Source: Asterella californica
Lineage: Eukaryota > Streptophyta > Marchantiopsida > Marchantiales > Aytoniaceae
Length of the DNA stretch: 64,000 nt
Assembly (NCBI GenBank): GCA_036924285.1
Contig: JAYKYS010000005.1
Coordinates: forward strand, 2,480,001 to 2,544,000
Direction of reading: 5' to 3'
Positions 1 through 64,000 of this stretch are shown piece by piece. The notes beneath the pieces are model-generated. The model ran no database searches. It saw nothing but the letters and a program-made list of their open reading frames with translations, and was not told the origin of the DNA. Numbering within the stretch: the stretch's first letter is position 1; each line of letters begins with the position of its first letter. A program made the position numbers and the translations under genes.

Positions 1-419
1 TTATGCTGGGACGAGGTGCCATCACTGGGCAGTGTAAAAAGCAGCCAACTATTGCTTTATCCTCCTCTGAAGCAGAATATCGTGACCTGTGTAATGCAGC
101 ACGAGAGGTCATTTGGTTAAGATGGATGTTGGAGGATGTAGATGTCAACCAAGACACTCCAACAGTAATCTGGACTGATAGCATGAGTGCAATAGCATTG
201 GCGAAAAACCCAGTGCACCATGCTAGAACAAAGTACATTGAAGTGCAAGTCCACTTCATCAGAGAGAAAATAATTTCAGGAGAGGTTGTTACTCAATAGG
301 TAAAAACTGATGACCAAACTGCTGATATATTCACCAAGCCTTTGTCTTCTGACAGGTTTCAAAAATTGAGACTTGAACTTGATGTATATTCAGTATCACT
401 CATTAAGAGGGGGTGTTAA
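1..419 (+). pseudogene. Ty1/copia polyprotein C-terminus (RNase H), partial
   Basis: The reading frame beginning before position 3 encodes the C-terminal RNase H part of a Ty1/copia polyprotein. Visible hallmarks are ALSSSEAEY, the IWLRWML stretch, the WTDSMSAIALAKNP segment with the RNase H acidic residue, HARTKYIEV, HFIREKI and, near the end, QTADIFTKPL. A TAG at 297-299 interrupts the frame, after which the same frame continues with the expected tail to a TAA at 417-419. The window begins inside the element, so integrase and reverse transcriptase are not seen. The in-frame stop makes this a non-functional copy, although a point mutation alone would explain it. Identification of the family is very secure. 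Confidence 0.93.
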
Positions 420-631
420 AGAAAATGTCTAGTCTATAGTCACCTCTATAGTCATCTCTATAGTCACCTCTATAGGCACATCTCTATGACTAATGACTGA
501 CTAGTGACTAACCTCTTGTCCATAAGTTAGAGTATATAACAACCCCCTCTTGGGAGATGATGAGTCTACTGATCCCTTTATTGATATATCTTCTACAGTA
601 GAGAGTATTCACTTGGTTTGGTTCTTAAACA
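405..631 (+). repeat. Polypurine tract and 3' LTR of the copia element
   Basis: A purine run (AAGAGGGGG, 405-413) directly precedes TGTTAAAG at 414, the expected polypurine tract and LTR start immediately after the polyprotein stop. A TATA-like TATATAA sits near 533-540. I place the end at TTAAACA (about 631), which is the inverse of the first bases. The 5' LTR is outside the window, so this end is a guess. Within the LTR, four tandem variants of CTATAGTCACCT occur at about 430-480. Confidence 0.6.
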
Positions 632-3011
632 AGCAAGAGGGACATCGCAAATAATCTTAGTTTCTCGACGCAATAAGTTGAGAATTTAGAATTCTCTGCA
701 CAACGGTTCAGTTTGACTGCAGAGAAAAAACCATAAGAGGGTGTCATCACAAATACCCTTTAAAACTAGAAGAATAAGATAAAATATGCTATCTCAACTT
801 ATTACCGAAACTGATTCTCCAACAAGCTGTGAACACAAAAACGCCAGGCACTCCTGGGCCTTATAAATGCTGGAGTCTGGAGACTGATGTTGGTTGGCAC
901 ACGCTTACCCAGGCACTGATCTCTCTTGGAGAGATTCTTCTCGTAGGAACTGGAAAAGGACTCGTCTTTCACATTCTACTTCAAGTTTTCAACACGATGC
1001 AGAATATGTCAACTCCTCCACAGAATTCACGGTGACATCTAACCGTCATTGACAACAGAATCCCAATCGGGGATTCAAGGGCTGCAGCAGTACAGTATGA
1101 ATTGCCCCCTACAGGTCAACCTATCGCTCTTACTATACTTGTAAGCCGAGGCGCTCGACACCTCACTACTACTCACTCTACTGTTCAGTCCTCATGCATG
1201 CATGCACGCACTTACTTGCGTTCCCGATTTGATCCAAGCGTGACTCCCAACTAGTACCCAAGAGGGCAACCAGAAAGGAAGGAATCAAAACAAGAAAACC
1301 AAACCCTCCCACCAACAAAACATCCATGCTCACATTCCGTATGAGAGGATAGCAAATTTATTTGACTTTTCCACGGTGGTTAGGGGTTTCTCTACTACTG
1401 GTAGTCGGTCAACATAAGCTTCAGTTCAGTCTTCAGAGTGCAGAACAAGCATTACCCGCTCCGAGAGCCACATGGATGTCTCAGCAAGTGGCCACGTGCT
1501 CTAGCGATAGAGGTTGAACGAGGCAACTGATTCAACATTTCGCATGTTGAATGGCACCTTCCACGTCCATCTGAGCTCGAGCTGGGGAGGAGGACCTTGG
1601 AATGAAGAAGATAGGGAAGATATTCCTATCGATTTACAGGCGAGGTTACTGGAATCTCTCACATAAAAGTCTGCTGGATACCTTTTTGACTGGTCTCGAT
1701 ATGCGCTCGTTTCATTTGTGGAGAGAAGTTGACGGGTCCACCCCGCCCAAAAACCATCTCGTTCACTCATGTAATGATTTCACTCACGCTTGTGTGGCAA
1801 CTGGGATTGTTGCTATACGTTTGGTATTGTGGGGGATTTTTGGCTCTATTCTATAAAGCCAAAAGTTATATTTGAAACTCTACATTCTGTCGTGGAAATG
1901 ACATAAAAGTAGGATCCACTGGAAGTGGAGAAACGGAACAGATTACCTCGGGACCTATGAAGAGATGAATCTTTCTTTTTCTGATGAGTAAATAAACTAA
2001 CTAAATTATTAATTATATATTTATTAGGTATTAATTATATATTTATAAAAGTTATTTACTTGGATGAGAGACTATTGCTGCAATGCGAAAACTATTTTTT
2101 GCTATGTGTTAGCATAGCTATATGTTTGATTCAGAAAATAGAAAAAGGAAAGGAGAATATTTTCTGCAATAAGGAGGACAGATGGAGTCGTGATGAAAAT
2201 CGAGAAAAAAACAAAAAAAATAGACGGACGGATGGAATCGTTGTGAAAATAAAAAAAAAAAAAAAAAGAAATAGATTCAGATAAATTACTAAAGCATATC
2301 CCGCAATTCCACTGCAAGCCTATCTCCTTGTTTGTTGTAGAGTGTTATTCTGGGGTGCTAGTTAGAGGGAGGGGGGAGAAGACTGGTTTAGATCCAGATG
2401 CATGGCAGCGCCTCTTTTCTTTCTCAATAGCGTTCTTACGGTTTAGGGTAGCCTAGCTACGGAATCTATCGATGATAAAACCGGGAAAAAGGTAGAGGGG
2501 TATTAGTGTCGTATAGTGTCTTTTACCTTATTATGCGAGAGTTAGGAGAGAAGGGATAAGTTTAGATCCGAATTTTCCTACTACTTAAATCGCTAACGCA
2601 TAGCTCGCAGTTCCATTGAACGCGCAACTCCTCGTTCTACCTCGTACGGTGTAACGGTTCTCGCTTTCGTTCTGTTCCTTCTTGGATTTCTAGTAAGGGA
2701 TTCCACGCTTTTCACCTGGTAGGTTGTTGAGCGTGCCTTATAGAGGGGGAAGGTGTGCTGAGTAGTGTGTATGCGTGTAGTGATTAGTAGATTAAGCTCG
2801 ACCATCGAAGTTTAGGTAGCAAGCTTTTTAGTTTGGAGTGCAATTGTTATATATTATCACGAGGGCCGGGCAAAAGTTCGATCAGACGGCGGTCGGGAAG
2901 GCTGTACAATGACGCGAATGTTTAGCGAACTAACAAAGAAGACGAACGCCCACTCACTCACACACGCATGAGATGGACACGAGACGCGATGGTTATCGTG
3001 ATACAGATTGA
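632..3011. other. Intergenic region without recognisable gene
   Basis: No gene is supported here. Short open frames (for example 829-1035 and 1602-1856) show no domain, no ATG-led conserved motif and no splice context. The stretch includes an AT-rich patch at 2000-2060, a pure A run near 2255 and one or two copies of a dispersed repeat (see 2068-2340 and 2580-2640). Confidence 0.5.
2068..2340 (+). repeat. Dispersed repeat family D, copy 1
   Basis: This block shares an ordered set of words with 49930-50150 on the same strand and with 30590-30845 on the opposite strand. These are GCTA(C/T)G(C/T)..TTA(A/G)CATA, a GAAAA-rich centre with GGACGGATGG, and a closing CTAA(A/C)G.ATA.CCCGCAATTCCACTGCAAGC. 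A further end fragment, GCTAACGCATAGCTCGCAGTTCCATTG, lies at about 2590-2620. The terminal words read as approximate inverted repeats, which suggests a small non-autonomous DNA element. No coding capacity. Confidence 0.5.
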
Positions 3012-4041
3012 TTGATCGTGGAAGGAGATGCTAGTCAGAGCCGTAACGGGGAAGGGTGGAGCTTGCCCGTCTGTATGACTATGTACGGTCACTTAGTCGA
3101 GCAGAAGATAAATAACAACAAGCCTCGCAGTACACTACACTCTAGTCGTCGTTTCTTTTCTACATACCCTCTCTCTCTCTCTCCTCTGGCCGACTTGTTC
3201 TCGTCCGCAGCAGCAGCAGCTGTTGCTCTAGTCCTCTGTTGGTCTCTGCTGCTGCATGTGCTACAGCAGCACAGCAATCATCGTAACCTCTTTTCTGTAG
3301 AGGAACCTCTCGGTGTGCCTACCTACCAACATCTCTACCTCCTAATCCTTCACCACCAGCAGTAGCAGCAGCAACTGAGCTTCATACTAGCGCTCGTGAG
3401 CGCTGCAAATTCCTGTCAACAGTGCCAGCATCTTCTTCCTCTTTCTATGGATCCCCTACAACTAACTACAGGTGTTCCCTATGGGTCCACCCACCTTTTA
3501 CTCGCCATAAACTCAACTCAGTCTCCGAAGGCTCATACAGCACTCCCCTGCCCTGCACTGCACTATGCTAAACTACATCTCCAGCTACCGGTTCTACAGC
3601 ACTCAACTAAACTACAGCTACAGCTATCAGTTGTTCTACAACAGAACCGTATCTCGGCATCCACACCTACTGGGGACTACCGAGAGTCTGGCTACGTGTA
3701 CTGTACAGGTTGTCACGGTGTGTCGTGTACGAGGGGTTGAAACTGGCAGTGAGACTGCCTGCGCTTGTTAGCTTTTCGGAATCCGATCCAATCCAATCCA
3801 ATCCACAGGTCGGAACAGAAGAGATCAGACTTCCTCGGAGACGAAGTTGCAGAAGACTGCTTCTACTTCTTTACAGTGAGGGGTGACAAGAAGGGCAGGA
3901 GGAAGGGACATCTACTACCGTTGGGAGAAAACTTGCCGCTAGACCGCCCCACGGCTGATGGCTGATGGGCGAGATGGTAATGGTTATAGATGTTTGTTCG
4001 AACTTCGAACGGAGCGAGAGTTTTGGAGTTGGCTATAGCAG
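3012..4041. other. 3' flank of the receptor kinase gene, low-complexity
   Basis: This is the region downstream of the minus-strand receptor kinase stop codon. It contains a CT microsatellite (about 3168-3184), CAG/CTG-rich patches (3208-3270, 3355-3375), an ATCCA run (about 3780-3805) and long but unconvincing open frames such as 3012-3365, whose composition is set by these simple repeats. The 3' UTR of the kinase gene must lie in its right-hand part. I see no convincing second gene. Confidence 0.4.
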
Positions 4042-7000
4042 CTAGAACGTTAAGAGGTCGTCGGTCAGGAGAATCTGTTGGGGTTTGAGCTCTCTGGAGT
4101 CCATGCTGCCGGTTCTGACCGAGGGTCTCACGTCGGACAGCATTTGGACCACGTCTCTCATTGTGGGTCGGTCGATCGGATGGTCGCTCGAGCACAGTAG
4201 AGCGACCCGCAGAACGAGCATCACCTCCTGCAGAGGCACGGTCACTCCACCGACTCGTGGGTCCAGAATCTCCATCACACCCTCTTTGGTCTGAATTTTC
4301 GTGCGCACCCATTGCACTACGTCCACCCCGTCCCCGAACTCGGGCTCGATCGGGCGCTTACCCGTCAGCAGCTCCATTAACACCACCCCGAAGCTGTAAA
4401 TGTCACTCTTCTCGTTCACCTTCAGCGTGTAGGCATACTCTGCGCCCATCCAGTCACGGTAACAGACAACGTTAGCTCAGCTCAGATCAGCTTACAGAAA
4501 TCCGAGCTCCTGTCAGTGTCCTACTTTTCAAGTTCTTTCCATGTGCTCCACCATTGTCACCGTCCACCCACGACAGTTGATACCATTAGTGATACGCTAT
4601 AACTTCACACCAGAAACAGGACACCGGCATATTGACAATATATCGTTGTATCGTCTTATAGATCAACCACCCAAAGATTCCCCCCCTCCACATGGTAACG
4701 AACCAACTAACCACTTTCACAGCCGTACCGTCCCATCCATGATGACGTAGCTTATCTCACGTCACTTTCTCACTGCTCGGCTCGACGAAATCTTTCTTCC
4801 TTGAGCGGAAACTGTCAGGAAAAATCAACCAAGAAAAGTTGCAGCTAAAACAACCAAACCGTTAGACCACGGAAAACAGAGGCTTACCGGGAGCGATGTA
4901 GCCGTAGGACCCGGCAATCGATGACATGGACTCGGACTTGCCAGTGTCTTGGAACAGCTTGGCTAATCCGAAATCGGCAACATGGGCTTCCAGATTCGAA
5001 TCCAGTAGAATGTTGTTAGACTTGACGTCCCGATGGACGATCAGAGGAGAGCAGTCGTGGTGGAGGTAACAGAGACCATGTGCTGCTTGAACCGCTATGT
5101 TGTACCTCGTTGTCCAATCCAAAAGTCCACTCTTCTTACTGTGAAGAAACTCGCCCAAGCTGCCGTTGGGCATGTACTCGTAAACGAGCAGGTTGATCTC
5201 ATTGTTGGAGCAAAATCCCAAGAGCCGGACGATATTCCGGTGTCTGATTTTGCCCAGAGTGCGGATTTCCGCCGAAAAGCCATGATCGTTAGAAGAGGTC
5301 CCCCTCCCGCAAGCGAGTCTTTTGACTGCCACCATTTCCCCGTTGGCCATCTCTCCCTTATAGACAGTCCCCGCACCCCCTCGTCCGATTATATTCTCAT
5401 CACACAGGCACTCGATCAGCTCGTTGGCAGTGAACTCGAGCCGCTGGAAGGGTGTGAGCTTCCAGGGCCGGATTTTGCCCTCCTTTCGGAACATTTTGAC
5501 GATGTAGTAGCGGTACTTCCGGAAGAAACAACACATTCCTACCAAAAGCACGACCAAAGCAGCTGAGAATAGAGCTCCTACGAGCCATGCAAGAAGATCG
5601 GGATTCCCCTTGGAGCCAGACCCCGAGTCTTTGGTGTCATTACCCGAAGGAAAATCAATAGCACTGCATGGAGCCAACACTCCTCCGCACAGTAGCGGAT
5701 TCCCAACAAAAACCTCCTCGTCGTAGTACTCGGCCTCGCCCAGAGTCGGCACTGGACCTGACAGGTTGTTGTACGAGAAATCGACTCGCGTCAGACTTTG
5801 AATTAACCCAAATCGCTCCGGGATAGGCCCCGACAGATGATTGCGGGACAGATTCAGAATGCCTAGAAACGACAAGTCCACCAGCCCCGGGGGGATTTCC
5901 CCGACCAGGTCGTTCTTGCTCAAGTCCAGCGTCAAGAGCATGGAGCAATTGGCAAGCGCTGCTGGTATAGTCCCCATGAGCAAGTTCCCACTCAAGTCTA
6001 TGGCCGCGAGGGGCGGTATATCGCAAAGCTCGGCAGGAATGTATCCCGTCAGCTGGTTCCCAGCTAGATGAAACGTCTGAAGCGAGACAAGATTGCCTAC
6101 GGCTTCCGGGACATTGCCCACCAGCTGGTTGCTCGAGAGCTCCAGGACGCGGAGCATCGGGGCAGTCATGATGGAAGGAAGAGGCCCGCTGAAGTGGTTG
6201 TCATGGAGCTGAAGCATGGTAACATTCTGGAGACTGAAGAACTCCGGAGGAACACTTCCATTGAACAAGTTGTCGTGCATCCGGACGTATTCGAGAGAGG
6301 TACACCCAGCGATACCTGGGGGGATGGGCCCGGAGAGGTGATTGTCCATGGTGATGAGGTTCGTGAGCTTACCTCCAAGACATAGGTCTGGAGGTAACGA
6401 CCCACTCAACTGGTTGCTCGAAACATCCAGATAGGTTAAGCTCCCACTCCTGCCCATGCTCTGAGGAATCTGGCCGGTGAGGTTGTTCTCCCACATGTTG
6501 AACACTTGCAGTGCCGGTAAATCTCCGAGAGATGGCGGCATCTCGCCTTCGAGAAAGTTACGGAACAAACTGAACAAAGTTACATTCTTCAATCCTCCGA
6601 AAGAAGCTGGAATCGGACCGCTGAGCTGGTTGCTTGAAAGGTCCAGTGAGAGCAAACTTGCAAGCGATCCGAGCTCGGATGGCAGTGGCCCTGACAGAGA
6701 ATTGCGGTAAAGGAAAAGGCTCTCCAGACTCCTCAAGTTGCCGAGTTCCTTAGGGATGGCCCCGGTCAAACCACACGAGACAAGATCTAACAGCCGCAGG
6801 TTGCTGAGCTTGCCCAGCTCGCCGGGTATCGGTCCTTCGAAGGCATTGTAGTAGCCCAGGTAGAGGTCAGTCAAGCCTGTGAGATTGCCCAGCTCCGGAG
6901 GGATCGAGCCCGTCAGCGCGTTACCTGAGAGCGAGAGGTACTGCAGGTTCTGACTGAAGTTCCCATACTCGCCCGGGATGCTACCTTCAAAGTTGTTGCC

Positions 7001-7528
7001 ACCCAAGTGGACCTTCTTGAGGTTGCGCAGCTCGACAATTTGCAGGGGGAGAGGTCCTGACATATTGTTGTTGTAGCAATCCAGAACCTCGAGCTTGGTC
7101 AGGTTCGCGAAGCCCACGGGAAAGCTGTAGGAAAACTGATTTCTGGTAATGTTGAAGAAGCGCAGGCGAGTCAAGAGGGATACATCCTCTGGTATGGAGC
7201 CAGTGAAGTTGTTGGAATCAAGACTGAGGGAGCTCAGATGCTTGAGAGATCCAATGACGCCGGACACGGTGCCGGAGAGATTCATGTGCGAAAGATTCAG
7301 GGCGATGACATTGTCAGCGTCGCACAAGATGCCTGTCCAATTGCATGGGGTTCGGGACGATTCCTCCCAATCGCCCAGCCTACCGAGATCATCGACAAAA
7401 TGAGATTTCAAAGCGAGGAGCGTCACCCCATCAGACGAAAGAGCAACATTTCGGGCGCATAGGGACAGCAGGCATACGAGCTCCAACAAGATCCACGCAC
7501 TCATGCGTCCCCGCAAGTTTCTCTCCAT
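4042..7528 (-). CDS. CLV1: CLAVATA1/BAM-type LRR receptor-like kinase
   Basis: Two exons: 7528-4888 and 4439-4042. The 448-nt intron has a GTAAGC donor and CAG acceptor that split a Glu codon. Together they encode 1012 residues, close to Arabidopsis CLV1 and BAM1. Order: signal peptide (about 1-29), LRR cap with the CNW motif, about 20 leucine-rich repeats, a membrane helix (about 645-669) and a Ser/Thr kinase. Kinase residues are intact: GRGGAG near 715, VAVK lysine 736, HRD at 832-834 and DFG at 852. The [14 protein letters not shown] and CGLTG repeats are typical of the CLV1/BAM branch. The intron position, just after GSYGYIAP, is shared by that subfamily. Known role: plasma-membrane receptor for CLE peptides controlling meristem size and division planes. 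Whether it is CLV1 or BAM strictly needs a tree. Codon 1 is the only ATG giving a clean signal peptide. Confidence 0.93.
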
Positions 7529-9723
7529 TTCCTACTCGTCCGAAGACTCTGAACAAGCTTCCTTCAAAGAGGTCACTGTTGTCAATTCCCTTCACTTGTT
7601 CACCTTCCCTTGCGAGTACGAACCGATGCCAACGATGAGAAGTCCAACCCCATCCACCCAGTATCCTCTAGCTGCCTTTTCCTGCATGCTGCTGCTGCAG
7701 CCATGTAAAATTGCAGTAGTTTCCTCTACTGCCGAGACTCATTCTCAAACTAGTCCAGCTCCAGCTGCTCTCCTTCTAACAGTCACTCTTCGCTGCTGCT
7801 GCTGATATGCTGCCCCGTTGTTTTTCAAGAAAAGGTATTCTCCTGATCCCTAGGACCAACTCCCCGCTTTGTCCATGCGTGCAAGTGATACCATATACCA
7901 TTTCTCGGTGGAAGAACGGATGGATCGACGGGAAAAATGAAGGACCCGACGCCACTAGTTCTTGAATCTCTGCTGCTCTACCAGTCTAACCACCACTCTT
8001 TCGCAGTTCCGAGATTGAGTGCAGGTGATGGGCCCTAGCCCTGTAGTCTATCCACTGACATAAAAGATGAGCGGGGGAGAAGGAGGATCAGATCAATACT
8101 CGGAGCCTCAGAACTCAGCTCTTATCAGCTCTGCACTTCGCCGGACAGAAGAGCGCACCCGACACGCTCCGCTTCCCATGCACTGTAGAACAGCCCAGCC
8201 AAGCCAAGCAAGCAAGAGATGGAGTGGATGGCAGCATATTTTATAAAGGATCTCTCCTTCCGTTCGATTGAATCTGTGCGTTTTGCGCGCTTCCCACCCG
8301 GTCTGTCACTCACTCAGTGAGCGGGCACTGGGCAGGCAGTCGAGTCCAGTATAAAGTGCAGTGAAGACTGTGAAGTCTGTTCACTTCACTTCGGCTGGCG
8401 AGCGAGTGAGGGAGAGAGGGAGAGGGGAAACAAGTACAGGAGGAGGCACGTATGGAGGATCTCGAACGGACCGATGCTGCACTCTCTCTCTCGCACACAT
8501 CCGCATCATTCCACTCCCCTCACTCTCTCTCTCGCCTCAACAGTACGTGTCCTTCGTTCCCCTGTCCCTCCATTCCATCCATCCTTTCTCGACTCCGTCA
8601 AGGAGTAACGTAACTCTCCTCCCCCTCTTCGTCTGCAGCCTTCCCTGCTCATCCCTACTCTACCCCCTACATTTGCAGCAGCGATCCTCTGCTTTCGTCT
8701 GCTCTGTAGGCCCAGCCGCCTTAGGAGTCAGGACGGACTATTCCGCGGGACCCACCGAAAGAGAGATCCCAGTCTCCAGAGTCCAAGAACGACTCCATCT
8801 GACCGTCTCTCGATCAGTCAGCGAGTAGTCCATCAGGATTCAGGCAGGACGATCAGGTCTTCTGACCGGACTTCGGACACCCCGCATGAAGACAAATTCG
8901 ATCCGAGAGGAGCAGCTTTTTCTCCTCTCGCTGCCCTTCCCTTCGTTTCCTTTCTGGCCTTTTCATTCCATTATTCTTCCCACTCTTGCTTCCCTTTCCT
9001 TCCCCTCCTTCCTTCCTAGGACCGTACTCTGCCCTACTGTAGTGGGATTGTGGGGTGGGAGTGGGGCTGGGACCCCGTAAGTGCGAGCGAGAGTACGAGG
9101 GGGACCATAACATACAGCAGCGCCGTCGCTTTTCCAAGTTGCGTGATGTGATCGCAAGGAAGAGTAACTGAACTTTAAAGCTTTTTCGGTGCATCTGGCA
9201 TTTTAGTGCGTCTGCCATTAACTCAATTAGTACAGTGTGGAGTGATCCGAGGCAAGACGACCACAGATTTCAACTTCGGTCTTCTTTCTTTCTTTCTCCC
9301 CGTCCTAGATACTCGGAGGACACGCTAGCAAACTCCAATCAATAAATGACGGGATACTTGTTCATCCAGCAAGCACGACATTACACACTTCTACCAGAAC
9401 GATTGTACAATACAATAAGAAGGCAGAGGTTCGCGCTTGGAATGTATTCTCTTGATGGTATTCATGGAAGTTCGTCCGTTCGTTGTCCCGTACCAGCTCC
9501 AGTACAGTCATGTATGCTGCTGTAATAATCAACCTCGTAGGATGTCCTCATCGGATTTTATTGAATGAATGAATGAACGAACGTGTTGGGACTCACCTCC
9601 TCACTGACAGTATAATTCGTTCCAATCATTCACGAGAACTCACCTTTAGCCCTTTAGGTACCCTCCAAAAGCGACGTACCTTCTCTTACCGTAGTCTGAA
9701 CTCTGGACTCTCTGGAGAGAGAT
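7529..9723 (-). promoter_or_regulatory. Probable 5' leader and promoter region of the receptor kinase
   Basis: The 2.2 kb upstream of the kinase ATG is GC-neutral and CT/GA-rich, unlike the AT-rich DNA further right, and carries no conserved reading frame. A TTTATAAA box at about 8238-8246 could serve a minus-strand start with a leader of roughly 0.7 kb. A second TATAAAG at about 8351 faces right. Pyrimidine tracts and CAG/CTG clusters (7680-7800) resemble long bryophyte leaders. These assignments are inference from position and composition only. Confidence 0.3.
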
Positions 9724-9867
9724 ATGGATGAAGAAGAAGAAGAGTGGCTTTACCATGAACGTGAAGACGCTAATGTTGTTGTCAAGTACGGCAGTTCTCC
9801 TCATCAGATGAGAAGAAAGGTATATGAGAAGTTGTTACACAGTACAGACGACTGTAACCACAACTAA
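9724..9867 (+). CDS. Short acidic open frame, 47 residues, hypothetical
   Basis: An ATG-led frame begins MDEEEEEWLYHERED and runs 47 residues to a TAA. It lies 1.4 kb right of a plus-strand TATAAAG (about 8351) at the end of the CT-rich block, so it could be a small first exon or a leader ORF of a rightward transcript. A GTATAT at about 9821 could act as a donor. I do not recognise the peptide, and no second exon could be identified. It may be chance. Confidence 0.15.
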   Translation: MDEEEEEWLYHEREDANVVVKYGSSPHQMRRKVYEKLLHSTDDCNHN

Positions 9868-10255
9868 ATAAAGCCAGCCAATGTGAAATACATAGCGATG
9901 AAGTTGGTTTGTCGTTTCATCTTTTCATGTTTATCCGTATCTGTCCTCTTCTTTTGTGTGCGCCTTTTGGGATCGTCCGTACTGGAAATCCTGCCACATG
10001 AAAAGCAAAATTTTCTTGGAGGAAGCACGATGTACCAGAAACGGAATGATACCCCCACCTTCTTATGATGGGCCCACGGTCACTGCCATTTTCATTACCT
10101 CACTCACAAACAACAATCTGCCTGTCACCGTTTTGAGAGCTTCTGATTTGTCCCGTAGACAGTAGAACCTGCATACAGTAATTATATTAGTGCCACTCAA
10201 ACCTTTTTCACGTTTGTCAAGGAGGGACTGGAGAACTTCTGTAGTCCTCCGATTC

Positions 10256-10505
10256 AATTATTTCCAAAGGGGTTCAGGAGATATCATTAATTTACGGATA
10301 TACATTGCATACGTCCAGTGCTTGTAAAATTTCTACGGCAGAAATTTGTTAAACAAATTAATAGAAGTTACTGGAATCCATTACAGGAGATATCATTTAC
10401 GGGAAATGCATCATCATACACTATATACGTCCAGTGACTGTAGAAATACTAAGGCAAAAACCTGTAAAGAAGTTGAGGGGAGTTACGAGGATCCTTTACA
10501 ACCAA
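10256..10505. repeat. Two-copy tandem repeat, unit about 120 bp
   Basis: Two consecutive blocks share CAGGAGATATCATT, TTTACGG, ATACGTCCAGTG and TGTA.AAAT....GGCA in the same order, at about 10273-10380 and 10385-10505. Each ends with a similar AGTTAC.GGATCC segment. The copies have diverged, so the duplication is old. Neither is coding. Confidence 0.6.
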
Positions 10506-11650
10506 TGTTTGAATGGCCCTAGAGTTGGAACCGGTCACTCTTTTATCAGTTTAGAGAGGTTCTCACAAGAAGGAGGTTGCAATTTTTAGGGTTTTCATAT
10601 ATCAAAACAGTATATACACGCATTCTGTTTTGAAACAATCAGAAATGAAAGATGAAATGAACGTCACAAAATAAAAAAAAATTTTAATATTGTTTTTTTC
10701 TCCTTCATAAACACACTGTTATCTTGGATAAATCCTTCTTCGAAAGATCACGTTAGTGACAGAGAATAAAAGAGAACCAAAATTAGGTATCATTATACAC
10801 AATAAAGAGGTTATCACTATATTACACAAGAAGATAATTCTATCACTATATATGGTTATCATTTTGCGGAGATTCTATTCTCCAAGTTGTTTGATTTAGA
10901 GGCTGATTTAGAACATCCTCATGTACTAAAGCGATAAGTATATATAATAAGCCATGTGAGCGAGTGGTATTTAAGAAGGAAAACAATCCATGATTACGAT
11001 CGTGTCCTTCGCAGCATAAAGAATAAAAATAAATATAGAGTATTGACTATTTTACGAGTTGATCTAACGGTTCAATCGTGTTTCTAGAAATATCGTTGAA
11101 AATTATGATTTATCAAATTAATATATTAAAATCATAGTTTATCGAATATTCTCTCTGATAATTCACTGCAGAGGACGATATATCGTACTTAAAGTCACCC
11201 CAAAATACGAGAAACGAGAGACTTTATATTTCCAGAATCTTTTACGAGTTCATTTCATGCAGTTTGATTCTTCTGTTAGCCCTCGAACACTTTTTGGGTC
11301 CGAGGCTCCCTCCCGGCAACGATCGGGTAAAGAGAGACAGAAACCGTCCGTCCTTCTTCAGTACAGGAGAAGTCTTTAGCGGCAGTTACGAGACGGAGAT
11401 GTGTAGGGCATCATGATTGTTCGCTCGTTCGTTCATCATTCATTCACCAGTTATCATCTCGTAACTATGTAGTAGGGTCAGTGGGATGTCCACTGACCCT
11501 GACCTTCTGCTGCAGTGGATGGATGGCATCACTCATTGCTCTTGAGGCTCTCAGCCACTCACTATATGGTATTGCATCATGTCTACCGTATCCCGTCGGC
11601 CTGGTGTCCAATGTATAGTATGAATCATCATCTGTCTGTCTAGCAGAAAT
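10506..11650. other. AT-rich intergenic DNA
   Basis: No gene, no open frame of note and no strong repeat seen. The stretch is A/T rich and leads into a foldback element. Confidence 0.5.
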
Positions 11651-12042
11651 TTACAGAAATTTGCTTGATCACACCCGCAATACGATTTTTGTGCTTGATC
11701 ACACCTCTATATTCGATCATTTGCTTTATCACACCCCTGGCATAGTCAGTCCCGCCGGTTACCATGCCATGTAAGCATGCAAAAGACCACCGTTTACGGG
11801 CTTCTAAACCTCTATCATTGATCCAAGAAAAGATGTGACGATATCCAGTGTTTCACATCTTTTGTGCTAACAACGAACTAATCGACTGTGAACATGTAAG
11901 CCAAACAGAATGGCAGGCATGGTAACGGGTTTAACTGACTGTACTAGATCAAGGGTGTGATCAACCAAGTGATCGGATACAGGGGTGTGATCAACCACAC
12001 AAATCGTATTGGGAAGTGTGATAAAGCAAATTCTGCAAAAAG
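11651..12042. mobile_element. Foldback element with 30-bp iterated arms (copy F1)
   Basis: Left arm (11651-11775) and right arm (about 11915-12042) are imperfect inverse complements. Each arm holds three units that begin CTT(G/T)ATCACACC and then vary. On the left they start at 11664, 11694 and 11724, exactly 30 bp apart. On the right the matching GTGTGA words lie at 11955, 11985 and 12016. Both arms continue inwards with a shared GGTTACCATGCC word. The ends read CAGAA(A)TTTGC. There is no coding capacity, so the element is non-autonomous. No clear target-site duplication could be read because another copy abuts on the right. Confidence 0.75.
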
Positions 12043-12405
12043 TTACTTGGTCCATCCCTAGTACGTTTGTAGGATTTTACTCCACCCTTCTTTGACTTGA
12101 ATTTATTTGATCACACTCTTAACAGGCTATACCAGGTTCAGAAGATCAAAATGTCACATCATCAAAATGTGAGAAGTGATGCATGTTAGCCATAAGCTAT
12201 GTATCTACACGAAAAGTTCAATTTAAAATATTTTTTACAATAGAGTATCAACTCAGATTATTTTTTATTTGTCTTAATGTAATATCTTTACATAACGGTA
12301 AACCTGCTAAACTTGCTGTTGCCAGTCAGCGGTGCGATGAAGTAACAAAAAATTAAAAGGGATGAGATCAAGTTAGACAAACATATTAAGGAGAGGGTCA
12401 AGTAA
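12037..12405. mobile_element. Foldback element of the same family (copy F1b)
   Basis: This adjoins F1. Its right end carries GGATGAGATCAAG and GAGGGTCAAGTAAATTTCTGG, the inverse of the CAGAAATTTACTTGACC type of left end. Its left end has the decayed equivalents (TTACTTGGTCCATCCC, ATTTGATCACACTC). Its centre (TACACGAAAAGTTCAATTTA, GAGTATCAACTCA) matches the centre of the copy at 31104-31478 in the opposite orientation. The two are therefore the same subfamily, not just similar at the ends. Confidence 0.65.
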
Positions 12406-12990
12406 ATTTCTGGTCTATCTATCACGTTTGCCTCAAGCGAGATTGGTATGTCATGACAATCTGCTGTGTAGATATGTCTATTAAACCTAAATCTAAATTA
12501 TTATATATCGGCTATATACAAGTGATATAATCATCTTATGTAATCGATGGACAGAGTGCAGGGGTTTTGTTTTGCTTTGTTTTTTTGAATTTATTTTTTC
12601 TCGAGAGCAGTTATTGTCAGCTCTTTCCTATTGCGTGCAGTTGGTAAACAGATCAGGATTAAATTTTTATGGTGTTTGACTATCTATGGAATATAGTTAG
12701 TTCTTTATATATAATTAAGGAAGAAGAATAAAGGATAATTTATGATTTTCAGACAAAAGATGACTATAGCTTCTGTACTACAAGCATAACCATTCTGTGT
12801 GTAAGAGTATCTTATGTCTCCATGAAATACCTATCGAGCTTGATAAATGATTCTTTCTTTGGGATGCAATCTCTGTCACTCGAACATATACATTATCTTT
12901 AGATACAATTACAACTCATGTCAGTCATTGTTTTGTTCTTTGCATGAGTATGTATGTTTTATGAAATATAGATAAAATTATATTTTAACA
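12406..12990. other. AT-rich intergenic DNA
   Basis: No gene or clear repeat seen. Confidence 0.4.
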
Positions 12991-12994
12991 CATC

Positions 12995-13055
12995 CGACAT
13001 TGACTCGATGGGTACCAGTGGTGGTTTCCATCTTTTCGATCACGGTTCGACTCCG
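12995..13055 (+). repeat. tRNA-like internal promoter remnant (possible SINE head)
   Basis: A perfect B-box match, GGTTCGACTCC, lies at about 13043-13053. About 30 bp before it is ACCAGTGGTGG, a weak A-box-like word. The T-stem closes for only three pairs and no acceptor stem pairs, so this is not a working tRNA gene. A decayed tRNA-derived SINE is one explanation; chance is another. Confidence 0.25.
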
Positions 13056-13389
13056 ATTTTTCTTCCAAGAGGTTTTGGCATCCGGGTCTCGTGCTTGGGG
13101 GTTGGGTTTGCTGTTCTACTATGCTCTGTCGAGTTCATGAACGTTTCAATTCTAATTTCTCATCAAGAAAAATATTCAGTCCTCTGCACACCTTGGGTAT
13201 TGTTGTGATACTTATCCCCTCATTAGATATGTTTGTCTCTCTGGCTCAGGCTAGTGGAATCCATTAACTCCCAATAAGAGTCAAATTTCTAAGCTTGTCC
13301 ATGTCTTCGAGTTTTTATGTATTTTCAGGATGTTGATTCAAAAGTCTATGTCTGTCCTCAATCATTCGATCTTATCGTCAGGTCCTATA

Positions 13390-13650
13390 CCCATCTACCA
13401 AGTGCTATAAAAAAGAATTGTAAAAATATATACTTAACAAGCACATCACGTGCTCTCGAGTCATGCACCCAACTACCAAGTGCTATAAAAAATCTTTCAC
13501 TTTAAAACAAAACTAAAAAAGTATATACTTAACAAGCACATCATGTGTTGTCAAGTCATGCAACTAACTACCAAGTGCTATAAGAAATCCTTCACCTTAA
13601 AAGAAAATACATATATATATATACACATGTAACAAACACATCATGCACTT
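13390..13650. repeat. Three-copy tandem repeat, unit about 90-110 bp
   Basis: Each copy carries CTACCAAGTGCTATAA(A/G)AAA, then an A-rich stretch, then CTTAACAAGCACATCA(C/T)GTG and GTCATGCA. Copies start near 13396, 13473 and 13567; the third contains an expanded AT dinucleotide tract. The array is degenerate and non-coding. Confidence 0.75.
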
Positions 13651-13904
13651 TTACAATCGATTAACTTTGTGTTCAAACCAAGTCCAAGAACTGACCAGTT
13701 CTCGTCGATTAGCACCAACATATTTTGCACATCACAAACAAATTCCAGATCAAGAGTTTGAACAACTCGAGCGTGACATGAACCAAGAAGCGGATGCACA
13801 TTTATTTCAATAAGTTTTTTGTTTGTTTGATTTATTTTTAGTCTTCTTTTGTTATGAGGCTTTCTGCAGCCGTCCGCTGTTGCCATTGCACAGCATGAGA
13901 TCTC

Positions 13905-14870
13905 CTCGGCATGAGGATTCTATCCCCGTCGCTCCATCTACGAACGTGGATAGGGTTGCCAACAAGCTACTGCTTGTTAGGAAATTACTTCACTAAGTGG
14001 GATGAAATGATAGAGTTTGTACATGTAGAGTAGATTGATTATGAAAATGATGTAGTGAAGAGAACATTTCTTGGAGAAAGTACAGAATTTCTAGATGTTA
14101 TCAACATAAATAAGCAAGGCTCACTAGAAAGTGCTCAGTTAGTAAAGGAGTTAGTAAAGGAAAAAACTCCTTTACTAACTCCTTTACTTCTTGGAAATTC
14201 CATGAAAATACAATATGTTATTATTATAGATCTCTCTCTCTCTCTAACTTTCTTCTTCCCTGCTCTCCTAAGCTTTTCTACCCAGAATGAGTCCTCCGAA
14301 CCCTAAAAGACCTTACACGTGTCATGAAAAATCAAACCTCTAAACTTTTCTCTCCGGTCATCGATATGGATCCGCCATTGGAAACTTTTAGTGAGGTGAA
14401 CCCAACAATCTAAAGCTGCCGATGTTGAGCTTTCTACAGTCGTTGTGCAACATTAGACTCCTTGCATCGAACTCAACTCCACAACACCTCATCTACGAGC
14501 ACGGATGTGATTGCCAACAAGCTACTACTTGTTGGAACATTACTTCACTAAGTGGAATAAAAAATTGACCAAGTTTGTACATGTACAGCAAATTGATTAT
14601 GAAAATGGCGTTCTTAAGAGAACATTTCTTAGAAAAATACAGAATTTCTAGATATTATCGACATAAAATAAGCAAAACTTACAAGAAAGTACTTAGTTGG
14701 ATGTCATAATCACTCCTCTTTTGCTTGGAAACTCCAAGAAAGTAGAATGTGCTATGATTTGAGCTCTCTCACTCTCCTCTCCTCTTTCCTTAACTCTCCT
14801 CTTCCTTGACATCCTAAGTCATTCTATCCAGAATGAGTCTTCTGAACCCTAAATGTCTTAAATACACACG
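13905..14870. repeat. Direct duplication of about 400 bp
   Basis: The block 13905-14300 recurs at about 14455-14870 in the same orientation. Shared words in order are CATCTACGA, GCCAACAAGCTACT, ATTACTTCACTAAGTGG, TTTGTACATGTA, TTGATTATGAAAATG, AGAGAACATTTCTT, ACAGAATTTCTAGAT and, at the end, CAGAATGAGTC. The copies differ mainly by indels. The first copy contains the perfect hairpin at 14141-14188, which the second lacks. Confidence 0.75.
14141..14188. repeat. Perfect 21-bp hairpin
   Basis: The arms 14141-14161 and 14168-14188 are exact inverse complements, with a 6-nt AAAAAC loop. Each arm itself holds the word AGTAAAGGA twice. Within the duplication at 13905-14870 only this copy has the hairpin, so it arose after or outside the duplication. 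Confidence 0.85.
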
Positions 14871-17198
14871 TCATTGATCATTGATCTGAATGCACCATTA
14901 GAAATCTTTAGTAGAGGGAATCTAACATACCTAAAGTTGCTAAAATCCTCAAAATAACTCTTTTGTATATTTTCACCTAATGCACTTTTCTCTCCAATTC
15001 TTGATCTGAAGCCACAGCTGGAAACTCTAAGGCGAGTTTACTCTCAACAATCATAATGGTATGAAGCTTTATGCTCTGCAAGAGATCAGTTTGATTCAAA
15101 AGTTTTTTTCTAACCTCAAACTGGCAAATAGCACGAATGAGATAAAAAAACATCATTTCACAAAAGTTTGAGATGAACAAGGTTGTCGATCCATGCTCTA
15201 GTTGAGGATGATCTTTTGGACTTTAAGCTTTGATCGACAAGGGGCTATCCGTTTGCCATAACTACTTTTCTGATCTTCAAAATCACGTTTTAAAGGTTCT
15301 AGGATCAACATCTTAAAATGTAACTGAAATGGATATAAGATGGAAGTGAACTTGAGTAACTTCAAATCTTCTCAACTAACTCCAACTCTCTCTAAATCTA
15401 CTCAAAAGCTCCATAAATCAATTCTCTTGAAACATATCCGAATTTGATACCATTCGAAAGAGTGCACAACAGCATGACTAAAGTTACCTCAAAATTGCCA
15501 AAACTGATTCGTATATCAAGAAAGTCTATCTAGGAAAACTAAATCTTTAAACGTTAAAATCATATAAATAACTTCTACATTATATATCTATATGCTAGTT
15601 CTTTCTACTACATAATAACAGATTAGGACAAGATTTTGTGCTTTGTAGAGAAGATAATGCATTATAGGTGGGCATTGAGCATATGAAAGTAACTTATTTT
15701 ACTGTTGCCGGTCGGTTAGCAGAGGTCGTTAAGAGAGGTGCAATCAAATTAGAAGACCGTATTTGAATATCATCAAGCAAATTTTAGGACAAGAGAATAC
15801 AAAAATGGCAATTGAATAACCCTTCTGAAGAATTATATAAGGAGTGTAAAACTGTTCTATGATGGATCATTTTGTTTATGTACCATCCGTGAAACTGCAA
15901 TGAACACTAAAATTAAATAACTAGATACGGAGATAGCATAAGGAGAGTTCTGGATTAATGTTCTTTAAGTGGTGTAATTGTGGGATCATTTAATTTGAAT
16001 TCTCATTAAGACGAAGGACTGAAGTGGGGAACAAACAACAATGATTTTCCATTTTATGAATTTTGAACATTTCTTTCCAAAATGAATAGCTCGCAAGAAA
16101 AATGTAAAGTCCCCCTTACCGTCCACACTATTAAGATACAGTCGGCACTCTCTAATTGTTAGTGCTCGGGAGTATCAAGTTAGTTATAATTATGGAAGAT
16201 AATATTAGAGAATAATTTTCAAACGTTTGTCTCCTAAAATAACAATGTTTATATCTTTTTAACTAAAGAGTTAAATCTTAATTAGGAACGGTACAAACCA
16301 TTGTATAAGGATGTGTTATATCTTTGTTATAATATGCTTACACGTGCTTCTCTAACATTTAGAGATATACTTAAACAAAGGAATTTATAATACCAAAGGC
16401 ATACCTTTTAACATTTTTCTGTCTCTCATTGTAGGGAGTATACAGATTTTGTCCAAGTAGAAAATATAACGATTATAGAAAGAACAACTACAGAGTGCCG
16501 ACCGTAAACAGGATATTTAATATATAACACAAATATGCTTATCAGAATTTTACGATTCCCTGAAACATGAATCCGATTCTTATAAGGGAATCGTGTAGGT
16601 GCAAATAGCTCCGGCTTACCGGATTCCGGAACCGCCAGAAACTTCTTCCAGCAGTGGCATTGATTAGGTACAATGGACAAATATCATTCAGGAAAGACAA
16701 GAAGAGGAATATGCCAAAATCTCTAACTATGCATGTCCTTGTCATAGCAAAACTAAATAAAAATAAGAAAATTAATAAATTAACAATACTAAAACTATAC
16801 ATGCCCTGCAACTCTCCTCTGCTCCGACTTTATGGATCCCTCGAGAATCGGAGTAACTGTCTCACATAAAGACAGAAGGAAAACAAGGTGCTAGAAAGTG
16901 AACACGAGAATAAATAAAGATATTTAAATAATAAGTAAATAAATAAGGAAGTTAAGAAAGAAACTATTTACAAGTTTTGTCTTGTTGCGGATTCTTTTTA
17001 AAAGAATACAAAAATATGTTTTTCAAACCCTAAGAGAATGCATAGCAACAAGCAGCACTGTCTCACAAAAGTCCGTTTGCCTGACAAAAGCAATGTCGAG
17101 AAGAAAATTCAAACCACCAACGCTATAAAGTATAAACAAAACGTATATACGGTTCCATCAAACAAATACGGCATGAAGATACAAGAATCATAATACCG
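14871..17198. other. AT-rich intergenic DNA with a decayed foldback arm
   Basis: No gene is supported. At about 15705-15790 the words TTGCCGGTC, GTGCAATCAAATTAG and ATCATCAAGCAAATTTTAGG resemble the right arm of the foldback family. A matching left arm could not be located. Confidence 0.4.
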
Positions 17199-17603
17199 TC
17201 TATGTGCAGGAATTTACTTGATGGGACCCCAGAACGAACCGCGGACTTGATCGGACCCCTCTTATGATTCCTTTCTTGATCGGACCCCCAACTTGCAACA
17301 GCTCGTCAAGCAGGTAACTCAGCCATGTCAGAGTACAGCTCGGATTGTAGAATGCAGACGACGAAGTCTCGACCACAGCCATAGCCAGACGATGCAAAAT
17401 AATGATTTAATTCAGGGGTTTTAAGCATTAATTTCTTACTCGGCCGTAAGTATTTTTGCGGACCCGAAACGCATGGCCGAGTTACCTGCTTGGCGGGCTG
17501 TTGCAGGTTGGGGGTCCGATCAAGAAAGGAATTATAAGAGGGGTTCGATCAAGTCCGCGATTCGTTCTGAGAGCCGATCAAGTAAATTCCTGCGTCTATG
17601 TGT
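17199..17603. mobile_element. Foldback element, well-preserved copy F2
   Basis: The arms 17204-17328 and 17472-17597 are inverse complements at roughly nine bases in ten. Ends read GCAGGAATTTACTTGAT. Each arm has three units starting CTTGAT(C/G)GGACCCC, about 28-29 bp apart (left starts near 17218, 17246 and 17275). This is the least diverged pair of arms in the window, so it may be the youngest copy. No open frame of meaning lies between the arms. Confidence 0.8.
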
Positions 17604-19688
17604 GAGGCTCACTCCCCTACTGAGTATGAGAATGAATTCCAGTATCTTGAGAAAAAACGTTCAGTTATATAAGAGGGCGTTCTAAACCTCTCCCCGTGAA
17701 TTCAAATGTAAAGGAAATGTATTGAAATCTTGCGTAGGAGTTACAGGAATTTCGTCAAAGTTTTGACAAGCCTATATCCTCTCTCACAGACTAAGGGCCA
17801 ATGCGCATCGCACTTTTTGGCCCTCCAGCTTATTGGAAATAACAAAGTCAGTAATAAGACCGGTATGAGCATTAGGTTTTTGGGCTTATTATAACAAGAT
17901 GGGAAAGTATATTTTGGTTTATTCGTCCAGTTCTAAAGGTTTCGCGAGGGAACTCTCTTATGGATTTTTCACTTGCAAAAACTCAGAGAGAAGTATACTC
18001 AGCATCATGTCCACTTCTGAGTCTAATAAGCTCTCAATAAGGTCACCTGGTGTACAAATATTGATTGACTCTCAGCTTCTCATGTGGACAAGCTCGGCTT
18101 CTCGTAAGTACACTTATTAACCTGATCGATGTTTAATGCTTGCATTATCACCTGATCTCATTTCAGTCTCTGTATTAGAGTGTGCTTATTTATGCAAATA
18201 AATTATTTTTACTTAAAAAAATCAAATGTCGTCTTGGAGTACTTCAGTCACAACTGGATATTTCACAATACCTCTCTAAACTTTTAGAGATTAATGAAAT
18301 TACTTTAGAATTTTCTGTTTTATATTGTTTGTCTGCTCTCTTCAGCAAATTCAGATCTAATCTCCTCGGCTCGAAAGTGAGACATGTAGATTTCTAACGA
18401 CAACCGTTATTAGTGCGTTATCTTCAGTGTGTATAATAGTATAAACAAGTTCAAATATAACTATAATGATATATACGTGATATGTATATATAATTAATTA
18501 TTTAATGTAATGCACATTCAACTGCATAATGATCATAAAGGTGAACCATAATATTTTCACTTCGGACTGATTGTCATGTCCGTCCTGTGAATTTTCAGTC
18601 TTTGGCACTAATTTTTGTCTTTTTCTGTCTCTTTTCACAAAGTGCACTGCGGATGCATATATATTAACCTCATACTGAAAAGCTTCTCGTTTGCTTTTCA
18701 ACCAAAAAGTCCGGTGCGCATGGGCCCTAAAACATTTTGGATTTGGAATATCACTGGCTGTTGTGGTCTAAAATCAGAAAACTCATTGTATGGTTAGTTC
18801 AAAAAGTAAATTCACTCCAAAACATAAACTCACTGGAAGCTGTAAGGTCACTCGATACTTGTACAATATACTGCATATTTAGGGAAATCCTATATCGAGA
18901 ATATTTTATGTTGCCTAATTAGCGAAACACTAAGAGGTTCCGCTGTAAGAGTCACCCGTTTCAATTCTCCTCTGTCCCGTCAGGGGAAAGAGGATAGAGG
19001 GTTTCAAACTTTACCCCGCAACTGGGTACGTACATTCCTGTAACCCCATGGTACAGGAATGTTCACAGGAAGAGCGGGGTACCCCATTTCAAAGTTACTA
19101 CTTCCCCATGGCACCCGTAGTCCACTGTAAATTTCGGACTCTTTTTATTCTTTCAGCCGATTCAGTTTTAAATTCTCAATTCTTGGAGAAGAAGGATGTC
19201 ACATGTAAATACATGCACTTCATGGACAGTTTAGAAATCTGATTATATTTCTTTTTATATATAATTATAATTTCAAACACTATAAGCTAAAAAACGTAAC
19301 TACTAATTATGAGACTCGTTCAAATATTGAGTGCTTTCCCATACCTTTCACTCGTGGATGAGATACAGGTCGAGACCCTAATCCTCTTCTCTACTTGAAC
19401 AGGGTAAGATATGAAACCCTCTAATGTTTCTTTCCCAGTCATTACTTTACACTTTGTACATCTGACTGTTTGTGTGTTTTCTGTTATTTGAAATGCTATG
19501 TAGAAACCTGTTACTAAATTACTATAAGAAGTATATTATCTATAACTGTTAAATAATAATTGGACTTGGAGAAACGGCCAGATCGGGACATAACTCATAA
19601 ACCAAGCGCAAACTCATGAACTGCTGAAACTCTAAGTGTGTAAACTTTCTAACTAAAACACTTCAGTTTAACTCTGAGGGCACCTCGA
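17604..19688. other. AT-rich intergenic DNA
   Basis: No gene is supported. A short gap-like inverted patch at about 19025-19055 (GTACATTCCTGTA...TACAGGAATGT) is the only clear structure; it is a 10-bp stem. Confidence 0.4.
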
Positions 19689-19781
19689 GAGGTGCCCGTA
19701 AGAAAACGCCACCGGCAGTTCTTTTTTTTTTTCTGGGAATTCGGTCGTACTTTTTTAACAAAGTACGACCGAATTCCCAGA
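19689..19781. repeat. Two adjacent perfect hairpins flanking a T tract
   Basis: First stem: GGGCACCT-CGAG-AGGTGCCC, an 8-bp stem at about 19679-19698. Then CGCCACCGGCAG and a run of ten T. Then a perfect 22-bp stem: arms 19732-19753 and 19760-19781, loop TTTAAC. Perfect arms in otherwise decayed DNA suggest a recent insertion or gene conversion. It could be a terminal part of a DNA transposon or a small RNA precursor. Confidence 0.75.
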
Positions 19782-21789
19782 AGTAGAGTAAGATTTGAAT
19801 AATTTATTTTAAATTTCAAAAGAAAATTAGTAGAATTTCTAATAAATACAATGAAAAGCAATTCACGCTCTATACAAAGCTGCACTTCAGTAAACTATGG
19901 TTTTTTGGCTTCTGGAAGTTAGAGAATCTTCTCTTTTAGCTTTGATACGTACTATTAAATTATTTCTTGCCTTTGTTAACATCGGGTCTCTAAAAAGTAA
20001 TAAACTCTCGTATGAAAATTCAAGGACCTTATCTCCCAAGGTACTAGGTGTTTTCCAGTATCCATAACAAGAACATTATAAAACCGTGCTCGTTTTAAAG
20101 CACTTCTTGCCTTTGCTAGCATCAGATCCATCAGACTCTCGGATGACATGTCCAAGAAGTCCACCACAGCGAGACTTGGACCAAAAATTTCATTAACGGT
20201 TTACAATACATGCACCTCCAACCGTAACTGCAAAATATTAAACCATAACTTTTTTCTTAGAAGACTGTATGCTAAATCACTTGAGACACCGATCTTCAGT
20301 AAGTGTGAGCAATGCAGAAGAGAGTATTCATTCCCCAGGAAGCTACAATCACTAGAGCCTTTACTAGCATGGAGTTCGGTTAAAATTTTTGATTTACTTA
20401 AACTTGTCAAATTTGTTTGTGACTGAAGATATGATCTCACGGAAAATGTTAAGACCAGCATTTGGAACCCATCCATTATATCATGTTTTTTCCAAAGATA
20501 AGGTCATTAAAAATAAACAAACTCTCCAAAATCGTAACAGAGCTTTACGTTTTGGCACATGCCTGCTTATGTATTTTATGCACTTTTTGCACTTTTTGCA
20601 CTTTCAGTAAAATGCACAGATGCACTGTCACCTTTCTTTAGAAAAGGTAAAAGACAAGAGAGGAAAAGACAAGAGGTTTCGTGAAGAGAGTCGTAAAGTT
20701 TTCTGAATTCTTCTGAAAGCCCGAACTAGACTAAAATACCGATTTGTCGTTGATTTTAAACCAGCCAAATTATCTAGTGTTGCTTACGTGTGTCTTTTCG
20801 ATGGTCAGTTTTCTTGGGGAAAAAACTGACACATTTTTGCTAGCGGCATCACAACCCGCTACAGCAAAGAATCTGAAGATATTGACGTTTCGTTCTTATT
20901 GGAAAATAAAGCAATGTCTGACTGCAAGTGTACACATGTGTGGTCATAGTCCTTGTTTCCAATCCTACGTGGAGAAAAAGCTCGAGACTACTGCCACAGT
21001 TGAACCTGTCACATGGTTGGCCTCTAAGCACAATCACAATGTAAAAATCACAATAATAAATAAGCATTGTGGACTTGAAACTAGGAGAGATATTTGTACT
21101 GTCAAATTGAGTATATTTATAAGTGTCCGGATCTCTGCTTCAAAGAAGTAACTTGGTCAGGCCCATGACTGGATACAATCGGTAGATAGTTGACACGGCG
21201 GTTTTTTTATCCAACATGGTCGTAAGTAGAAATTGACTGGACCTCCATGATGGCAGTAGATCTGATGTGTAATCCCTATGTACTCGAAGACTTACACTGT
21301 CCGAATAAGAGTCATGGAGTAAAAAAAATGGAACAACATATGCATCGTGTCGATAAACAAAAACACCTAACAGACTGTAGCTCACAATCTGCAGAAAAAC
21401 TTCGCCATCGCAGAGTCCACACAATGTTCGTGCTTTCTGTGTTCATGTTGAATGAAAAAACGTTCACGGCTAGTCCTTACATTTTGTACAACACATTCAG
21501 ACGATGTCATTCATTCCATGTCATCTTACTGCAACCACGTGTACATAACAAGTGACGTCTTATTACAGAGGTTGAAGTCAGTGGAAGAAAATTACATGCG
21601 GAGAAAGTGCCATGAGACAAGAATGATCGAGAATAGTTTGGTGAGATAACCCTATGGAACATATTATGTGTAAACAGAGATTATATGATATTGTCCATTT
21701 ACCGTTTTGTTAATAAACTTTTTTTAATAGTCAGTATAGTGATGGTAAGCGATGAGTTATCATGACATTACCGAAGGCTACGATGTTCT
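19782..21789. other. Intergenic DNA without recognisable gene
   Basis: No gene is supported. A block at about 19883-19960 (GTTAGAGAATCTTCT.TT.TTAGC.TTTGATA) recurs near 26958-27045. Around 20578-20610 the word TTTTTGCAC repeats. At 21143-21172 the word AGTAACTTGGTCAGGCCCATGACTGG is the inverse of 25708-25736, so both are ends of one repeat family. Confidence 0.4.
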
Positions 21790-22108
21790 CCTAGTCCTCG
21801 TGGATTTAATCGGACCCCTGCGTGCTCTTTCGACTCGATCAGACCCCTGAAGTGCGCGCTTACTTACTCATACCTCTCACCTGCCAACGCGGTAACAGGT
21901 TTACATGGTATCAGTCACAAGACGGTCATCATCTGTTCTTGATTGTTTTCATACAAACATATGAACGATACAAAGCAGGATGTCTGTTATTGATTATTTT
22001 TTCACAGTGAGAAACGATACGGGTCTGATCAAGTAAACTCACTCTTTAGAGGTCTGATTAAGTTTAGAGAGAGCGCAACTGTCCGATTTAGTCAATACCT
22101 GTATCGTG
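21790..22108. mobile_element. Foldback element, diverged copy F3
   Basis: The left arm has units TTTAATCGGACCCC and CTCGATCAGACCCC 29 bp apart, followed by a third decayed unit. The right arm contains the inverse forms GGTCTGATCAAGTAAA, GGTCTGATTAAG and GTCCGATTTAGTC. Arms are about 75-80 bp. The unit size and GGACCCC/AGACCCC core tie it to F2. Confidence 0.6.
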
Positions 22109-22424
22109 GACATCTCCTCCTTTTGAAATTGAATGGAATACATTTTATGCTTGTATTCTGCCGGCTGTCCATATCTTTCTTATCAAAATCTCGCTCTACA
22201 GTGACTCCGAACAAGAACCAAGTACTGGTTGTCTACGCGGCCGCCGATAAAGGTCTGAACAAGACCAGGTTCAAATCTTAGACCTCAAGATGCGATAACA
22301 TGTGCACATGATGTTGATGAAAGTACTTTTTGAATTTCTCTTGAAACTTTTCATTTGGGAAGCTTTTGTTAACCTCTGAGACCTGGGAGACTCGTTCAAA
22401 GATTCTCTAAGGTTAGGGGATGGA

Positions 22425-23044
22425 GGTTACCGGAGGTTAATTACATGGTCACATGCTTGTCGAGCATTTCTCACTTGGTCGGATCCTCTACTTATTGATC
22501 TCGTTTGGTGATACTCTCGGTCTCGGTAGCATATCTGACGTGTCGTCCTTGCTGGATGAAGTAAACACGAGTAACCTAAATGGGTACGTGAATGTCTGGA
22601 TATTCCCATTTGGATAAAAAGGAAAAGTGAAATCATATGAAAGAAGTAACTTTACTTAGACGAACAAAACTGAACTGCATGAATAAAAATAACTCTGCGA
22701 ACATCTTCAATATCAGAATATTATCATTGGAGCAAAAAAGCTGAATAGCATTAACAAAAAGAACTCTACAAAGAACTCTAGCAAAAACAACTCTACAAAA
22801 TAGCAACAGATTTTCATTCAGACCAAAAAAACTGAAATAACATAAAAGCAAATAACTCTAAGAGCAACACAAATGCCGTATAGTGTCACTGAAGCAAAAC
22901 GTGAGAGTCACTATACAAAACTCCGTCCAGCCAAATACGACACGTCATACGTAAAACTAACAAGTGAACGAAATCAAGAAGTTGACCGCTCGACCAAGTG
23001 AGGAACGTCAGGCAACATGTGACCATGTAATTAACCCGGTAACC
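22425..23044. mobile_element. Foldback element, longer copy F4
   Basis: The ends are GGTTACCGG and its inverse CCGGTAACC. The arms (22425-22560 and 22917-23044) share GGTTAATTACATGGTCACATG, TCACTTGGTCG, TGATCTCGTTT-type and GACGTGTCGT words in inverse order. Element length is 620 bp. The interior (22660-22880) is A-rich with repeated AACTCTACAAA/AACTCTA words. The arm logic is like the other foldbacks, but the sequence is a different subfamily. Confidence 0.7.
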
Positions 23045-25479
23045 GGTTCATGGATGCCTGGAATTTGGTGATACCGTGGCCGCCTTGAACCTTCTGGTCT
23101 AGCCTAATGTTGTTCGAGTAGGGCTGACAGTGGACGGATGTCAGTGATCAACATTCACAGAGTAGGCGGGATTCATAAGTGGATTTCTACTGTCTCTTGA
23201 TGAGTGCATACGCCCGGTATCCACCCGTCAGTCCCCACTCCACGTTGGCACGAATGACCCTTTTTCCCTTGAGTGTTATCCAAGTTGACGTATGCCGCTT
23301 CATGCTTGGTACTCTTTTCTGACCATATTCTCCACTAGAAACAAATGTATTGCGACTCACTGCCACTATACGGTGTACAGCTAGGGTCTCGACTTGTGGT
23401 CCCGGTCCCGGAATTGCGTGAAGGGATAGCTGCAGTACTGAACTGGAACGTATTTAGTGAAGCGTTTCTTCCCTCTACGTGGTAGGTATACAGTAGTTCG
23501 TTAACTCTAGTCCTATTATTGATGTCGTGCGAGTCTGAATCCTCCGATCAATCCGATCCTCCGATTGTAAATAACAAGAGGTTGTACGGCACAGCAACTA
23601 ATACAGGTCGAGTTAACGTGTTCGTTTATGTAAGTATGGACGTTGAACCTTCTAATGCTATTTAGAGAAGATCTCGTTAACATTTACTTAGCTTTATTCC
23701 AAGATTAAGCTGGCCTATAAGTTCTTGTGGCGGCGGTCTGGCTGGGAAGGAACAGGAAATCTTACACAGCGGAATTTCGAAATTCTAAAGACACGTTTTT
23801 AAGAGTCTTCAAGCTAACGACGAAACCGACCAGTCTGACAAATGACGAGTTAGAGTCCAGAGTCCAGTAGGATTATACATGTTTTGCCTCCAAGCATACA
23901 GTAGATCGGAACTGATCGTGCACAGATCTGAAAGAGAACGTACAGATTTTGTCTTGCTGAGTCTGGTCTCCAAACGTTCCCAGGGTTTTACATCCGTGCC
24001 CGCGGGAGGCATTTCATCGTGAGTCACTTGAACGACAGTATTGTAACGTGTCTTATTAGAACGCAACCTCATCTTCCGTGCGTCCGTTTACGGACAGACT
24101 GCTAAATTATGGACAGTATGTATAGCTGGACCCTCGTGTTACAATTGCTTAGTCGATAGAGGCGATAGCAGATAGTACTTGAAACCTCGTATAAAAGTAT
24201 GAAAACGTATTCTTTCCTCGTAATGTTCTTTGAATTTAAAGAAAATATCTTATTTGCTCCAAAAACCTTTAAAAAATTCATTTTAATATTTCTCTTTTAG
24301 TACTAAATAGTTTGGTTAGAGATGAATCATAACTTGTAAATCTGTTATGATTCATCTTTAATTTCATTTCTTATTTCACAGATTTCACATTGAGATGAAG
24401 AAATGATCACAATTTACTGTAGTGAAGTTGCGCACTATCAACAATGTGCGGAAATGAGAAGCTCTAGAATTCTGATGGTAAAAGTATCTGTGCTGAAATG
24501 CCTCGTGCAAGAACAGCGGCATACCCTTTCCAGGGTTACCTGCTGAATTTCCCTGCGACTCTAGGTGAAGACGGTCTCGTTCGAAGTTTAGCCGGTATAA
24601 ATCATGATTTCTTTATATGTAACTTAACTTAATTAGTTATAATTTCGTATAAATCAATATCAAATTATAAATTCACAAAATCCCCGGCAGGGTATCCAAA
24701 GAACGGCGGCAGTGCTCTACCTAAAGAGGTCTAGTGATTATCTTTTTGCATTTTGAAGTACTTATGTAGGTGAGCATAATGGATGTGTGTGGTTAATATG
24801 GCGGCGCAGCCGAAAGATAATACGCCGGGACAAGAAAATGAAATATATGAATAATAGGAATAGATTGAGAAAGGAAGAGAGAAGTGAATTTAGTGAAACG
24901 TAGTGAGAAGGAGAAGAAGGAGAAAACATAAAAAGGTATGAGAGTAAATACAAATGAAAGAACAAAGCGAAAAAATAATGGAAACGAAAGACAATCAGAT
25001 GAGAGAAAGATAAATAGGTTTAGTTATACACAGCAATGATTTTTAAATATTTAACTAGTTTTTCTCCTAATGAGTTGGAGTGAGAAGAAGTTTAGGAGAA
25101 TAATTATGTACTTGCCCCCAGTAAAAATGATGACCATAGTTGGAGGGTGACAAGCCAGTGACCAAGGATGTGTGAGCGAGTTTCTTTGCGATGAATAGGA
25201 GATTCAGCAATATTAAAACGCATGAAATAAGAACCAATGGCCATGTGGTTTGTTCTTAATTAAATGAAGAAAGAAGTAATTTCTGCCCGGTTTTAATCTA
25301 TATGATCTATAGGTAGATCAGAGTAGATTTCCAGACAGGGTATTATAAGCGTTAGCCGAGAGCGGGTAGGTTTATAGATCTCATAGTTAATTATTATATC
25401 TATAAGAGAGTTCAAAAAGAAAACCATAAGTGAAATTATTGTCATGACAACTCGGAAGTATATCACTACCGTCTGGATG
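23045..25479. other. Intergenic DNA with one strong hairpin
   Basis: No gene is supported. A perfect 14-bp stem (AGATGAATCATAAC, 24320-24333, and its inverse 24344-24357, loop of 10) lies in an AT-rich stretch. Open frames such as 23809-24072 show no known motif. Confidence 0.45.
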
Positions 25480-26440
25480 TTAAATAAATTACATGCTTAA
25501 TTTATTATCTAACCTTTCCGGGTGGAACGGTTAAGTAGTAAATTAACTACTCAGTTTCAGAACAGTGATAGGTGAATAAACATTGGATACTGTCTCTAAT
25601 ATATTTTCTGTTGCTAGCGTTTTCATGGAATGAATTGGATGCACATTTTTCTCTCTCAAACCTTTCTACCATTTGTATATTTTTACATTAATCGAGTATA
25701 TATTGTAGCCAGTCATGGGACTGACCAAGTTACTTCTTTGGCGCAGGTGTTCGGTCAAATTAAAAGATCGTCGCATGGTCTGACAAAGTAAACAACTGCA
25801 GCTATCCAATTGATGAGGAACTAAAACGTGAGATAGTTGGACAACAGCAAAAGGATGATTTGTTATGAATGTAAACTAGAGTAATTAAACAGTATGTCGT
25901 AAACTTGATAACGAATAGAGATACATAGCGATGAGAGATCAGGTATAGAATTTGAATCTTGATATTCATGATTATTCACCTCTTCCATCTGAAGATAGAA
26001 GAGGGCTACAAGTTTCATTTATTACCTAACCTTTCCGACGAGAAGGGTTAGGTAATTAATTAATGTATTAATTAATATATGGTTCTAGTCAAGTAGGCTC
26101 TCGCACTTGTACCCCTGAAGCACAAAGTCCTGAACTCCACTTATGGGTTTTCTAACCACGTTTCTACGTTTCCAGGAACAACTAATATTTAATATTTAAA
26201 TTATTATTGAATTTACTTAGAATATCTATATAACAATTATAATATCTCTTATAACATAAGGAGTAAAAGTTCCAGAGAATCGATTGAGCATGGTTATTCA
26301 CTGCGGATGGGAAGGGTTAGAATATTAATTAACGTCCTCAGTAAACGGCGCGATATAATAATTAGGGCTCCGGACTTATACCCCAGGAACGCACCAGCCC
26401 GCTCTTCACTTATGGATTCTCTCCTGATGAGTTGGCTACT
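25480..26440. repeat. Cluster of short CCTAACC/GGTTAGG hairpin repeats
   Basis: Hairpin words TTACCTAACCTTT...AAGGGTTAGGTAA occur at about 26022-26055. Related versions lie near 25500-25550 (ATCTAACCTTTCC...GGAACGGTTAAG), 26305-26325 and 29065-29122. Each is followed within 60-110 bp by a (C/A)AC(T)TTATGG(G/A)TT word. This is a degenerate dispersed family with a conserved hairpin at one end. Confidence 0.5.
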
Positions 26441-27272
26441 CCGAGAAAGATTAACATATAATATTTATGAAATAATTTAATTTTCTATAATAGCTTATAA
26501 GAATAAATTTTTATAACACTTACACGTATTCTGATAAGAGAAAACGAAATTCACTGTACAAGGCAGTGAGAAATGATATTATTCAGTTTTACTACTGTGT
26601 TGTTTCGTGAGGATGCTTGGATTGTATATTATGTTTCGTTGTATGTTTACACGTAAAGATCTATACAGTTTGAACAAATACAGAGCTCCAGTTTATTACT
26701 GCGTGTGAAAGCTAGAACCTCCGGCCAAGAATAAGATTCTTCTCCTGCGAGAAACTGTTACAATCACGGCCAAGAGTTCACGTAAGTTTTCTACGAATCT
26801 CCGGATGCGTTCGTAGGACAACTCTGCGAGTGTTTTTTATCACTTTCTTTCATTCAGCCTTGTATTTGTTTGTAGTAAGACAATGTAGGATTTAAATTTA
26901 AATTTTTTATTTTTTTAATATTCACTTCACAGATATAATAGTAAGAGATTCACTGCTGTACACAAAGTTTCCCTTCAACAAATACTACGGTTTCCCTTCG
27001 AACGTTAGAGAATCTTCTTTCTTAGCATTTGATATATCGTGAGGCTTAAAAGTAAAAAATTTAATTTTAATCAAATTTGATAATTAACTATGATCTCACT
27101 GTAACATAAATGTATTTTTGGATCCCATAGTATAAGATGAGGTCTGGGATGTGAAGTTCATTCCAGTCTTCACTTCAGAAGTTCAAAGAATCAGATGTCA
27201 TTTTTTTCACATCTTCTACTTTATGATCGTATTGTCTGCAATCGTAAACTAGAAGATGTGAGAAAAACTAGA

Positions 27273-27505
27273 CAATATTCATTAGCTACGTGGACTGCAC
27301 TCACGGTCCTCGTTTGGACTAGGGTGATGTGACCATCTAGATTAATGTTTTCTGTTTCTAAGTGATCAGTGTTGACTATGATCAGTTGTCGATGATACTA
27401 TAGAAGTAGATAATCATTAGCTACGTGGATTGCACTCACTGTCCTCGATTGGACTAGAGTGATTTGATCATTCGGACTAGTGTGGTCTATTTCTAAGCGA
27501 CAAAA
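27273..27505. repeat. Two-copy tandem repeat, unit about 135 bp
   Basis: The copies start near 27278 and 27413. They share ATTAGCTACGTGGA(C/T)TGCACTCAC, GTCCTCG(T/A)TTGGACTAG, GTGAT.TGA(C/T)CAT and TCTATTTCTAAG/CTGTTTCTAAG words in the same order. Confidence 0.75.
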
Positions 27506-28149
27506 GAACGAACATGGAGACAGATAGACCTTCAAACAAGAAGAGTGAGAGAACATCGAAAACACTTCTATGATGTTATATACTAGAGGTATAAAAAAAA
27601 TTTTGAAACCGAGAGATCCTTGTTCAAAGTTGACACAAGATCAGTACATAATTGTAAGAACACTATAGGAGACGTTCATGTGCTTGTGTAATGCAAGCAT
27701 GCATTTGTGTACAACATCTCAATGATGAAATGACACTTCACAAGCACAAGAAAATATAACACCCGGAGTGATGTTCAAGTACTCCTGAAATCAAACTGGA
27801 AAGATGTTTCCACGTGTCTTACTACTTCATCATGTGTGGTATATGACATTTGACACTAATGGAGATTAAGGAGAGACGTAAAACACTCAATGGTCTAGCT
27901 AAGGAGACATTGCACGACGCACATGTTGAAATTCCAATTAGTCATTAGAGTAGAATCATATGTCAATAGCGATCGAGAATACATCTTATGAGATGATGAT
28001 GTTGGCAACATTGTTCTTTCACAAGGTTCAAACGTTTTATCGTCTTTGACAAAAGATGTTCGAGTCAAGAAGAACGACCAAGAGGGCGAAGTCATATCTA
28101 AGAGAATATTCTTATTCTTTTCTATGAATCACAACAACTGATGAGTATT

Positions 28150-28610
28150 GATCTATGGTTTGTGTGGTGAATGGAGGGTCTTTTCATTCTATGTGTCATC
28201 CTCTTGTCATCAAATCAGTGAATTTTTCAAAGAATATTGTTGGGTACAAGCTCACACTTGATTACAAGTTGAGAGGAGGCGGCGAAGAAGATCATGTTTC
28301 TCAAAGAAACAGATTGTAAGATGACTATCTCTTGCGATGGATGGACTAATGTTCAAGATAGACCACAAATGAACATCATGGTGCTCAACAAATTTGGTGA
28401 ACTCTTTGTCCGAGCTTTGAATGGGAGTAACTGAAGAATGCAAAATGGGTAGCAAATTGTATAATAGAGGAGTTAGAGAAGTTGGTTCCAAGTTGAGTGT
28501 TGCAATTCATAGCTAATAATGCTATCCTGAACGTCCTTGCCAGAAAGTTGGTGATGGAGAAATTTCTGCATATCATATGGGAGGTTGTACGACCCATGAT
28601 ATGCATACAA
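28150..28610 (+). pseudogene. hAT-like (DUF659) transposase remnant
   Basis: Pieces of a DUF659-type transposase are readable in shifted frames. FHSMCHPLV and VGYKLTLDYKLRG come from 28183-28285. DCKMTISCDGWTNVQDRPQ then continues to VLNKFGELFVRAL (28312-28435), where the DGWT..Q.RP signature and its acidic residue are diagnostic. EELEKLVPS, VLQFIANNAILNVLA and MEKFLHIIWE (28465-28590) match the following DNA-binding/catalytic stretch. Frameshifts and stops break the frame, so it is dead. The terminal repeats of the parent element were not located. Confidence 0.75.
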
Positions 28611-30589
28611 CATGAACTTCTGGTCGAGGAAAAGAAGAATACAAACTAATTCTAAAGATGAAAAATTCAGGTTTTCATTCCTTCATCCACTCGGTATGTA
28701 ATTTGATTGTAAATTAGTTTTGTAAATGGACTATAGATACACATTGTGTATATGATGATTTCTGTATGCAGGATAGTTCATATATTTTAGACATGCATTT
28801 GTATGTCTACGAATTTGTATGTCCGAAGACCTATAGATGATTAGCTCCTTATCCCATGAAGATATATGTGTTAGCTTTAACTGTACTCTACCCACTCTAA
28901 GGTGACATCTGATTTTTTCTCAAATATCCTCAAAAATATGTCATCTTCAAAAATAAGAGAATACTCTAATACATGAAGTGAACTGAGGTAAATGATTATT
29001 ATACATGCATGTTCGGAAGTTTATGCACACAAGCTTATAGAAGAATATATGGTTTAATATTTTTACCTAATCCTTCCATTCAGAAGGATTAGATACTAAA
29101 AGACGGAAGGGTTAGGTAATATATTAAAAAATTTGAGCAGATTGCCGCACTTTTATATCAAATGTGCGTGGACCCCCTCAACTTATGAGTTAAGTCTAGC
29201 TCTTATCGCCACGGTTGGTCCAGCTAACAGCTAATAAATAAAGATAAACTTAGAATACTATTATCATCTAACACATATATCTTTTCTGATATCATAAAGA
29301 AAACAAAAGTCCTCCAAAGTCCATCAAGCATGCACGTTAACGCATACATGTTCAGAAGAGAGGAATATCTGCATGTGGTTTAATTTATTATTTAAAATTT
29401 TTTCCAAAAGAATTAATTAATTAATTAATTAATTAATTAAATGATTAAATGAGTTGAATAGACTCCCTCCACTTGTGGATTAAGTCTAGCTCTTATTTCA
29501 ACTGTTGTTCTAATAAACATATAATAATTAAAGAAAAATTTAATTATTTTACCAAGTTAAAATACAATTACCATCTAACACATATATACTTTTTGATATC
29601 ATGAAAATAACGTTTGACCTGTAAATAATCTCTTTTCGTAGCGATTACCGAGTGCTTTCTAACAAGTCGTAGCACGCATCAATACGACCTTGTGTACGAA
29701 GATACATGTATATAAATAAACTGAGAGGTGATAACTTCTAAGTACCTTTTGGGACTCCGTCCCTCTGAAAATTAACTACTACGGGTTGCTAAGAAAACAT
29801 ATACTGAAAAGTGCGATTTAACAAATATTGTATACAGTAGTGCTATATTCATCACAAAGAGATATATAAAAGTATGTTTCTGGTGAAATATAAGGTCAAA
29901 TGATTATTATCATAAGAGCAAAAGGCTTTTATGGCTGATACTTTTTAAGAGTATTGCTCTTAGATCTAAACAGGAGCAAACTTTTCTCCTGAGAACTAAA
30001 TTGGAAGAGTATGACGTATCAAACTTAGCATCAATAGAGAATATTCTGTCTCCCTCGGGCGAGAGTTACCACTTCGGGCAGGTACCTCTTGAGGTCCTTG
30101 CAGGAACCGCCAACGAGTCTTCTTTCACCTCCCGTGTGGTTGAATTCAGTTTGAATTATGCATACTCCAACAGTAACATTCATTTGAGGCAAGACACGAG
30201 TTTAGAATAAATACAAAATATTTTCAAATAAAGGTGTAACCATTTTTTTTGAATATTAATTTTTGCTCCCGTTTGGAGTTGAAAGTCCGTAATAAAACTG
30301 TCACCGCACTATGTTCAATTTTTTATTTTCCAGTCGGTCTAAGCTCTCTCTACAGTTAGGGAGTAATCTTTATACATTTTTCCTTGTTTTTCAGTTAATA
30401 GTCTTTTTTAAGTTCTGGCTTTGATAATAATGATGAGTTCTTTTAAGAAAAGAACTGCAAGACCCAAAAACAGAAGCAAGTACGATATAACTAGATTGCT
30501 ATCACAAAAATCTAAAATAAGCCACCCATATGAAACTGCTTTGGGAACAATAATTTTCTAAAAGGATATAAAACAAGGACATACGCTTG
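28611..30589. other. AT-rich intergenic DNA
   Basis: No gene is supported. It includes hairpin-repeat relatives at about 29060-29125 and 29440-29510 (shared word AAGTCTAGCTCTTAT at 29190 and 29483) and an AATT microsatellite at about 29408-29441. Confidence 0.4.
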
Positions 30590-30845
30590 CAGTGGAATTA
30601 TTAGCTTTACGTTGATGATTTATCCAGATCTATACTTTTTTTTTCTAGTTTTCACAACGGCTCCATCCATCTGGTACTTTTCTCTTTTCGGTTTTCACAT
30701 GTCTCTTTTCGGTTTTCACATGAACTCCATCTGTCCGTCCCTTTGCATAACCAAAAAGTCTTTTTTTTCGACGTATAGCTATGTTAACGCATAGCAAAAA
30801 CATATTTAAGTAAGCTTAACGCCGTTATGACCAACGCATAGCAAA
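30590..30845 (-). repeat. Dispersed repeat family D, inverted copy
   Basis: It reads in the opposite orientation to the copies at 2068-2340 and 49930-50150. It starts with the inverse of CCACTGCAAGC (CTTGCAGTGGAATTATTAGC) and ends with the TATAGCTATGTTAACGCATAGCA word. The centre holds a tandem CTCTTTTCGGTTTTCACATG (30684-30722). Confidence 0.5.
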
Positions 30846-31828
30846 AGCATAACTGAATGAGCTTAGTGCGGGTATGGACTAACCCTGAACCACGGTTAGG
30901 CAATAAAAAACCAAAACCTTACTAGCTCGACATCAAATGCCCCCACATGTTGTCAGTCATTACTGTTTCAGAGCTAGGGTAAAGTTGTGAGGATTATTCC
31001 TTCCATTAAAAGTTTTCTTTTCCTTTACTTTGACACCTATGATTACTGTACAGTACTTTGACTACTGCTAGAAGACGTACATCGACCCCATAGAAAATGT
31101 ATCCAGAAATTTACTTGACTTCACCTCTAATACGATTGCGGACTTGATCTCATCTTTCTTAACTTTTCGTTACTTGACCACATCTTTAACGAGCAACTTT
31201 TATATAGCATTAACTCAAATAAGAGATAATATGGGTTGATAATCCATTGTAAAGAGATTGTAAATTAAACTTTTCGTGTAAGTATTTGACTAACGATTAA
31301 CATGCACTTCTAGCATTCTGATGAATCTGATTAACATGCACTTCTAGCATTCTGATGAATCTGCATTTTGACCTACTGAACCTACTGCATCCTGTCAAGG
31401 GTGTGATCAAGTAATGTAGAGTTAAGAGGGTGGGGTCAAGTTCGACACACATTAAGGGTGGGGTAAAGTAAATTTCTGAGTAAATTTTCTATGAGGATCG
31501 ATGTAAGTAGTCTAGTAGTAGTCGAAGTACCATACAGTAATCATGGGTGTCAAAGTCAAAGAAAAGAAAATCTCTAACGTTACGCATAACAGAATTGGGT
31601 TAGTGCGGGTATGGGCTAACCCTGAACCACGGTTACCCCATAAACCACCAAAACCTTACTAGCTCGACATCGAATGGCCCCACTTGTTACCAGTCATTAC
31701 TCTGTCAGAGCTAGTTGTGAGGATTGTTCCTTCCATTAGAGATTCTTTTCCCTGACTTTGACACCCATCATCACTGTACTGTACTTCGACTTCTACTGGA
31801 CGACGTACATCGATCCCGATAGTAAATG
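30846..31828. repeat. Compound repeat: direct duplication with inverted arms
   Basis: The block 30846-31103 (AGTGCGGGTATGG..TAACCCTGAACCACGG through GACGTACATCGA) recurs directly at 31584-31828. Between them, 31485-31585 is an inverted copy of the last 90 bp. The stretch 31543-31768 has perfect 16-bp ends, ATGGGTGTCAAAGTCA and its inverse. A foldback element (31104-31478) sits exactly at the right edge of the first copy. Confidence 0.65.
31104..31478. mobile_element. Foldback element, copy F5
   Basis: Ends are CAGAAATTTACTT and its inverse. The left arm has three units (CTTGACTTCACC, CTTGATCTCATC, CTTGACCACATC) about 29-30 bp apart. The right arm has the inverse units (GGGTGTGATCAAG, GGTGGGGTCAAG, GGTGGGGTAAAG). 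The centre holds a 35-bp unit repeated twice (about 31297-31366) and matches the centre of the copy at 12037-12405 in the opposite orientation. Confidence 0.75.
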
Positions 31829-32741
31829 TAACACTTCTGAAGTTGTGCCGTAGACGGAGGAGTTGGGAGACTGGGCACGAGGGAAGAAAGTAGGCCAGGC
31901 CGAGCATGGCAGACAACGGAATGTCATACGGGAAGGTCTGTCTGAAGTGGAAGTGCAGCGAGGCAGAACTCGAGATGAGGGAGGGCAGAGCAGAGCAGTC
32001 GAGCCAAGCCGAGCCAGAATAGAAAAACCGCCCGCCCATTTCATTCGATTGGTTCTGCTACTGCCGCCGCATGGATTCCTAGGAGGACAGCGCGTAGGGA
32101 ACGGAGAAAAGGAGAACGCCCAAGTGATGTGACTTTTCATAAGCCAACAAAAACTTACTGAACGAACTAGGCCTAGTTGATCGATGTTTTAGCTAATATG
32201 ATTAGCGACGGTGGGGTGTTGGTGAATCGAGGCCAACAACTATTCTATCCTATGTACCGTCAAGGACTCAGAGGATTGGACGAGGAAGATGGTACGGTAG
32301 AAGGAATCCTCCTCAGGCTCCCTTCCCATTTCATCATGGAGACGAAGGATAGGGTTTGTAAATTGACAGCAGGAAGAGGAAGGGGCAGAGAAGGTCACGA
32401 AGAAGTGGAAAGAACATAAAATTCAGTGAAGGCGAGTCGGAGGGGAGTAAGTGCGCAGTGGTTGCCCAAGTAACAACCGAATGAGCTGATCGAGTACTCC
32501 TGGCGTCGCCCGCTGGATTCGCTGTCGTGGGATTACCTTATCTCGGAAACGTGCATGATTGTTACTAATCTTAGAGCCGTCAGCCTAAGCTAATCTTAGA
32601 GCCTGCGGAACATGATGCTGATGCTCTTTACCGAGTAAGCGCGATCGTTCTGGACGTTTAGGGATCTGATTGATCCAGTTTCGAAAGACTCGCTCTGCTC
32701 CTAGGACCTTGAACTCCACCCACCACATCTCTTTCGCATAA
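31829..32741. other. GC-richer intergenic block
   Basis: Open frames such as 31863-32132 and 32177-32419 (plus) and 31793-32140 (minus) show no motif I recognise. They may be parts of an untranslated region or of an unrecognised gene. Confidence 0.25.
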
Positions 32742-33886
32742 CTTCGAGGCTCGATCACAGACATCCTCCCGTCTCCTGCTTGATTGTCGCGCTCCAGTTG
32801 TCTTCAGTGGTAGAAGAAGTTGGACACTTATCTAAAGCGATTTGTCGAATGAATCATTTTCCAGTCTATAATCATCTCGTTGTAGCATGTAATCTACTCC
32901 ATCAAGTGCATTCTGAGTTTGGGTGCCTGCGCAGATGAGAAACGGCTTCCATCATGTTCCATGATAGTTGTACTGCCAAAACAGTTGGGAATCTGAATCA
33001 GTCTGAAACAAGAAATTCCACGGTGCTTAGCAAATGCACCTTCCTCTCGGCGACACGCTCACTTTCCAGCAAACTAGATCTGTTTTATATCTTGTGTCTT
33101 TATGTGAAAATGATACCGTGCCACAAAGAAGATTAAGGAACGAACGCATCAGGAATGCATGACTCTGTCATGCCATGAGCAGCGTTCTGATCCCCTCGTG
33201 ATGTGTCCACATCACACTGGCAGCCTTCCGTGGTCTGCACAAGCATATTCCTCCCTTACTGCACAGTTACCTAGACGTACGTAGTTGCGGTTTTAGGTCT
33301 CGACCCAGCCCACTGTCAACTTCATGTTGCCGGGACAGGTACGGTAGTCGAGGTGGGGAGTTTCTGTCTCTTTTTGCTTTTCTATGCAGAGTTCATGCTA
33401 CCTTATTCTCGTCGTAAGAACGAATCAACGCGGCGCAATGAATAGCCAACGGATGGAAAGACATCCATCAAGCCATACAAGGGAGAGAAGGACCCGAAAG
33501 GACAAGCAGCTAACGCCCCAAAGGGATGAAGATCATTGAGGTTAAGCTCCATTTTTTTAGCTCTAAAGTCACTTCTTGTTCTTAAAATATCACACATTAG
33601 TAAATCAAAACTCTTGCATACAACAAGTGGACATGAAATAGCATCACCTACTGCAATTACTCTCTTTTAGACCACGCTTGCTAAAACTCTCTTTAGAGCA
33701 ATGAAAACTTGTTGTCTAAAAAACGTAATGCAAAAAAAAAAGACAAGAGATGATTATGGACTGGAAAATGATTCATTCGACCGATCACTTTAGATAAGTA
33801 TCCAACTTCTTTTATCAATGAAGACAACTAGAACGCGACAATCGAGCAAGAGACATGAAGATGTCTGTGATCAAGCCTCGAAGTGG
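32742..33886. repeat. Long inverted repeat, arms about 140 bp
   Basis: The arms 32742-32882 and about 33746-33886 are inverse complements at roughly 85%. Shared words include TGATTGTCGCG, GTTGTCTTCA, GAAGTTGGA.ACTTATCTAAAG and GAATGAATCATTTTCCAGTC. The 860 bp between them contains a repeat C copy. The right arm overlaps a decayed reverse transcriptase tail, so the structure is probably an inverted duplication of retroelement DNA. Confidence 0.7.
33406..33540 (-). repeat. Dispersed repeat C, copy 1
   Basis: Reading leftwards, CCCTTTGGGGCGTT, CCTTTCGGGTCC, TGTCTTTCCATCCGTTG and CATTGCG(C/T)CGCG occur in this order. The same order is found on the plus strand at 47555-47640 and 51525-51640. At 47.5 kb it follows the reverse transcriptase remnant, so it is probably the 3' part of that element. 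Confidence 0.6.
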
Positions 33887-34145
33887 TATCCTTGACACCT
33901 CTCATGGTAAGCTCAGATACAATCTTCACTAAAAATGTTGAACTCAGAGACTAATAATCTGTATATCTCAAAGATAGGGAGATGAAGCTATGTCCCACCT
34001 GCATACTCTTATACTTGGTCATCTTCGCTGCTGTCGTCATGCCTGTAATCCATCTTAAAGATGGGTGATAACTTATGCCGCCACCGAGTCTCGTGTTGGA
34101 TGCGTGAAGATCACATTTATCATTGAGACCTGATCCTCTCTTTCG
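33660..34145 (-). pseudogene. Reverse transcriptase C-terminal remnant (second copy)
   Basis: On the minus strand this matches 47095-47445 of the plus strand. It decodes in pieces as an MMREDQVSM...THPTRDSVAA-like stretch and ends in the shared TTTTTAGACAACAAGTTT and CTAAAGAGAGTTTT words. It contains extra sequence (the right arm of the 32.7-33.9 kb inverted repeat) not aligned at 47 kb. Heavily broken. Confidence 0.55.
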
Positions 34146-34370
34146 TGCACGTACCGCCTTGTTGCATCAGTGGAAGCTCTTGTTCAGTAGGTCACGAACC
34201 TCACAACGCTAACCTGCAAACCACAATCACACATTAGCGTTCATGCACCACTTATCTTTACTCCATTTGATCCAAACCTGACGCCTTAACTCTCAAGCTC
34301 AACATTCTTTAAGTCTTGACCTAGACCCGGCTAGGTCGATCCCAAAACGTAAGCAAGTCACAACGGATAA
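34146..34370 (-). repeat. Ty3/gypsy family A leader or LTR, copy 1
   Basis: This block recurs in the same orientation at 40945-41170. Shared words are ACCGCCTTGTTGCA, GAAGCTCTTGTTCAGTA, CTCACAACGCTAACCTGCAAA, TTAGCGTTCATGCACCACTTATCTT, GTCTTGACCTAGACC/GTCTCGACCTAGACC and GATCCCAAAAC. At 41 kb it immediately precedes gag on the minus strand. It is therefore a 5' leader or LTR edge, and the word GATTTGCAG|GTTAGCG could be a leader intron acceptor. Confidence 0.55.
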
Positions 34371-34612
34371 AGCTTCATGCTCCATGAGATCATACGAGAA
34401 TCATATCTTTACTGTATCATTGAAGTCTCGCTCTTCAATGACACTTTGTCAAAACCTCTAGACTCTCAAAACTCTTGAGTAATCTTAGGTAGTGGACGGT
34501 CTCTCAAGCTATCACGATTCTTCTCATGTTCTGCAGCAACGATCAAAATCTGAACTGCTCTTCTGTCATCTCTACTACATATCCTAGCATAGGCTGAACC
34601 ATCATCCATAAC

Positions 34613-35203
34613 TCATGTCTTCATTCTAACAGCAGTAATGTATGGCTGCTTTAGAATGATAAGATATGTTGACATATCCTGCACAAAGAAACCCTGAACA
34701 TCATTGATGTCACCCATGGTTACCTTGATGTTGAAACCAGCACCATAGAGTTCTCCTCTCTGGTTGTTGACAGCACGAATAAGCCATCCATGGTCACTGT
34801 CTATGAACCACCTCCCACGCTTGTACAACTCTTTAGACACTAGATTAATCTCTGAGTCGTGATTAATCAATGCCACCACAGATTCCTCTAGATCTCCCAG
34901 CTTCACTAAGATCTCTGTGGTTGCTCTAGCCTAATGGTTGTGAGAATAATGACTCTTCTGTGACGCTTCCATCTCATCTTCAAACCTCACGTGCTGATAT
35001 GATCTCCCTTCTGATACTTGAGAGCAGTAACCAACAATGTCATCTTCTTCATCTTTTGACAGTTTGGTCCTTACAGCGCTAAGCGTAGCTGCTTCATCCA
35101 AAATCTGACGTTTCCTCTTGATACTATCTATGATGGTGTAGTGCTCAAGATACCAGTTGTAGGGAAGAGGATCAAGCTCTTCAGAAGGAGAGAGAATGAT
35201 CAT
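34613..35203 (-). pseudogene. Ty3/gypsy family A gag/protease fragment
   Basis: The minus strand encodes the gag-protease junction of a Ty3/gypsy polyprotein. It reads SIKRKRQILDEA, DIVGYCSQVSEG and VRFEDEMEAS, then after a stop KLGDLEESVVALI, INLVSKELYKRGRW, HGWLIRAVNNQRGELYGA and FFVQDMSTYLIIL.QPYITAVRM. The catalytic position of the retropepsin reads HDSE rather than D(S/T/H)G, so the active-site motif is altered. Stops and truncation make it non-functional. Confidence 0.8.
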
Positions 35204-35335
35204 AACATTGCAGAGTTTACTGAGGATGAAGTAGAAGACTCAAAGGAGATTGAAGACAAGTTCGAAGTTGAAGCTGAAGGGTCTTGATCTAGATCTGGCA
35301 CATACCGGAGGATGTGCAGGTTTAGAAGGGGTGGA
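35204..35335 (+). other. 3' tail and polypurine tract of a nested LTR element
   Basis: A Glu/Lys-rich frame end (EDSKEIEDKFEVEAEGS, stop at about 35285-35287) is followed by a short spacer. A purine-rich GAAGGGGTGGA then abuts TGTCACG at 35336. This is the arrangement of a polyprotein end, polypurine tract and 3' LTR. Confidence 0.5.
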
Positions 35336-36676
35336 TGTCACGTTACTTGGTGGCTATATGCTACACTTCTACTTCGACACTTGAGTTTTCTCGTCCTTTA
35401 TGCATATGTTTGACACCTTTGTCATATGTTATATATTTCGAGTCTTAAAAGGTTGATAGTATGTTATTTAACTTGTTCAAGCATTCATACGCTTGTGCAA
35501 GTGATTTCATACTTATCTACGTTGTTCAAAGTACATAACTTTAGGTTTACCATGTTGATAGAGTTTAAGCTCATGGGTTCTACTTACATGTTGCCTATGC
35601 ATGCTTTCTAGCTTGTTTAAATGATCTTTCGAGATTACGTGTCACTTTACATGTCTTCGTAGGAAGTTTAAGGTTTATGTTGACACTTTAGAGGCTTGAC
35701 ATGTAGCCTATGTGTGAAGTTAATTATCCACGTGGATTAGGGGCACAAAAGGACAGTGAAGTGAAGCTATGAACTCTCATTGGTCCATTTTTATCTTTTG
35801 TGAAACCTTTAACTTAGAAGCAGGGGTCTTAGAGGCAGTTCCAGCTTTTGGTAGAGACATTCAAAAATTTGAGAACACAAGGTGAGAGAGCTCGTCTTGC
35901 CAGTCACTGTTAGTGAAAATTTTGATCGATTTGGAGCAATAAAGAAGGAGTTATGCCAAATTGAAGTTTGGATTGGATCGGAATTACATCACAATTGTTG
36001 ATTTTGGATGTCAATTGTAGCAGAATAGAGATTATTGCTTCAAACCTTCGTGGTTGTGTTCACTGTCAGTAAGGCTACGAGTGTCAAAAAAGTTTCATGT
36101 CATTTGATTGAGTGAGTAATTCAAGGCAATTGCTGAAGAAGAGGGGTCTGAAAAGCTCTCAATCTAGAGCAGCAACTTCAGAGCTCGAGATCTGGAGAAC
36201 CGTATACAACTAGCAGTTCAAATTTCACAAGGATGTTAAACATGCTTTATAATCAAAATCTTGCAAGAATGAACAAAAGTTATCAAGCCAATTTTTTGTT
36301 CTAGGTCGAAGTAGCCATCTGGGTGCCAGAAATTGTCGTAATTTTCTTACTCAGAACGTTTTTGCTCATATCTCAGTGCTCAGATTTGATCTCAGGATGA
36401 AAGTTCGTATGTGTGTTCAGTAGCGCCTCTTTTACATGTAGGAGAAGTTTTGAAGTCTAAACCATCATATATTTCTTTTTCTTGAGTGTTAAAACTCATC
36501 GTTTGACCTTATTACTACTAGTTAGTCTTGATTTTCGCTTCCTGAACATATTGGAGGACCCAACAGACATGTGTAAGTGTTTGTAGTGCCACGTTATAAC
36601 CTGAAGCCTACCTCTTGAGTTAACAACCACAGCCAAAAGTCTAACGCTTTCCTAGGTAGACGTATCACACTCCGAC
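35336..36676 (+). repeat. LTR1, copy 1 (probable 3' LTR of nested element)
   Basis: It starts TGTCACGTTACTTGG and ends CACACTCCGACA. An inverted copy lies at 44210-45062 and lacks about 480 bp corresponding to 35735-36215. Long shared stretches include GTGCAAGTGATTTCATACTTATC and GTCGAAGTAGCCATCTGGGTG. Immediately to the right is the core of a chromovirus integrase, so the parent element had inserted into that gene. Confidence 0.75.
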
Positions 36677-36689
36677 AACAAATACAAAC

Positions 36690-37745
36690 AATCTTTGTGA
36701 TAGTTGACCGGTTTAGCAAACTAGCGAAGTTTACCCCGAACTTGGATACCGCAATAGTGTTCACGACTTCTCGATTATTCTTAGCTACTTGGTGGCATTC
36801 ACATGGATTATCCCGGAGTATTAATAATACTTCGGGGTAATCTATGTGAGGTAATTTTGGACCGAGACTCTAAGTTCACATGTATCTTTTGGAAACACTT
36901 GTTCAACTTGAGTACTAAATTAAAATTTTAGTACTTATTTTCATCTCGAAACGGATGGACAAATGGAACGAATTAACTTGGTTCTGAATCAATACTTGAG
37001 GGATTATGTGAGCGTGGACCAAAGTGATTGGATAGAGTGGATCTCTCAATCTTGTAGAGTATTGCTACAACTCCACGAAACATTCAGCAATCGGTGAATT
37101 ATTTTTCTTGCTAGCTTACAGATATGAGTCAAAAGGACCTCTAGACTTGACTCTTGCAGGAAGTTCTACATCGACACGATAAAGAACACGATAAACATCA
37201 GCTGAAGAGTTGGTGGCAGAAATGCAGCGGCGCGAGGAACAAATGAAAAAGAACCTCGACAAAGCATAACAATATTACACAAAGTAGGTAAATAATCATC
37301 GACGATAAGTGAAGTTCCAAGTGGACGAAGAAGTATGTTTGAGTACAAAAAACTTCACCCTTTCGGAAAGAATATAGGCAAAGTTCTCATCCAAGTTTGC
37401 GAGACCTTTTGTGATTGTCAAGAATCCACTTGAAAGGGGCCTATATTTTAGACCTTCCTCCCGAGTGGTGGTTGCATCGGACCTTCCATGTTTATTTATT
37501 AAGGAAGTACTTCAAGGACGATTTACGACTGGAGCACAAATAAGTTCTCAAGCCTCAACTTAATATCGTGCAAGGCAAAGTAGAATACGAGGAAGAGATC
37601 ACTTTGTGATCACGACGTACATCTCACCAAATGGAGTACTTGGTCAAATGGCGTGGATACCATTTGAACAAAGTAACTTGGGTGCTAGAGGAAGATCTAG
37701 AACATGCAAGCGAAGTATTGGACCTCTTCAAACGGCAACAATGAC
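36690..37745 (+). pseudogene. Chromovirus integrase core and chromodomain, broken
   Basis: A Ty3/gypsy integrase can be read across frameshifts. IFVIVDRFSKLAKF (first catalytic Asp) comes first, then DRDSKF (second Asp), [16 protein letters not shown] (catalytic Glu context), LNQYLRDYV and DWIEWIS. After a gap come DLPPEWWLHRTFHV and LLRKYF, the GPY/F-end region. A chromodomain follows, EYLVKWRGY...VTWVLEEDLEHA, ending in LFKRQQ and a stop. Several stops and frameshifts make it dead. The chromodomain is known to guide chromovirus integration to heterochromatin. Confidence 0.85.
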
Positions 37746-38507
37746 AACAAGGACGTTAGCAAGATGATGACATCTCGTTCCAATGAGGAGTGAAAAGGAA
37801 CAACGAATCATATGAGTAGCACTTGAGTCGATTTGAGCTGATGGACCTTGTAGCTTTGATTTGTATTTTGTGAAACTAAAGAATTGGTTTCTTGAAAATT
37901 GTCTAAGTGCATTGATAGTGCATGGTTATGACTAGTTCTGATCAGATGGCTATGATGTTATCAAAAGGAGGAACAAAGCATGTTCAAAGGAAGCGAGGTG
38001 GTTTGGATAAGCATGTAAATCAAGACTTAGGTTTGCATTAGCTTTGGCAAAGCGAGTGTGAATGACTTACACTTGTCTTGGAGCTTGGGGTGATCTTACG
38101 TTGCAGTTTTCTAACTGCAAGGTAAACTTAACCGTGCGTCTAAGTCAAATAAAGTTACAACTAGAAAGTGAGCTCCGAAGATCCAGTAAGTAGGTGTGAA
38201 TACTTCTAAGTTGGCAAGTTAAAGTCTTAAGTAGAATATTTAGAAATTGTCGACTATTTTGTTTAGGGGTGACCAAAGGATGTTTAGGGGTGACCAAAGG
38301 ACGTTTAGGGTTAGACTTCTCGAGACTAGTTGGAATTTTCTAAGTGTTTTAGTGACAACTTAAGACTCAAGCCAAGAATAGAATTACGGATTAGCTATCA
38401 GAATGCAATTCTGGCACCAAAGGGTTGGCTACTCATTTTGAACTTGGTGTAAACTTAAGGATCATTGTTGATGAGGGCACCAACCTCCAAAGCGAGGATG
38501 AATATCA
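37746..38507 (+). other. 3' untranslated stretch of the chromovirus
   Basis: The stretch lies between the chromodomain stop and LTR2. It carries a 21-bp unit GTTTAGGGGTGACCAAAGGA repeated two to three times (38261-38312) and a purine-rich AAAGCGAGGATGAA just before LTR2, a plausible polypurine tract. Confidence 0.5.
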
Positions 38508-39033
38508 CGACCTTAGTCTCAAGATCAGACGCAGACGTGGACAATATAATCCTAATAGACTTGCACTAGGTTGTGAACGCTACGAGTAGGACTTAACGAT
38601 TCGACTGAAAAGTCAAGAACAGATGAACCTTAAGTGATTCTTTGAACCAAAGTGGAACATTGGGTTATGACGTAGGGGCCTATCCTAAGGTGACCCCATA
38701 CGAATACTGATCTAAAAAGATAAGTCCGACAGGTCATCTCAGACGTAAGTCTGAGACGTGGATTCGAGCAAACTGGGACGTGGGTTTGACACAGATGGGT
38801 CCAAACCACAGGATCTCAGTCTGACGCTGGACCACGGTTCCTCGGAAAAATACTAAGTGTTAGAGCTCCAGTGACATTTTGGATCGTGGACGGAGATCAA
38901 GTAAGATCTCAAAGCGAGTAATGTATCATTGGAAAGATTTAATGATATCAATAACTCCTCTAATTGACATCGGAGCTGAGAATTATGGCTGATCTCATGA
39001 TCAAGTTGTGGTATACTTTTCAAGGACCAAAGA
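38508..39033 (+). repeat. LTR2, copy 1, truncated (chromovirus 3' LTR)
   Basis: It begins TATCACGACC after a purine tract and aligns in order with the inverse complement of 43580-44178. Shared words are CAAGATC.GAC, TTGTGAACGCT, AGGACTTAAC, AGATGAACC.TAAGTG, GGGCCTATCC and ATTATGGCTGATC.C/ATTATGACCGATCCC. Homology stops abruptly at about 39033, inside GACCAAAGAGG, where family A integrase begins. Confidence 0.7.
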
Positions 39034-39790
39034 GGCTAGAGAAGATCTATCTGACCAAGTTGAAGGTCGTGTCTTGAGGACGAAGACCACTGCTAGTGTC
39101 TGCCGCTTTCTACTTGAAGATGTTATTTGTAGATATGGGTGTGTGAGAAAGATCACTGCAGATAGGAGTGAACTGGATTTACAAAAAGCAGTTGAGCTCT
39201 TCAAGCGATTGGTAATCAAGTTACTGTTAATCACTGCATACAATCATAGAAGGAATGACAAGAGCGAACGGAGTCATCCATCAATCATCAAAGCTTTAGT
39301 AAAAAGCTTGCAAGGGGAAGATCTGTGAATCGTCTAGATTGCTACCATTTGCTTTATGGACAGACCGTACAACTCATAGTTCTGTTAGATGTTACACGCC
39401 AACATAGTTGATACTAGGACAAAAACTTATGATGTCGATTGAGGAGGTTGTGCCTACTTGGAATGTCTTGTCATGGGAAGATGGTAGAAGTATGGAGGAT
39501 CTTCTTGCATTAAAGATCCAGCAGTTAGAACGAAGACCTGAGGATGTTGCCAAAGCTGTGGAAAAGTTTAAGACTACTAGAGAGAGAAACAAAGAAAGAT
39601 TTGATAGGACGCATTGATTACGACCGAAACCAGTTAAGGAAGGTGATTGAGTATTAGTCTACGATAGTAGTCTGGATAATCAGCATGGCACTATCAGAAA
39701 GTTTTCCAAGAGATGGTTGGACCTTATGTGGTGTTAGAAGTTCATGATAATGTCACATACTCCTTTTCTCTCTTCATTTTCACTTTCACT
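39020..39790 (+). pseudogene. Ty3/gypsy family A integrase remnant
   Basis: The plus strand decodes REDLSDQVEGR, CRFLLEDVICRYGC, ADRSELD (catalytic Asp), ITAYN, KSERSHPSIIKALVK, then in a shifted frame LGQKLM, EVVPTWNVLSWEDG, LLALKIQQLERRPEDVAKA, NKERFDRTH, RPKPVKEGD, VYDSSLDNQHGT and RKFSKRW. This is the integrase C-terminal half of the same family whose gag lies at 39790-40890 in the opposite orientation. Stops and frameshifts are present. Confidence 0.8.
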
Positions 39791-40890
39791 CCACAAGAGA
39801 AACATCATGTGATGCAGATATTTCATTTACAAGCCTTTTCATACCACCCTTGCCAAAGTTGGTTCCCAACATCATCCCAGTCTCTCTCAAATGGATCTTA
39901 CCATCTTTGAAGAAGATAAGATCCTTTCTCATTGCATCTGTAAACTCCCCACAATCTCTCCTTACATGGTCTAGGCTATCGCACCATATAGAACAATGAA
40001 CAAAGTCTTTACTCATCTGAGGTCTCTGCATAGCAGGCTGTACATTCTATTCTTTCTGTTCCAACCTAGTGAGCTTAAGCTTAAGCTCCTTCATACCCTT
40101 GATCAACTCATCAAGCAGTGAGTCTTGCTCTCTAGCAATTACCAAGGCGGGCTTAGTAGACAACTGCTTGACATGAATTATAAAAGGTGCTGCTTCACTT
40201 ACCATCACTTTGTCTCTTCTTCTCTTTCTCTTGGTCAGCAAAGAGATAGCTTCTTCAACCTCCTTCCAATCAGTCTTCAATTCTCTTTCCTCACTCTTGT
40301 CTTCCAACAACAACTCATGCTTCTCTTGAATAGTCACGTCCGCTACTTGTAGAAAAAGCTCTGTCTTCTCCACCTCTAGTGTCAGCTTCTCTGTCCTAGA
40401 AAGTTGAGCATACTGACGATCAAACTCTCTTAACAATTCATTTACAAACAAACCTTTGTTGGGCTTAATCACCCACTCCAAGAATGTTCTCTTGATCACC
40501 TTCTATGAATCTTCATTGTAGTACTCCTCCTTCAAGGCGCGCATAAAGCTCTCCCAACTTTGTCCTTGCTGCTGCTTGAGCTCTTTCACACGCTCGCGAA
40601 TCTCAGGGGCAACTGCAAGTTCAAAGTTCTCCACCATCTCTTTCTCAGACACCTTGTTCACCTCCATCTCTCTAGCATAGTACCGCACGTACTTAATATC
40701 TCTCCTCCTGGTCTGGTCCATCTTGTGCAGCACTGATTGCAACGCCTTGGTTGCTAATACCTCCTTCCTCTCTGCTGCTACATAAACATGTGAAAAGCTT
40801 GGAACATCTTCATTGTAGCAGCATCAAATTGAATAGGTTGCTGAGCAGCACCACCACCTCCACTTGATCATCCTTGGTTGGTCATGATCT
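39790..40890 (-). pseudogene. Ty3/gypsy family A gag remnant
   Basis: Reading leftwards from an ATG at 40885, a gag polyprotein can be followed. MTNQG is followed by an early stop, then PIQFDAATMKMFQAF, LATKALQSVLHKMD, WESFMRALKEEYYNEDS, a stop, RTFLEWV, NKGLFVNELLREFDRQY, ELFLQVADV and ELIKGMKELKLKL. A zinc knuckle (CSIWCDSLDHVRRDC, about 39990) and TNFGKGGMKRLV follow. The Gly/Gln-rich N-terminus and the order fit a bryophyte-type gypsy gag. Stops and one frameshift break it. Confidence 0.8.
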
Positions 40891-40944
40891 CTGACCCAAT
40901 AACACTCTCAAGATAACTCTCACTGTAGGTGTTTTTCGCTCACC

Positions 40945-41170
40945 TACCGCCTTGTTGCACCAACAGAAGCTCTTGTTCAGTAAGTCACGAAACTCACAAC
41001 GCTAACCTGCAAATCACAATCACACGTTAGCGTTCATGCACCACTTATCTTAACTCAGTTTGGTCCGGACCGGAGCCGAACCGTCTCCCTAATCATCAAG
41101 CTCAGCATTCCCTAAGTCTCGACCTAGACCTGCCTAGGTTGATCCCAAAACATGAGCAAGTCACAAGAGG
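40945..41170 (-). repeat. Ty3/gypsy family A leader or LTR, copy 2
   Basis: The block shares long words with 34146-34370 in the same orientation and lies 55 bp upstream (minus-strand sense) of the gag ATG. It is probably the 5' leader of the gag at 39790-40890. Confidence 0.55.
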
Positions 41171-41309
41171 GTCTTAAACGATGCATCCAGCACACCTAGC
41201 GGTCCAACCGCTCGTGATATCTGTTTGGATCTAGGCTCCCGAATGATGATCTAACCGGCCGTCTCGTTGTCGTGTCGTGGACCGGCTCTTACATGAAATT
41301 CAAACTTCG

Positions 41310-41985
41310 ACTTTTGTCGCTCTAAAGATACTCATGGGAAAGACAAGCTAGACCCTAGCTTATGGACTTTTGGCATCATTTCAGATCTCCATTTTCATCG
41401 CATCAGTCGATAGAGCTCTTTGTCAACACTCCATAAGCACTTCGTCTACTTCGCTTGGACGCCTAGTGGAGAAGTTACATCACTCGAAAGATGGGTGAGA
41501 CAAGCTAGGCCTTAGCTTACGGACTTTTGGCACAACTTCGGATCTTCGCATCAATGGATAGAGCTCTTTGTCAGCTTTTCATAAGCACTTTGTCTACTTC
41601 GTTTGGACGCTTAGTGGAGAAGTTACAAGACTCGAAAGATGGAAAAAACAAGCTAGGCCCTAGCTTACGGGCTTTTGGCATCATTTCAGATCTCCATTTT
41701 CATCGCATAGATGGGTAGAGCTCCTTGTCAACTTTCCATATGCACTTTGTCTACTTCGTTTGGACGCCTAGTGGAGAAGTTACAAGACTCGAAAGATGGA
41801 GAAAACAAATTAGGCCCCAGCTTACGAGCTTTTAGCGCAACTTTGGATCTTTCCTTTATCGCATCAGTGGATAGAGCTCTTTGTCAGCTTTCCATAGGCA
41901 CTTTGTTTACTTCGTTTGGACATCTAGCGAAGAAGTAATGCGACTCGAAAGAAGGAAAAATCAAGCTAGGCCCTAGTTTACTTGT
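41310..41985. repeat. Four-copy tandem array, unit 148-157 bp
   Basis: Units start near 41364, 41521, 41669 and 41826, with a partial unit before. Each holds G.(A/G)CTTTT.G(C/G)..CA.(C/T)TT, GATAGAGCTCTTTGTCA, CACTTTGTCTACTTCG.TTGGACG, GGAGAAGTTAC, GACTCGAAAGATGG and AAGCTAGGCCCTAGCTTAC. Unit lengths of 157, 148 and 157 do not keep a reading frame, so it is not a protein repeat. Position suggests a satellite-like part of the adjoining LTR or leader. Confidence 0.85.
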
Positions 41986-41989
41986 TGAT

Positions 41990-44178
41990 TGGGTATTTGA
42001 GACTTCAGGTGTTATATCAAAGACGCAAGGGGCCTGCTTCATTATTATAATTATGACAGAACTTCGTACGTACAGAGATTGTGACAAGGGGCAGCTTAGG
42101 GGTTAGCTTGCACCTGCGACATGTAAGCGGACGGTTCGGGAGATTTGGAGGTCCAATGCAAGCGCGCAAGGCGTCGTTGGGTTCAGATCTGTGCAGGCTA
42201 CGCACTGGTTAAGACAGTTTGTGAAGAGACGGATTGGGGGATGTGTACTAAGAGAAATTGAGACGTAGGAAGGAGATTTAGAGATTTCAGTTATCTATGA
42301 AGGAGAGTTGAACCCTTCGGACCGTTCCGGAGTCCAAACTTGCTGTCCTTGGATCCATCGGGATCAGAACACCGAGTTCTACAGGAAATTGAAGACGATA
42401 CCAAGTTTCATCGGGCGGTTTAGGAGTTCTGAGTGAAATTGACTCATAGGGAAGTGCTTGTGTCAGATTTTTCATCGCCTGCGACCTGAAATTGGGTTGT
42501 TCTTCGTGATCGGTGTGTCAAGCTCTTCGTTCTTGGTGCCTACGCAACCCGGGAGTCTTCATCTACGCATAGGAGAAGACAATACTTGGATTGGATTGTT
42601 GGTTTGGGTGAGGTGAGCGAGTTTGAGCCGCAGGGAGTTCATTTACGTTAGCTTTTTGCAACCTGAGACCAAATTTCTTGTGTGGTTTTGCAAGGGGAAC
42701 TCCAAACGACTTGTTTGGAGTCTCGTTGGGTTCGTGATAGCTAGATCTATCTGCCAGGAAAGATGGATATCAGTTTAGACGATCCGTTTGTGCGATGTGT
42801 GCGGTTTTAAGTCGCAGAGAGGAGTTTTTGAAGGTTCGGTCACCTGCGACAGAAAATCGGCAATATCTCGGCTGTTGGGAGTCGGATCTGAAGGTTTCTT
42901 GGGGTAACGGAGTCAGCGGAGAAGACCCTATCCACATCTGAAGTCCGTTCGACGAAAGGAGGAAGTTCTCAGATAGGTATTTTTCGATTTCTTCGCTATG
43001 GGTTTTGCTCTTTTGAGTTCGTTAGAGTTCTGGTTGGCTATATACAACTTGTGGTACCTAGTTTTGGCTAAGAGCTTGTACATGGGTGTGGTTTGGACTT
43101 GGGTTTGGATCGCGTGAAACTGCTGTGGCTCTGTTGTTAGCAAAGGAAAGTTTCTCTTGCTTTGAGCTACGCTTCGGTGGTTTTGGGTCAGGGTTGTGAT
43201 TCAGGGGTTGTTTTTAGGGGCTTTTGAAGCAGGTTACAGACCGCTCTGGTCTGTTTCTCAGTTCTGTGCTCTTAGGAGAAAGAACCGGCAGTGTACATAC
43301 ATTTGGAGTTGATATATATCGCAGCATTCGTTTTCGTGGTTGTTTTTCTTTGTCTTGTTTCTGTTTCAGCACACAACATCTCCACAGCCAAGAACCTCGC
43401 GTTTTCTTGGACATCCTTCATGCAAAATCCGACACGATATCGTTCTCTAGTCTTGCTCCAGTCCTTACATCGTTCCTAAGTCCGGACCGGAACGTGCCTT
43501 GGAACCGGCCTTGCCATCACCTCATACCCTTAGAGTCTGTCCGTCGAACCCTAGGTCGGGTGACTCATCTTGGCCCACGCAGACATCGAGCCCCCCTCAT
43601 ATATACTTATGAGGATCCGCGGCCCCGCCCTCCTCTTTGGTCTTTGAAAATTATATCACAATCTGATCACGGGATCGGTCATAATTCTCAGCTCATAGAT
43701 CAGTTCGAAGAGTTCTGCAGTCCCTTGAAAACTCTCGCCGAGACCTGTCCAATGATAACTTACTCGGCTCGAGATCTTATGTGGAGCTCCGTCCATGATC
43801 TAAAACGTCACTTGAGCTCCGACACTTAGCTATTTTCAAGAACATGTGGTCCACATCCAGACTCGAACCCTGTGGTTCGGACCAGCGTTCGAACCACGAT
43901 CCTCTACGTCTCGGACCCACGTCTCGGACCTATGTTTTGATCTGTTTCCAGACTTACCTCCTTAGGTCAGCGTTCGTGTGGGGTCGTCTTGGGATAGGCC
44001 CTTATGTCTTAATCTAACGTTCCAACATTGATTCAGAGAACCACTTAGGGTTCATCTGATCTCGACTTCTCGACCAAGCTGTTAAGTCCTTCTCGCAGCG
44101 TTCACAACCTAGCGCAAGTCCACTAGGGTTCTATTGTTCGCGTCTGTGTCCGATCTTGAGATTTGAGAGGTCACGACA
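41990..44178 (-). repeat. LTR2, copy 2 (inverted), long
   Basis: On the minus strand it starts TGTCGTGACCTC at 44178 and matches 38508-39033 for about 550 bp, then continues. A TATATATGAGG box lies at about 43596-43608 (minus-strand sense), a plausible promoter. The right-hand end of homology cannot be fixed because copy 1 is truncated. The end near 41990 is a guess from the tandem array that follows. Confidence 0.55.
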
Positions 44179-44209
44179 ATGTTTCACGTGAGTTCATAAA
44201 AAAGAAGTA

Positions 44210-45062
44210 TGTTAGAGTGTGGTAGAAAAATGTTAGGCTTTTGGCTGTGGTTGTTTACTCAAGGTAGGCTTCAAGTTATAACATGGCACTACAAACAGTT
44301 ACACATGTTTTTTTGGTCCTCTAATATGTTCAGAAAGCAAAAATCAAGACTAACTAATAGTAATAAGATTACATGATGAACTTTAACACTCAAGAATAAG
44401 ACATATATTATGGTTTAGACTTCAAAACTTCTCCTACATGTAAAGGAAGCCCTACTGAACGCACATAAGAACTTTCAGCCTGAGATCAAATCTGAGCAGT
44501 GAGATATGGACAAAAACGTTCAGAGTAAAGAAATTACAAAAATTTTTGACACCCAGATGGCTACTTCGACCTAGAACAAAAAATTGGCTCGATAACTTTC
44601 GCTCATTCTTACAGTATTTGGATTCTAAAGCATGCTTAACATCCATGTGAAATTTGAAAGTGAAATAGGCTACATGTCAAGCCTCTAAAGTGTCAGCATA
44701 AACCTTAAACTTCCTACGAAGACATGTAAAGTGACACGTAATCCCGAAAGATAATTTAAACAAGCTAGAAAGCATGCATAAGCGATATGTAAGTACAACC
44801 CATGAGCTTAAACTCTATCAACATGGTAAACTTAAAGTTATGTACTTTGAACAACGTAGATAAGTATGAAATCACTTGCACAAGCGTACGAATGCTTGAA
44901 CAAGTTAAATAACATACTATCAACATATTAAAACTCAAAATATATAACATAATAATGTTAACACTATATGCAAAGGTGTCAAACATATGCATAAAAGATT
45001 AGAAGTAATATTGAGCTAACTTCTAGAACTACTAAACTCAAGTGCAACCAAGTAACACGACA
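44210..45062 (-). repeat. LTR1, copy 2 (inverted)
   Basis: It starts TGTCGTGTTACTTGG at 45062 and ends CACACTCTAACA at 44210. It is an inverted copy of 35336-36676 with an internal deletion. Its upstream flank encodes the zinc-binding part of a chromovirus integrase, so it interrupts the same gene as copy 1. The 31 bp to LTR2 (44178) contain no integrase core, so that part has been lost here. Confidence 0.75.
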
Positions 45063-45064
45063 CA

Positions 45065-45590
45065 GTTTGAGTCAGGCAAAGCATGATGCTTTCCCAAGGT
45101 TTAGCTAGAATAGGTAAAGGAAGAAGCAACCCTTGTTTCTTCGTATAAGAAACTCAGTTCGTTTGACAAATTACACATGTTTTCACAAAGTGGGCAACGT
45201 AGTCTTTCATGTGGGGCTAATAAAACTATTTAGCTATCATTGCTAAAGTGGAATTTTCTCTTTTATGACTTGATAAGGATGCTTCGTGACACTCTTTAAG
45301 CAACTTAGTCTTAAGTTTCCTGGTCCCACATAAATCCAACTTTGTTTGAACATGAGTCATCCATGTCTCAATTGCATGTTCTGCAACTTCACTCCTCGCT
45401 TGAGTTATTCAATGCACTCTTTAGCTTGGTCATTGTGGAGAGATTCGACCGCTAGTCATTGATAAGATTTTCTTACATCTTATTAGTCATATCATTGTTC
45501 TTCAGCTTTGAGATACTTTTCAAGATCACCTTTGTCCACATCAATTTGGAGTTGCGACGCCTAAAGGTTGTGAGTTTGTGTGCTTCGACA
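45065..45590 (-). pseudogene. Chromovirus integrase zinc-binding region, broken
   Basis: The minus strand decodes KLDLCGTRKLKTKLLKECH, SSHKREN, FYWPHMKDYVAHFVKTCVICQ and GLLLPLPILAKPWES. This is the HHCC zinc-binding domain that precedes the integrase core in chromoviruses. The core itself is at 36690-37745 on the other strand; here the frame runs into LTR1. Stops are present. Confidence 0.75.
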
Positions 45591-47290
45591 TTAGGGCTCT
45601 TTTGGACATCCATCCTAATTGGGTTGTCTTACAAGTGAACGTGAAAATACTTTTAATAGTATTTTCTGCCTTCCATCTGTAGGGAGCTCATGGATGGCGG
45701 TGTATCTCTAACAAATCTCGTTTCTTTCGTGCAATCATTCTATGGTTCTTCTTTCTCTCTTTATTACCAACACGGTCCTTCGAGATAGAGGTTTACAATC
45801 ATCAACTCCACTACAAGTACTCGTCAAGGAGACCTTCTGGATGGACTTCTCTTTGTCTTAGCTCACTATAGTGCTATCTTGGTCATCGCCTTGGTTGCTC
45901 TAGGTTGTGTCTTTCCATCTCTAGCTGATGACACACATATCGTACGTCTGACGGACAAAATCTGTGATGTCTTTGATCACCTCATCTCTCAATTGACCTT
46001 GGTAAAGTTGAGAATGAAGGTGTCAAAGTGCAAGATTTTGTCTCCAATAGGTATTTCTTCTGACCTCCAGCTCCTAGAAGGATTTGTTACACCTAGAGAT
46101 GGTTACGTATCCTCGGATTACCGATAGATTCATAGACCTTCGTCCCTCAGTTCTTAGATGTTGCTCTGGCGGAACACGTTTTGCATATTGAGAATCTCTC
46201 TAGGTTAGAGGACCTCCAAGTTGTCTTTGGTATCTTTTCCTCTTCCATTGCATGTTGTCTGGGTTACTTACTTAGCACAATACGTTCATCTCTAATCTTC
46301 ATCTCGTGCCTTAGAGAGTTTGATAGGAGGATCATGAGAGTCTTTGACGACATCTTAGGACCAAAGACCTTTGAGTGTGTGGCAAGATGTCATGTAGGCA
46401 GACATCATTTTCAATATCATGTGACGAGGTGGGTTTATTATCTATGGAGGAGAGTGCTCCGATAGCTTTTTTGGGTAGTTCGACCCTCTCAGCACCTTGG
46501 CTTTGTTGTCATTTTTTGTGCGGGATAGATCTATTCTGGAGAACTATGTAATAGATGTGAAGGATGGTTCTTATCCACTACAGATGTGTCTCTATGAAGC
46601 AAGAAATAATTTGACTATGGAGGCACGTGAGACACATCTCTGATTCGATATCTTAGCTACCGATGGATCACACGGACTGCATTCCTCTCTAACGGGATAT
46701 CATTTTTATCAGATTCATACGCTCTTAATTGATCCTTCCATCTTACATGGTACTAGAGCTCGACTTTGCTCTTGTTCGACAAGGGCGCAAGCTCTTGATT
46801 CATAGCTCGATCTTGCATTAGAGCGTTTCGACTTGCATCGAATATCTTCTCTACAGGGATGAGATTTTGCCTAGGCTTGGTCCAGCATGTTGCTTCAGCA
46901 CTGTCCATCTACAAGTGCGGTATCCCTCTCGACATCTCGGGTCGACATCTTGCTCGTTGTGCTCAAGGTGGAGAGCGAATAGCTACTCATGATGTCATCA
47001 GGGACGTTGTGTTTGCTATAGCACGGGAGAGCAGTTACATGACATGAAGAGAGCGTTGATATGTCTTTCAAATGAGAAGATCAATGAGAGCTGACCTGTA
47101 CATGATGAGAGAGAACCAAATCTCAATGACAGATGTGCTTGTCAAGGATCTGACACGAGACTCGGTGGCAGCACAAGTGATCATCCATCCTCCAAGATGG
47201 ACGGCAAGCGTGGTGGCAGCAACGAAGGTGACCAAGTATAAGAATATGTAAGAGAGATATCGCTTCATCTCTTAGTCTTGGAGATATATG
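45591..47290 (+). pseudogene. Non-LTR-type reverse transcriptase remnant
   Basis: An RT can be followed across shifts. SFYGSSFSLYYQHG is followed by STRQGDLLDGLLFVLAHY (domain 4), then CVFPSLADDTHI (the catalytic ADD box, about 45906-45941), KVSKCKILSP and GFVTP. Then come ENLSRLEDLQVVFGI, FDRRIMRVFDDILGP and HHFQYHVTRWV. The C-terminal part has KCGIPLDISGRHLARCAQ, GGERIATHDVIRDVVF (46905-47020) and MREDQISM-like to RDSVAAQV (47105-47185). This is a LINE-like or related retroelement of non-seed plants. Stops and frameshifts make it dead. I cannot name its clade. Confidence 0.7.
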
Positions 47291-48130
47291 GATCGACAAC
47301 CTCAGAGTTTGATGTTTTTATTCGAGATTGTGCTAGAATCTATCATGAGAGACGCTAGGGTACAACTTTCTCTTTCTTTTTGCACTATGTTTTTAGACAA
47401 CGAGTTTCTATTGTTCTAAAGAGAGTTTTGGCAAGCACGGCCACAAGAGAGCAATCGCAGTTGACGATGCTAGTTCATGTGCACTTGTTGTAAGCAGGAG
47501 TTTGATTTACCGGTGTGTGATATTTTTGAAACGATAGTGGACTTTAGAGCTACTCATAGCTACTTGGTCCTTCGGATCCCTCTTTCCTTGTAAGGCTTAA
47601 TGGGGTCTTTCCATCCATTGCGTCGCGTGTTTTGCTTAGCCAGAACCTAATCGTGCTGCGGGATCAAACGCATTTAGTGACTCCAAACCGAACGCAATAG
47701 TTTCTCAAGTGTTTTGCATATAGAATGTGTGAGCATCATCCAAGCATCTGTCCGCCGCGACTGCTGATTATGACTCTCACGTGCAATTCGATTTGAGTTA
47801 TATCAGTTTATAACTTCTTACTCTTCACCGATTCAATCAGTCCTGATTCATAAACGCTTTATCTCAGAGAGCAGTCGTGCTTCGTAGTTGACGTGAAATC
47901 TTCCCTCAGTGACAGTAATCGCTCGAAATTGCTTTTAAAGGATGAACTCGTCCCATATCATTCGATTTTTGCGGCTACTCTCTAACTCCGACCGAGATCT
48001 CCATCCAGCAGAGTACACACGAACTATATCGTGAGTTTATCCGAGATAACATAATATCCTCCGGTAGACTGGCATACCGTATGGTTATGAGACAGCAAGA
48101 TCGCTCGGATCAGTTCGTACAACCAGTAAT
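47291..48130 (+). other. Tail of the reverse transcriptase element, with repeat C copy 2
   Basis: The region 47375-47445 matches the inverse of 33660-33735, and 47555-47640 is repeat C. Beyond this, a broken frame reads FDLSYIS, INALSQRAVVLRS and ELYREFIRDNI. It may be coding remnant of the same element, but I do not recognise it. Confidence 0.4.
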
Positions 48131-48875
48131 CATAGTCCAAAGCTGATCATAAGCTGATCAAGCTTCTGCATCCTTCACACATACCAGCCGGCTTCTCCAT
48201 GTAAGGTACCCCGCTTGTAATCCAAGACTTTCGAGTACATTGGTGGAGAATGCTAATAATGTGCGCCCAACTGCATAGTAGTGAGGGAGCGCCAGAAAGC
48301 TCTGGCTGTCTTTGAGAGAGAGATTATTACTCAACAGGAAGGGGACATTCTTTGCAGTATACCTCATGCGCCAACTGGTTTCACGGTAATGAAGGCAACG
48401 CAGGGAGGCATCCATGCACTCCCAACGAGGGTATGGAGGAACAGAAGAGTTCGCCCTTTGTTACGACTGGCACACAGTTGTGGGAGCCCTGTCGTCCAAG
48501 AAGTCAATTCGTGAAAAGGTAGGTCCTGCACAGTACTTGATGGAAGCAGCAGGCCTGGACGGACCATCGCGTGCGGCCAAATACGGGTTTCAAAACATAG
48601 GGGTCCGTCCTACGTAGACGGATTTTGCGACAAGGTCCATCCCGATATCCAGAGACGTCCAACTGACCGTGTCAAACATGATTGGATGAGTTTGTGAAAT
48701 ATGTTGACACAGCCTTAATCCTCGCCTTGCAAAACTGGAATCAACATAACTGATAACAGTCATGGACTAAATGACTCTATCCGTGGTTGTCCGTCACCCG
48801 ATTGACATAATTATGAGTGATTTGATGTCTCGAGATTCGTTACATGCCTATTTTTGAAACACCCTAATAACTAAT
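48131..48875. other. Unassigned region
   Basis: Overlapping frames at 48158-48617 have no motif I recognise, and no repeat partner was found in the window. Left unassigned. Confidence 0.3.
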
Positions 48876-49182
48876 AGGGGTGTCAAAGTTCAGAAGAAAT
48901 ATTCTTCAACTGCGGAGAGATAACTGGTTATAAAATTTCACAGATAACTTTGTATATAATCGTGACTCATTTTGGATCGCTCTTGTGATTAGACATCGTT
49001 ATTTTATCATTAATTATTTTTTAATTTGTACACTCAAGATAATTACTCAGAATAATAAAGAATCCATGATAAAAGAAAACGGATGAAAGGAGTGAAGAGC
49101 CGTTAAGAAACGCTGACCGCAATCTGAACGAAATCGTAACTCACTCCAGCGGTTGTCGAATCTTACTAACTTTGACACCCCT
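48876..49182. mobile_element. MITE-like element, 15-bp perfect ends (T1)
   Basis: Ends are AGGGGTGTCAAAGTT (48876-48890) and its exact inverse (49168-49182). The 307-bp interior is non-coding. The left end plus the following 30 bp (CAGAAGAAATATTCTTCAAC) is also found, inverted, at 51001-51048, marking another family member. No clear target-site duplication is visible. Confidence 0.65.
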
Positions 49183-49535
49183 GATGAACATATGGTCATG
49201 AGAACGGGACGCGGGAAAGAGAAATAAGACGTGTCAAATCTTAAAAATAAATTCTCCAACAAGAAGAAGTGAAAAAATGCTGTAGTTTATCAAATGCCAA
49301 CTTGGTATATAACAGTGGATCTATTCGTGAACTGATAGTATTACTTTGTTTATTTTTAAATTTTTCTAATACTTAGAATAATTCTTTGAGTATAAAACTT
49401 TTTTCCTGTCGAAATTTATGACCAAAACAGAAAAGAAAAAAAGACATTCGCGATTTCCTGACCGAAGTAATAATTCTCTCTGGGATCCAAGAATATGCAA
49501 TAAAGATTTTTAACATTGACACACCTTAATAAATA

Positions 49536-50305
49536 AGGAGTGTCAAAGCTGAAATCCGTTCACAATATTAGAAGGGCGCCGAGAGAGATTACTACTGTTG
49601 TTGCTGTTTACTTTGCCTGCAAGACCTTGCTGCATTCATTTTACTTTGCATATTTATTTCCTTGCATATTCACCTCTTGAAGGATTTTACTTTGTTTAAT
49701 TACCGTCGGCTGGAAGAGTTTAATGATAAATTTTATTTTAATAAGATATAATTTATGATAGGAAAATAAGTCGGTTTTATGGTTCTTAGAGCGCGTTTCA
49801 ACGTACATCGGTTATGGGTCCTCCGGAGTTACTGGCATGCTATATATATATATAATATTTATTTCTAAGTTTAATTTTTCATTTAATCTAATTTAATATT
49901 TGATCATTAGATAATTATAATTAACACTTCATAAACAAATGCAATAGCCCCGCAATTCTATTGCAAGCGAAACTTCCTGTTGCTACGCATTAACATAACT
50001 ATACGTCGGTTGTGAAAACCAAAAAGAAAAGAGTGAATTTTTTGTCGTGTAACAAAATGAACGGATGGAAAAGAAGAGATAAATCTGGATAATTTGCTAA
50101 CGTATAGCCCTTTAATTTCACTGCAAACATAACTACTTGTTTATTTCCTCTCTATTTTTATGTCTCAACAAAATACATTGTTGAGACGAAAGTCGTAGAC
50201 GAAACTACGATACAAAATCAACTGCAATTCTTAATTAGACTGGCAGTGAGGTAATGCTTTTATCTTTTCAGATGCAAAAAGTCTCTTGCCTAAACTTTGA
50301 CACCT
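49536..50305. mobile_element. MITE-like pair of ends (T3), with nested repeat D
   Basis: AGGAGTGTCAAAGCT at 49536 and AAACTTTGACACCT at 50292-50305 are imperfect inverse ends of the T1 type. A repeat D copy lies inside (49930-50150). These ends may instead belong to two separate, broken copies. Confidence 0.35.
49930..50150 (+). repeat. Dispersed repeat family D, copy 3
   Basis: Same orientation as 2068-2340. It contains CCGCAATTCTATTGCAAGC, TGCTACGCATTAACATAACTATA, a GAACGGATGGAA centre, TAATTTGCTAACGTATAGCCC and TTTCACTGCAAACATAACT. Confidence 0.5.
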
Positions 50306-50715
50306 ATCATCTGATAGTGGATTCGTTTTAACTTTGACATACAAACATTGACATACAAACAATACAATAAGGGGTCTCAAACCATGCCTCGTCAGATTGA
50401 AAACAGAAATAGGGTAGTAAATATAACGTGCTTTTGTCATAGTTGTAAGAGAAAACGACGGTAGGTTTGTACGGAGTCTGTAAACAGATTTGCGTCTTTA
50501 AGAGGTTTTGTGTCCTTTCTCGAAACTTGAACTGAACTTGTCATAAACTGTCTAATTATGAGATTTACGTCAAATGACATTAGTTTGTTACAGGATATCT
50601 CAAGAGGTACCTTGTAACGTTTACATCGGATTGTCGTGACGTGCTTTACAAAAATTGACGTGCAGAGATACGACTGAAGTTTGAGACCCCTTAATGTAAC
50701 GTCAAGATGATCAAT

Positions 50716-51048
50716 AGAGATGTCAAAGTTAGAACTTTTTTGAAAATTCTAGACCCCCAGGAGTGAATTACTTCTTCAGCCAGACCTTGGAAGGTGTTCC
50801 ATGTGGGCATCTCCAAAGATGCACGCAGGAGAGAGCCACAAGCGTTTCTTGGAAGACTTTTCGTCAGTTTTTTTTTGCAGTGGATTTTTCACTGTTACGA
50901 GTAATTACTTTGAGTATCAGAATTTTAAAAAAATCAATAAAAATACTATAATGTTCAGTCACAAATTTCTATAAAAAGTTACCTACGACTATTTTACTAC
51001 TATTTCCCTCTCCGTTGAAGAATATTTCTTCTTAACTTCGACACCCGC
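50716..51048. mobile_element. MITE-like element (T2), imperfect ends
   Basis: AGAGATGTCAAAGTT at 50716 and AACTTCGACACCCGC at 51034-51048 are near-inverse ends. The right 48 bp (51001-51048) is the inverse of the left end of T1. Non-coding. Confidence 0.45.
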
Positions 51049-51524
51049 TAATACCACTTCAGTGACTTATACTTTTGTCCGACGGATACTGCACGGAGTC
51101 CGCTTCTGGCACCCTGCTCCAACACGGCATCATCCATGTGCCTGTACTACACACCGTAGTTTAAGGCCGTACCAGCACGCACATCGTGTGTCCAGACATC
51201 CAGACCATAGTAGGCATCCAGGGGCGTAGCAGCAGCAGGGCCATACACCTTGCAGTACTTTACTGTTGTTGTTTCCTGTAGTAGCAAAGTACACTGGAGT
51301 AAAAGTCTACAAGGGTAAAGCCAGCTCCCGAGCTTCTCATGTCGCCTACTACTTTCCCATCCCGCCCTCGCCGGTTTTACTGCAGTTCGGCTGCACCACA
51401 TGCCGTTTGAGTGAGGCAGCGTGAACCATATCTGATTGGAAATCACCTTCTGCTACCGTAATACCACTCGTGTCCTATCTACCGACCCGCTGCTCATAGA
51501 TAGGAGATAGCGTGGCTTAGCCCC

Positions 51525-51640
51525 GGTGTTCTTTCTCCCTTTGGGGCGTTGGTTGCTATGACCTTCGGGTCCCTCTTTCGCTTGTAAGGATTGATGAGGT
51601 CTTTCCATCCGTTGTTATTCATTGCGTCGCGCGTTTCTTC
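51525..51640 (+). repeat. Dispersed repeat C, copy 3
   Basis: CTCCCTTTGGGGCGTTGGTTGC, CTTCGGGTCCCTCTTTC, GGTCTTTCCATCCGTTG and CATTGCGTCGCGCG occur in the same order as in the copies at 33.4 kb and 47.6 kb. No reverse transcriptase lies beside this copy. Confidence 0.6.
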
Positions 51641-51644
51641 CAGA

Positions 51645-53449
51645 CAGGAGATAGCTCCATGAACTTCCTCCATTCGGCTTCAATGCTGTATTGTGCAGTG
51701 AGTCCTAATTCTCGTTTCATTGGGCCTCTTCTCTCCCTCAGACTTTCCGCTTGGCTGCGGATTCTTCCAACTGTACAGCCCTTTCGACGCTTTTGCACTC
51801 ATTCGACGGACAAAGAGGATCATGTTGTTACCAGGTGTCGTGAACTTGAGTGTTGCTTTGTTTACTCAGGAGTCTGGTTAGTCTGGCCATCTTCATGCAG
51901 TGCCACAAGTACTGAATATCGCTATACACCCTCCTAACCGCCTTCGAAGATTAAAGTCATTAGGGGTCGAAAATGCGAAACATAAACGTACATCGGGTTC
52001 CTTTAATTACAAGTCCTCAATATTAGAAACTATCGACGTTGGAAAATTGGAGATGAGCAAACTCATGCCCATCAGCGGAGGTTTCTTCTCTTCGTGGGCA
52101 AGTGATGATTCCGTGCATAGCCGAAATTTACTACAAACACTAAGGAGTTATACGTTTGTCAGAATCTTGTGCATCAGTTCTCAATTCCACTTTTGAGCAT
52201 TATGTACCGCCCCTGGTTGAAGCTGGTTCGCTGCGGGACTAACATCGGAATCTGTCTTCACTATCTGCTTCGTATCTGTTGAGAATCAATTACAAACCTC
52301 TTCGTATTTCAAACAAATGCGTAAGACGTGTGTACCCCGCACACGTTTAACTCTGATCGACCGTGCCCACCACTGTACATGCGAGAATGTGAAGTCCGGT
52401 TGGGAAGCTTGAGAATTGATTCTCCCAGCGTCCCAGAGGCATGGCATGCACAGGAAGGTACGATGCACTCATAGCGGTACGATTCCTGGAGTGGGGGACA
52501 AGCCCAGTTATCTATGGTGCGAGTGGAACGCACCAGGCCGCTGTCAGGAGTAGCAAAACCCGGACATACCTGCCTGAGGTATGAACTTTTCGACATCCGG
52601 TGGCTCTTCGATCCATGGACGGGGATGGATCTATTCGTGCTCAGATTACATACACATTCGTCGTTGTCGTCAGGTAAGCTCGCCCCTTACACAGGCCTTA
52701 CGAGAGCCATCGTATGAAAAGAATTGAATGATTTTGCTACCTTTTCTAGACGTCCGACAAGACACTAAGGCCCGCAAATATGATACAGAAAATGCTACTT
52801 TATATGGTCTGCTGAACGGGGAATACGAAACGCTGATTTTTTTTGATTCTAAGAATAAAGTAAAGAGCCTACCGACTTCACCGAGTCTATGGAATCTCCG
52901 ACATCCAATGGACAATACCTCGTCGATGAAGATGAAGCCAGGATATATCAAGATTTTCTCATCAGTTCCGACGCCCATAATTTGCGAGTAGAAAAAGAAG
53001 TTGTCCACAAGCGATAGGAAAGGGATACATCGAAACTCTTTGTGCACTTGGACAAAAAGAGCTCAAAGCCCTTTAAAGTGAAATTGAACAAGAAGCCGTG
53101 CAACAAAGCTGCTTTTGTGCAAAGCTCTCAAACAGTAACCGTACAGACACAAGGACCGGAGAGTTGTTTTGCGATGATCTCGAGATTTACCGTAGCCGAG
53201 GTGTTCACAAGGTTGAAATCTCGCCAACATGTACAACTGATAATAGCAACCAGAACTTGATATCCTCGTCTGCTGGCCTGCTATTAAACTCCTATGGATA
53301 TCAACAATGAACTTTACATTCACAATATCCCTGTGACAAAGTGTGAGGTTTCTAAAACGAGTGCCAACTGTCCAAGGGATTGGGGTTGGTATTTGCTCCA
53401 ACTTCCTACTCCTGAGAAGAATAAATTGGTGAGAAATCAGAAAAGGATC
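51645..53449. other. Intergenic region left of TRS33
   Basis: No recognised gene. The right part must contain the 3' UTR of the minus-strand TRS33 gene. Open frames at 52670-53047 (minus) and 52728-52991 (plus) overlap each other and show no known motif. Confidence 0.35.
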
Positions 53450-56400
53450 TCAAACCTTGATCCGAACAATAAACGAGCCTGCACGTTACCACAACACAAA
53501 CATCAGATCAACTAACGTCCCTAAGTCCTGAGCTTGAACTGAAAACTGAACTTATCAAAGACTGATTATCCACGACGTACTAGTGTTTTGCAAAGCAGTA
53601 TCTTCGCTGCTCTGGTAGAAACACCCCAGCAGGATAGAGACAACCAGGAAACGTTAACCGTAAACTGAGGCTGTGGTACAGAAAAAGTAACAAACTCAGG
53701 AAAGAAAAAGGCCAACTGAGGTAAGGGTCCATACAGGCTGGCAAAGTTGTAACTTCCCCGGAAACAGCGCAGGGAACCCCAAAGTTTGTCAAGGCCCCAC
53801 GTATAAGTCCACAAGGGAAGTAGAGGTATTGACCAGCAGCCTGGGACGCTCTTGCGGAGTTTGCTTCAGTGGACTCGCCAGAAGAAGTTCCATTGCTAGA
53901 TGTGGGGGCATCAAGAGAAAAACGAGTAAGCCATCGAAAGCGATTATCCTGCAATACAAACACTCCCTGTACACCAGATGGCCGTCAGAGAAACCAGCAA
54001 GTATCATAAACCGCCGTTTTTAGGAAGAAGCAAATAGAGTAAGAAAGAAAATGCGATCTACGCGACACGGAGAACTCGCTGTAAAACCATTACACGACAT
54101 GTTAGAGCTTTACTAAAATAAGTTGGAGATTTGACTAAGAACAATTCTCAAAATCACGGAGAAACAAGACAATTCTACAATCTCCCATAAAAGTCTGGCA
54201 TCCAGTATGCAATCATCGCTACTTGACATAGAACAAGGCAGAAACCAGAGGGTGCGTTAACAAACCGAAGCTAACGTGTCACTTAATCTACAATGTACTA
54301 GCTCCAAGCTTCTATCTAGAAATATCCTCGTTAGAGTCGTTAGAGAGACAGGACTATACGACACCATACTGATGAATAAAGCGGTCCAAGGTTATAAGCT
54401 TATTACTCAGCCCCCCAGCTACAGAAGTTTGATAGAGTTAGAACTTCATCGCCAGCAAAGTACATAAAGAATGCCCATGTTCCTGAGAGGATTACTGATT
54501 TACCAGAATTATTTATACCAGAAGATCTACCGGGCGAAAAGCGACAAATAAAATTGTGGGAAACATAGGAACCATTCTCTTCTATTAAAATTTTCGCTTG
54601 TTGCGCCTGGTCTTCCGTCCTTGGATCCCCTAAAGACGCGAAGGGGAGAAGATATGGAGGTGACCAAAAAGGTACTTCACACATAATAAAACATTACTTT
54701 CTTTACCTAAAAACCGGTTTCTGGCATTCTAGTCGTTGTCAGTGGGGTACTCCCAAGTGCTAGTGACTTACTCCGCCACGTTTGAGCCTATGTACACCAA
54801 AATCGTGGCAGTAAGACGAAATTAAGGCCCCCGAGAAGCTATCCCATGAACCTACGTGTCAGATGCTGCGAAGCATCATGTAATTAACTGAAAAGATATA
54901 TGCCTATGCTCCCGACACTGAATGCTGAAATCAAACGTGGGGTAGTTTCTAAAGGTCTGCCAACTTCCATATCTCACAACGGTGCACTTAGAAAAGACAG
55001 AAATCATATCTTAAACGGACATTCGGTGAGTAACGTCCGCTGAGATTTGCGAGGAGGGACCCTAGGGACTAAGTTACTCCAGATGGCTTACGTCAATCAG
55101 AATACACTTAAATAAGTCCCTTGAAAAAACTGCGGTATGGGAATGAGGTTCCCTCTCAGAGATAATTCCATACCCCGCCTCGGAGTTTAAACCGTAGAGT
55201 TAAAGTTTAGACCGTAGACTCAGGTCTAAAACATGGCTCTAAAACATGGCGTTTCCCAACATCATAAATAGTCCCTTGTGGTTGGAACCAGACAACATTA
55301 TGGCAACAAACAATTACAATGTCTCGTTTCTCAAAGTCCCCACAAGCACACTGCTCCTTGAGGGCATGAAAGAAACACGAAAGCTCCGAGCTCACCCGAT
55401 GATTGGTCTTCAAATTATCAATCTGCTTCTTGAACACTTCCGCCCAAAAGTCTTTACAGATAAATTTGATTGCCTCCAAGTGGTCACCAAAGCGTGGTCG
55501 TTCTTTGGTGTACCTTCAAGCAATAACAAACACAAAAGACAAGGGCTGGATAAGGTCGACAAGTAAACAAGCCTCTCTCACTCAGATAATTCTGCAGTCA
55601 CAAGTCTATATATTCTATCTAGAAAAGTGTTTGCAAAGAGGCCACAATCAAATCAAATATTGCACACAGATTGGTCTACCTTTCACCTTGCAAATTAGTC
55701 CAACACAAGCAACATCTATCATTGATAGTAAATCTACATAGAAAGACATATAGTATTAATTACTACATGCAGAGCATGAAAAGTATGAAGTATCTGTGTA
55801 ATAATGGGATGTATATCTTGGAGTAAAGCTTCAAAAACATCTCGGTATTAAATGAAACAATAAAACGTGGAAAACAGAATACAACTGGACACTCCAAAAG
55901 TGCCATAAACGCTCCTTTGCTCCTTAACATGTGTTTTTATCCCGAAATGACCCGCGCGTACAAGGCAGAGGAGTGCTGACAACACGCATAACTGAAAGAA
56001 ATCGCCGAGACTCGATTGGTGCACGATGGTATAACAAGGGTAATTTGCACTAGACTGGGTAGGAAACTTGAACGAGTTCTAAAGAGACTGATTTTGCAAA
56101 TCCTTTACGTGGTGAAAGTGATTAGAGCCAAAAGGGCAGACCGGCAGCCACGAGGATTACGGCATATTTCTGTACAGCTCGAGCTCACTCAAATCTGGCT
56201 GGAGATGGAAACGAGCACATCGGGGAGCAGCTGTACCGCGAACTCTCACTCTTATCCAACATTCACCCATCCAAAGTCCTACCGCGACTGATAACTATCA
56301 AGCTACTAGCTAGCATCAAGACGATGCTGTTTGCCAACTCACTGCATCTCTTCGAGGCCGATTTCACGGTGAGCAAAACATGAAACGGAACAGCACATAC

Positions 56401-56575
56401 AGCGGTGTAAAGGCTTAGAATACCTTTCAGCGAGCTGAAGACCGACTTGGAAACCAATAGCGTCTATGCGCCGAGCAGCAAGGTCGGGTTTCGTCGGATG
56501 CAAACGCATCCAGTACGTGTGCACCAGTTCCAAATTTACGCTGTCAATGCAACTCTCTGCCACTTCCCGCGCCAT
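53450..56575 (-). CDS. TRS33: TRAPP complex subunit 6 (TRS33/TRAPPC6)
   Basis: Four exons on the minus strand: 56575-56424, 55513-55396, 53966-53735 and 53478-53450. All three introns (910, 1429 and 256 nt) start GT and end AG, and the lengths 152+118+232+29 keep frame. The product has 176 residues, about the size of the Arabidopsis protein. Diagnostic stretches are [33 protein letters not shown], then [65 protein letters not shown] and a tiny last exon SFIVRIKV. It folds as a BET3-like subunit and binds other TRAPP small subunits. The complex tethers ER-derived vesicles at the Golgi and activates Ypt1/Rab1-type GTPases. Single-exon callers would see only three fragments and miss the last 9 codons. 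Confidence 0.95.
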
Positions 56576-58317
56576 TTCTGGGACTCCTAATCCAGGTCGG
56601 CTCGTTCACCTGCAACGACTCGTCCTCAGCAATACCTCGAGCGGTTCGAACAACGCTTCAGCCACTCGCATGCTCCACCGTAGTGCCTACAGACGAAGTC
56701 GTGGCCAAGATCGATCGCATCGATCCATCTTCCGCCATGGACTACTTTTTCCCCATGTACACTGACAGACACTCCAACCGGAGGCCTCTTCTGGTCGACC
56801 TAAACTGCTAAGTAGCGTCAATCTGATGTCTCTCCGAACAAGCGGAGGCGAAGCGATGATTTTGTACAACCAAGTCTTGATGAGCGGCTGATTCTTGTAG
56901 CAACAATTCCCTTCATTGATGCGGAATCTAATTCGTGGGGTCGTGCGTTCGTAGAGGCGGTACTCTCGTCTTCTGGTAAGTCCCTTCCCTTCCCTTCCCT
57001 TCCCTTCGTTCCTCACTTTTCCATCAGGAATTCATTCACTCCCAAAGCTCCACCCACCAGACCACGACCACGTACGCCATGTCGGTCTGGTCAGAACCCC
57101 AGTCTCCGCCTACTTCTATCCTGTACTGTACTCACTCTATTCCGGGATTCCGTTGGTCTACGTACAGTGTTCCTCCTGTTAGAGGCTGTGAGAGTTAACG
57201 AACTCCACGGAGCAGAAGAGGAGGAACCGAAGAATTACGCACTGAAGAATTACGCACTGAATAAATCTTCCCCACTTGCACTGTGCATTCTCCAGACATG
57301 ACAGAAACATGCCTCCTGCATGCCAACTTATACTCTGATTTGAAGCTAAATATAACTGTAAGGTTTACCTCATGTCAGGTCTTTTACAGTCTCTCGATTG
57401 AGATTTTTACCGCAGCCTGTCATGTCATGTGACTTCTGCTCGGCGGTCGAGGTAACAGTTTGCGCCAAAAGCCATGCCTTTCACTGGCTTTTGGCTTTTC
57501 ACTGCGACAACCTGAATTTCTTTTGAATTAAAAGAAAATATTGGCCGGCCGGACTTTTATAACAAATCATCAGATACTAAACAAGTAGAAAAAGGAACGT
57601 TTCAACCCATCATGCGTTAGCTTCACAAGAAAAGACAGGGAAATAGCAAAAGAGACAAGAAGAGTCTCCACCTCCCAACGTGGAGGTGCAGGCTCTATCC
57701 TCACAACTCTATGACCAAATGATAAAGAAAACTTTATTTGACGACTAAGGTTTAGTTCATGAATAATCGAACGAGACTAAGATTTAGTTTATGAACAACA
57801 GAATGAAAGTAAAATTTCTTTTGAATAAAACTCTTTTTTCTGTGTTGAATATCACGTTTGGTCGAGTAAACTCTATGACTAAAAACTGTTAAACTAAAAA
57901 GAAACCTGAAAAAAATATCAATCTCAAAGAAAAACATTTCATTTCAAACTTGAATTACTCTCCCCGCTGTGATAGGTATACGTGCTCTGTGCTAGGGATG
58001 ACGTTCGGTCGAATAAACTCCATGACAATGAGTATCAGACTAAAAACAAAAAACAAAACAAGCTTGAAATCATAAGATCTGTCACCTCGCGAGATGATTA
58101 ACAATGGTTTTCCATGTGAGGCGTGCCCACTACGAATGTTGAGGAGGAAGCCATCTCAGTGACACTCGAGGTATTCGTAGAGCTTCCCAGCTTATCAGAA
58201 GCCGAGTTAGGAGTTCAGGTAGGAGCAGATCAGATGGAGATTGCATCCGAGCAATTAGAGTAGGCAGCAAAGCGCAGAAGACAAGTTGACTTGTCCAAAC
58301 TTAGTAGGAACCGAACA
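56576..58317. other. 5' flank of TRS33 and AT-rich spacer
   Basis: 56576-57060 is GC-neutral and likely holds the TRS33 promoter and leader. A CCCTT repeat (about 56981-57006) lies about 400 bp upstream of the ATG. Further right is AT-rich DNA with a 10-bp hairpin CCAAAAGCCA (57465-57494) and two short tandem duplications (57742-57806; and GGTCGA(G/A)TAAACTC(T/C)ATGAC at 57861 and 58005). No gene seen. Confidence 0.45.
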
Positions 58318-60210
58318 TGTTATCTTAGGAAGTGGCAGTTTCAGTGTAAAATTAGATAGAGTAAGTGAGGTATGAGAGGTCTACAACCCAAGGATAATAA
58401 GAGATGTAAATGATGTGTATAGAATTTATTTGTAGTCAGTGTCATTCAGTTTTTACTGTCACGTCAGTTTGGGCACCTCGGCTAGGTTGACCGAGTGCGA
58501 AGTGACGCGTCCCGGTAAGGCCGTTCGAGCCGTTAAGACGAGTTGGTGGGAGAGCCCACTAGGGGTAAACTTCGCAGGTAGGGCTTGGAGACCTTAGTTC
58601 TTTGAGTTGAGTCTTCAAGCTCCAGGCTATGGTGGATAGTCTAGTTGAGTGTAATCCGGATTCTCTTCGCGTTTAGAGTGGGTTTGGCTTGACCGTTTGT
58701 GAGTAATCCTTGTTGTGGTGTTGGAGATGGTAATTTCTCTATACAGATTACTCAAAGAACTGAGTGCAGGTCGAGGCGGAGTTCAGTAAGAGCTCGCTGA
58801 TCTGAAATCTGAAATCGTCCGCTGGTATCTTCGGGCGTTGTCGTTCGTGCTTGATTGTGTGGAGCCGTGATCGAGGTGTGTGGGCGTCGTGCTACATTGC
58901 TGGTCGCAGATCGATTTGCTGTTGTTGGGGTCGAGTAGAGATTTCTGTCATGCGGAAGCGCTGCAGAAATTTTGCGGAATGTTCTTGAAGTGTGTTGTTG
59001 GAGCCGGATTGCGCGTTTGGGCGTAGCAGCTGAAATACTTGTCAATGGAGGCTTCGAGGAGCAGGGGTGCGGAGGCGTGAGAGCGGAGTGCGAGAGTGCG
59101 GAGGCGGAGCGGAGCCTGAGCCTGAGCCTGAGCTCGAGCCCGCGCCCGCCGCAAGCCAGCTTGCTGGCGTGCGTGAGAGAGGTATCCAAGTTCTAGTGTG
59201 TGGGAAGTGTAAAACCAGCTGGTCACCCATCGCAACACTATTTCTGGACTTGGACTCCTGACTTTGTAGTCTTAGCTTTGGCTTTACCACTAGACCAATA
59301 GCTCTTGGTGTCCTACAGGGATGCGTGCAAGTACTTATGGACTTGTTTAAGGTAGTAGGAGACCTTCTCGCACGTTCCTAGAGGAGTGGTAGGGCGACCC
59401 CATAGTATTAGGGGTAAGCTATAGTTGTGGTAGTGTTTGCCTATACCGTAGAGACGCGTATGTAGGCAGTTGGTGGCAGTTGTCTTGGGTGAGCTAGTAG
59501 AGCTACCACGTGGATGTTTTTGGAGCTACTAGAGGTGTGGATATCTAGATAGTGACCTCCAGTGTCAGTTACGACAGTTGGTAACCATATATTGTGCATG
59601 TGGTCATCGACGAGGAGACGTCAGTCCGGATGGGGCTGGGTTTCTCTTTATGTGGATGTTTGAGTGTGGAGGGTTATCGTTTGGACTTCTTGTGGTTAGA
59701 ACCCCTCCATATTCTGCTTCCTGTTTGTACGTCACGTTTGCTTGTGTTGGCGCTTGATTTCCGAAGTGAGTTCACTCCAGTGTCCTGTCGGTAGTGAGGC
59801 TGGAGTTGCGGACCAGTCAGACTACCTTTGTCTCTCTCACGGTGCGGTTGGAGTGACGACCAACAGACCGTGAGAGGCTGTCTGTGGTGATGGCAGGTAC
59901 AGGTTGCCCTTACCTTGATCGTCCTAGTAGGGGATAGGTGAGCTCAGTAGGAGCGGGGTTAGGCAAGTGGTGGTTACGGTGGTGACGGGGATTGCGACAT
60001 TCCAGTTGGGGAGTGTGTTAGCGGGATTCTCTCATCACGGAGTTCTCGGGAGGTTCTGGTGGAGACTTCTCGGACAGTGGGTATACACGGAGTGGGGTGA
60101 GGTACCGACTACCTACACCATTGCCGTCGGTTGTTTCAGAGGACGAGTCAGACGCAGACAGCGCGTTTTCTGGTGGTGAGTCTAGTGTCGCCACACCGTT
60201 GTTGTGGGAC
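58318..60210 (+). repeat. Presumed 5' LTR and leader of the methyltransferase retroelement
   Basis: Upstream of gag the DNA turns from AT-rich to GC-rich at about 58450. TGTTATCTTAGG at 58318 is a possible LTR start, and TATAGAATTTA at about 58419 a possible promoter. The 3' LTR is beyond the window, so no boundary, primer-binding site or target duplication can be proved. A GCCTGA hexamer repeat lies at about 59115-59135. Open frames here (for example 58752-59189, minus) are composition-driven. Confidence 0.35.
59205..59300 (-). repeat. Composite tRNA-like and 5S-like Pol III promoter sequence
   Basis: On the minus strand, TGGTCTAGTGG (A-box-like, about 59299-59289) is followed about 30 bp later by GGAGTCCAAGTCC (B-box-like, two mismatches). 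Then comes GCGATGGGTGACCAGCTGG, which shares GATGGGTGACC and CTGG with the C-box part of plant 5S rRNA. The stretch is too short for either RNA gene. A SINE head, or a 5S-derived segment like those in Cassandra-type LTRs, would explain it. Confidence 0.35.
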
Positions 60211-61716
60211 ATGGACAAGATCTATGGGGCCACGAAGGGGCCTCGACGTTACTCCGGTACAGTTGGTACCATTGAGCTGGATGACTTCATCCAGGAGTTC
60301 GACAGTTGGTGCGATCTGCAGCAGATGCGGAACCCACAGCTGTTTACACCCTTCATGGCGTGGAAGGGTTTGTTCCAGCACTTGGAGGGACCGCCGATGG
60401 ACGATTATCATGAGTTCAGGCGAGATTACAGTGTTGAGATCGAGTTGTGGAGACAACATTGGTCTCCCAACTACGTTTCTATCACTACTGGCGCAGTTTC
60501 GGGAGGCGTAGCACCTACGAGTTCGGGTGCCAGTAGCAGTGGTACAGCCACAAGTGGCGGAGTACCTATTAACGGTGCGTCCACAAGTAGTGGAGCAGGT
60601 GGTAGTGTGAGCGGGATACCACCAGGGTTTAACCATGTGGTTCAGTTCTTCCAATGTTTGAGGAAGAACTATCAGGGTGTGCGGACCGACAAGTTGAGGA
60701 GTCTGCAGGAGTTCCAGCGGAAGACTGGAGAGAGCCTACGCGAGGCGTTTACTCGCATGAGGCGGTTGATCAGCGTTACCCAAGGGGTGACGGAAGCACA
60801 GGCAGTCCAGTTCTGGTATGGGATACTAGACCGGGAGCTGCGTAGGAGAGTTAGAGATGCTACTCTTCTTAGAGATACCGCTCCGACGTTGGCGGTTGTC
60901 TTTAGTCTGGCTGAGCGGATTGAGCTCAACATGGTGGAGGAGAGGGTGGTGGTTGCTGGGTTCAGCAAGGAGACACCACATGGAGCGACCACCTCTTCTC
61001 GAGGATCACAGGCTATGCAACAGCGTGGTGGTGGTGGTGGTAAGGATCGTGCAGAGCAGTCACGATCGCATGGAGGTGTAGGAGGATCTGGTGGGCAGAA
61101 GCCCATGCCGTCCTTCTCTAGTCAGCAGCAAGCGGGTCCTTGCTGGACGTGTGATGGTCCTCATCAGCAGAGGGACTGTCCACAGAGGAGAGGTTATGAG
61201 ACGTCAGGGACATCAAGGACGTCTCCAGCAGTACCTAGGCAATGTGAGCATTGCGGACGACCTGGTCACAGTAGTGACCGTTGTTTTGATCTCCATCTCG
61301 AGTTGCGGCAAGAGAAGGCTGATCGTGGACGAAGCGGAGGAGCTCAGGGAGGCCGTGGTGGTCAAGCTGGAGGTAGAGGTCCAGCACCTGGGAGAGGACC
61401 GGTCGGTCCACCGCCTGCTACGACGTCAGAAGCAGGTATGGCTGCTCGGATTGAGCAGTTGGAGCAGAGGATAGCTAGTATGGCTATGGCTCAGCGGAGG
61501 TCAGGTGGAACAGAGGCTTCCACGTCTTATGGAGGAGAAGGAGATGACTTTGACTTCATGGCTGGTGTGGCGCAGATTGAGGCATCTGCGGCAGTGACTA
61601 GAGGTGCAGTACGTGCCTCTGAGCCACGAGGTGCGTCAGTGGAGTTGGATCCACAACGCGGAGAGGCTGGTAGACAGGCTAGGCTTCCCAGTCGTTCACG
61701 TTATCGGAGGCATTGA
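60211..61716 (+). CDS. LTR-retrotransposon Gag with two zinc knuckles
   Basis: The first ATG in this frame is 60211; the frame is open back to 60022 and the upstream part looks coding (acidic, Ser-rich), so the true start could be earlier. From the ATG there are 501 residues. The N-terminal part has IELDDFIQEFDSWC and PFMAWKGLFQHLEGP. A Ser/Gly/Thr-rich linker follows, then a Retrotrans_gag-like region with LQEFQRKTGESLREAFTRM and FWYGILDRELRRRV. Two CCHC knuckles follow: CWTCDGPHQQRDC (CX2CX3HX4C, one residue short of the usual spacing) and CEHCGRPGHSSDRC (canonical CX2CX4HX4C). The tail is Gly/Arg-rich with a short coiled segment (ARIEQLEQRIASM). The frame is unbroken over 1.5 kb, much fresher than the other retroelements here. 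It would form the particle and bind RNA. Confidence 0.88.
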   Translation: MDKIYGATKGPRRYSGTVGTIELDDFIQEFDSWCDLQQMRNPQLFTPFMAWKGLFQHLEGPPMDDYHEFRRDYSVEIELWRQHWSPNYVSITTGAVSGGVAPTSSGASSSGTATSGGVPINGASTSSGAGGSVSGIPPGFNHVVQFFQCLRKNYQGVRTDKLRSLQEFQRKTGESLREAFTRMRRLISVTQGVTEAQAVQFWYGILDRELRRRVRDATLLRDTAPTLAVVFSLAERIELNMVEERVVVAGFSKETPHGATTSSRGSQAMQQRGGGGGKDRAEQSRSHGGVGGSGGQKPMPSFSSQQQAGPCWTCDGPHQQRDCPQRRGYETSGTSRTSPAVPRQCEHCGRPGHSSDRCFDLHLELRQEKADRGRSGGAQGGRGGQAGGRGPAPGRGPVGPPPATTSEAGMAARIEQLEQRIASMAMAQRRSGGTEASTSYGGEGDDFDFMAGVAQIEASAAVTRGAVRASEPRGASVELDPQRGEAGRQARLPSRSRYRRH

Positions 61717-62297
61717 GGACCACATCTATGGTTCCTAAACGGCCTACTGATGGTGCAGTAGAGTTGGAGGCATCGACATCCAGGAGTGGGTGTGATGTGA
61801 GTCCATCTTCGACGTCTGTGGATGCGACGTCGAACCCGATGTTGGGGGCGGCTACAGCAGTTTTGCGAGCCCCACTATTCTCAGCCACGGATATGAGAGC
61901 ATTGGGAGTCAACTTGGCTCCAGTGTTCCAGTTGGCGGCCACGCTCAGTGAGAGCGAGGATGTAGTTATCTCTAGTGCTGAAGTAGTTCAGCGAGAGACG
62001 GTAGATGTGTCCATGGAGTCGAGGATCAGGACAGCTACCAGTGGTACTTGGCAAGCGACTGCTGCTAGGTTAGATGAGTTATCAGCTAGGCCGGCGATTG
62101 ACCGTGCTGGTTTGGCACCAGGTGTGGTGTTGTTGGACAACAGAAGTGGTATCTTCTGTTTGGTGGCACCTTCAGGGAAAGTGTATCGACCTCAGAAGGT
62201 CTTGTTAGACTCTGGAGCCCAACCGTTGATGTTGGGAAAGGCGGCGTGTATTGGTTTGGGTCTGAAGAAGTCCGAGATAGAGAGATGTCCATTCTAG
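61713..62297 (+). CDS. Pol N-terminus with aspartic protease motif, ends in TAG
   Basis: The frame opens at 61683 and has its first ATG at 61728. It overlaps the end of gag by 34 nt in the -1 frame. No canonical XXXYYYZ slippery heptamer is visible, so the mode of expression is unclear. A roughly 140-residue Ser/Thr/Ala-rich part is followed by VLLDSGAQPLMLGK, the retropepsin DSGA active site. The flap-side part and the closing DVLMGGAVLYLMGF motif lie after the TAG at 62295-62297, in the same frame. The stop therefore cuts the protease domain itself. It could be a CAG-to-TAG change or a readthrough stop. Confidence 0.8.
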   Translation: MRTTSMVPKRPTDGAVELEASTSRSGCDVSPSSTSVDATSNPMLGAATAVLRAPLFSATDMRALGVNLAPVFQLAATLSESEDVVISSAEVVQRETVDVSMESRIRTATSGTWQATAARLDELSARPAIDRAGLAPGVVLLDNRSGIFCLVAPSGKVYRPQKVLLDSGAQPLMLGKAACIGLGLKKSEIERCPF

Positions 62298-64000
62298 TTG
62301 CAGACATCTCTAGGGGGATCAGGAGGTACGGCTCTACACATGACACGTGAGATGTTGACGGTGAGAGTTCGGCCAGATCACCCCACGGATGGCTCTATAG
62401 TGAAGGCCAAGGCCATCGTTACAGCCGCAAAGTCTTATGATGTATTGATGGGAGGTGCTGTGTTGTACCTTATGGGGTTCGTGATTGACTATTGGGCAGA
62501 GACAGCATCTTACAGACCAGGTTGGCAGTCCGGTGAGGGACGAGTGAGCCGCTTACCAGTGCGGTTCAGTGCTAGAGTTGGGACGACGGAGCATACACCA
62601 GGAACGATGGCATCCGTTGCAGGATTCAGTTCGGTCATCACTTGGCCGGACGAGTTGGTGGAGGATAATGCCCATGCGGAGGATACTCCGATCTATGAGG
62701 AGGTGGAGGACATGCCTAGCATGTCTACGTTAGTACTATCTGCCTTGGATGTTCCACTATGGAGTTCGAGTGGAGAGTTGCAGCAGTATGCTGATCAGTT
62801 GGTGCAGCAGGCTTGGAGTGAAGCCTTTGTACCACCAGTAGAGGAACAAAGGGTTGTTCCTGCTACTGGCCCTGTGACCTTATCACCGTTGGATACGACT
62901 CCCATTGTGTGGCAGTATCCAGAGGAGGGTGTATGTGTGCTGGAGCTGTTTGGAGGGATCAGCACAGGTTTGGCTGCGGTATTGCAGGCAGGTATACAAG
63001 TACAGCGATACTTGTATGTGGAGAGAGATGAGATTGCGAGGCGCATCTCATTGCGACATGTGGCACGTTTGGTGGAAAGATATCCTGAGTTGCTGCCCAT
63101 ATCAGCTGTTAGAGGATACCAGCAAGCATTACCGTCGGATATTTCGCTGCTGGGGGCGCAGGATCTTACGTTTGTGGGCACCATTCACTTGGTGATAGCC
63201 GGATGGCCATGTCAAGGTCACACGCGTGCAGGGAGAGGTCAGGGTTTACATGACCCGCGATCTAGGATGTTCTGGGAGATGTTACGGATCCTACGACATC
63301 TCCAGATGCATCAGGTGGATTCTCCAGCGTACATCTTGGAGAACGTTCTTTTGTTGGGTGATGCTCGTACACAGTTGATGGCGAGTGTGCACCAAGTGCG
63401 GTCTTGGGTTGGACCAGCAGTGTTGTTGGATGCAGCGAGAGTGGGATCTCATGCACATCGTCCACGGTTGTGGTGGACGAACTTGTTACCGAGAGAGGTG
63501 CTTAAGCGCGCACACGATGGAGTGAGACGACCAGCGCACCTCACGGTTGATAGCATCTTGGATGCAGGACGACGATCTCAAGTAGTGAGAGTCGTCGATA
63601 GGTCACCCATGGCAGTGGTGAACCTAGTGGGACGGCCCATGGTAGCATTACCCACTTTGGTAAGCTTTCCAGCGTCACATGCTTACAGAGATGGAGGACC
63701 TGGGCTTGTGTGGGATGCTCAATTACGGCAGTTGGTGGAGCCCAATGCCGATGAGAGAGAGCGAGCGATGGGTTTCGCTACGAGTACGACGGCAGTAGCT
63801 TCGGTGTCGGAGGCTTCACGTCGTCAAGTATTGGGTCAAGCAATGGACTTGAATTGTTTGACATGGATTGTTAGCCTTGGATTGGCTGAGCAGCGTCGGA
63901 TGCGATCGACGGGTGTTACTGCTCGAGCACTCTTGAGCTCTTTGCCTATCGGGTCGGTGGAGGCAAAGGCTGGGGGCGAGGCACGTGGAGTTCGTCATCC
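62298..64000 (+). CDS. DNMT3-like C5 cytosine DNA methyltransferase in retroelement Pol (open at window end)
   Basis: The frame continues directly after the TAG with no stop for 567 codons and leaves the window. The rest of the protease comes first, then an acidic linker, then a complete C5 methyltransferase. Motif I is VLELFGGISTGL (62937 on), the S-adenosylmethionine pocket. Then YLYVERDE, and motif IV AGWPCQG with the catalytic Cys codon at 63210. GLHDPRSRMFWEMLRIL follows, then motif VI YILENV (Glu at 63339), motif VIII HRPRLWWTNL (63456-63485), an 85-residue target region, motif IX ERERAMGF (63756 on) and motif X RRQVLGQAMD (63819 on). The I-to-X order is not permuted, which excludes DRM. 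The short target region and the HRxRxxWxNL form resemble DNMT3. All key residues are present, so activity is plausible. Similar captures are known in dinoflagellate and charophyte retrotransposons. Reverse transcriptase and integrase should follow beyond the window. Confidence 0.9.
   Translation, partial: MQTSLGGSGGTALHMTREMLTVRVRPDHPTDGSIVKAKAIVTAAKSYDVLMGGAVLYLMGFVIDYWAETASYRPGWQSGEGRVSRLPVRFSARVGTTEHTPGTMASVAGFSSVITWPDELVEDNAHAEDTPIYEEVEDMPSMSTLVLSALDVPLWSSSGELQQYADQLVQQAWSEAFVPPVEEQRVVPATGPVTLSPLDTTPIVWQYPEEGVCVLELFGGISTGLAAVLQAGIQVQRYLYVERDEIARRISLRHVARLVERYPELLPISAVRGYQQALPSDISLLGAQDLTFVGTIHLVIAGWPCQGHTRAGRGQGLHDPRSRMFWEMLRILRHLQMHQVDSPAYILENVLLLGDARTQLMASVHQVRSWVGPAVLLDAARVGSHAHRPRLWWTNLLPREVLKRAHDGVRRPAHLTVDSILDAGRRSQVVRVVDRSPMAVVNLVGRPMVALPTLVSFPASHAYRDGGPGLVWDAQLRQLVEPNADERERAMGFATSTTAVASVSEASRRQVLGQAMDLNCLTWIVSLGLAEQRRMRSTGVTARALLSSLPIGSVEAKAGGEARGVRH

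Follow-up and report, generated by a model that had tools for sequence, protein, structure and literature searches.

Transposons are normally targets of DNA methylation, not its writers. Among Gypsy elements, chromoviruses carry a chromodomain on the integrase. Retrotransposons with a DNA methyltransferase (DNMT) have been described from the charophyte Klebsormidium nitens (KnitGypsy-Dnmt3) and from dinoflagellates (SymbioDIRS-Dnmt3, SymbioLINE-Dnmt), and the charophyte and dinoflagellate precedents that an earlier note on this DNA had named are in print (de Mendoza et al. 2018, PMC5890265). The isolated KnitGypsy DNMT produced no methylation in yeast, a result which its authors call inconclusive (PMC5890265). 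In murine leukaemia virus, gag-pol readthrough passes an in-frame TAG which splits the structural and polymerase parts (PMC5009743); the leaky UAG motif of plant viruses, the tobamovirus type I, is CARYYA directly after the stop (PMC5382211).

The window, i.e. the whole analysed stretch of 64,000 nucleotides from Asterella californica, contains the larger, left part of a 9.4-kb Ty3/Gypsy retrotransposon reaching from 58457 to C419:2547891, the last 3.9 kb being outside the window. Its domain order is gag, protease (PR), DNMT3-type C5-methyltransferase, reverse transcriptase (RT), RNase H (RH), DDE integrase (IN) and PHD finger. The evidence supports the view that the C5-methyltransferase domain belongs integrally to the polyprotein of a Gypsy retrotransposon and is under selection there.

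Compared by published description, the element is most like KnitGypsy-Dnmt3, with which it shares the LTR-Gypsy domain set, an intronless DNMT3-type domain with key residues kept and purifying selection, and DIRS-like repeats in the layout A-coding-B-A-B (PMC5890265). The hosts differ, a charophyte alga there and a land plant here, and the DNMT of KnitGypsy-Dnmt3 is part of the Pol ORF, whereas in the present element it belongs to the gag-PR frame (ORF1) before a conserved TAG (PMC5890265). SymbioDIRS-Dnmt3 and SymbioLINE-Dnmt are also DNMT-carrying retrotransposons, and SymbioDIRS-Dnmt3 has two domain orders as do the element and its relatives, but they use a tyrosine recombinase and a LINE endonuclease, respectively, instead of a DDE integrase with 4-bp target-site duplications (TSDs) (PMC5890265). 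As in murine leukaemia virus (PMC5009743) and tobamoviruses (PMC5382211), an in-frame TAG divides structural and polymerase parts and CARYYA follows the stop; in contrast to both, protease and methyltransferase precede the stop and its readthrough is predicted. The chromoviruses have a module of the histone-reader type at the integrase C-terminus like the element, but it is a chromodomain where the element has a PHD finger.

Structure of the element

The window copy comprises the following features (+, forward strand):

58453-58456, no strand: TSD TTAC, left copy, from sequence; right copy at C419:2547892-2547895 = L010:892-895, beyond the window
58457-58748, +: repeat A1, left element terminus, starting TGTCACG; from L009/L010 self-comparison, termini from copy comparison
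58749-60210, +: long leader from A1 to the first gag ATG, from sequence
60211-61713, +: gag, from the ORF list; ATG 60211, open frame 60022-61716
61141-61179, +: CCHC zinc knuckle 1, CWTCDGPHQQRDC, from sequence
61243-61284, +: CCHC zinc knuckle 2, CEHCGRPGHSSDRC, from sequence
61683-62294, +: putative aspartic protease segment, active-site DSGA 62208-62219, from sequence
62295-62297, +: premature TAG between protease and DNMT in this copy, from sequence
62919-63900, +: DNMT3-type C5-cytosine methyltransferase domain with canonical motif order, from Pfam, profile, alignment and model; motif IV AGWPCQ 63198-63215 (Cys codon 63210), motif VI ILENV (Glu 63339), motif X near 63815-63850
63901-64000, +: DNMT tail, the frame continuing to TAG CAGTCA 64128-64136 = L009:7128-7136
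L009:7131 to L010:248: RT-RH-IN-PHD, frameshifted in this copy, in the DNMT frame in intact copies
L010:442-891: repeats B1-A2-B2, downstream of the coding part
L010:522-814: repeat A2, 96.9% identical to A1 over 293 bases

The earlier note had let the element begin at 60211; the actual start is 58457 and the end is beyond the window. It had rightly expected RT and integrase downstream in the same element: RT, RNase H, an integrase zinc finger and the DDE core were found just beyond the window end. The window copy is dead, because gag (60022-61716) is out of frame with the protease (61683-62297) and TAG 62295-62297 splits the protease from the methyltransferase. The single gag-protease-methyltransferase frame that had been proposed for it is therefore absent here; it was found, with 1,367-1,381 aa, in 16 of 20 other copies.

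Pfam support for gag was weak in the window copy (Retrotrans_gag, E 0.014, below the cut-off), and the intact copy L016 gave no gag match at 0.01. The protease had no Pfam match in the window copy; that of an independent element, L135, matched Asp_protease_2 below the cut-off (7.8e-4), and the homologues P0067, P0112 and P0115 have precomputed protease matches. Both identities are suggested by the CCHC knuckles, the DSGA motif and the homologues.

The order PR-RT-RNase H-DDE integrase, in which the protease is recognized by its DSGA motif and homologues only, and TG...CA ends with a short TSD agree with Ty3/Gypsy. Two full LTRs around the coding region were not found; the split A-coding-B-A-B repeats take their place. 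A DIRS retrotransposon was rejected, as those elements have a tyrosine recombinase and no TSD, whereas a DDE (rve) integrase and TSDs are present here.

Copies in the genome

Twenty further copies were fetched, which were chosen for long open frames and hence favour intact ones. Ten (L016-L023, L025 and L027) are fully open, with an uninterrupted ORF2 of 1,038-1,041 aa after gag-PR-DNMT. In ORF2 of L016, RVT_1 (6.9e-33), RNase H (3.1e-36), Integrase_H2C2 (1.1e-16), rve (2.4e-14) and PHD (6.8e-11) all scored above the Pfam cut-off. The element termini are TG...CA, and the 4-bp TSD is exact in the window copy and in 12 of 15 other copies with both ends located; three of the four bases match in the remaining three. 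Of 15 copies in which A1 and A2 were compared, 6 have no difference between the two over 293-294 bp. As some copies are both intact and identical in their A repeats, a dead fossil family was rejected. The genome-wide count suggested in the earlier note gave 692 exact matches to the B-A junction and 984 to the stop context (any codon allowed at the stop position). The family has hundreds of copies in the genome.

Methyltransferase domain

The C5-methyltransferase domain read from the letters was confirmed in the frame 62298-63998 with Pfam (DNA_methylase, 6.1e-9, 36.2 bits, cut-off 22). A profile built from 17 relatives, with the window frame first, matched DNMT3A best in the PDB (6.6e-25); weaker matches were HhaI (1.5e-10), 4onj, which we take to be tobacco DRM (4.8e-11), DRM2 (5.1e-8) and DNMT2 (2.1e-6). 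An AlphaFold2 model of 62868-63998 (mean pLDDT 91.3, pTM 0.89) was searched with Foldseek, whereupon DNMT3A was the top hit (1.4e-20, TM 0.85 by target length) and 50/50 among the matches listed were DNMT3-family structures, to which the element DNMT is 18-22% identical. Fold, best profile match and canonical motif order are thus those of DNMT3. Fold and motif order are common to the element and animal DNMT3A/B, whereas the motif order of plant DRM differs; as a difference to DNMT3A/B, ORF1 of L016 has no Pfam domain besides the DNMT.

The catalytic Cys (63210) and Glu (63339) are present and invariant in 58 aligned rows reaching down to 31% identity, in which the Glu-Asn of motif VI is also invariant and motif VIII residues are at least 90% conserved. 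Motifs IV and VI are unaltered in 25/25 copies, five of which have stops within the domain. The pN/pS values were 0.21 for DNMT, 0.23 for gag, 0.18 for PR, 0.15 for IN and 0.085 for RT. The DNMT is under purifying selection. Its constraint is laxer than that of RT.

In a tree, the element DNMTs form one group (97/100). The branch joining them to host DRMs, a DNMT3-like gene and phage or bacterial enzymes is weak (26/58), and the sister group is not fixed. For comparison with viral and bacterial methyltransferases, 80 of 291 loci confirmed in viral_contigs and 47 in genome_contigs were kept; 13 were tried for the tree and 12 used, L064 being too short. A viral or bacterial methyltransferase was rejected, as the kept loci other than L135 reach 23-45% identity in the best segment and the 12 in the tree fall outside the element group.

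The TAG after the methyltransferase

The methyltransferase frame is open to the window end, as had been noted, and closes beyond it at TAG 64128-64130 = L009:7128-7130. TAG CAGTCA follows the DNMT in 20/20 fetched copies and in the window copy, and CAGTCA fits the leaky-UAG motif CARYYA, i.e. UAG is followed by CARYYA as in type I readthrough. Among the other TAG triplets in these 20 related stretches, CARYYA comes next in only 2 of 2,671. The stop position is TAG in 94, TAA in 5 and AAG in 1 of the 100 context matches listed out of 984. The independent element L135 (DNMT 49% identical) has TAG CAATCA at the equivalent place, followed in frame by 1,047 aa of RT-RH-IN-PHD whose first 100 codons lack Met; its repeats have an identical 16-base B-A junction.

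Methyltransferase and RT share one continuous open frame in 0/20 fetched copies, and a single gag-PR-DNMT-RT frame was rejected for this family, as the TAG is in all 20. The earlier idea of DNA_methylase and RVT_1 in the same frame is right for intact copies in that the two are in frame, but the TAG intervenes. In the relatives P0115 and P0059, DNMT and RT are in one open protein, hence the stop is not universal. Judged by its context, the TAG is probably a readthrough stop, with the methyltransferase on its Gag side. The conserved stop of leaky type, the terminal PHD finger, the split repeats, the dead copy and the hundreds of copies had escaped the earlier note.

Proposed function and alternatives

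We think it fairly probable that intact relatives encode a DNMT3-type enzyme in the Gag frame before a readthrough TAG and that this enzyme methylates the element's own cDNA. Methylation activity, readthrough and self-methylation are all predictions from sequence. A small share of ribosomes would read through the TAG, in the type I manner of tobamoviruses, giving Gag-PR-DNMT at the level of a structural protein and Gag-PR-DNMT-Pol as a minority product. Both would assemble into particles, in which the DNMT would meet double-stranded cDNA, and new copies would arrive already methylated. The histone H3 tail is the likely target of the integrase's PHD finger, which would likely also bias the choice of landing sites. 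What the element gains is the least secure part of this reading: copies marked beforehand may escape recognition as foreign DNA, or they may be silenced at once and hence be tolerated by the host.

A strong CG-loss signature of heavy self-methylation was sought in the element and not found. CpG observed/expected was 0.75 in L016 and 0.77 in the window copy, scarcely lower than the 0.78 of the window's first 56 kb. The element shows a modest surplus of TG+CA (1.24 versus 1.08), and C-to-T differences occur about 1.5 times as often at CG and CHG as at CHH; host methylation would give these two as well.

It is unlikely that the enzyme acts on host chromatin instead of cDNA, arriving with integrase and PHD finger and methylating the insertion site, or loci in trans, to shape silencing around new copies or family-wide. 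The PHD finger is closest to PHD fingers from chromatin proteins such as CHD4, KDM5B, PHF21A and DPF3, animal DNMT3 enzymes carry an H3-tail reader, and hundreds of copies could supply enzyme; however, in this clade the DNMT is placed with Gag and not with the integrase, from which the protease could separate it.

Alternatively, ribosomes could reinitiate at an ATG close by or translate ORF2 from spliced RNA, RT-IN-PHD then being a separate protein and the stop the ordinary end of ORF1, which we regard as improbable. An ATG at ORF2 codon 11 in 20/20 fetched copies fits this, as do the Marchantia and Sphagnum models P0093, P0098 and P0116, which are shortened here in a way that would fit introns having been predicted across the stop. 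Reinitiation, however, needs neither the same frame nor CARYYA; L135, with its Met-free start of ORF2, keeps TAG CAATCA and the frame nevertheless, and the window copy also has no Met at codon 11.

That the DNMT fold is retained for nucleic-acid binding, as a Gag-like packaging part, and not for catalysis is very doubtful: the Gag-side placement and a pN/pS resembling that of gag would suit it, but binding alone needs none of the conserved residues of motifs IV, VI and VIII. A passenger or assembly artefact, for which the dead window copy could speak, has a negligible probability and is already refuted by the copy counts (692 junctions, 984 stop-context sites), besides purifying selection and relatives among Marchantia, Calypogeia, Sphagnum and Closterium proteins.

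Self-methylation of cDNA by a Gag-frame enzyme is the preferred reading. A wider version is held only tentatively: overlooked land-plant retrotransposons with DNMT3 at Gag level and an integrase that reads histones, their cDNA methylated in particles and landing by chromatin reading, might be a portable silencing kit which spreads pre-methylated copies, has been carried since streptophyte algae and has shaped liverwort genomes including that of Marchantia. The placement beside Gag is a checkable clue to an enzyme at particle level and not at polymerase level. If the enzyme is active, de novo methylation in bryophytes has an origin in a selfish element, and the question of why a retroelement should methylate itself can be put to the test in a laboratory plant.

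Related elements

Related proteins occur in Marchantia, Calypogeia, Sphagnum and Closterium, and in a second clade of relatives the DNMT is located between RNase H and integrase. No protein named Klebsormidium was among the listed protein matches. The words PHD, Marchantia, liverwort and Sphagnum are absent from the main text of PMC5890265. In the open-licence literature searched, no report of DNMT retrotransposons in bryophytes was found, which leaves absence from print unproven, and a PHD finger on a plant Gypsy integrase was not among the matches listed. As far as searched, the occurrence in land plants, the Gag-side placement, the PHD finger and the second domain order are new. The range of DNMT-bearing retrotransposons would thereby extend to land plants, among them Marchantia, a model plant of the laboratory.

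That the DNA is from a land plant, as the earlier note had supposed, is supported by the genome's own DRM gene at L013, which is nearest to MpDRMb (65% over 93%) and a protein of Riccia fluitans (70% over 88%) and makes a thalloid liverwort the likely host. The best Calypogeia protein is 45% identical to this DRM.

Window copy and its family

The element at the window end has the following extent:

Window 58457 to C419:2547891: window copy of the Ty3/Gypsy element, 9,435 bases in length, with TTAC duplicated on either side

As the earlier note had described, gag, a DSGA protease (PR) and a C5-methyltransferase (DNMT) frame are all present at the window end. Two CCHC knuckles lie in gag, and Pfam DNA_methylase was matched in 62298-63998 above the curated cut-off (E = 6.1e-9). 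The proposed retrotransposon context was borne out in the stretches covering the right-hand continuation (L009, L010), where reverse transcriptase (RT), RNase H (RH), an integrase (IN) zinc finger, a DDE core and a PHD finger follow the DNMT in one element. The same note had placed gag, protease and DNMT in one frame; in the window copy gag and protease do not share a frame and a TAG at 62295 separates protease from DNMT, but the single frame is found in other copies. The RT and integrase regions are interrupted by frameshifts, one of which splits the DDE core into halves that are both below the cut-off. The window copy is dead, but its family is not.

From the 516.7-Mb genome, in which the window occupies C419:2480001-2544000, 20 further copies were fetched, mostly selected for long open frames. 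Gag, protease and DNMT form one stop-to-stop frame of 1,367-1,381 aa (ORF1) in 16 of them (L015-L030). An uninterrupted second frame of 1,038-1,041 aa (ORF2), in frame after a single stop, is present in ten (L016-L023, L025, L027); L034 has an intact ORF2 and a shortened ORF1, and one or both frames are interrupted in the remaining nine. ORF2 of L016 matched RVT_1, RNase H, Integrase_H2C2, rve and PHD, each over the cut-off.

Termini, recency and copy number

The element starts with TGTCACG... and ends with ...GCGCACGACA. Both ends were seen in 15 of the 20 copies, the exceptions being L015, L024, L025 and L030 as well as L029, whose stretch was fetched without a left flank. Target duplications of 4 bp match perfectly in 12 of these 15 and in the window copy, and at three of four bases in L020, L022 and L034; an exact match is expected by chance in about 1/256 cases. 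The repeats are split (A1-coding-B1-A2-B2), and B1 meets A2 at CA-GC-TG within the palindrome GACAGCTGTC. Split repeats and a Gypsy domain set as found here are described by de Mendoza et al. (PMC5890265). Close to the end of repeat A, window 58720-58748 (TGGTAATTTCTC) starts like a tRNA primer-binding site, yet lies inside the repeat. Several short direct duplications of ~150-310 bases occur to the right of the element (L010 2327-2734, 4597-5061 and 6555-7200).

Comparison of A1 with A2 was tried for 19 copies, four of which were without an end or an exact junction. Among the 15 measurable copies, six (L016-L019, L023, L027) show no difference between the two repeats over 293-294 bases, thus several copies were inserted recently; in the other nine they are 98.0-99.7% identical, one being measured over 158 bases only. 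Copies differ by ~10% at synonymous DNMT sites alongside these recent insertions and, therefore, at least two lineages have been active. A 21-base pattern spanning the B1-A2 junction has 692 exact matches in the genome, compared to 0 for the reversed control. The search with repeat A gave 3,274 first-look candidates, and each of the 40 scored reached 96-100%.

Methyltransferase of the element and host genes

Host methyltransferase loci used for comparison were:

L012 and L013: DRM-type genes of the host, both with rearranged motif order
L011 3767-5148 (G000:C1, near 40145511): DNMT3-like C5-methyltransferase gene, canonical motif order, two exon-like pieces

A profile of 17 element DNMTs matched DNMT3A (6.6e-25), the tobacco DRM 4onj (4.8e-11), HhaI (1.5e-10), DRM2 (5.1e-8) and DNMT2 (2.1e-6); DNMT1 was not among the profile matches listed with E up to 1. 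For the predicted DNMT model (pLDDT 91.3), all 50 rows listed were DNMT3-family structures. The motif order of the element enzyme is canonical, in contrast to the two DRM-type genes of the same genome. The motif IV Cys and the motif VI Glu-Asn do not vary across 58 rows, and the enzyme is presumably catalytic. Selection was assessed by pN/pS between distinct copies, which is 0.23 for gag (21 copies), 0.18 for PR (25), 0.21 for DNMT (25), 0.085 for RT (23), 0.12 for RNase H (20), 0.15 for IN (19) and 0.23 for PHD (18).

In a tree with the two host DRMs, the DNMT3-like gene and 12 phage or bacterial enzymes, the element DNMTs cluster together (24 rows, 97/100); the deeper branch is weakly supported (26/58). 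The L011 gene was placed near the phage and bacterial enzymes with weak support, and may be a host DNMT3 or an acquired gene. The L013 DRM is most similar to MpDRMb (65% over 93%) and a Riccia fluitans protein (70% over 88%); the best Calypogeia protein has 45%. On this basis, a complex thalloid liverwort is the likely host.

Stop codon between DNMT and RT

All 20 fetched copies and the window copy have TAG as the stop, with CAGTCA directly after it. Counting all frames of the 20 stretches, 22 of 2,691 TAG triplets precede CARYYA, and 20 of the 22 are the DNMT-RT stop, whereby the stretches are related copies and the counts, hence, not independent. The surrounding 22 bases, allowing any codon in the middle, were found at 984 genome sites; among 100 listed, 94 have TAG, 5 TAA and 1 AAG. 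In tobamoviruses and others, UAG-CARYYA serves as the signal for type I readthrough (PMC5382211), and MLV, like further retroviruses, produces Gag-Pol via UAG readthrough (PMC5009743).

An independent element, L135, with a DNMT 49% identical, has TAG CAATCA at the equivalent position. Its ORF2 (1,047 aa, RT-RH-IN-PHD) is in frame, the first 100 codons are without Met, and the same 16 bases as in the present family, CACGACAGCTGTCACG, are located downstream. In the present genome, ORF2 may be translated by reinitiation, which is possible since codon 11 is ATG in 20 of 20 copies. In this family the DNMT is encoded together with Gag, ahead of a conserved stop of leaky type. Domain content and order, termini, selection and recent insertion are directly evident from the sequences; we infer that ORF2 is reached by readthrough and that the DNMT would be present in particles.

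Methylation and chromatin

The CpG observed/expected ratio is 0.75 for L016, 0.77 for the window copy and 0.78 for the first 56 kb of the window; the corresponding TG+CA values are 1.24, 1.21 and 1.08. In 18 pairwise comparisons with L016 (L015 and L029 excluded), C-to-T differences affect 4.2% of CG sites, 4.0% of CHG sites and 2.7% of those in CHH context. This pattern is compatible with methylated DNA, whichever enzyme is responsible. The element DNMT could methylate its own copies.

PDB neighbours of the PHD finger include CHD4, KMT2C, DPF, KDM5B and PHF21A. Because readers of unmodified H3 tails are among them, a link of the element PHD finger to chromatin is likely, and it might read histones.

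Homologous proteins and domain orders

Of 141 homologous proteins, 101 could be sorted by domain order. Protease and DNMT without subsequent RT were found in 62, many of them fragments; in Marchantia P0091, P0092 and P0096 and in 13 long unnamed proteins (P0101-P0113), the chain stops 72-126 residues past the DNMT. In 12, RT follows DNMT within a single protein or gene model. No stop interrupts P0115 and P0059, whereas the models P0093, P0098 and P0116 are shortened at the stop, as if it had been skipped. The other 27 have RT/RNase H ahead of DNMT, or DNMT directly before integrase.

This second architecture, with DNMT between RNase H and integrase and again a PHD finger, is represented by many unnamed, mostly metagenomic proteins (P0118, P0120-P0123 and others). 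Those having RT form a single clade in the RT tree (14 rows, 100/99). Their DNMTs fall in one 99* clade of 26, 21 of which are labelled with the second order; the rest are P0079 and P0080, whose domain ordering agrees, and P0063, P0065 and P0082, whose order was unseen. One capture plus one move would account for this, as would two captures.

Gypsy elements bearing a DNMT are already known from a charophyte (PMC5890265), and a 2025 paper (PMC12344493) gives 'streptophytes and dinoflagellates' for such elements. As far as the literature was searched, the following are new: a land-plant DNMT-Gypsy family present in hundreds of copies, related proteins in the Marchantia annotation, the placement of DNMT with Gag ahead of a conserved leaky-type stop, the PHD finger, and the second domain order.

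The Marchantia model P0023 (Mp_7g09570) contains the element DNMT region and a precomputed PHD domain without RT or integrase, and is either a deletion copy or possibly a co-opted gene. L135 is part of a contig (CADCWO010000201.1) filed under a Synechococcales (cyanobacterial) MAG, and 60 identical bases are common to both ends, like in a circular assembly. Bacterial names are also carried by P0037, P0090 and P0135.
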